36,948 nucleotides of DNA from an uncultured Pelagibacteraceae bacterium. GTDB taxonomy: Bacteria; Pseudomonadota; Alphaproteobacteria; Pelagibacterales; Pelagibacteraceae. The stretch is from assembly GCA_902569615.1 (NCBI GenBank), contig CACFUX010000012.1, positions 1 through 36,948 on the forward strand. The letters are read 5' to 3'. Shown here piece after piece: positions 1-36,948 of the stretch. Within the stretch, counting starts at the first letter, position 1. Each line of letters begins with the position of its first letter. The position numbers and the translations under genes were made by a program. Under the pieces are notes generated by a model. It searched no databases, had not been told where the DNA came from, and worked only from the letters and a program-made list of their open reading frames with translations.

Positions 1-2
1 AT

Positions 3-407
3 AAAGATAAAAAGGATTGGCTACAATTTATTGATAGTAAAGAAAAAGTAGAAAATAAAGATAATATTAATCAAAAATTATCAAAAAATTTTAAAGAAAA
101 GTCAATTGATTTACACGGTTATTCTTTAGAAGATGCAAATAAATTAATTTATAAATTCATATTATTGTGCTATGAAAAAAATGTTAGTGAAATTAAAATT
201 ATAACCGGAAAGGGTACAAGATCGAAAAATAAAGAAAACCCCTATCAGTCAGAAAATTTAGGTATATTAAAATACTCTGTTCCTGAATATATTAATTCTG
301 AAACTGCATTAATTAAAGTTATAAAATCTATAAGCAAAAAGGATATTGAAGATATTTCAAAGGGAAGCTTCAAAATTATTTTAAAAAAAAATGATAAGAA
401 TTATTAA
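3..407 (+). CDS. Smr-domain protein (5'-truncated by the window edge)
   Basis: The frame of ORF 165..407 is open back to base 3. It reads ...KSIDLHGYSLEDANKLIYKFI...VSEIKIITGKG..., which contains the DLHG and ITGKG Smr motifs. Confidence 0.8.
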   Translation, partial: KDKKDWLQFIDSKEKVENKDNINQKLSKNFKEKSIDLHGYSLEDANKLIYKFILLCYEKNVSEIKIITGKGTRSKNKENPYQSENLGILKYSVPEYINSETALIKVIKSISKKDIEDISKGSFKIILKKNDKNY

Positions 408-960
408 AGATAAACTTACACCAAGATTTAAAGCAAGATTTAGGAAAAGTAGTCAAGAATTTAAAAAAGAATTTAAAAATTTTTTTGATTGGATAAAAGG
501 AGCTGAATTGGTTTCACTTGATCAGTGTAAAACCAGTGAAGATCCTGTTAGACCTGAATTAGATAATATTTTCAGAACAAGTTATGGAAGAAAAATTTAT
601 GGAGTTAAGTATAAAGATGAAATTCATGCTGTTATGTGTTTTGCTTTTACAAATAAAATTCCTAAATCAGTTAGAGAGTTAGATTTACTTAGTAAAGATG
701 CCTTTCTACAGAGCGCCCAAAGAGATCAAAATGTCGGTAAAATTGCAATTGCTTATACTGTCTGGTCAAAAAAAAAAGGTGGTGGAAAATTAATAGTAAA
801 AGAAGTATTTAAAATGATAAAAAAATCAAACCATCTCAACAGATTAGTAACTCTTTCACCGCTTACAGAAATGGCAAGAAACTTTCATTTAAAAAATGGA
901 GCTGTTGAAGTCCAAATTAATGAAGATACTCAAAATTTTGAATATAAAGTTATAAAATAA
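391..960 (+). CDS. Hypothetical protein, possibly GNAT-fold
   Basis: 189-aa ORF overlapping the Smr gene by 17 nt. The C-terminal part ([14 protein letters not shown]...[20 protein letters not shown]) resembles a GNAT C-terminus, but weakly. Confidence 0.55.
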
Positions 961-2314
961 ACTTTGAAAGATCAGTATCTTTAACTAAATCTCCTAGATT
1001 AGTATTAACGTAATTACCATCTATAACGACTTTTTCGCCACTCCTATCAGTTGCTGTAAAGCTTATTTCATCAAGAACTCTTTCAATTATAGTATGCAAT
1101 CTTCTAGCACCAATATTCTCGATTTTTGAATTTACCTCATAAGCAAGATTTGCAATTGTATCTATACCGTCTTCGGAGAATTCTAAATCAACGTTTTCAG
1201 TTTTTAATAGAGCTTTATATTGTTTAATTAAACTATTATCTGGCTCTTTAAGTATTCTTTTAAAATCTTCGCTATTTAATGCGTCTAACTCAACTCTAAT
1301 TGGCAGTCTTCCTTGTAATTCAGGCAATAAGTCCGAAGGTTTTGCTAATTGAAAAGCTCCAGATGCAATAAATAAAATATGATCTGTTTTGATTGTCCCA
1401 TATTTTGTACTTACTGTTGTCCCTTCAATAAGAGGTAGCAAGTCTCTCTGGACACCTTCACGTGATACATCGCCCCCAACTCTGTCAGTTCTAGCAGAAA
1501 TCTTGTCAATCTCATCTAAAAAAACAATCCCATTATTTTCAGTAGAGTCTTTCGCAGCTTTAATAATTTTATCTTGCTCTATTAATTTATCTGATTCTTC
1601 ATTTAATAATATTTCATGAGATTCTTTTACCAACATTTTCTTTTTTTTCGCTTTTCCACCCATTGATTTTCCCAACATATCAGAAATATTGATCATACCT
1701 ATATTAGCACCAGGCATACCTGGAATTTCAAATTGTGGCATTTGCCCACTTTCACTAATGTCTATTTCAATTTCATTATCATCTAAATCTCCATTTCTTA
1801 ATCTTTTTCTAAAACTTTCTCGCGTAGCCACACTTGCTTTCTTACCAACAAGAGCATCTAAAACTCTATCTTCTGCTAATTTTTGTGCTTTTGCATAAAC
1901 TTCTTTTCTTTTTTTAACTTTTTCCATTGCTATCGCAATTTCTAATAGATCTCGGATTATTTGTTCTACATCTCTCCCAACATATCCAACTTCTGTAAAT
2001 CTAGTAGCTTCTACTTTTACAAAAGGTGCTTCAGCTAATTTTGATAATCTTCTTGATATCTCCGTTTTACCAACTCCAGTTGGTCCCATCATTAAAATAT
2101 TTTTTGGTAAAACTTCATCTTTCATTTCGCCCTTCAACGCCTGTCTTCTCCATCTATTTCTAAGGGCAATTGCTACGGCTCTTTTAGCATTTTTTTGACC
2201 AACAACATATCTATCTAATTCAGAAACAATTTCTCTTGGAGATAATGAATTTAATATTTCTTTTTTTCCTGATTTTTCTTTAGGTACTAAGTTTGTAACG
2301 TTAGAATTTTCCAT
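950..2314 (-). CDS. hslU: ATP-dependent protease ATPase subunit HslU
   Basis: [33 protein letters not shown], Walker [24 protein letters not shown], Walker B FLDEIDK; adjacent to hslV. Confidence 0.97.
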
Positions 2315-2829
2315 TATATTTTTTCAATTTTTATATTGTCATTTGTGAATACACAAATTTCCGAAGCTACTTTAATTGCTTTTTTAGCTATTTCTTCAGC
2401 TGAAAGGCTAGTATCCATTAACACTTTTGCTGATGCCAATGCATAATTTCCACCTGAACCAATACCAATTACATCTCCTTCTGGCTCTAGTACATCCCCA
2501 GTTCCTGAAATTATAAAACTCTTTTCTTTATCACCTACAGCCATTAATGCTTCTAATCTTCTTAAATACTTGTCAGTTCTCCAATCTTTAGCAAGCTCAA
2601 CAGCTGCTCTAGCAAGGTTTCCTGCATGTTTTTCTAATTTTGACTCTAGTCTTTCAAATAATGTTAAAGCATCTGCTGTAGATCCCGCAAATCCTGCAAT
2701 CACATTTCTTTTCTCTATTTTTCTGACTTTATTTGCAGTTCTTTTTATAACAGTATTTCCCATGCTAACTTGACCGTCGCTGGCAACTACTAGTTCTTTA
2801 TTTTTTCTTACTAATACTATTGTTGTCAT
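2314..2829 (-). CDS. hslV: ATP-dependent protease peptidase subunit HslV
   Basis: [29 protein letters not shown] with Thr2; [12 protein letters not shown]; overlaps the hslU start. Confidence 0.97.
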
Positions 2830-2921
2830 ACCTTATAAATGGATATTAAATTAAATAGTTCAAGCCCATAGCTAGAATTATTGCCATATTTGAATAATAG
2901 ATATATACCTTTTTTAAAATT

Positions 2922-3512
2922 ATGAAGAGGAAAGCAAAAATAAGTAGAAAAACTAAAGAGACCAGTATTAGTGTTGATTTAAATATTGACGGAAAAGGTA
3001 AGTACAAAGTTGACACAGGTATTGGATTTCTAGATCATATGCTTGAGCAGTTATCAAAGCATTCTTCTGTGGATATGATTATCAAGGCTAAAGGTGACAC
3101 CCATATTGATCTACACCACACTACAGAGGATACAGGTATAGCTATTGGAGAATGTTTGAAAAAAGCTTCAAAGAAATTTGTAGGCATCAAAAGATATGCT
3201 CATGCAATTATCCCAATGGATGAAACATTAACTAGGGTTGCAATAGATGTTTCAAACAGACCCTATCTAATTTGGAATGTTAAGCTTAAAGTAGAAAAAC
3301 TTGGTGAAATGGATACAGAACTATTTAAAGAATGGTTTCAAGCATTTTCTCAAGCTGCTGGAATTACTTTGCACGTTGAAAATATTTATGGTGATAACAG
3401 TCACCACATTATCGAGTCTTGCTTTAAAGGGTTAGCAAGATCATTAAGAGCCGCATTAGAGATGGATCCAAGAAATAAAAATACAATTCCTTCTACAAAA
3501 GGTTCTTTATAA
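2922..3512 (+). CDS. hisB: Imidazoleglycerol-phosphate dehydratase
   Basis: [49 protein letters not shown]. Confidence 0.97.
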
Positions 3513-3517
3513 ATTTA

Positions 3518-4144
3518 ATGAACGTCACAATTGTTGACTATAACTCGGGCAATATTAGCTCTGTAATAAACTCATTTAAAGAGGTTGCTAATGATAAAGT
3601 AAATATCGAAGTAACCTCAGATTTAAATAAGATTAAATCTAGCGATAAATTAGTTTTGCCAGGGCAGGGCTCGTTTAAGAGGTGTGTAGATGCTTTAAAT
3701 GCTATAAATGGCTTAGTTGATACTTTAAATGAATTTGCAATAACTAATAAAAAATCACTTCTTGGAATTTGTGTTGGTCTACAAATGTTTGCAGATATTG
3801 GCTATGAAGAAACTGAAACTAAAGGGTTAGGATGGATTTCAGGTAAAGTTTCAAAAATAGATAATCAGAATGGTAAGTATAAGCTACCCCATATCGGCTG
3901 GAATCAAATTAATATTGTCAAAGATAGTAAAATTTTTAAAGATATAGAAAATAATTCTCATATGTATTTTGTTCATAGTTATGAATTTGTGCCAAACGAT
4001 AAAAAAGTTATCTCAGCAACAACAGATTATTCATCAAATATTGTTTGCTCTGTTGAAAAAGAAAATATTTTTGGAACCCAATTTCATCCAGAGAAGAGTG
4101 ATAAGATTGGGCTTAAAATAATTGATAATTTTATAAATTTGTAA
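3518..4144 (+). CDS. hisH: Imidazole glycerol phosphate synthase glutaminase subunit
   Basis: VDYNSGNISSV, LGICVGLQMFAD (glutaminase Cys), FGTQFHPEKS. Confidence 0.96.
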   Translation: MNVTIVDYNSGNISSVINSFKEVANDKVNIEVTSDLNKIKSSDKLVLPGQGSFKRCVDALNAINGLVDTLNEFAITNKKSLLGICVGLQMFADIGYEETETKGLGWISGKVSKIDNQNGKYKLPHIGWNQINIVKDSKIFKDIENNSHMYFVHSYEFVPNDKKVISATTDYSSNIVCSVEKENIFGTQFHPEKSDKIGLKIIDNFINL

Positions 4145-4145
4145 A

Positions 4146-4862
4146 ATGAAAATATTTCCTGCAATAGATATTAAAGATAAAAAGTGTGTAAGATTAGTTA
4201 AAGGAGATTTCGATAAAAAGACTGAGTATGAATTGTCTCCAGTTGAGCAAGCAGGAAAATTTAAAGATCATGGATTTAAAAATTTACACATAGTTGATTT
4301 AGATGGTGCTTTAACTGGTGAAACAGTAAATTTAGATATTATTCAGGATATAGTTGGTAAATTTAATTTAAAAGTTGAAGTAGGTGGTGGTATTAGAAAT
4401 TCTGATAGTATTAAAAAATACATTGATGCTGGTGTTGAGAAAGTAATTTTGGGAAGTGCTGCTATTAAAGACAAAAATTTCTTAAAAGAGTCATGTGAAA
4501 AATTTCAAAATCATATTGCTCTAGGTTTAGATGCTAAAGACGGGTATTTGTCAGTATCTGGATGGAAAGAAAGTTCTAATCATTTAACTTTAGATTATTT
4601 AAAAGATATTAACGACTATGGTGTTAGTAGATTAATTTATACTGATATTAATAGAGATGGCATGAAACAAAGCCCAAATTTTGATGAAACCGTGAAAGTT
4701 GCAGAAATGTCGAACTGTCCAGTGATTATATCTGGCGGAGTTTCATCGATGGATGACATTAAGAAAGCCAAGAATTTAGAAAATGTAGAGGGTATAATTG
4801 TTGGTAAAGCTATTTATGATGGTGATATTCAATTAAAAGAATTAGTAAAAGAAGATGCTTAA
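4146..4862 (+). CDS. hisA: Phosphoribosylformimino-5-aminoimidazole carboxamide ribotide isomerase
   Basis: [42 protein letters not shown]. Confidence 0.96.
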
Positions 4863-5610
4863 AAATAGAATAATACCTTGTTTAGATGTTAAAAATGGTC
4901 GTGTTGTTAAGGGGATAAACTTTGTCGATCTAAAAGATGCAGGTGATCCTGTTGAACAAGCAAAAATTTATAGTGATGGTGGAGCCGATGAAATTTGTTT
5001 TCTAGATATTACCGCTTCAAATGAAAATAGAGATACAATTTATGATGTAGTGGAGAAAACTTCTAAGAAATGTTTTGTTCCTTTAACCGTTGGAGGTGGC
5101 GTCAGAAGCGTTGATGACATTACTAAATTACTCAACTGCGGTGCAGATAAAGTTTCTATAAATACAGCCGCAGTTCAAAATCCTGAAGTTGTTATAGATA
5201 GTTCAAAAAAGTTTGGTGCTCAATGTATTGTTGTTGCAATAGATGCCAAAAAAAAAGATGATAAATGGGAAATTTTTACACATGGTGGAAGAAACAATAC
5301 AGGTATTGATGTAATAGAATTTTCAAAAAAGATGGAAGACAGTGGTGCTGGAGAACTACTAGTAACATCCATGGATAGAGATGGAACCCAGGTTGGTTAT
5401 GATATTGATTTAATGTCAAAGATTTCATCAAAAGTAAATATTCCAGTAATTGCCTCAGGTGGAGTAGGAAATTTAGACCATTTAGTTGATGGAATAAAAC
5501 TAGGCAATGCTAGTGCAGTATTAGCCGCATCTATATTTCACTATGGTAAATTCTCTGTTAAACAAGCTAAAGAATATTTGAACTCAAAAGGGATTCCAGT
5601 TAGGATTTAA
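4855..5610 (+). CDS. hisF: Imidazole glycerol phosphate synthase cyclase subunit
   Basis: [58 protein letters not shown]. Confidence 0.97.
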
Positions 5611-5611
5611 T

Positions 5612-5884
5612 ATGCTTGATACATTAGAAAGTTTATTTAAACTTGCCAGAGAAAGAAAAAATAATCCGATAGATGGATCTTATACTAATAAGCTTTTAAG
5701 TGACAAAAATTTAAGCAAAGAAAAAGTTTTAGAAGAAATAAATGAATTAATAGAAGCAGTGGAAAAAAATTCAAATAAAATTCATGAAGCTGCTGATGTT
5801 TTTTATCATCTAATTATATATCTAGAAGCAAACGAAATAAAAATTGAAGATGTAATGAATGAACTTAATAAGAGGAAAAAATGA
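5612..5884 (+). CDS. hisE: Phosphoribosyl-ATP pyrophosphatase
   Basis: Short ORF with SYTNKLL...KVLEEINELIEAVEKN...HEAADVFYHLIIYLE, directly after hisF. Confidence 0.9.
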   Translation: MLDTLESLFKLARERKNNPIDGSYTNKLLSDKNLSKEKVLEEINELIEAVEKNSNKIHEAADVFYHLIIYLEANEIKIEDVMNELNKRKK

Positions 5885-6243
5885 ATTATGATAATAATAA
5901 TATTTTTGCAAAAATTTTAAGAGGAGAAATTCCTTGTGATAAAATTTATGAAGATGATTTTGTTTTATCTTTTTATGATATAAGTCCACAAAAAAAAATA
6001 CATGCTCTTGTCATTCCAAAAGGAAAGTACGTTGATCTTGATGATTTTACTGTAAATGCTTCATCTGAAGAGATGGTTGGTTTATTAAAAGGTATAAATA
6101 AAGTTGCTAAAAAACTCGGTATTTCAGTTGATACTGGTAAAGGTTATAGGGCCTTGGCAAATATTAGCGAACATGGTGGACAAGAAGTTCCTCATTTACA
6201 TTTTCATTTATTTGGTGGGGAAAAACTTGGAAAAATGATTTAG
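5881..6243 (+). CDS. HIT-family (histidine triad) hydrolase
   Basis: IFAKILRGEIPCDKIYEDD...FYDISPQKKIHALVIPK...GQEVPHLHFHLFGG. Confidence 0.95.
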   Translation: MNYDNNNIFAKILRGEIPCDKIYEDDFVLSFYDISPQKKIHALVIPKGKYVDLDDFTVNASSEEMVGLLKGINKVAKKLGISVDTGKGYRALANISEHGGQEVPHLHFHLFGGEKLGKMI

Positions 6244-6746
6244 TGACAAATCAAATAAAAAGAAATTATTTGGAAATTCACTCTATAAACGAGTTAGCTA
6301 TAGTAAATAAGCCGTTTAATAATTTATATGTAGAAAAAATTGATCCACCTGATTTTCAATTAAATAAATTTTTTTATAAACAAATTGGTAAAAATCATAA
6401 ATGGGTGGATAGATTAATTTGGAAAGATCAAAACTGGAATGAATATTTAATTACAAAAGGAGTAAGCACTTACATTTTAAAAAAAGAAAATGAATTAGCT
6501 GGTTATTTTGAGCAAGTTTTTTATGACGAAAAATCAGATTGTGAAATAGCTTATTTTGGAATTTTAGAAGAATATATAGGCAAGAAATTAGGTGGATACT
6601 TACTGTCTGAAGCTATAAAAAAATCATTTGAAATTGGCTCTAAAAGAGTATGGGTACACACTTGTTCCTTAGATCATGAACACGCATTAAAAAATTACTT
6701 AGCAAGAGGTATGAAAGTTTTTAGAAATGAGACTTTAAATTTATAA
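6243..6746 (+). CDS. GNAT-family N-acetyltransferase
   Basis: GTG-start ORF; AYFGILEEYIGKKLGGYLLSEAIKKSFEIGSKRVWVHTCSLDHEHALKNYLARGMKVF. Confidence 0.8.
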   Translation: MTNQIKRNYLEIHSINELAIVNKPFNNLYVEKIDPPDFQLNKFFYKQIGKNHKWVDRLIWKDQNWNEYLITKGVSTYILKKENELAGYFEQVFYDEKSDCEIAYFGILEEYIGKKLGGYLLSEAIKKSFEIGSKRVWVHTCSLDHEHALKNYLARGMKVFRNETLNL

Positions 6747-6748
6747 AA

Positions 6749-7306
6749 TTAATTTGGTTTTGGTAAAATAAATAGTTTTTGGTCAATATCTATATTTTTT
6801 TTTATTTTGTAAATATAAGTAATAACTAATTTTTGATATATATCCTCTGTTTGCCAACCTATTAAATCGTAAGAATTTTTATCAAAAAAAATATTAATTT
6901 GATAACCTTCATTTTCTAAATAAAAAATATAATATTGATTATTAATTAATTTTTCCTCTAATTTTTCAATTTTTTTTATTAATAAATCTTTGTCTAAAAT
7001 CAACATTAATGATGTTTGTTTTAATAAGTATCTAAAATAAGCTTTACCATTTTGATTTTTAATCACCAAAGAATTCCCATTAGATACAATTAATTTCTTT
7101 TTTTTGTTATTGTAAGTACAATGTATTTTTTTTGGGTATTGTATAACGCATTTACCTTTTTCTTCTAGATCATCAATATTTTGTATAAAATCAAAACTAA
7201 TATTATCTATATGATTAAAATTTTCTATAATTTTGCTTTTTACTGAAGCTAGAGCATTATTAAATAAATTTATAAAAAAAAAAAATAAAATAATTTTTTT
7301 TATCAT
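6749..7306 (-). CDS. LolA-like outer-membrane lipoprotein carrier protein
   Basis: N-terminal signal-like segment; ISFDFIQNIDDLEEKGKCVIQYPKKIHCTY; sits directly downstream of ftsK. Confidence 0.7.
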   Translation of the reverse strand: MIKKIILFFFFINLFNNALASVKSKIIENFNHIDNISFDFIQNIDDLEEKGKCVIQYPKKIHCTYNNKKKKLIVSNGNSLVIKNQNGKAYFRYLLKQTSLMLILDKDLLIKKIEKLEEKLINNQYYIFYLENEGYQINIFFDKNSYDLIGWQTEDIYQKLVITYIYKIKKNIDIDQKLFILPKPN

Positions 7307-9396
7307 TTCAATAATTCTCTTTTACCAACATGATTTGCTTTACTCACTTCTCCATTAGCTTCCATCATATCAATAATTCTCGCAGCTCTATTGTACCCAA
7401 TTTGTAGTTTTCTTTGAAGAAATGAAGTAGACGCTTTTCCTTCAGACTTAACTATTTCTAGAGCTCTTTCATATAACTCATCTTGGTTGTCATTTTCTGA
7501 AAAGTTTTGATTGATTTCCTTTTCATCTGCAAAATTCAAAATTTCATCAACATATTCAGGTTCTTCTTGAGATCTTAAATAATCATTAATTTTTTCTATT
7601 TCATTTTCTGAAACATACGGTGCGTGAATTCTTATAATTTTATTAGCAGAAGACATATAAAGCATATCACCTTTTCCAAGTAATTGTTCAGCTCCTTGTT
7701 CACCCAAAATAGTCCTACTATCTATTTTTGAAGTTACTTGGAAAGATATTCTTGTTGGAAAATTTGCTTTAATTGTTCCAGTTATTACATCTACGCTAGG
7801 TCTTTGAGTGGCCATTATTATATGTATCCCTGCTGCACGTGCCATTTGAGATAATTTTTGGATATATCCCTCAATTTCTTTTCCTGCTACAAGCATTAAA
7901 TCTGACATTTCGTCAACTATTACAACTATATAAGGCATCGGTAGTTTATGTTTTGAGTTATAGCCATCTATATTTCTAACACCTTCCCTAGTCATCAATC
8001 TGTATCTACTTTCCATTTCTTTAACTACCCAACCTAATACTGATGCTGCTCTTTTGGCTTCAGTAATAACTGGACATAAAAGATGAGGAATACCTTCATA
8101 GGTTGATAGTTCCAGCATTTTTGGATCAATAAGAATAAATTTACATCTATCAGGTCTATGTTTATAGAGTAGTGATAGAATTATAGTATTAATACAAACA
8201 GACTTTCCTGAACCAGTTGTACCAGCAATTAATAAATGAGGCATAGAAGTTAAGTCCCCAATTAGTGGTATACCAGAAATACTTTTTCCAAGTGCAATTG
8301 GTAATTTAATATCTTTTTTTGAAAAATTTGAAGCTGAAATAATTTCACTTAAATAAACATTTTCCCTAGATGTATTTGGAATTTCTATTCCAATAGTGTT
8401 GCTGCCAGGTATTGTAGCAATTCTAGCAGATTCAGAACTTGTGTTTCTTGCAATATCCTCTGATAAATTTATGATTTTAGAAACTTTTACACCAGCTGCA
8501 GGCTCAAATTCATTAAGGGTTACAACAGGACCTCTGCTAACCTTTTTAATTTTTCCCTCAACTCCAAAATCTAAAAGAATTTTTTCTAAAATATCTTCAT
8601 CAATTTTATCTTCGTTTGAATTTTTTTCTCGCTCTACTTTTGAAGGTTTTTCAAGATAACTAATTTCAGGCAATCTAAATTTTTTTCTATCTAAAGTTTC
8701 AGAAACTTTTTTATTAAATGGTAAATCTTCTTGTATAGGTTTTACGAATTTTTCCGTTGGTAAAATATTTTCTTCATTAGCGATATTTTCCGAATTTGTA
8801 TTTTTGTATTTTAATTTATTTATTTTACCAAAAAGTTTTTTACAAAATTGGATAAAATATTTAATACTAAAATTTATACTAATTAAAAAAATTACAATAA
8901 CTATAATTAAAATTATATAATAGGAGATATCTTTATTTAAATTAATGAAATTTGATAGAAAAGTATTTTGGAAAAAAATTCCAACAAAACCTCCGCTTCC
9001 ATTGACATGTAGCCAAAAATTATTAGGGTAAAATGAAGTTAAGAAAAAAGAACCAATAATTGTGTATATAATTATGTAAAAAAAATTCTCTAATATTATT
9101 AAAAAATTTTTATTTTTAATTAAATTTATACCAGTAAAAAAAACTGTGAATGAAATCAAAAAAGATATTAAGCCTACTGACTGAAAAAAAAGATCGGATG
9201 AATAACTACCTCTAAAACCTAATATATTTCTTATTTCAATATTTTCATTAAACATAAAGTTTGGATCTTCAGGTGAATAAGTTAAAAGTGATAAAAATAA
9301 TAAAATTGATAAGCAAATTAGAAAAATCCCTATAATTTCAGCTATTCTTTTGATAGTAAAATCAAGCGTTTTTATGCTTAAGTCTTTTATATTCAT
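7303..9396 (-). CDS. ftsK: DNA translocase FtsK
   Basis: N-terminal TM segments, LLIAGTTGSGKSVCINTI, VVIVDEMSDLMLVAGKEIE, and a C-terminal gamma domain FLQRKLQIGYNRAARIIDMMEANGEVSKAN. Confidence 0.96.
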   Translation of the reverse strand: MNIKDLSIKTLDFTIKRIAEIIGIFLICLSILLFLSLLTYSPEDPNFMFNENIEIRNILGFRGSYSSDLFFQSVGLISFLISFTVFFTGINLIKNKNFLIILENFFYIIIYTIIGSFFLTSFYPNNFWLHVNGSGGFVGIFFQNTFLSNFINLNKDISYYIILIIVIVIFLISINFSIKYFIQFCKKLFGKINKLKYKNTNSENIANEENILPTEKFVKPIQEDLPFNKKVSETLDRKKFRLPEISYLEKPSKVEREKNSNEDKIDEDILEKILLDFGVEGKIKKVSRGPVVTLNEFEPAAGVKVSKIINLSEDIARNTSSESARIATIPGSNTIGIEIPNTSRENVYLSEIISASNFSKKDIKLPIALGKSISGIPLIGDLTSMPHLLIAGTTGSGKSVCINTIILSLLYKHRPDRCKFILIDPKMLELSTYEGIPHLLCPVITEAKRAASVLGWVVKEMESRYRLMTREGVRNIDGYNSKHKLPMPYIVVIVDEMSDLMLVAGKEIEGYIQKLSQMARAAGIHIIMATQRPSVDVITGTIKANFPTRISFQVTSKIDSRTILGEQGAEQLLGKGDMLYMSSANKIIRIHAPYVSENEIEKINDYLRSQEEPEYVDEILNFADEKEINQNFSENDNQDELYERALEIVKSEGKASTSFLQRKLQIGYNRAARIIDMMEANGEVSKANHVGKRELLK

Positions 9397-9463
9397 TTTT
9401 TTAAAGAATCTAATTTGTAACTTTGTATCATTTAATATTTATTGTTAAAATTAAAAATTATTT

Positions 9464-10558
9464 ATGAATATATGTTTAATTGGCTACGGAATACCGTCTT
9501 TGTTATTAGGAAATATTTTAAGTAACAAAAATATTAAAATATCAATATTTGATGAAAAAAACTATGTAAATAAAGTTAATACAAGAACAGTAGGTATTAC
9601 AAAAAATAATTTAGAATTTCTTAAGAAAGAGAACATAGACCTAAAAAAAAGGGTTTGGCCAATAAAAAATATTAAAATTTATAATAATGAACAAAATAGT
9701 AATGAGATTTTAAATTTTGGTCCTGTTAAGGACAATTTATTTTCATTAATAAAAAACTATAAATTAATTCAATTTTTAGAAAAAAAATCAAAAAAAAATA
9801 AAAATATAAAAAGAATTAAAAAAAATAAAAAAAATTTCTATGACTCAATAATTAAACAAAATCATGAGTTTGACTTAGTAATAAATTTTGATATCAGAAA
9901 TAAAATTTCAAAAGATTTTTTTTATAATAGGCAAAATAAGAATTATAATAGTTCAGCCCATACAGTTTTATTGAAACACAAAAAGTGTATCAACCAGCTT
10001 TCATATCAAGTTTTTAGCGAACTAGGTCCAATAGCTTTTTTACCGTGTTCTTCAACAGAAACCTCTGTTGTTCTCTCTATTTTAAATCAAGAAAGAACAA
10101 CTAGAGATGATGAAATAATCAATTTAATAAAAAAACATAATAAAATTTATTCAATTAAATCAATTTCAAATATTGAAAATTTTAAACTTAATGGTTCGTT
10201 ACTTAAAAATTACTATTATAAAAACATACTTAGCTTTGGTGATAGCCTTCATAAAATTCATCCATTAGCTGGTCAAGGGCTAAATATGACACTAAGAGAC
10301 ATGAAAATTTTTTCTGAGTTAGTAGATAAAAGAATTGAAGTTGGACTTCCGTTAGATAAATCAATTTTAAAAGAGTTTGAAAATAAAACAAAGCATCTAA
10401 ATTATTTATTTGTTAACGGTATAGATTTTATTAATGAGTTTTTCAAATTTGATAATAAATTTAAAAATCCATACTCAAAAAAAATATTTTATTTTTTAGA
10501 AAATAATTCTTTATTTAAAAAGTATTCTTCAAGATTTGCTGATCGAGGTTTTATTTAA
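9464..10558 (+). CDS. FAD-dependent UbiH/Coq6-like monooxygenase (probable ubiquinone biosynthesis)
   Basis: N-terminal GYGIPSLLLGNILS FAD-binding motif, TRTVGIT, and GDSLHKIHPLAGQGLNMTLRDMKIF. Lys/Asn-rich, divergent centre. Confidence 0.75.
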   Translation: MNICLIGYGIPSLLLGNILSNKNIKISIFDEKNYVNKVNTRTVGITKNNLEFLKKENIDLKKRVWPIKNIKIYNNEQNSNEILNFGPVKDNLFSLIKNYKLIQFLEKKSKKNKNIKRIKKNKKNFYDSIIKQNHEFDLVINFDIRNKISKDFFYNRQNKNYNSSAHTVLLKHKKCINQLSYQVFSELGPIAFLPCSSTETSVVLSILNQERTTRDDEIINLIKKHNKIYSIKSISNIENFKLNGSLLKNYYYKNILSFGDSLHKIHPLAGQGLNMTLRDMKIFSELVDKRIEVGLPLDKSILKEFENKTKHLNYLFVNGIDFINEFFKFDNKFKNPYSKKIFYFLENNSLFKKYSSRFADRGFI

Positions 10559-11203
10559 TTACTGAATAGTTTTATTATCAAAATTATCGAAATTATACGT
10601 TGATAATATTTGTTCTAACTTTTTTTTTCTTTCAGAAAGGTTGCTTGTTTCTAATAATATTTGTTTTTCTTCTAAAGAAAATGGTGAAGCCATTGATAGT
10701 GTATTAATTGTTTGGTCTAAACTTTGTTTTTCTAATTCTTTCCAATTAATAGTATAGCCTTGCTTAATAAATAAATTTTTTAAATTTTTAAATATGAGTT
10801 CTAAATCCGAAAATTTAATTTCCTCATTTTTCTTATCTAAATCATAAGAATAATTTCTAAAATCTACTTTACACTTCCTGTAAAGTTTTTCTGTTTCTAA
10901 TTCTTCAATTATTTTAAATCTACTAATTCCATTCAAAATAATTAAATATCTTCCGTCCTCAGTTTCATTGAAACTTGTAATCTTTCCAGCACAACCTATG
11001 TTATAGAGCACAGGAATATTCTGATCATTTTTTTTTGGCTGTATCATCCCTATTATTCTATTTCCTCTCATAGCATCATCAATCATTTCTATGTATCTTG
11101 GTTCAAAAATATTTAGTGGCACAGTAGTTTTTGGAAAAATTATAAAATTAGATAATGGAAAAACTGGAATTTCATCTGGTAGAGAATCTTTTTCTAGGAT
11201 CAT
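10559..11203 (-). CDS. LON peptidase substrate-binding domain protein
   Basis: IPVFPLSNFIIFPKTTVPLNIFEPRYIEMIDDAM...RIIGMIQPK...GCAGKITSFNETEDGRYLIILNGISRFKI. Confidence 0.88.
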   Translation of the reverse strand: MILEKDSLPDEIPVFPLSNFIIFPKTTVPLNIFEPRYIEMIDDAMRGNRIIGMIQPKKNDQNIPVLYNIGCAGKITSFNETEDGRYLIILNGISRFKIIEELETEKLYRKCKVDFRNYSYDLDKKNEEIKFSDLELIFKNLKNLFIKQGYTINWKELEKQSLDQTINTLSMASPFSLEEKQILLETSNLSERKKKLEQILSTYNFDNFDNKTIQ

Positions 11204-11319
11204 AATAATAATTTAACAGAAATAAACTAAAGACACAAATCTGTAAACTTGTTTAATTGAAAAATTTTATTATTGCTTGCAATTATAAAACTCGCTAACT
11301 ATAATTATTTTTTTAATAA

Positions 11320-11394
11320 GCGGGCATAGCTCAGTGGTAGAGCGTCTCGTTGCCAACGAGAAGGTCGTGGGTTCAAGTCCCATTGCCCGCTCCA
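11320..11394 (+). tRNA. tRNA-Gly (anticodon GCC), CCA encoded
   Basis: Cloverleaf: acceptor GCGGGCA/TGCCCGC, D-arm AGCTCAGTGGTAGAGC, anticodon stem CTCGT-TGCCAAC-GAG, T-arm GTGGGTTCAAGTCCCAT, then TCCA. Confidence 0.96.
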
Positions 11395-11495
11395 TAATTT
11401 GTAATATCTAAAATAAAATATAGAAAATTTTACCAATTGATATTCAAAATAAAAAGAATATAGATAAAAAATTAACAAACTTAATTATAATATTT

Positions 11496-11840
11496 ATGAC
11501 TGATCTATCAGATAAAAAATGCATACCTTGTGAAGGTGGAATACCTGGCTTTGACTTATCTGAAATACACAAGTATCTTAAAATGGTTGATGGATGGGAA
11601 GTAAAGGCAGATGAAGACAAAATTTACTATTTAATTAAAGAATTTAAATTTGAAAATTTTTTGGAAAGTCAAAAATTTATTAATAAAGTTGGCGCAGTAG
11701 CTGAGATAGAGGGACACCACCCAGATATATGGTTTGGATGGGGATATGCTAAAATTAAAATATTTACACATGCTATCAAAGGATTACACGAAAGTGATTT
11801 TGTTTTAGCTGCAAAAATTGACAAAGTAATTAATGTCTAA
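11496..11840 (+). CDS. 4a-hydroxytetrahydrobiopterin (pterin-4a-carbinolamine) dehydratase
   Basis: KCIPCEGGIPGFDLSEI...FKFENFLESQKFINKVGAVAEIEGHHPDIWFGWGYAKIKIFTHAIKGLHESDFVLAAKID. Confidence 0.95.
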   Translation: MTDLSDKKCIPCEGGIPGFDLSEIHKYLKMVDGWEVKADEDKIYYLIKEFKFENFLESQKFINKVGAVAEIEGHHPDIWFGWGYAKIKIFTHAIKGLHESDFVLAAKIDKVINV

Positions 11841-13371
11841 AATGTCTTGTTTTTGAAAATATTAGTATCATTCCAAGTTTATTAGCTAATTTAATTATTT
11901 CTTTATCTCTTATTGAACCAGAGGGTTGAATAATTGCACTCACACCAGCTTGAGCTAATTTTTCGACACCATCTGAAAAGGGGAAAAAAGCATCTGATGC
12001 AGCGATAATTAGATTACCATTTTTTTTTTTATAAAACTTTTTCATTTTATTTATTGCAATTTTACAACTATCGAGTCTGCTTGGTTGTCCTGAACCAATT
12101 CCAATAGTTGAATCTTTATCTGCTATAACGATTGCATTTGATTTAACAAATCTGCAGACATTAAAAGCAAATATTAAATTTTTAAAAATTTGAGCGCTTG
12201 GTTTTTTTTTGGATACCACTCTAAAATTTGACTTAGAAAAAGAAAATGTATCTGAAGTTTGAAGTAAAAAACCATTAGATAAAGATGTCATATTTTTTAA
12301 ATTAAAAAAATTTAAATTTTTTGCATCTATAACTCTTAAATTTTTTTTTCTTTTCAAAATTTTGAATGCATCAGTATCTATCCCATTACAAATAATAACT
12401 TCTAAAAAAATTTTACTTAACTCTAAAGCTAACTTTTTTTTTACTTTAAAATTGCAAGAAACAATTCCCCCAAATGCACTTATTGGATCACAAGCTAAAG
12501 CAAATTTATAACTTTTAAGATCATTTTTATTTATTGAGACTCCACATGGGTTTGCATGTTTAACTATTACTGTCCCAGTATTTTTGGGTAATGATTTTGA
12601 TACTAAAAGTGCAGAGAAAATGTCATTATAATTATTGTAACTTAGCTTTTTACCACTTAGTTGTTTAATATTTAAGTTTTCACCTTCGGAGTAGATTGCT
12701 GCTTTTTGATGTGGATTTTCTCCATATCTTAATTTTTCAACTAAATTACCAATAATAATCTTTTTTTTTGGAAAATCATTTTTAGATCTACTACTAAAAT
12801 AATTAGCTATTATTGAATCATAATGGGCAACTTCATTAAATGCAAATTCTGACATTTTTTCTCTAAAATTTAAACTTGTAGAGCCTTTGTTGAAAATTAA
12901 TTCTTCAGATAAACTCTTGTATTGATCTATGTTGGTTATTACAGTTACATCTTTATAATTTTTGGAAGCTGCTCTTACCATTGCTGGACCACCAATATCA
13001 ATGTTTTCAATAATTTCATCATGCCTATTACTATTATTTAAAATTTTTTCAAAAGGATAAAAATTGACTATTACAAGATCAATTTCTTTAAAATTATTTT
13101 TTTTAAGATCCTCAATATGTGATCTTTTGTTTCTTAAACTTAAAATACCAGCATGAATTTTTGGGTGAAGAGTTTTCACTCTACCTTCTAATATTTCTTT
13201 TGAACCAGTGTATTTAGAAACTTCTGTACAATTAAAACCTAATTTTTTTATTTCTTTATAAGTTCCTCCTGAACTAATAATCTCAATTTTAAATTTATTT
13301 AATATTTTTAAAAGAAATTTTAAATTTCTTTTATCAGATAATGAAATTAGAGCTTTTTTAATTTTTTTCAT
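11830..13371 (-). CDS. purH: Bifunctional AICAR transformylase/IMP cyclohydrolase
   Basis: KALISLSDKRNLKFLLK, SGGTYKEIKKLGF, KTLHPKIHAGIL, RYGENPHQKAAIY, KHANPCGVS, SDAFFPFSDGVEKLAQAGVSAIIQPSGSIRD. Confidence 0.97.
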   Translation of the reverse strand: MKKIKKALISLSDKRNLKFLLKILNKFKIEIISSGGTYKEIKKLGFNCTEVSKYTGSKEILEGRVKTLHPKIHAGILSLRNKRSHIEDLKKNNFKEIDLVIVNFYPFEKILNNSNRHDEIIENIDIGGPAMVRAASKNYKDVTVITNIDQYKSLSEELIFNKGSTSLNFREKMSEFAFNEVAHYDSIIANYFSSRSKNDFPKKKIIIGNLVEKLRYGENPHQKAAIYSEGENLNIKQLSGKKLSYNNYNDIFSALLVSKSLPKNTGTVIVKHANPCGVSINKNDLKSYKFALACDPISAFGGIVSCNFKVKKKLALELSKIFLEVIICNGIDTDAFKILKRKKNLRVIDAKNLNFFNLKNMTSLSNGFLLQTSDTFSFSKSNFRVVSKKKPSAQIFKNLIFAFNVCRFVKSNAIVIADKDSTIGIGSGQPSRLDSCKIAINKMKKFYKKKNGNLIIAASDAFFPFSDGVEKLAQAGVSAIIQPSGSIRDKEIIKLANKLGMILIFSKTRHFRH

Positions 13372-14999
13372 TAAATTTTATTAATTTCCCATTTAATTTC
13401 TTGATCTTCTTTCTGAGTTATTCCTGAAACAAAAATATTTTGGTTTTCCAGAAAAGAGTTTTTTTTACCGAAATATAATCCTGTTTCAACATCAATTTTA
13501 TGATCTTTACAAGAAAATTTCCATCCTGAATTTTCCAATTCTATAAGAATAGATTTACCATCTTGAGTTTTAGTAACTTTTACTCCAGGTTCCAAGTGGA
13601 AACGAATTTCAAAGCTGGATGTTTTAAAATTTTTCTTTTTAATTAATTTATCGGTTCCCATAAATAGAAATTTATTTGAAAAATATTCAATCTTTCTCTC
13701 ATGAATAACACCGTATTCTTTTAAATAACCGTCATGAGATCCATTAATACATAAGAAGTTTTTTTCTGATAATGAAGATTTTTTTAAAATCTTTAAATCT
13801 TGATTGGTTTTAAGAATACCATCTTGATCTTTTTTAAGCGAACAAGATGATTTATTATCCAAAATAAGCGTAGAATGAGTTACTGTAGATTTAGAAATAG
13901 AATTAAGTTGGTGTTTATAATTTTGAAAATAACCGCAATTTGAAATTAACTTGCAATCTTTATAAAAAATCTCGATAGATAATGCCCCTGATTGATAATC
14001 ACTACTAAATTTTTTACTTGGAGGAGGACCTATATCTGCAGAAAGAACAATATTTTTATCTTTTAAAATTATATATCCACAATGTTCATTTATATTATTT
14101 TTGAATTTATAATTATGAAACTTAAGATATTTATCAAAATTGTGATTTTCGTTTATATGATTTCCATTAAATAAAAAATTTAGATTATTATTTTGCCATA
14201 TAAAACAATAATTTTGGCCTAAATAAAATATTATTTCATTTAAATATTCCGGTATTTCATTTTGTGACTCCTTTAACCACTCTCTAATTAAAATAAAATA
14301 TTTTAGATAAAAAACCAATTGTCTTATATTCCTAGATTTTGGGAAGCCTTCATTATCAAAAGATGAGTTAATTATTTCTTTTAATAAATCTAGCCCATAC
14401 TCTAGATATTTTTGGTCCTTGTAAGAAATTCCAGATAGAGTAATTGCAGCACAACCAATCATTTTATCATTTACCCAACGCGATCTGTTAATCTCGTTTA
14501 ACAAATGGTTGATTTGTTTTTTTATACTATCATTAAGTTTTTTTTTATAATTCTCATCACTTTCATCATAAGTTAATTGAGAATTTGAAATCCAAGATAT
14601 TATTCTTTTTGATAAGGTATCTATTTCCCAATTTTTGTAATTATATTTCTCATTTACTTCTATCCAATTTAAAATAATTGACTGAGTTATTTTTTTTGAT
14701 GATTTTAAATCTATTGAGAATAACCAGAAAAAACTATGAAGTTTCTTATAATCTTTTTCACTGACTTCTTTGTTTTGCCAGATCGAATTTAAGTAAAAAT
14801 TTTCAATATTTTTCTTTTTTTTTTCATATTTAATTAAACAATCAAGTAAGTTGGGACTTGGTTTATAATCAATAGTTTTATTATCTATTTTTGATATTTT
14901 TTTATTATATATTCTCGAACTTAAGTAAATTTTTCTAATTTGATTTGTAGAATAATTTAAAAATTCACTAATAAAATTAAAAGAATTCTTTAAAATCAT
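13371..14999 (-). CDS. Heparinase II/III family protein
   Basis: 542 aa; YDESDENYKK...FNGNHINENHNFDKYLKF...GYIILKDKNIVLSADIGPPPSKKFSSDYQSGALSIEIFYKDCKLISNCG...STVTHSTLILDN resembles alphaproteobacterial heparinase II/III family proteins downstream of rpe. Confidence 0.8.
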   Translation of the reverse strand: MILKNSFNFISEFLNYSTNQIRKIYLSSRIYNKKISKIDNKTIDYKPSPNLLDCLIKYEKKKKNIENFYLNSIWQNKEVSEKDYKKLHSFFWLFSIDLKSSKKITQSIILNWIEVNEKYNYKNWEIDTLSKRIISWISNSQLTYDESDENYKKKLNDSIKKQINHLLNEINRSRWVNDKMIGCAAITLSGISYKDQKYLEYGLDLLKEIINSSFDNEGFPKSRNIRQLVFYLKYFILIREWLKESQNEIPEYLNEIIFYLGQNYCFIWQNNNLNFLFNGNHINENHNFDKYLKFHNYKFKNNINEHCGYIILKDKNIVLSADIGPPPSKKFSSDYQSGALSIEIFYKDCKLISNCGYFQNYKHQLNSISKSTVTHSTLILDNKSSCSLKKDQDGILKTNQDLKILKKSSLSEKNFLCINGSHDGYLKEYGVIHERKIEYFSNKFLFMGTDKLIKKKNFKTSSFEIRFHLEPGVKVTKTQDGKSILIELENSGWKFSCKDHKIDVETGLYFGKKNSFLENQNIFVSGITQKEDQEIKWEINKI

Positions 15000-15003
15000 T
15001 AAT

Positions 15004-15663
15004 TTAATCTAATTTAAGAAAATCAATATTTTTTTTTATATTACCATTATTTTCTTTAAAAATAGTTGTCCCTGAAACCAATATATTTGCACCTGCTTTT
15101 ATGACTATTTTATTATTTTCAAAATTAATTCCTCCATCAACTTCAATATCAAAATTAAGATTTTTATCTTTTTTTAATTTTCCTAAATTTTCAATTTTTC
15201 TGACAACATCAGGAATAAATTTTTGACCACCGAAACCTGGATAAACGCTCATGACTAAAACAAGATCTACTTGATTTAAAATGTTTTCAATTACATCTAT
15301 TTTAGTATCTGGATTCAATGAAACACCAACTTTTACATTTAATTTTTTAATAAGATCTATAGACTCTTTTAAATTATTAGTAGCCTCAGGATGAATAGTA
15401 ATTATGTTTGCACCAGCTTTTGCATAATCTTCTATATATTTGTGCACAGGAGATATCATCAAATGAACATCGAATGGTAACTTTGTATATTTTCTTAACG
15501 CCTTTATTACAGGAGGCCCAATTGTAAGATTAGGAACAAAGTGACCGTCCATAACGTCAACATGAATCATATCTGCCCCACCTTCTTCAAGTCTTTTAAT
15601 TTCATTTCCTAATTGACTAAAATCAGCAGAGAGAATTGATGGTGAAATTTGTATTTTTTTCAT
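15004..15663 (-). CDS. rpe: Ribulose-phosphate 3-epimerase
   Basis: ISPSILSADFSQLGNEIKRLEEGGADMIHVDVMDGHFVPNLTIGPPVI, VYPGFGGQKFIPDVVRKI, IEVDGGIN. Confidence 0.97.
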   Translation of the reverse strand: MKKIQISPSILSADFSQLGNEIKRLEEGGADMIHVDVMDGHFVPNLTIGPPVIKALRKYTKLPFDVHLMISPVHKYIEDYAKAGANIITIHPEATNNLKESIDLIKKLNVKVGVSLNPDTKIDVIENILNQVDLVLVMSVYPGFGGQKFIPDVVRKIENLGKLKKDKNLNFDIEVDGGINFENNKIVIKAGANILVSGTTIFKENNGNIKKNIDFLKLD

Positions 15664-15691
15664 TGATAGCTAGATTTACTAGTATCAATTT

Positions 15692-16048
15692 TTAAAATTT
15701 AATTGAATTAAAAAATTGGTAAATTTGTCTCGAAATTTCACTTTCTAGAGGAAAAGATAGCATACCCATTACAGAATATCCCAAAACCCACGGCATAAAG
15801 TAAAATCTTATCATAAAGAAAAACCACGCCACATATAAAGGAACTAATGGCTGGATAATAAATGAAGGGGTTAGAGGTTTAAAAATGTTAATTAATGGAT
15901 TAGTAAATTTAACAAATACTCTCATGAAAAAAAATTGAGAATCTTCTCTTTGAAAAATATTCATGGCGACTCTTCCAATCAAAGTCCACATGATTATTCC
16001 AAGAATATAATCGATTATATAAACTAGAGGATGAAAGTTAGCAGACAT
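15692..16048 (-). CDS. YggT-like small integral membrane protein
   Basis: 118 aa with 2-3 hydrophobic segments; GRVAMNIFQ...FFMRVFVKFTNPLINIFKPLTPSFI is YggT-like. Confidence 0.55.
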   Translation of the reverse strand: MSANFHPLVYIIDYILGIIMWTLIGRVAMNIFQREDSQFFFMRVFVKFTNPLINIFKPLTPSFIIQPLVPLYVAWFFFMIRFYFMPWVLGYSVMGMLSFPLESEISRQIYQFFNSIKF

Positions 16049-16081
16049 ACCGAAATTTATATTTGATAAAAAGAGAAATTA

Positions 16082-16107
16082 AAAGGGGCGAAATTAATCG
16101 CCCCTTT
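16082..16107 (-). terminator. Probable rho-independent terminator of the symporter operon
   Basis: Perfect 9-bp stem AAAGGGGCG/CGCCCCTTT around an 8-nt loop, 11 nt past the symporter stop on the - strand. On the - strand it is followed by TTAATTTCTCTTTTT. Confidence 0.85.
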
Positions 16108-16117
16108 AAAAGATTAT

Positions 16118-17932
16118 TTAGTGTTGTTTACCAAGGATCGATTTACCAGAAGGTACTCGAACCTCATCAACCATTTTTTGCGTAGCAGCATCAGGTGCTG
16201 AAGTCATTAAGCTTACAACAACCATAGATACTAAACTAACTGCAGAACCGAAGATACCAAACGTTAACTGAGTAATACCTAAGAATCCACTTCCACCATT
16301 ACGCACCCAAATTAAGTACGCAGTACCTGAAATTAGACCTAAAGCCATACCAGCTATAGCACCTTCTTTGTTAGCTCTCTTCCACCATACACCAAGTACA
16401 AGTGGGAAGAACAATCCAGACATCGCAAAGTCAAAAGCCCAAATTACTGAACCTAAGATACCTTGGATCTCCATTGCTGCAATAGTTGCTCCAGCAAAAC
16501 CAATTACTACAAGTAGTACCCTTGCAACAACTAGTCTTTTTGCAGTTTCTGCTTTTGGATCAATGATCTTGTAGTACAAGTCATGAGATAAAGCATTTGC
16601 AATTGCTAGAATTAAACCATCAGCTGTTGACATGGCAGCAGCCATACCTCCAGCAGCAACTAGACCTGAGATTACGTATGGTAATCCAGCTATCTCCGGA
16701 GTTGCTAACACAACGGCTTTACCACCCATGAAAAACTCATTCAATTCAAGAGTTCCATTTCCGTTAAAGTCGCTTACAAACATTAAGTTTGCTTGGTTCC
16801 AGTTTTGATACCAATCTATCGACTGAACTTCTGATATCGATTTACCGATAATTCCAGTCGCTAAGTTAGGATCAATCAATGACAGTTTAGATAGCGTAGC
16901 TAACATAGGAGCAGAAGAATAAAGTAGGAATATAAAGAATAAAGACCAACCTACTGATTTTCTAGCTGCTTTTACACTTGGAGTAGTAAAATATCTCATC
17001 ATAACGTGAGGCAATGAAGCTGTTCCCATCATCATCGCTAGTGCTAATGAAATAAATGCCCAAGGTGTAGCGTTAACCGCTGAGTGAGCTTTAGTTATAC
17101 CTGCTAAGCCTTTTGGTACAGTCGCTAGATCAGCAGCAGAATTTTTAACAAAACCATACTGAGATTCTAACTCACCAATTCTTGCAACTTCATCAGCTAA
17201 CATAAAGTGTGGGAAGAAACCCGCACCCATTTTGTTACTGATCCAGAATACTGGAAGCAAGTAAGCTATGATTAGTACGATATATTGTGCAACCTGTGTC
17301 CAAGTTACTCCTCTCATACCACCCAACATTGAACATAGTAAGATACTTACTAATCCAACATATACAGCGTATTGGAAAGGAATATCTAGTGCAACAGAAG
17401 CAATAGTACCTGTAGCATTAATTTGTGCAGTCACATAAGTAAATGAAGCAACTGTTAAAACTATTACTGCAAGTAATCTTGATAAATTACCACCGTATCT
17501 TGTACCAATAAAATCTGGAACTGTGTAACAGCCGAATTTTCTTAGGTATGGTGCTAATAAAGATGCAACTAATACGTATCCACCAGTCCAACCAACAAGT
17601 AATGCCATATAACCGTAGCCTTTAAAATAAATACCACCTGCCATTGCAACGAATGATGCACCAGACATCCAGTCTGCTGCCGTTGCCATTCCGTTGAATA
17701 CGGTTGGTACTTGTCTTCCTGCTACGTAATACGCATCAGCTTGAGCTGTTCTTGATAGATAACCAATTATAGCGTAGATGGCTACAGTAAAAGCAACGAA
17801 ACAAATTCCTATTGCTTTAGATGACATACCCATCTGTTCGCCAATTGCCATGATAATTATGAAAGCTAAAAAACCTCCTGTATAGATTCCATAAACTCTA
17901 GGCAAATTGTCTATAAAATTACCTTTAATCAT
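16118..17932 (-). CDS. Sodium:solute symporter family protein (DUF4212-associated, probable acetate/monocarboxylate uptake)
   Basis: 604 aa, many TM segments, YYVAGRQVPTVFNGMATAADWMSGASFVAMAG, SHDLYYKIIDPKA; paired with a DUF4212 protein. Confidence 0.88.
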   Translation of the reverse strand: MIKGNFIDNLPRVYGIYTGGFLAFIIIMAIGEQMGMSSKAIGICFVAFTVAIYAIIGYLSRTAQADAYYVAGRQVPTVFNGMATAADWMSGASFVAMAGGIYFKGYGYMALLVGWTGGYVLVASLLAPYLRKFGCYTVPDFIGTRYGGNLSRLLAVIVLTVASFTYVTAQINATGTIASVALDIPFQYAVYVGLVSILLCSMLGGMRGVTWTQVAQYIVLIIAYLLPVFWISNKMGAGFFPHFMLADEVARIGELESQYGFVKNSAADLATVPKGLAGITKAHSAVNATPWAFISLALAMMMGTASLPHVMMRYFTTPSVKAARKSVGWSLFFIFLLYSSAPMLATLSKLSLIDPNLATGIIGKSISEVQSIDWYQNWNQANLMFVSDFNGNGTLELNEFFMGGKAVVLATPEIAGLPYVISGLVAAGGMAAAMSTADGLILAIANALSHDLYYKIIDPKAETAKRLVVARVLLVVIGFAGATIAAMEIQGILGSVIWAFDFAMSGLFFPLVLGVWWKRANKEGAIAGMALGLISGTAYLIWVRNGGSGFLGITQLTFGIFGSAVSLVSMVVVSLMTSAPDAATQKMVDEVRVPSGKSILGKQH

Positions 17933-18192
17933 TAGTCATCTCCTTTTTCAGTGAAGCCGAATTCTTCATCGATTTTTTCTTGTCTATTTGCAAACCAGAA
18001 AATTAGGATTACGAAAATTCCAAGAGATCCCTGACAAGTAAACCAATATGTCAGCGGATAACCGAAGGGTCCACCAATGGACTCCATTTCAGCGCCGAAA
18101 AGAAAGATGCCAATTGAGAATACAAACCAAATTGCTAAAGTCATGAATAGCAATCCTCTGGTTTTTTCCCAGTGTTGTGCCTGTTTTGACAT
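17932..18192 (-). CDS. DUF4212 family small symporter subunit
   Basis: 86 aa, HWEKTRGLLFMTLAIWFVFSIGIFLF...GGPFGYPLTYWFTCQGSLGIFVILIFWFANRQEKIDEEFGF. An SD-like AGAGGAGAG lies just upstream. Confidence 0.9.
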   Translation of the reverse strand: MSKQAQHWEKTRGLLFMTLAIWFVFSIGIFLFGAEMESIGGPFGYPLTYWFTCQGSLGIFVILIFWFANRQEKIDEEFGFTEKGDD

Positions 18193-18319
18193 TTTTATCT
18201 CTCCTCTTTTTAGTTATAACTGGCGGAAACCATAACCATTATGAAAGAGATTTAAAGTATTAAAAATTGTTAATATTAGTAGGGTTTTTGAGGTATAAAT
18301 TAATCAAATAGGTATTTTT

Positions 18320-18943
18320 ATGTCAAAATACAAATTAACCTGGAAAGATCTTACTTGGAGAGATTTTAAAATATATTTATTTGCACTTTTTAAGGCCTTC
18401 ATTCCAAAGACAAAAATAAGCAATTTAGATGAATTGGAAGATTTTATACAGTCCAAATCAGCCTGGGTTACTCAAGTAACACTTTATAGTTATTTAAAAA
18501 CTAGAATGGGAACAAGGTATGTGCTCCATTTTGAAAATGATAAATTTATGGCATCAGTAAATTCAGCTAAGTGGAATATTTATTCTGTTGCTCTTCAGGA
18601 TCTAACATTTTTTATATTTTCATATTTAAAAACTAATTTTAATTATCAAGATACTAATAAAGCTAAAGAAATTTTTCTGAAAATTTTAGATGATGAAACT
18701 ACTAACAACATGCCTTTAGAAGTTATTGAAGAAGCAAAAAAAAATTTTAATGAAAGATTTGAAAAAATTAATTGGGATAACTATTATAATGATCTTCCAT
18801 TCAATCCTAGTGCATTGTCATTATATAAGTGGGCACCAATAGCTGATGAATTAAAAGAACTTGATCGTAAGATTGTTTTAAATTCAGTTATTTTAAAATG
18901 GGATATAGTCAAAAAAGAATTCGAAGAAAGAATAAGGTTCTAA
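18320..18943 (+). CDS. Conserved hypothetical protein
   Basis: Intact 207-aa ORF with normal composition; no family recognised. Confidence 0.65.
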
Positions 18944-20967
18944 ATATTTTTTCTATTTTCAACTAGACTTTTAACAACACTTGGATCAGCTAAAGTTGTT
19001 GTATCACCAAGTTGTTCATGTTCATTAGCAGCTATCTTTCTTAAAATCCTTCTCATTATTTTTCCAGACCTTGTTTTTGGTAGACCTGGTGAGAATTGAA
19101 TAAAATCTGGAGTAGCGATTACTCCAATTTGTTTTCTTACCCAAAGTTTTAATTCTCTTTCCAAATCTCCATTTGGTTCTTCTCCAACATTTAAAGTTAC
19201 ATAACAATATAATCCGTTCCCTTTTATATCATGAGGGCATCCAACAACTGCAGCCTCTGCCACCTTCGGATGTGCCACAAAAGCACTCTCGATTTCGGCA
19301 GTTCCTAAATTATGTCCTGATACAATAATAACATCATCTACTCTTCCAGTTATCCAATAGTATCCGTCTTTATCTCTTCGGCAACCATCTCCTGTAAAAT
19401 ATTTTCCATCAAACTGAGAAAAGTATGTTTCAATAAATCTATTATGGTCTCCATATACTGATCTCATTTGACCTGGCCAAGATTGAGCTATACACAATCT
19501 TCCTTGCGCTTCTCCTTTTAGAACCTTACCATCCTTATCAACTATTTCAGGTTTAATTCCATAAAATGGTTTTGTTGCAGATCCAGGTTTTAAATCTATG
19601 GCTCCAGTTTGTGGACTAATTAAAATTCCTCCAGTTTCTGTCTGCCACCAAGTATCAACAATAGGACATCTAGAGTCTCCAACAGTTTTAAAATACCATT
19701 GCCAAGCTTCTGGATTAATTGGTTCCCCTACAGTTCCAAGCAATTTAAGTGATTTTCTTGATGTTTTTTTTACTGGCCCGTCGCCTTCTCTCATCATTGC
19801 TCTTATTGCAGTTGGTGCAGTATAAAAAATATTCACTTTATATTTATCTACTATTTGCCACCATCTAGACCAGTCTGGATAATTAGGTATACCTTCAGAC
19901 ATGATTGTTGTTGCTCCATTTGCAAGAGGTCCATAAATTATATAACTATGACCAGTTACCCATCCAATATCTGCAGTGCACCAATATATATCTTTTGATT
20001 TATAATTAAAAATATATTGATGGGTCATTGAGGCATAAACCATATACCCTCCCGTAGTATGCATTACCCCTTTAGGTTTTCCTGTGGATCCAGATGTATA
20101 TAAAATAAATAATGGATCTTCAGCATTCATTTCCTCAGGTTCACAATTTTTGGAAACTTTTTTAGTAATATCGTGATACCAAACATCCCTACTTTCATCC
20201 CAATTAATCCTATTTCCAGTTCGTTTTACCACAACACACTTTTTAACATTTGGACAATTTAAAAGAGCTTCATCAACTTTTGCTTTTAAGTCTATAATTT
20301 TTCCTCCTCTAATACCTTCGTCAGCAGTAATAACGAATTCAGATTTACAATCATTAATTCTGCCAGATATACTATCTGCTGAAAAACCTCCAAAAATAAT
20401 TGAATGAACAGCACCTATTCTTGCACATGCTAGCATTGTATATGCTAACTCAGGTATCATCGTTAAATAAATTGTAACTCTATCTCCTTTCTTTACCCCT
20501 ATATCTTTTAATCCATTTGCTGCTTTTGAAACCTCTTGATGTAATTGCTTGTAGCTAATTTTTTTTTGTACTTTTGGATCATCCCCAACCCATATTATTG
20601 CAGTCTTATCTTTATTTTTCTTTAAATGACGATCAATACAATTAGCTGAAGCATTTAATGTTCCATCATAAAACCATTTAATATGAACATCTGATTTACT
20701 ATATTTGTAATCTTTAATTTTAGTGTAAGGTTTAATCCAGGTAATTCTCTTACCCTCTTTTTTCCAAAAATTATCATTATTTTTTATTGAATCTGAGTAT
20801 TTTTTTTCATACCCTGATTTATTTATTATGGCTTTTTTTACCCAATCACTTTTTGTTTTGTAAATTAATTCAGAATTTTCAATTTTTTTAACTTTATTTT
20901 TTTTTAACCTTTTTTTTCTTGTAGATTTTTTCTTTTTAATTTTTTTTCTTTTTTTCTTTTTTGGCAT
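18940..20967 (-). CDS. acs: Acetyl-CoA synthetase
   Basis: [98 protein letters not shown]. Has an unusual Lys/Arg-rich N-terminal extension. Confidence 0.95.
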
Positions 20968-20973
20968 AAAGAC

Positions 20974-21396
20974 TTATTTTTTATTAATATTACTCATCTT
21001 CAAAATAATTTTCCAGCTTTTAGTATCTATAGGCATCACAGATAATCTACTTTGTTTAATTAGAGATAAGTTATTAAGATTGGGATTTTTTTTAATATTT
21101 TCTAAAGAAACTGGCTTATTTAATACTTTTTTGAATCTAACCTGAATAGCTACAAATCTCTTTTCTTTATCTGTTGGGTCTACAAAGGCTGTTTTTATAA
21201 CCTCTACTATGCCTACAATTTCTTTTCCAATATTTGAATGATAAAAAAAACAAAGATCACCCTTAGACATTTTTCTCAAATTATTCGCAGCTTGATAATT
21301 TCTTACACCATCCCAAGCTGCTCCTTTTACTCCAGCCTTTTTTTGATTAGTGATAGACCAAACATTTGGTTCAGATTTTAATAACCAGTACTTCAT
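20974..21396 (-). CDS. EVE-domain protein
   Basis: MKYWLLKSEPNVWSI...WDGVRNYQAANNLRKMSKGDLCFFYHSNIGKEIVGIVEVIK...DPTDKEKRFVAIQVRF. Confidence 0.95.
   Translation of the reverse strand: MKYWLLKSEPNVWSITNQKKAGVKGAAWDGVRNYQAANNLRKMSKGDLCFFYHSNIGKEIVGIVEVIKTAFVDPTDKEKRFVAIQVRFKKVLNKPVSLENIKKNPNLNNLSLIKQSRLSVMPIDTKSWKIILKMSNINKK
21376..21396 (-). repeat. Left (element-derived) att-like core repeat: codons 1-7 of the EVE gene
   Basis: + strand ttttaataaccagtacttcat, 19/21 identical to 25933-25953. Both mismatches are synonymous (AAG/AAA, TAC/TAT) in MKYWLLK. Confidence 0.8.
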
Positions 21397-21492
21397 CTAA
21401 TTGTTTCTCCAATGTTTACGCCAATTTTGAATCATTGAGTTTTCATTTTCCTTGGTTTTTTTAAAACACGTACCCCTAAAATACCCCCTCAT
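21397..21492 (-). CDS. Putative 31-aa leader ORF abutting the EVE gene (stop TAG immediately followed by ATG)
   Basis: - strand reads ATG AGG GGG TAT TTT AGG GGT ACG TGT TTT ... AGA AAC AAT TAG|ATG (MRGYFRGTCFKKTKENENSMIQNWRKHWRNN*). Below the length cutoff of the ORF track; coding status unproven. Confidence 0.25.
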   Translation of the reverse strand: MRGYFRGTCFKKTKENENSMIQNWRKHWRNN

Positions 21493-21495
21493 TTG
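21469..21495. repeat. Left candidate integrase arm-type repeat
   Basis: cgtacccctaaaataccccctcattt, closely matching cgtaccccacaatgtacccctcattt at 25808-25833 in the same orientation; two TACCCC units about one helical turn apart. Confidence 0.6.
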
Positions 21496-21513
21496 AGATT
21501 TGCTTTGTGTTTA

Positions 21514-21705
21514 TTAAGTTGAAATATACCACCTATGTCCAAGATTCTTAAGTTTGTTTTCTTTAACCATAGGATAAATATATTTTGCTCTTAAAGTATG
21601 TATACTTAAATTAAATTTTTCTACTATTTCCGATATATGTTTTTTTTCGTTAGAACAAAATTCTAAAATTTTGTTAGCTCTTTCTATTGTATACTTTCTC
21701 TTCAT
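21514..21705 (-). CDS. Small winged-helix/HTH-like protein in the R-M island
   Basis: 63 aa, basic: ANKILEFCSNEKKHISEIVEKFNLSIHTLRAKYIYPMVKENKLKNLGHRWYIS has a helix-turn-helix then wing pattern. Confidence 0.5.
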   Translation of the reverse strand: MKRKYTIERANKILEFCSNEKKHISEIVEKFNLSIHTLRAKYIYPMVKENKLKNLGHRWYIST

Positions 21706-21719
21706 AATATTTTTTTAAA

Positions 21720-23519
21720 TTATATTAATTTATTATTTAATGTATAATTTGAAATAGTTTTTTCAATATGATTTCCCCAACTAATTGCGTCAAGTTTATC
21801 TTTTTTTTTCAAGCATTGATCTAAAATTTCTTTAAAAAGAATGGGATCAAGCGATTGTTTATCAATGAATAAATATTTAAAAATGTCATGTAATTGTCTA
21901 AAGGTAATAGGAAGAATGTTTGCAGATATTAAATTATCTTTTTGGTCATAGTGGCTCTTACTGAAATAATTAAGTAGTTCAGTTTCAATTTTTTTATTTC
22001 CAACAAATAAGGAATAAACAGGCTTATTAGGAAATTCCAAATTTTTTTTTGCACAATGAAAAAAAACAGGTTCACTTTCATCCTTTATTTGTGATCTTCC
22101 AGTTTTAAAAGAGGGCTCAACATTTAGAACATAATTTTCAAACTCAAAAAACATATCTTCAACACCTGATTTAGCATGATGTGAGGCAATAAAATTATCA
22201 TCTACTGGAAAGTTTCTTGTTGATTTTATTTCATTGTGTATATTATTTATTGCAAGAAAAATTCTCCAAACTATCCATTCTAAGTGATGTGGCTCTGCTT
22301 TTAATATTTCGTTATCAATTAATATCTCTTGTTTACTAGATTGAATATCATTTAGTAATTTAAGAATTTCATTTGCCCTATTTTTTTGATCTTTGTAATA
22401 ATCTATTTCCTGGAGAATAGAATATTGGTCTTTGCTTCGATAGTAAGCTTTTTTTAACTCATCGTTACTTGTGACTTTGTTAATAACTATTGAAGGCTTA
22501 ATTTTGTGTTCTTTTTCAAGCTTTTTAATAATATTTTTAGCTTCATTTTTAAGTAAATTTTTATCTTCAAATGGTAGGAGGTCTCCAAGCCATAAATTCT
22601 TTAAATATTCAAGGTCATCTTCATTTTCGTATGGATATTGATGGTTAGATATTAGTTCACATATATGTTTTTTTTCTTCAACAAAAATTAATTTCTTTCC
22701 TTTTTTTGTAAATAAGCCTGTACTGATTGCTGCTGCAAAATTAGTATCCATGTATGCTGTTGCTGTTTCATATTGTACATTTCTTTTTTTATTTTCGAAC
22801 CATCTTTTAGCTAAAATTCTTTCAAATCCCTTTTGTTTTTTAAATCTTGATCTAAAATCAATTATTTCTGATATTATATTTTCAATAGAATTTGTTTTGT
22901 AATCATTTACTATTACAGCCATTTCACTTGGAGTTATGTGAGGCTCCATTTTTTTTTTTTTTAACTCAATAATAATATCTATGTAAAGTTTAAGTGGGTA
23001 AAAAGTTTCTCCATCATATGAAGATGAATATTTTTGTGCAGGAGAGGGCTGTTTATGATAAAACATTGATTTTAAAAAAATATCTTTTTGTTCTGCGGTA
23101 AGTTCCTTTCCATCTGAGTCTGTATTTTTTAACATTTTTCCCAGAGGTGTAAGGCTATATGGTTTTGTATTCATTTTTATTTCAGGATATTTTTTAATTA
23201 TTTCAACTATTTTTTCGTCTAGATTTTTATTATTTAATTTATATTGATCTTTTTTTTTATCAGGTCTAATGGCTATAAATCCAAATTGTATACAGTTTGC
23301 TAAAAATTTTCTCCCATTCCAAGCAGAAGGTTTTTCAGATTCTACAACACCATTTTTAATTAATTTTTCATTAAGATCTTTTTCAAAATTGTCAGATGTT
23401 TTTTTATTAAAAGGATAAGCTTGAATTAGCTCTTCAAGAACTCTTAGTCCAATTGGAATTCTCCATGGCCTTCTAAAAGTAGTATTTCCTATTCCAACAT
23501 TTTCTGGGACTTTGGGCAT
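21720..23519 (-). CDS. AlwI-family type II (type IIS-like) restriction endonuclease
   Basis: 599 aa; N-terminal FRRPWRIPIGLRVLEELIQ; C-terminal AKSGVEDMFFEFENYVLNVEPSFKTGRSQIKDESEPVFFH resembles the AlwI-family catalytic block (D..E.....EVT...G..Q...E..PV.RH). Co-directional with two DNA methyltransferases. Confidence 0.72.
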   Translation of the reverse strand: MPKVPENVGIGNTTFRRPWRIPIGLRVLEELIQAYPFNKKTSDNFEKDLNEKLIKNGVVESEKPSAWNGRKFLANCIQFGFIAIRPDKKKDQYKLNNKNLDEKIVEIIKKYPEIKMNTKPYSLTPLGKMLKNTDSDGKELTAEQKDIFLKSMFYHKQPSPAQKYSSSYDGETFYPLKLYIDIIIELKKKKMEPHITPSEMAVIVNDYKTNSIENIISEIIDFRSRFKKQKGFERILAKRWFENKKRNVQYETATAYMDTNFAAAISTGLFTKKGKKLIFVEEKKHICELISNHQYPYENEDDLEYLKNLWLGDLLPFEDKNLLKNEAKNIIKKLEKEHKIKPSIVINKVTSNDELKKAYYRSKDQYSILQEIDYYKDQKNRANEILKLLNDIQSSKQEILIDNEILKAEPHHLEWIVWRIFLAINNIHNEIKSTRNFPVDDNFIASHHAKSGVEDMFFEFENYVLNVEPSFKTGRSQIKDESEPVFFHCAKKNLEFPNKPVYSLFVGNKKIETELLNYFSKSHYDQKDNLISANILPITFRQLHDIFKYLFIDKQSLDPILFKEILDQCLKKKDKLDAISWGNHIEKTISNYTLNNKLI

Positions 23520-24550
23520 TAACTTAAAATAATTATATATTCTTTAATTTGATTTTTCATTTTATTTAATTTTTTTTGTGTACCAAAACTATAAGTATAG
23601 TTTATTTTTATTGCTTTAAATTTCCTTTTGAATTCTTTTGCAATAGTATTTATTTCCTTAAGAGTGGGTAGAGAATTTGAGGAATAAGACATTACTACAA
23701 TCTGTTTAGAGTATTTTTTGATTAGAAGAGTAATTGCATCATAGCTTCCTTGTTTTGTGTCAAACATGGATGGATATTTTTTAAATTTTTTAACAATACT
23801 TTTTTCTTGAATTTTAACTCCTTTCCAATCTCTAACCAAACCTTCGATAAAATGATATCTTCTAACGTACTCATTGTCTGAATATTTACTGTAATAAGGT
23901 GGATCAATATAAACTAGATCACATTTGTTATTAACTTTACTAAAATCTCTACTTAAAGATAAATTTTTTTTTTTATTAGAAAATACAGCATTATTAAAAA
24001 TTTCGATTGCCTCTAAAAACTGTTGTTCAAAGCTCTTTTTTAAGTCTGCTCTACCATCATCATATCTTTTACCTTTGAATGTAAAAATTCCTCTAGATTG
24101 CTTTTTTTGGCAAGCCTTTGTTAGTGCTGCTAATGCAAGAGATCTTTTATAGGGATTATTAATCTTTTTAATATTATGTCTTATTGCATCAATAAAGTCA
24201 TTTTCTGATTTTGAATAAAAAATTCCTTTAAATTTATTTTGAACAAATTGATTATATTTTTTAGGACGAGATAGTAAATTTTTTATATCTTTTTTATTTA
24301 GTTTATATTTTGAATTTTCAATGATCGACTTAGATATATTTGAAGAAAAAAAAAGATAATCATTTGAAATTACTTTTTTTTCCATAGATTTAAGTAGATA
24401 AGAAACAGAACTTGAACCACTGAATAAATCTAGTGCAGTATCAAATTTTAGATTGCTGAAAACATTATAAAGTTCTTTGATAATCTTGTTTTTACTTCCC
24501 ATATACCTTGATGGAGGAAATTTTTTATATTGTTCAAATGCTTGTTTCAT
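23519..24550 (-). CDS. D12-class N6-adenine DNA methyltransferase (second enzyme, M.FokI-like arrangement)
   Basis: FPPSRYMGSKNKIIKELYNVF, ALDLFSGSSSVSYLLKS (SAM motif I), CDLVYIDPPYYSKYSDNEYVRRYHFIEGLV (DPPY motif IV). Confidence 0.85.
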   Translation of the reverse strand: MKQAFEQYKKFPPSRYMGSKNKIIKELYNVFSNLKFDTALDLFSGSSSVSYLLKSMEKKVISNDYLFFSSNISKSIIENSKYKLNKKDIKNLLSRPKKYNQFVQNKFKGIFYSKSENDFIDAIRHNIKKINNPYKRSLALAALTKACQKKQSRGIFTFKGKRYDDGRADLKKSFEQQFLEAIEIFNNAVFSNKKKNLSLSRDFSKVNNKCDLVYIDPPYYSKYSDNEYVRRYHFIEGLVRDWKGVKIQEKSIVKKFKKYPSMFDTKQGSYDAITLLIKKYSKQIVVMSYSSNSLPTLKEINTIAKEFKRKFKAIKINYTYSFGTQKKLNKMKNQIKEYIIILS

Positions 24551-25346
24551 AATTTGTAACTATAATATCCTTACCAGTTCTGAGGTTACCTTTACTATTA
24601 ATATTCCTTTTAGTATTGAATATTTTTATATTAAATTTTTTATATAGTTTAATAACTTCAGAAGAAGTTGAATTTGTTAAAATTAAATAACAACCTTTTT
24701 TATGTAATTCTTCAAAAAGGTTGGCTAATTTTTTGTGATCCCCTAAATAAAATTGTTCTTTTGTATACCTTTTAAAATCTGAATATTTAGATATGGGTAA
24801 ATATGGAGGATCCAAAAAAATTAAATCATTTTTTTTTGCATACTTTTTCAAAAGTAAATCATAACTTAAATTTAATATTTTTGTTTTTTTTAATAATTTA
24901 GATACTTTAAGTAAATTATTTTCGTCTATTAATCTTACATTTTTGTTATTTGCAAAAGGAACATTAAATTCACCTTTTTTATTTACTCTATATAATCCAT
25001 TAAAACATGTTCTATTTAAGTAAATAGCTCTACAAGCTTTATCAGTTAAATTGTTTGGAACAGATTTTCTAATGTTATAAAAAAAATCTTTATTATTTTT
25101 ATATTTTTTTAAATTTTTAATTATTTTTTTTGGATTTTTTGAAATTTCCTTATAGAGATTTATTAGTTCTTTATTAGTATCTGAGATAATCGAGTTATTT
25201 TTGTTTATAAAAAAAAATAAAGCCCCACCACCTATAAATGGTTCTAAATATCGGTTAAATTTTTTTGGAAAGCATTTTATTAATTCTGGCAGCATTTGTC
25301 TTTTTCCACCTGCCCATTTTAAAATAGGTTTTAGATTATCTTTCAT
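24534..25346 (-). CDS. Dam-like D12-class N6-adenine DNA methyltransferase
   Basis: LKPILKWAGGKRQMLPELIKCFPKKFNRYLEPFIGGGALFFFI (motif I), LNRTCFNGLYRVNKKGEFNVPF, DLIFLDPPYLPISKYSDFKRYTKEQF (motif IV). Confidence 0.92.
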   Translation of the reverse strand: MKDNLKPILKWAGGKRQMLPELIKCFPKKFNRYLEPFIGGGALFFFINKNNSIISDTNKELINLYKEISKNPKKIIKNLKKYKNNKDFFYNIRKSVPNNLTDKACRAIYLNRTCFNGLYRVNKKGEFNVPFANNKNVRLIDENNLLKVSKLLKKTKILNLSYDLLLKKYAKKNDLIFLDPPYLPISKYSDFKRYTKEQFYLGDHKKLANLFEELHKKGCYLILTNSTSSEVIKLYKKFNIKIFNTKRNINSKGNLRTGKDIIVTNYETSI

Positions 25347-25385
25347 TTAATTAATTAATATCAGAGTAGATTATAAATTCTTAGT

Positions 25386-25724
25386 TTAATTTAAATCTTC
25401 ATTGTGCCATGTGAATAAATCTGCTTCAAAAGGTATATTTCTAAATTTCAAGAGAGCTTTGTATTTTTCAAGTCTTTCTTCCTTTTTTACATTTTTCAAG
25501 TATTTTAGTATTTGGTCGTAAGTTAATCCTCTCAATTGATCTTTTTTTACATCTATATATTCTTCATATTCCATACCACATATTGCTTTACCTTTGTGAG
25601 GAACGATGTGTTCTGCATACGAAATGCTATCATGTGTTTCTTTTAAGATATCAAAATACCAGGCAATCTGATTTTTAGACTCGAAAAGACAATCTTTTCT
25701 ATAATCAAATAGTTCTTGTTGCAT
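25386..25724 (-). CDS. Hypothetical protein, first gene of the R-M operon
   Basis: Intact 112-aa ORF upstream of and co-directional with the methyltransferase genes; no family recognised. Confidence 0.55.
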   Translation of the reverse strand: MQQELFDYRKDCLFESKNQIAWYFDILKETHDSISYAEHIVPHKGKAICGMEYEEYIDVKKDQLRGLTYDQILKYLKNVKKEERLEKYKALLKFRNIPFEADLFTWHNEDLN

Positions 25725-25763
25725 ATTTTGGAATTGTTAAAAATTCTAGAATCGAACTTTAAC

Positions 25764-25782
25764 AATTATTAATATAATAATT
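25764..25782. promoter_or_regulatory. Perfect dyad (candidate operator) upstream of the R-M operon
   Basis: AATTATTA-ATA-TAATAATT, 8-bp arms, 3-nt centre, 40 nt upstream of the 112-aa ORF start. Very AT-rich, so chance is possible. Confidence 0.3.
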
Positions 25783-25807
25783 AATAGTGGCACAAATTTG
25801 ATTAAAT

Positions 25808-25833
25808 CGTACCCCACAATGTACCCCTCATTT
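25808..25833. repeat. Right candidate integrase arm-type repeat
   Basis: cgtaccccacaatgtacccctcattt, directly repeated (imperfect) at 21469-21495. Confidence 0.6.
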
Positions 25834-25932
25834 ACGTTTATTAATTAGCTTTAATCAACATTTTTAATTGTAAAGATAAGGTAAAGGTTAGTGGGAGTCA
25901 GTGGAGTCTTATCGATGTATCACAAGTGTTGG

Positions 25933-25953
25933 TTTTAATAACCAATATTTCAT
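25933..25953 (-). repeat. Right (native) att-like core: displaced first codons of the EVE gene
   Basis: Reverse complement ATGAAATATTGGTTATTAAAA = MKYWLLK. The ATG overlaps the tsaD stop (TAATG). The frame continues PTLVIHR then TAA at 25909-25911. Confidence 0.8.
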
Positions 25954-27026
25954 TAAATTTTTACACCTGCTCCTTTTAAAAAAACAGCTTTTTCATCTAA
26001 TTGCCACCTTGGTTTTGTGGGGAAATCTAATTTATCAAATTGATTTTTTTTAAATTTTTCTAAACCGACCATTGCAATCATTGCAGCATTATCTCCACAT
26101 AAGTTAAGTGGCGGAAATATTGGTTGAAAATTTTCTTCATAACAAAGTTCTGTTAAAATTTTTCTTATCTTTTTATTAGCTGCAACACCACCAGCGACAA
26201 CAAATTTTTTTTCTTTATCTCCGTTAATATTTATAAATTCTTTAAATGCAACTTTGCTTTTTTTATATAATATTTCTTCAATTGTATTTTGAAATGAAGC
26301 TGCAAGATCGTATTTATCTTTTTCACTTTTTATATTTTTTGTAATTCTAAGAATAGCTGTTTTAAGACCAGCGAAAGATAAGTTACACCCACCTTTATTA
26401 ATTATTGGTTTTGGTAAATCAAATTTTTTAGGATCACCTTTTTCTGCTAAAATTTCTATTTGAGGACCTCCAGGAAATTCTATGCCTAATAATTTTGCAG
26501 TTTTATCAAAAGCTTCACCAACTGCATCATCAATTGTTGTTCCAAGTCTCTTATATTTTCCAAGTCTCTCAACACTTAAGTATTGACTATGACCTCCTGA
26601 AATTAAAAGTAAAAGATAAGGATAATTTATTTTTGAATTTAATTTAGGACTTAGAGCATGACCTTCTAAATGATTGACTGCGATAAACGGTTTTTCCAAT
26701 GATGCTGCTACAGCTTTACCAAAATTGAGTCCAACAGATAAACAAACTACTAATCCAGGACCTGCAGTTGCAGCAACAGCAGCTACATCATTTAAACTTA
26801 CTCCACTTTCATATATTGCTTTTTTTGCGATTAAATCAATTTTTTCAATATGTGCTCTAGCAGCAAGCTCAGGAACAACTCCTCCAAATTCTTTATGAAT
26901 ATCTACTTGGCTTGAAACTATGTTGGATAAAATTTCTGGCTTACCCTCATTATTTTCTCTAATTAAAGCTACTGCAGTCTCGTCACAACTAGACTCTATT
27001 CCAAGAATTATAGGTTTTTTTGACAT
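25953..27026 (-). CDS. tsaD: tRNA N6-adenosine threonylcarbamoyltransferase
   Basis: LGIESSCDETAVALI, EFGGVVPELAARAHIEKI, NHLEGHALSP, LLLISGGHSQ, VVAGGVAANKKIR. Confidence 0.97.
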   Translation of the reverse strand: MSKKPIILGIESSCDETAVALIRENNEGKPEILSNIVSSQVDIHKEFGGVVPELAARAHIEKIDLIAKKAIYESGVSLNDVAAVAATAGPGLVVCLSVGLNFGKAVAASLEKPFIAVNHLEGHALSPKLNSKINYPYLLLLISGGHSQYLSVERLGKYKRLGTTIDDAVGEAFDKTAKLLGIEFPGGPQIEILAEKGDPKKFDLPKPIINKGGCNLSFAGLKTAILRITKNIKSEKDKYDLAASFQNTIEEILYKKSKVAFKEFININGDKEKKFVVAGGVAANKKIRKILTELCYEENFQPIFPPLNLCGDNAAMIAMVGLEKFKKNQFDKLDFPTKPRWQLDEKAVFLKGAGVKI

Positions 27027-27084
27027 AAATTAGTTTTTATTAATTATAAATTCTAAATATAAAGATGGAGTATAAATTAATTAA

Positions 27085-28008
27085 ATGAAAAGCAAAAAAA
27101 TTATTATTGGATCTAGAGCAAGTAAATTAGCTCTAATTTATGCTGAAAAAGCAAAAGAAATGATTTTAAAAATTTCCAAAGAATTTAATATTGAGAGTGT
27201 TGAAATAAAAAAAATTACTACTACAGGAGATTTAAATCAAAAAGTTAGACTTTCAGAAATAGGAGGCAAAGGACTTTTTTCAACAAAAATTGAAAAAGAA
27301 TTAATAGAAAATAAAATTCATATTGCTGTCCATGCGTTAAAAGATATGCCTTCAGACGAAACTAAAGGATTATCCACTAATTGCTTTTTACAAAGAAATG
27401 ACCCTAGGGAAGTATTAATTTCTAAAAATAAAATAAAATTTAAAAATTTAAATCAAAACTCAATAATAGGAACCTCGTCTTATAGAAGAGAATTTCAATT
27501 AAAAAATAAAAGAAATGATTTAAAATATAAATTAATAAGAGGAAATGTTGATACTAGAATTAAAAAATTAAAAGAAAATTTATATGATGCAATAATCTTA
27601 TCTTATGTGGGGATTAATTTTTTAAATTTAAAAGAAAATATTTCAGAAATATTTCCAACTAACGAAATTATTCCAAGTGCTGGACAAGGAGTTATTGCTT
27701 TACAATGTAAAAGTGATGATTTGTTTATAAAAAATATTTTCAAAAAAATAAATGATGAAGAGACTTTTCATAGCGTTCAAGCTGAAAGAAATGTTCTTAA
27801 AGTTTTAGAAGGGGATTGTGAGACAGCAGTTGGCGCAATATCTACAATAAATAATAAAAATATAACTCTAGAAGCAGAACTATTCTCTTTAGATGGAAAA
27901 GAAAGATTTTATTGTAAATCTACCAAAGATATAAAATATGCAGCAGAATTAGGATTAGAAATTGGTGAAAATTTAAAAAAACAATCAATGGGAAGTTATA
28001 AAAAATAG
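27085..28008 (+). CDS. hemC: Hydroxymethylbilane synthase
   Basis: IIIGSRASKLALIYA, KITTTGD, GGKGLFSTKIEKELIE, AVHALKDMPSDE, GDCETAVGA. Confidence 0.96.
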   Translation: MKSKKIIIGSRASKLALIYAEKAKEMILKISKEFNIESVEIKKITTTGDLNQKVRLSEIGGKGLFSTKIEKELIENKIHIAVHALKDMPSDETKGLSTNCFLQRNDPREVLISKNKIKFKNLNQNSIIGTSSYRREFQLKNKRNDLKYKLIRGNVDTRIKKLKENLYDAIILSYVGINFLNLKENISEIFPTNEIIPSAGQGVIALQCKSDDLFIKNIFKKINDEETFHSVQAERNVLKVLEGDCETAVGAISTINNKNITLEAELFSLDGKERFYCKSTKDIKYAAELGLEIGENLKKQSMGSYKK

Positions 28009-28009
28009 T

Positions 28010-28708
28010 ATGCATATTTTGTTTACAAGACCTTTAGAAGATAGTCAGGAATTGATATTTAAATTTAGAGATCTAGGCCACAAAGTTTCACACATGCCAG
28101 TGATACAAATAGAAAAAATAGAATACGAAAAAATAAATTTTCAAGATTATAAAGCAATTATTTTTACAAGTGCAAATGCAATAAAATTTTTAGATATAAA
28201 ATCTATTGACAAAAAAATAATTTGTTTTTGTGTAGGAGATTCTACAGAAAAAAAGGCTCGTAGTATTGGATTTCAAAATGTTATTACTGCAGAGGGTAAT
28301 GTAAGAGCTTTACAAGAATTAATTTTGCAAAATTTCACTTCTGCACATGGAAAAATGCTTTATATTAGTGGTGAAATTATTTCGAATGATCTTGATAAAA
28401 ATTTGGTAAAACTAGGATATAACGTAAAGAGAGTAATTAACTATACTTCAAAACCCAACAATCAATTAGATGAAGAATTTATAGAAAAATTAAAGTCAAA
28501 TATGCCTGATATAGTTTATGTTTATTCACAAAATAGTGCTCTAAGTTTCTTAAATTTAATAAATAATTACAAATTAAATGACTTATGGATGAATACTAAC
28601 TTGATGTGCATTGGTGAAAAATCCTCTACAGTATTAAATAAAGTTAAGTGGAAAAAAATTTTTATTTTTAGTCCTGGAGAAGAAGAATTTTTGCTATATA
28701 AAATTTAA
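28010..28708 (+). CDS. hemD: Uroporphyrinogen-III synthase
   Basis: HILFTRPLEDSQELIFKFRDLGHKVSHMPVIQIE, IFTSANAIKFL, immediately after hemC. Confidence 0.85.
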   Translation: MHILFTRPLEDSQELIFKFRDLGHKVSHMPVIQIEKIEYEKINFQDYKAIIFTSANAIKFLDIKSIDKKIICFCVGDSTEKKARSIGFQNVITAEGNVRALQELILQNFTSAHGKMLYISGEIISNDLDKNLVKLGYNVKRVINYTSKPNNQLDEEFIEKLKSNMPDIVYVYSQNSALSFLNLINNYKLNDLWMNTNLMCIGEKSSTVLNKVKWKKIFIFSPGEEEFLLYKI

Positions 28709-28710
28709 AA

Positions 28711-29796
28711 ATGGAATTATTTAATAATTTTAAAACGTTGTTTCTTTCAGTCTGGGAAAGAGGAATTTTAGGTGTAGATATCTTTGAAATATTAATAGGT
28801 GTTGGAATATTTTTAGTTTTTCTAATTTTTAGAGGAATTATAAGCAAATTAATTATTAAAAGATTAGAAAATATAGCAAAGAAAACTACAAATAAATTCG
28901 ATGATTCTTTTGTTTTTGCAATGGAAGGACCAGCAAGATTTTTGCCAATAGTTATTGGTTTTTTTATTGCTAGTTATTATATGTCTTTTTCTGAAGAAAG
29001 TAGAGAAATTGTTGATACAATTAATAGAACTTTAATTACAATATTTATTTTTTGGGTTATTCATCAAATTATTGAGCCAATTTCTTATGTACTAAGTGGT
29101 TTAAATAAAATTTTAACAAGAGAACTTATTGGTTGGATTATTAAATCATTAAAAATATTAATTTTTATTTTAGGATTGGCTGCAGTACTTGAGCTTTGGG
29201 GAATTAAAATTGGACCAATTATTGCTGGTCTTGGATTATTTGGTGTTGCTGTAGCATTGGGTGCACAAGATTTATTTAAAAATCTAATTTCAGGAATATT
29301 AGTATTGGTTGAAAAAAGATTTAAAATTGGTGACTGGATTTTAGTTGAAGGAATTATTGAAGGAATTGTTGAAAAAATAGGATTTAGATCAACTGTAATA
29401 AGAAAATTTGATAAATCGATTGCAATAATTCCAAATTTTCAGTTTGCTGAGAATGCTGTAATAAATATAAGTCAAACAACTAATTGGATTATTAGCTGGA
29501 TTATTAATTTACAATACGACACAACAGTTGATCAGCTGAAAAAAATTAGAAATGAAATTGAAGAATATATAAAAAAAAATGAAGACTACAAACCAGATCT
29601 TGGATATGCAGTAAGAGTTGATAAATTTGCTGATAGCTCCATAGACATGTATATTCGTTGTTTTACTAAAACTGATGATTGGGATGAATGGCTAGCTGTT
29701 AAAGAAAGATTAGCAATTCAAATAAAACAAATTGTTGAAAGAAACTCCGCCTCTTTTGCTTTTCCAAGTCAATCAATTTATGTTGAAAAAAAATGA
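28711..29796 (+). CDS. MscS-family mechanosensitive ion channel
   Basis: GLGLFGVAVALGAQDLFKNLISGILVLVEKRFKIGDWILVEGIIEGIVEKIGFRSTVIRKFDKSIAIIPNFQFAENAVINIS. Confidence 0.93.
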   Translation: MELFNNFKTLFLSVWERGILGVDIFEILIGVGIFLVFLIFRGIISKLIIKRLENIAKKTTNKFDDSFVFAMEGPARFLPIVIGFFIASYYMSFSEESREIVDTINRTLITIFIFWVIHQIIEPISYVLSGLNKILTRELIGWIIKSLKILIFILGLAAVLELWGIKIGPIIAGLGLFGVAVALGAQDLFKNLISGILVLVEKRFKIGDWILVEGIIEGIVEKIGFRSTVIRKFDKSIAIIPNFQFAENAVINISQTTNWIISWIINLQYDTTVDQLKKIRNEIEEYIKKNEDYKPDLGYAVRVDKFADSSIDMYIRCFTKTDDWDEWLAVKERLAIQIKQIVERNSASFAFPSQSIYVEKK

Positions 29797-30083
29797 TTGC
29801 TATTTTTTACTTAGTATTACAAATTTTAAAAATTTATTCTTATGTAGTGATTGCAAATGTAGTTATAAGTTGGCTAATAGCTTTTAATATTTTAAATACA
29901 TCAAATAGATTTGTTTATTCTATATTAGAATTTACATATCGTTTAACAGACCCAATTTTAAATAAAATTAGGAGATTTTTGCCAAACTTAGGTGCTTTTG
30001 ATATCTCACCGATAATACTTCTTTTGTTGATCTGGTTTATAGAAATGTGTATGAAGCTTTACGTTGCACCATTAATTTTTTAA
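29793..30083 (+). CDS. YggT family protein
   Basis: 96 aa; VIANVVISWLIAFNILNTSNRFVYSILEFTYRLTDPILNKIRRFLPNLGAFDISPIILLLLIWF. Confidence 0.9.
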   Translation: MIAIFYLVLQILKIYSYVVIANVVISWLIAFNILNTSNRFVYSILEFTYRLTDPILNKIRRFLPNLGAFDISPIILLLLIWFIEMCMKLYVAPLIF

Positions 30084-30095
30084 TAAAAACCCATT

Positions 30096-30944
30096 ATGAT
30101 TTTGATAGACGGAAAAAAAGAAGCAGCAAAATTAAGAGAAAATCTTAAACAAGAAGTTTCAGATTTAAAGGATAAATTTAATAAAGTTCCTGGGCTCACA
30201 GTTATCCTTATTGGTGAAATGGTACCTAGTAAGATTTATGTACGTAATAAGGAAAAATCTGCAATAGAAGTGGGTTTAAAATCTGAAGTAATTAAATATC
30301 CTGAAGATGTAAAAGAAGAAGTAGTTTTAGAAAAAATTAAAGAATTAAATAAAGATGAAACAGTATCTGGAATTTTAGTACAATTACCTTTACCGAAACA
30401 TATTAATAAACAAAAAGTTATTGAAACAATTTCTCCTGACAAAGATGTGGATGGACTTCACCCAATGAATGTTGGAAATCTTTCTTCTGGTTATCAAGGT
30501 TCAATACCGTGTACACCTCTAGGGTGTTATTTATTGATAAAAAATGTCGAATCTAATTTAATTGGAAAAAAAGCTGTTATGATTGGAAGATCAAACTTAA
30601 ATGGAAAAGCAATGGCGCAGCTTTTGTTACAAGAGGATTGTACAGTGACAATTACTCATTCAAAAACTAAAGATTTAAAAGCTGAATGTTTAGCTGCTGA
30701 CATTATTGTTGCTGCAGTTGGTATTACTGAACTCGTAAGAGGTGATTGGGTTAAAAAAGATGCGATAGTAATTGATGTTGGAATTAATAAAACAGAAAAA
30801 GGAATTGTTGGCGATGTAGCTTTTGATGAAGTTTCAAAAGTTGCAAAAGCTCTAACACCTGTTCCAGGTGGTGTTGGTCCTATGACAATCGCTTGTTTAT
30901 TAAAAAATACTATTGAATGTTTTAAAAGATCTCAAAAAAATTAA
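30096..30944 (+). CDS. folD: Methylenetetrahydrofolate dehydrogenase/cyclohydrolase
   Basis: KIYVRNKEKSAIEVG, GILVQLPLPKHIN, DVDGLHPMNVG, IPCTPLGCYLL, IGRSNLNGKAMAQLLL, TPVPGGVGPMTIACLL. Confidence 0.97.
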   Translation: MILIDGKKEAAKLRENLKQEVSDLKDKFNKVPGLTVILIGEMVPSKIYVRNKEKSAIEVGLKSEVIKYPEDVKEEVVLEKIKELNKDETVSGILVQLPLPKHINKQKVIETISPDKDVDGLHPMNVGNLSSGYQGSIPCTPLGCYLLIKNVESNLIGKKAVMIGRSNLNGKAMAQLLLQEDCTVTITHSKTKDLKAECLAADIIVAAVGITELVRGDWVKKDAIVIDVGINKTEKGIVGDVAFDEVSKVAKALTPVPGGVGPMTIACLLKNTIECFKRSQKN

Positions 30945-30945
30945 T

Positions 30946-31365
30946 ATGTCAAATTCAATTAAGTGGATTATATTTGTTACTGGATGGATGACATTTAGAG
31001 CAGTTGGTTCAAGCTTATTTCTATTTTGGAACATAACTGGAAATGAAAGAGGTGCACCCCCAGAGTGGGTTTTGGCGTTAATTGGAGATTTTATAATTGG
31101 TACAACAGCTTTGTTTTTAATTTATGCTATATTAAAAAAACCATCCTCTTTAGTTTGGGGATTATTACTTTCTTGGAATATTTTAGGAGCTATAGATTTA
31201 TTTAGCGCTATAAGAACAAGTTTTTTAGTTCCTTTCGGACCAATACCTGAAATTGGATTAACAAATATAGGTGTGAGATCTATTTTGATTTTAAATACTT
31301 TTTTACAAATATCTTGCATATATTTACTATTTAAGGATAGCGTTAGAAACTATTTTAAAAATTAG
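30946..31365 (+). CDS. Hypothetical membrane protein
   Basis: Several TM segments. The start at 30946 (MSNSIKWIIF), right after the folD stop, is preferred over the in-frame 30913 start inside folD. Confidence 0.65.
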   Translation: MSNSIKWIIFVTGWMTFRAVGSSLFLFWNITGNERGAPPEWVLALIGDFIIGTTALFLIYAILKKPSSLVWGLLLSWNILGAIDLFSAIRTSFLVPFGPIPEIGLTNIGVRSILILNTFLQISCIYLLFKDSVRNYFKN

Positions 31366-31383
31366 ATATAAATTTTACTGAAT

Positions 31384-32571
31384 TTATTTTTTTAAATTTT
31401 TTTTATGAAAATTGATAAATCTTTCAACGTTAGATTTATTGAATGTTTTATTTTCTTCAAAAGAAACCTTTTTCATTGAATAAGCATTACTTCTAGTCTG
31501 TCTAGACACAATTGTAATATTACCTTTGTATAGTTTGAGCTTAACAGATCCGTTCACTTTACTTCTCTTTAGATCAACAATTTTTTGAAGCTTAAATCTT
31601 GCTTTTGAATACCAATAACCATTGTAAATGAGCTCTGCATATTTTGGCATTATTTCATCTTTTTTGTGCATGGTATCTTTGTCTAATGTTACTGATTCAA
31701 TTGCTCTATGAGCATTAATTAATAAAGTTCCTCCAGGAGTTTCGTAAACACCTCTTGATTTTATTCCAATAAATCTATTTTCAACCAGGTCAACTCTTCC
31801 AATTCCATTTTTACCAGCTAATTGGTTGAGTCTTTCTAAAAGTTTTGAAGGAGATAATTTTTTACCATTAATAGTTATAGGATCACCATTTTTAAATCCT
31901 ATAGTTATAAAAGAAGGTTTGTTAGGTGCTTTTTCTGGAGAAGTTGTTTTTTGAAAAATAAATTCAGGAGCTGAATTTTTTGGATTTTCCAAAACTTTAC
32001 CCTCAGTAGAAGTATGAAATAAATTATCATCAACTGAAAATGGTGGAGCACCTTTTTTATCTTTTGGGATAGGTATTCCATGTCTTTTTGCATAATTAAT
32101 CAAATCAGTTCGAGATTTAAGTTTCCAAATTCTCCAAGGCGCAATAACTTTAATTTTTGGACCAAAGTAATGATAACCAAGTTCAAATCTTACTTGATCA
32201 TTACCTTTTCCGGTAGATCCATGAGAAACAGCATAGGCTTTAAATTTCTTAGCAACTCTTATTTGATCTTTTGCTATTAATGGTCTTGCAATAGAAGTTC
32301 CCAATAAATAAACACCCTCATAAATAGCATGACCTCTTATAATAGGGTAAATATAATCTTTAACAAAAATATCTTTTAAATCTTTTATAATTATTTTTTT
32401 TACACCAAGTTTTTTTGCATTTTTAATTATTTTTTTTTTATCAATTTTTTGTCCAATGTCAGCCGTATAAGCAATAATTTCTGCTTTATATTTTTCTTGA
32501 AGCCACTTTAAAATAATTGAGGTATCCAACCCACCTGAATAAGCGAGAACAATTTTCTTGTTTGATTTCAT
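31384..32571 (-). CDS. argG: Argininosuccinate synthase
   Basis: KIVLAYSGGLDTSIILKWLQE, AVSHGSTGKGNDQVRFELGY, SRGVYETPGGTLL. Confidence 0.97.
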   Translation of the reverse strand: MKSNKKIVLAYSGGLDTSIILKWLQEKYKAEIIAYTADIGQKIDKKKIIKNAKKLGVKKIIIKDLKDIFVKDYIYPIIRGHAIYEGVYLLGTSIARPLIAKDQIRVAKKFKAYAVSHGSTGKGNDQVRFELGYHYFGPKIKVIAPWRIWKLKSRTDLINYAKRHGIPIPKDKKGAPPFSVDDNLFHTSTEGKVLENPKNSAPEFIFQKTTSPEKAPNKPSFITIGFKNGDPITINGKKLSPSKLLERLNQLAGKNGIGRVDLVENRFIGIKSRGVYETPGGTLLINAHRAIESVTLDKDTMHKKDEIMPKYAELIYNGYWYSKARFKLQKIVDLKRSKVNGSVKLKLYKGNITIVSRQTRSNAYSMKKVSFEENKTFNKSNVERFINFHKKNLKK

Positions 32572-32580
32572 TTAAAAAAC

Positions 32581-33093
32581 TTAAGTGCAACTTTTTTTTG
32601 CAGCGTTATAGGCTTTGGTAAAACCTAATAATGAATAATGGTCTATAGTTTGAGATCCAGACTTATTGTATCCAGTTACCATTATTCTAGAACCTTTTTT
32701 CATAGTCTTAATCATTTTTTTTTCAATATTATTACTTGAAATCCAAGCGAAACCATCTTGGGCAATATCAAATTTATATTTTCTTTTTCCTGACGTTGCT
32801 AATATAGAATTTTGATTATTAAATTCATAACCTGATGTTGTACTAATTTCATCTGTAATTTTATCGTTAGGTCTAAAAGATACAAAAAGTCTAGCGTCTC
32901 TTTTATTTGCCTTCGGAGATTGCAATACAGGTTTGGTTTGAGCAAAACAAGTTAATTCATTATTTTTATTTAAAACTAAAGTTTCCCAATCTTTAAATTT
33001 TCCTATTTTTTTTAATTCTTCTGCAGATAAAAAAGTTGCTGAAAACACGTAAATAGTCAGGAAAAATATAATTATTCTTTTAATTAAGGACAT
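32581..33093 (-). CDS. Invasion-associated locus B (IalB)-like secreted protein
   Basis: Signal peptide (FFLTIYVFSATFLSA), GKFKDWETLVLNKNNELTCFAQTKP, GSRIMVTGYNKSGSQTIDHYSLLGFTKAYNAAKKSC. Confidence 0.72.
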   Translation of the reverse strand: MSLIKRIIIFFLTIYVFSATFLSAEELKKIGKFKDWETLVLNKNNELTCFAQTKPVLQSPKANKRDARLFVSFRPNDKITDEISTTSGYEFNNQNSILATSGKRKYKFDIAQDGFAWISSNNIEKKMIKTMKKGSRIMVTGYNKSGSQTIDHYSLLGFTKAYNAAKKSCT

Positions 33094-34121
33094 GGATTTG
33101 GATAAATTTTTTGAATTTCATTAATTTCTTTAATAACTTCATCGCTCAAATTTACATTTACACTTTCTATATCAGTTTTCAACTGCTCCATTGTCGTAGC
33201 TCCAATTATTACACTAGTTACAAAAGGTTGAACTTCGCAGAATTTTAAACTCATTTGTGCGAAATCTAAACCATTTTTATTTGCTATTTCATAATATTTC
33301 TCAATAGCCAGTTGACCATTTTTCGTTTTGTATCTTTGGAATTTATCTCCAAATAATTTCATTCTAGATTCTTTAGGTAACTCACCATTTCTGTATTTTC
33401 CTGTTAAATAACCAAATGCTAATGGCGAATATGCCAACAAACCACTTTTTTCTCTTACAGAGACCTCTGCAAGTCCAACCTCATAGGTCCTGTTTAAAAG
33501 ACTATATGGATTTTGAACTGACATCATTCGTGGAAGCTCTTTTAATCTTGAAACTTCTAAAAATTTTGAGAGACCCCAAGCAGTTTCATTTGAAAGACCA
33601 ATATATCTAATTTTTCCACTTTGAATAATTTTGTCTAAAGAATTGAGTATATCTTCAAATTTATTCCAATCATCTTCATCTTTATGTTGATAACCAAGTC
33701 TTCCAAAAAAATTACTTTTTCTTTCTGGCCAATGTAATTGATAAAGATCAATATAATCTGTTTTTAATCTTTTAAGACTTTCATTAACTGCTTCATTTAA
33801 ATTTTTTTTATCATATTGATTACCACCTCCCCTAATCCAGCTTAGACCAGGGCCAGCAACTTTCGTGGCTAGGATTACTTTGTCTCTCTTTTTTGTTTTT
33901 TCAAACCAGTTTCCAATCACCTCTTCTGTTTTTCCGTATGTACTTTCTTTTGGAGGAATTGCATATAACTCCGCAGTATCCCAAAAATTAACACCTTTTT
34001 CTAAAGCAAAATCCATTTGTTCAAAACCTTCTTCTTGGGTATTTTGCTCACCCCAAGTCATTGTTCCCAAACAAATAGTGCTGACATCTATATCTGTATT
34101 GCCTAATTTTCTATAATTCAT
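33084..34121 (-). CDS. Aldo/keto reductase (Tas-like)
   Basis: MNYRKLGNTDIDVSTICLGTMTWGEQNTQEEGFEQMDFALEKGVNFWDTAELY, DYIDLYQLHWPER, IRYIGLSNETAWG, PFVTSVIIGATTMEQL. Confidence 0.94.
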   Translation of the reverse strand: MNYRKLGNTDIDVSTICLGTMTWGEQNTQEEGFEQMDFALEKGVNFWDTAELYAIPPKESTYGKTEEVIGNWFEKTKKRDKVILATKVAGPGLSWIRGGGNQYDKKNLNEAVNESLKRLKTDYIDLYQLHWPERKSNFFGRLGYQHKDEDDWNKFEDILNSLDKIIQSGKIRYIGLSNETAWGLSKFLEVSRLKELPRMMSVQNPYSLLNRTYEVGLAEVSVREKSGLLAYSPLAFGYLTGKYRNGELPKESRMKLFGDKFQRYKTKNGQLAIEKYYEIANKNGLDFAQMSLKFCEVQPFVTSVIIGATTMEQLKTDIESVNVNLSDEVIKEINEIQKIYPNPCP

Positions 34122-34192
34122 TGAATATTAAATATTTTTTAAGGTTTTTATGACATCTTGAATAAATAGTAAAAGGCTATTATATAAAAGGT

Positions 34193-34954
34193 ATGGAATT
34201 TAATAAGCAAAATATATTTAATAAAGTTAAAGCAGCTCAACAATCTACTGTAGTAATGGATGAGGGCTTAAGAGCCTATATGCTTAAAGTTTATAATTAT
34301 ATGGCAACAGGCGTTCTATTAACTGGAATTATAGCTCTTCTTTCATTTAAAATGTCTGTAGTTACTGATGCAAGTGGAGCAATAGCTGGGTTTACTAGTT
34401 TTGGAAATGCTTTATTTTTTTCAGGATTAAAGTGGGTTGTAATGTTAGCGCCACTTGGAATAGTTTTTTATATGAGTTTTGGAATTAACAAAATGAGTGC
34501 TGCAAAAGCACAAACAGTATTCTGGGTATTTGCATCTCTCATGGGATTGTCATTATCTTGGATATTATTGGTTTATACCGGTGTCAGTGTTGCAAGAGTT
34601 TTTTTTATAACTTCAGCAACATTCGGTGCTATGAGTATTTATGGATATACAACTAAAAGAGATTTAACAAAATTAGGTTCTTTTTTGATGATGGGTTTAA
34701 TTGGAATAATAATTGCTTCATTAGTTAATATATTTTTAAAATCATCAATGATGTACTTCGTTATATCAATATTAGGTGTCTTAATTTTTGTTGGACTAAC
34801 TGCATATGATACACAAAAAATAAAGAATATGTATGCAGCCTCTGATACTGGTGAGTTAATGGGTAAAAAAGCAGTTATGGGTGCTCTAACTCTTTATCTA
34901 GACTTCATAAATCTATTTATAATGTTGCTAAGACTTTTTGGTCAAAGAAGATAA
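34193..34954 (+). CDS. Bax inhibitor-1/YccA family membrane protein
   Basis: MLKVYNYMATGVLLTGIIALLSF, ATFGAMSIYGYTTKRDLTKLGSFLMMGLIG, LTAYDTQKIKNMY, LYLDFINLFIMLLRLFGQRR. Confidence 0.93.
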   Translation: MEFNKQNIFNKVKAAQQSTVVMDEGLRAYMLKVYNYMATGVLLTGIIALLSFKMSVVTDASGAIAGFTSFGNALFFSGLKWVVMLAPLGIVFYMSFGINKMSAAKAQTVFWVFASLMGLSLSWILLVYTGVSVARVFFITSATFGAMSIYGYTTKRDLTKLGSFLMMGLIGIIIASLVNIFLKSSMMYFVISILGVLIFVGLTAYDTQKIKNMYAASDTGELMGKKAVMGALTLYLDFINLFIMLLRLFGQRR

Positions 34955-34956
34955 TT

Positions 34957-35295
34957 CTATAATTTTTTCCAATTAATATTATTAACTAAGTCTTTTAGTT
35001 TATATGAACTTCTTAATATTTTTCCTTTAGAATCTGTAATTAAATATCTTAAATTTTTATTAATTGGTTTAAAATTTTTACAAATTTTAAATGTCGCATT
35101 TTCTGTAGAATTTTTAAAAACACAAAAACCAACTTGTTTACTTGAAATATTTAATCCATAATCTTTCCAAGAACCTTGGGATACCATTTTTGCATAAAGA
35201 TCTAATATAATTTTTAATTCTTCTTTTTCGAAAAAATACTTTTGGTTTTTTTCTGTATAAACATTATTTATTACTAACTTTAAGTTTCTATTCAT
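34957..35295 (-). CDS. DUF2794-like protein
   Basis: FEKEELKIILDLYAKMVSQGSWKDYGLNISSKQVGFCVFKNSTENATFKICK. Confidence 0.8.
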   Translation of the reverse strand: MNRNLKLVINNVYTEKNQKYFFEKEELKIILDLYAKMVSQGSWKDYGLNISSKQVGFCVFKNSTENATFKICKNFKPINKNLRYLITDSKGKILRSSYKLKDLVNNINWKKL

Positions 35296-35929
35296 TTAAT
35301 TTATATTTATTAATTATTGATATTTGAAATCCGGTAAAAATAATTGTAAGAGGTAAAATCCCCCATACCTTAAAATTCACCCAAAATTCTTCTGATTGAG
35401 TTCTCCAAACTAGCTCATTTAATAAAGCTAAACCAAAAAAGAAATAAACCCATCTTAAGTTTAAAATCTTCCAACCTTCATCACTTAGCTGTAATGATTT
35501 ACCAAGCATTTTTTTTAAAATTGGTTCATTTGTAAAAAATTTTCCAAGTAATAGAGTTATTCCAAATAAAATATTTATTATTGTTGGTTTGATATAAATA
35601 AATATAGGATTATCAAAATAAATTGTAAGACCTCCAAATAAAGTAATAAAAATTCCACCCAGTAAAGGTACCATTGGGATTTTTTTTTCTAAAATCCACA
35701 TAACAATTAAAGCAATTAGAGTTGCAACTATAAATGGAGGTATGGCTACTGATAAATTTTTTTCACTTTTGTAATAAAAACTAAAAAAAACCAATAAAGG
35801 TCCAAAATCGGTAATAAATTTAATAAATGACTTATTCACAGAAAATATATTAACAGAATAAAAAAACTTTAAAATTTTTTTATTGATTTTTTTTATTAAA
35901 TACCCATATTCAAGATTGTGAGTATTCAA
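35288..35929 (-). CDS. Septation protein A / YciB inner membrane protein
   Basis: KFITDFGPLLVFFSFYY, PLLGGIFITLFGGLTIYFDNPIFIYIKPTIINILFGITLL, LRWVYFFFGLALLNELVWR. Confidence 0.92.
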   Translation of the reverse strand: MNTHNLEYGYLIKKINKKILKFFYSVNIFSVNKSFIKFITDFGPLLVFFSFYYKSEKNLSVAIPPFIVATLIALIVMWILEKKIPMVPLLGGIFITLFGGLTIYFDNPIFIYIKPTIINILFGITLLLGKFFTNEPILKKMLGKSLQLSDEGWKILNLRWVYFFFGLALLNELVWRTQSEEFWVNFKVWGILPLTIIFTGFQISIINKYKLNE

Positions 35930-36238
35930 AAAGCAAAATTTTCAATTGGAGATATAGTAAAGCATAAACACTTTGATTTTAGAGGTGTTATTTATGATGT
36001 TGACTTTGAATTTAATAATTCTGAGGAATGGTATCAATCAATTCCTAAAAATGTTCGACCAAGAAAAGATCAACCATTCTATCATCTTTTAGCAGAAAAT
36101 GATGATGTTACATATGAAGCTTATGTATCTGAGCAAAATCTTTTAATGGATGATTCAGATGAACCAATAAAACATCCATTGATTAATGAAATATTTTCTG
36201 GAAAAAGAGGTTCAGCATATTTTAAGCCTTCAAATTAA
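35918..36238 (+). CDS. hspQ: Heat shock protein HspQ
   Basis: AKFSIGDIVKHKHFDFRGVIYDVDFEF...RPRKDQPFYHLLAENDDVTYEAYVSEQNLL...HPLINEIFSGKRG. Confidence 0.93.
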   Translation: MSIQKAKFSIGDIVKHKHFDFRGVIYDVDFEFNNSEEWYQSIPKNVRPRKDQPFYHLLAENDDVTYEAYVSEQNLLMDDSDEPIKHPLINEIFSGKRGSAYFKPSN

Positions 36239-36330
36239 TAAAAAGTCATTTTTCTAACACAATTAACTCAAAACTTAGACATATCTAAAATTTATAAATT
36301 TAAATTAGGTAGAAAACTTAATTTACCATA

Positions 36331-36387
36331 TCTGATCAAGGATACTTTATAATCCCTTATTTATCTCCCTCTGTATTCTTGATCAGA
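36331..36387. other. Long stem-loop (possible structured RNA) between hspQ and ccmC
   Basis: TCTGATCAAGGATAC (36331-36345) pairs with GTATTCTTGATCAGA (36373-36387): 15 bp including one G-U on the + strand. 27-nt pyrimidine-rich loop (tttataatcccttatttatctccctct). No adjacent U-tract. Confidence 0.6.
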
Positions 36388-36438
36388 ATATATCTAAAAA
36401 AAACTCAAAAAATTAAATTTTCGTATATATAAGACTTA

Positions 36439-36590
36439 AATGTTAAAAAAATTTGAACCTAATAAAATATTTTCAATAACATCTAAAGCACCAAAATATA
36501 TTTTATTTGCTTTTGTTATGGTTTTATCTATTGGTTTAATAGAGTCTCTCATTATATCTCCAGAAGATTATATTCAAAGTCATTCATTTA
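36439..36590 (+). pseudogene. ccmC: N-terminal fragment of heme exporter CcmC, interrupted by an inversion or chimera
   Basis: MLKKFEPNKIFSITSKAPKYILFAFVMVLSIGLIESLIISPEDYIQSHSF... resembles the CcmC N-terminus (sPpDYqqGdsvRImYvHVP). The frame runs out (IIIYLVLYF*) instead of continuing into MYVHVPAAW. The end coordinate is approximate. Confidence 0.7.
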
Positions 36591-36948
36591 TCATAATCTA
36601 TCTAGTCCTTTATTTTTAATTTTTATCAGTTCTGTATTATATTTCATTAAAAAAATCAGAAGAGAAAATAGAGCAAATGCCGCAGTCATTAGTGCTAAAG
36701 GGATGAGCATTGAAGAATGAATAGATGTATTTGAAAATACACTAATTGATGCAGGTTGGTGTAAAGTTGACCACCAATCAACTGAAAACTTAATAATTGG
36801 AACATTAATAACTCCTATAACTGCTATCAATGAAGTTATTCTATTAGCTTTTTCTTCATCTTCAAAAATTCTCCAGGCCAAAATATAAATTATATAAAAT
36901 AACAACAGAATTAACATTGATGTAATTCTTGCATCCCAAGCCCACCAA
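36591..36948 (-). pseudogene. ccmC: C-terminal part of CcmC on the opposite strand (runs off the window)
   Basis: The - strand is open to the window end and reads WWAWDARITSMLILLLFYIIYI...NVPIIKFSVDWWSTLHQPASI, with the CcmC WWD-type motif and C-terminus. The annotated M at 36917 is internal. Confidence 0.88.

Follow-up and report, generated by a model that had tools for sequence, protein, structure and literature searches.

Small integrase-less cassettes probably use the 5′ end of the EVE gene as attachment site in SAR11 bacteria

Results

Two copies of the EVE start flank a restriction-modification insert

The window, a 36,948-nucleotide stretch of DNA from an uncultured Pelagibacteraceae bacterium, carries an insert between tsaD and an intact EVE-domain gene (Table 1). 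A degenerate pattern for the first seven EVE codons (MKYWLLK) matches the window exactly twice, on the minus strand each time and 4,557 bp apart from ATG to ATG, compared to 0.00 expected in shuffled sequences; the whole assembly contains the same two copies and no others. One is the start of the live EVE gene and the other an orphan directly behind tsaD, confirming what had been reported in an earlier note on this DNA. As also stated there, the two copies differ in only two codons (AAG/AAA and TAC/TAT), both differences being synonymous, and the orphan ATG overlaps the tsaD stop as TAATG, with tsaD ending at 25953. The orphan frame reads MKYWLLKPTLVIHR and then stops. Its last residues, PTLVIHR, and the stop codon, which the note had pointed out, represent a mobile element's conserved left end rather than random sequence. 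An early stop of this kind (within 15 codons) occurs in 21 of the 24 left ends described below.

Table 1. Features of the insert and its flanks, in window coordinates
Feature	Coordinates	Strand	Evidence or remarks
EVE-domain gene, intact	20974..21396	-	Pfam EVE 1.2e-44
Live EVE start, attR core	21376..21396	-	ATGAAGTACTGGTTATTAAAA; ATGAAGTACTGG (21385-21396) element-type, as in 14 right ends; remainder host-type
Conserved element right end	21397..21468	-	Alignment; terminates in ATTGGAGAAACAATTAG immediately before EVE
GGAG, Shine-Dalgarno-like	21407..21410	-	Element-supplied; 10 nt before EVE ATG
Right arm	21469..21490	-	Paired GGGGTA(C) repeat matching left arm
63-aa winged-helix protein	21514..21705	-	Pfam HTH_45 1.2e-4, under curated cut-off
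AlwI-type restriction endonuclease (type II)	21720..23519	-	Pfam RE_AlwI 4.3e-54; PADLOC REase_II
D12-class adenine DNA methyltransferase 2	23519..24550	-	Pfam 3.7e-19; PADLOC MTase_II 8e-119
D12-class adenine DNA methyltransferase 1	24534..25346	-	Pfam 1.1e-57; PADLOC MTase_II
112-aa protein	25386..25724	-	No known relatives
Left arm	25808..25830	-	Paired GGGGTAC repeat, 12-13-bp period (TGAGGGGTACATTGTGGGGTACG)
Conserved element left end	25842..25932	-	CCAACACTTGTGATACATCGATAAGACTCCACTGACTCCCACTAACC...; alignment; supplies early stop of orphan frame
attL core, orphan first seven EVE codons	25933..25953	-	ATGAAATATTGGTTATTAAAA; 5′ half host-type
tsaD	25953..27026	-	Pfam TsaD 3.7e-87; ORF list; stop overlaps orphan EVE start

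The 63-aa winged-helix protein is a possible controller of the restriction-modification (R-M) system. The sole tRNA of the window lies at 11320. Positions 21397-21492 can be read as a 31-codon frame that abuts the EVE ATG with its TAG and is conserved among elements over its final 12 codons (MIQNWRKHWRNN). This 12-codon frame (MIQKWRKHWRNN, then a stop) was considered as a leader peptide and rejected, showing no coding signal (variation of 0.23/0.17/0.20 by codon position).

The tsaD-EVE junction is empty in close relatives and hypervariable in the genus

Alphaproteobacteria typically have tsaD-EVE neighbourhoods of the form tsaD-gpsA-yciI-EVE (PMC7641849). In close relatives of the window (G101, G182, G079 and others), tsaD runs directly into EVE as TAATG and there is a single EVE start, supporting the idea of the earlier note that the ancestral arrangement was a translationally coupled tsaD-EVE pair. 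We surveyed 72 tsaD-EVE junctions of the genus, the window included, a sample weighted towards genomes with a window-like EVE. The overlapping TAATG, i.e. the empty site, was seen in 20 of these; a 117-bp small gene stood alone between tsaD and EVE in 12, other short gaps accounted for 8, and inserts of at least 140 bp for 32. The 117-bp gene (MSKRYSGKSFKD...) is lysine-rich and conserved after tsaD in one branch of the genus (L009, L011, L013-L015, L049, L051, L072 and others), and some genomes have their inserts behind it. Inserts of 1-7.5 kb without the element ends also occur (L034, L038, L042, L050, L056, L065); in L056 a carbamoyltransferase-like gene adjoins EVE. The tsaD-EVE junction is a general hypervariable site.

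One copy of the EVE start in empty genomes and two in occupied ones had been predicted, and this is what we found: G066, G282 and G200 have at least two. In G066 and G282, as in the window, the right copy is ATGAAGTACTGG, while the left copies are different. The element left end is present in 13 of 399 genomes of the genus, a sample of incomplete assemblies, and in 7 further named genomes. Among GTDB contigs it occurs in 16 stretches, all from Pelagibacteraceae or an unclassified alphaproteobacterial single cell. Where the context is present, the left end lies at the tsaD-EVE junction every time, and in one orientation.

The elements share two ends, a chimeric core and paired arms

In all, 24 element left ends could be delimited in 20 Pelagibacteraceae genomes, the fully bounded elements measuring 1.3-5.2 kb. 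Some stand in tandem (two in G066, two in AG-343-O17 and three degraded ones in G197). In G197 (L125, 3556-3669), two tandem element ends are separated by another, diverged piece of the tsaD 3′ end (residues 296-333), which gives the impression that adjacent host DNA was taken along. Diverged or remnant relatives are found in G062, G014 and G030. The one in G062 (L196) is 6.0 kb long, with a recognizable core and right end and frames that look like a nonulosonic-acid (NeuB/NeuC-like) pathway; the one in G030 (L199, 1-448) is a remnant of about 345 bp that keeps the core, right arm and right end but has lost nearly all of its interior.

The left junction consists of a host-variable ATG-xxx-TAY-TGG followed by the element-invariant CCAACACTTGTGATAC end; beyond the host-variable orphan codons 2-3, the sequence is near-invariant (CCAACACTTGTGATACATC..., ACTCCACCGACTCCCACTAACC...). 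The right end runs ...CCAAGGAAAATGAAA...ATTGGAGAAACAATTAG, then ATGAAGTACTGG, after which host EVE takes over at about codon 5. The arrangement ...GGAG-N10-ATGAAGTACTGG recurs in 14 right ends from different hosts, whereas the orphan halves vary with the host, bearing out the proposal that the element carries a protein-preserving replacement start. The element also supplies a ribosome-binding site. In intact copies, attL has host-type ATG-xxx-TAY-TGG and attR has host EVE from about codon 5, which places the exchange at about TTA-NNN-AAA, between the imperfect inverted repeats of the attP core, TGGTTANNNAAACCA. Within an element, attL and attR often disagree in the middle trinucleotide, and AG-909-G09 has a host-type codon 2 on both sides; a classical tyrosine recombinase is expected to leave an identical overlap in attL and attR.

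Inside the two ends, about 125 bp in on the left and about 95 bp in on the right, lie paired 8-bp repeats, or arms. Their sequences fall into several types (TGTAGTAC, CATAGTAC, GGGGTAC, ATATGAC...). Left and right arms of the same element match far better than arms of different elements (identity 0.87 vs. 0.75 +/- 0.03 in shuffled pairings, p < 1e-5, 14 elements), suggesting that one protein probably reads both ends. In the 399 genomes the arm pattern is found at element ends, with few other matches; those in G029, G051 and G152 were set aside as lying inside ordinary genes.

The chimeric attL and attR of the insert, with a matching empty attB in relatives, are the marks of a site-specific integrative element, and on this comparative evidence the insert is a real site-specific insertion. 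A direct repeat flanking an insert, at a junction where inserts are diverse, might also be a target-site duplication made by a transposon. This is contradicted by the chimerism: the right copy is element-type in codons 2-3 and the left copy host-type, and we reject a target duplication because the two copies differ in this way. Insertion at a single site and in a single orientation, with no transposase-type protein among the Pfam-scanned cargo proteins, also speaks against a transposon, which we regard as very improbable. Many of these genomes are fragmented single-cell assemblies, in which a local duplication or assembly artefact could have produced a second EVE start. However, the same structure with different cargo in about 20 genomes refutes this explanation, to which we give practically no weight.

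Most cargo is restriction-modification

The earlier note had suggested looking for other cargo at the same site, and we indeed found it, between the same element ends. The cargo is mostly R-M, the window copy being an AlwI-type system. Type II R-M or methyltransferase genes are carried by the elements of the window, G200, G110, G237, AG-313-I15, AAA288-G21 and one of the G197 copies, a type ISP restriction gene by G066, and a type I-like methylase with specificity subunit by G349 and AG-909-G09. Other elements encode a homing-endonuclease-like protein (G061), a Cas4-like nuclease (G197) or a Pif1-like helicase (AG-422-K08). Non-defence cargo consists of an autotransporter lectin (G282), a carbamoyltransferase-like protein with a GDSL protein (G269) and a DHDPS-like enzyme (G074). 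The only PHROG matches in the cargo sample were to the homing-endonuclease-like protein and weak ones, to tail or unknown proteins, in one G066 protein.

Five of the 24 elements contain a gene for a 111-112-aa protein; in each of them it follows the left end immediately and has methyltransferase or R-M genes next to it. The 112-aa protein has no significant relative in Pfam, PHROG, phage, plasmid or IMG/VR sequences, and its predicted structure model is poor (pLDDT 55).

Elements have moved recently between distant hosts

In the 10 elements that abut tsaD directly, the left ends show a mean pairwise identity of about 93%, compared to 79% for the last 150 bp of tsaD before the core. The left end was the more conserved in 45 of 45 pairs, marking a sharp boundary. 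Each of the elements in G349 and AG-909-G09 measures 3,433 bp, and the two are 99.2% identical from first to last base, whereas their flanks are only 62% (tsaD) and 68% (EVE start) identical. This pattern requires a recent transfer with boundaries at the core and indicates that elements have moved between distant Pelagibacteraceae. No circular form or excision event was seen.

Homologous recombination through the tsaD and EVE flanks, or through the conserved 100-150 bp ends, could in principle move the cassettes, the att-like duplication then being the relic of one ancient integration. Consistent with this, the five elements with the 111-112-aa gene are alike over their first ~560 bp, left end included, and completely different thereafter, which looks like an internal cargo swap; some right ends are also lost or degraded (G200, G269, G095, AAA288-G21). 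We take the ~560-bp elements to mean that cargo is also swapped inside elements. As the general mode of transfer, however, homologous recombination appears improbable: recombination in the flanks, or at breakpoints within the ends, fails to account for the G349/AG-909-G09 pair, and the attL halves vary from host to host.

The elements encode no recombinase

No recombinase was detected in any element by Pfam on the cargo proteins, by PF00589 in whole genomes or by an integrase profile, built locally, with which the positive control was recovered. The note's account of an integration event holds as a site-specific insertion, with the qualification that the element lacks an integrase of its own. 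The partner elements in tandem arrays likewise have none. Searches of the 399 genomes, IMG/VR and INPHARED revealed no helper recombinase associated with such a core or such arms, and no autonomous relative with the same ends or arms turned up in the GTDB contigs or the 399 genomes. Neither phage-like genes nor presence in viral contigs mark the elements as phages or phage satellites: ends and core have no match in IMG/VR, and the ends no significant match in INPHARED. One viral-contig match to the core (L146) proved to be an unrelated phage gene, and two viral matches to the arm pattern a repetitive structural gene.

Other SAR11 integrases were considered as helpers and discarded, as none shares the core or arms. 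Where an RNA-gene neighbour is visible, they lie beside tRNA-Leu, tRNA-Met or tmRNA. Six of 314-343 aa beside tRNA-Met or tmRNA (G345, G284, G303, G215, G389, G161; L149-L154) apparently belong to conventional islands. With no recombinase in the elements and none matching in the sequences searched, we infer that the enzyme acts in trans and lies outside the sampled sequences.

The genomes checked, near-complete ones included, have one conserved Xer-like tyrosine recombinase of 311-325 aa, the only recombinase reliably present, and this resident enzyme might integrate the cassettes, as in IMEX elements. We consider this unlikely. The core does not appear to resemble a dif site; moreover, paired arm sites are typical of phage-type integrases rather than Xer, and arm specificity varies between elements while the Xer gene is conserved.

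Discussion

The explanation we favour, and consider likely, is that the 4.56-kb tsaD-EVE insert is an integrase-less integrative cassette, similar to a cis-mobilizable element (CIME), that has the EVE 5′ end as attB and is mobilized in trans by a tyrosine recombinase. The first codons of EVE would serve as attB for a family of very small cassettes of this kind. Strand exchange would occur between TGG and the end of AAA in attL and attR, and the paired 8-bp repeats inside each end would act as matched arm sites. Sites of phage-type tyrosine recombinases are laid out in this way, with a core and paired arms. The enzyme, presumably from a phage or a transient mobile element, would both excise and integrate the cassettes, with a predicted circle junction of ...GGAGAAACAATTAG-ATGAAGTACTGGTTANNNAAA-CCAACACTTGTG. 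Once inserted, the element stops the tsaD-coupled frame after 14 codons and equips EVE with a separate start and GGAG ribosome-binding site; the protein still begins MKYWLLK. An insertion can in this manner swap a translationally coupled start for a new one, leaving the protein unchanged. Since its cargo is an AlwI-type R-M system, the window cassette probably protects its host against phages and, restriction systems being addictive, promotes its own maintenance.

A broader and more tentative reading, towards which we remain somewhat sceptical, is that SAR11 populations draw on a common, dedicated set of minimal defence cassettes that are always free of a recombinase and are shuttled by one encoded on another, unsampled mobile element. 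Two conserved ends, arm sites that co-evolve and a single attB at a gene start would be all that defines such cassettes. If true, SAR11, the most abundant marine bacteria, would possess a cassette economy resembling that of integrons, in which each arm-site specificity would correspond to a different helper.

Few mobile elements are recognized in SAR11, yet phage defence varies from strain to strain. As a concrete vehicle, the cassette family has precisely defined boundaries, an attachment site that is known and demonstrable recent transfer between distant lineages. Its ends, arms and core provide a search image for the missing helper recombinase.

Comparison with known systems

The SXT/R391 ICE likewise inserts into the 5′ end of a protein gene, prfC, and replaces its start, but, unlike the SAR11 elements, it is conjugative, ~100 kb long and equipped with its own integrase. 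The earlier note had called the use of a protein-gene 5′ end rather than a tRNA less common; the 5′-end integration itself stands, but its rarity has to be qualified, as dusA-associated genomic islands (Farrugia et al. 2015, PMC4482086) are a clear precedent. These also integrate at the 5′ end of a conserved RNA-related gene, are flanked by a 21-bp imperfect direct repeat (attL/attR) and bring a new 5′ end, the old one becoming the outer boundary. They are, however, large islands or prophages with their own integrase beside dusA, whereas the SAR11 elements are 1.3-5.2 kb long and target EVE, with no integrase adjoining the target in the tsaD-EVE inserts examined.

Like CIMEs (PMC5704250), the SAR11 elements are flanked by attL and attR, lack recombination and transfer genes and form tandem accretions. 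CIMEs are decayed ICE or IME remnants with an identifiable parent, whereas the SAR11 elements have no known autonomous relative, are as a rule integrase-less and have moved recently between distant hosts. Tycheposons and VEIMEs, marine hitcher elements (PMC11389934, PMC10872708), share with them marine, streamlined hosts and adaptive cargo; tycheposons lie at tRNA genes and have a tyrosine recombinase, whereas the SAR11 elements are bordered by EVE and tsaD and have none. Integron cassettes and CALINs (PMC11389934) are likewise small, mobile, stackable and without a local recombinase, with varied adaptive cargo, but they have folded attC sites and form arrays behind attI. The SAR11 elements insert at a gene start, where their core lies, and their two conserved ends, bearing arm-like sites, are distinct from each other, which makes membership in this group unlikely. 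No report of this SAR11 cassette family was found in the open-access literature searched, subscription literature being outside the scope of the search. The att architecture has a precedent in the dusA islands, while the minimal cassette family in SAR11 seems to be new.
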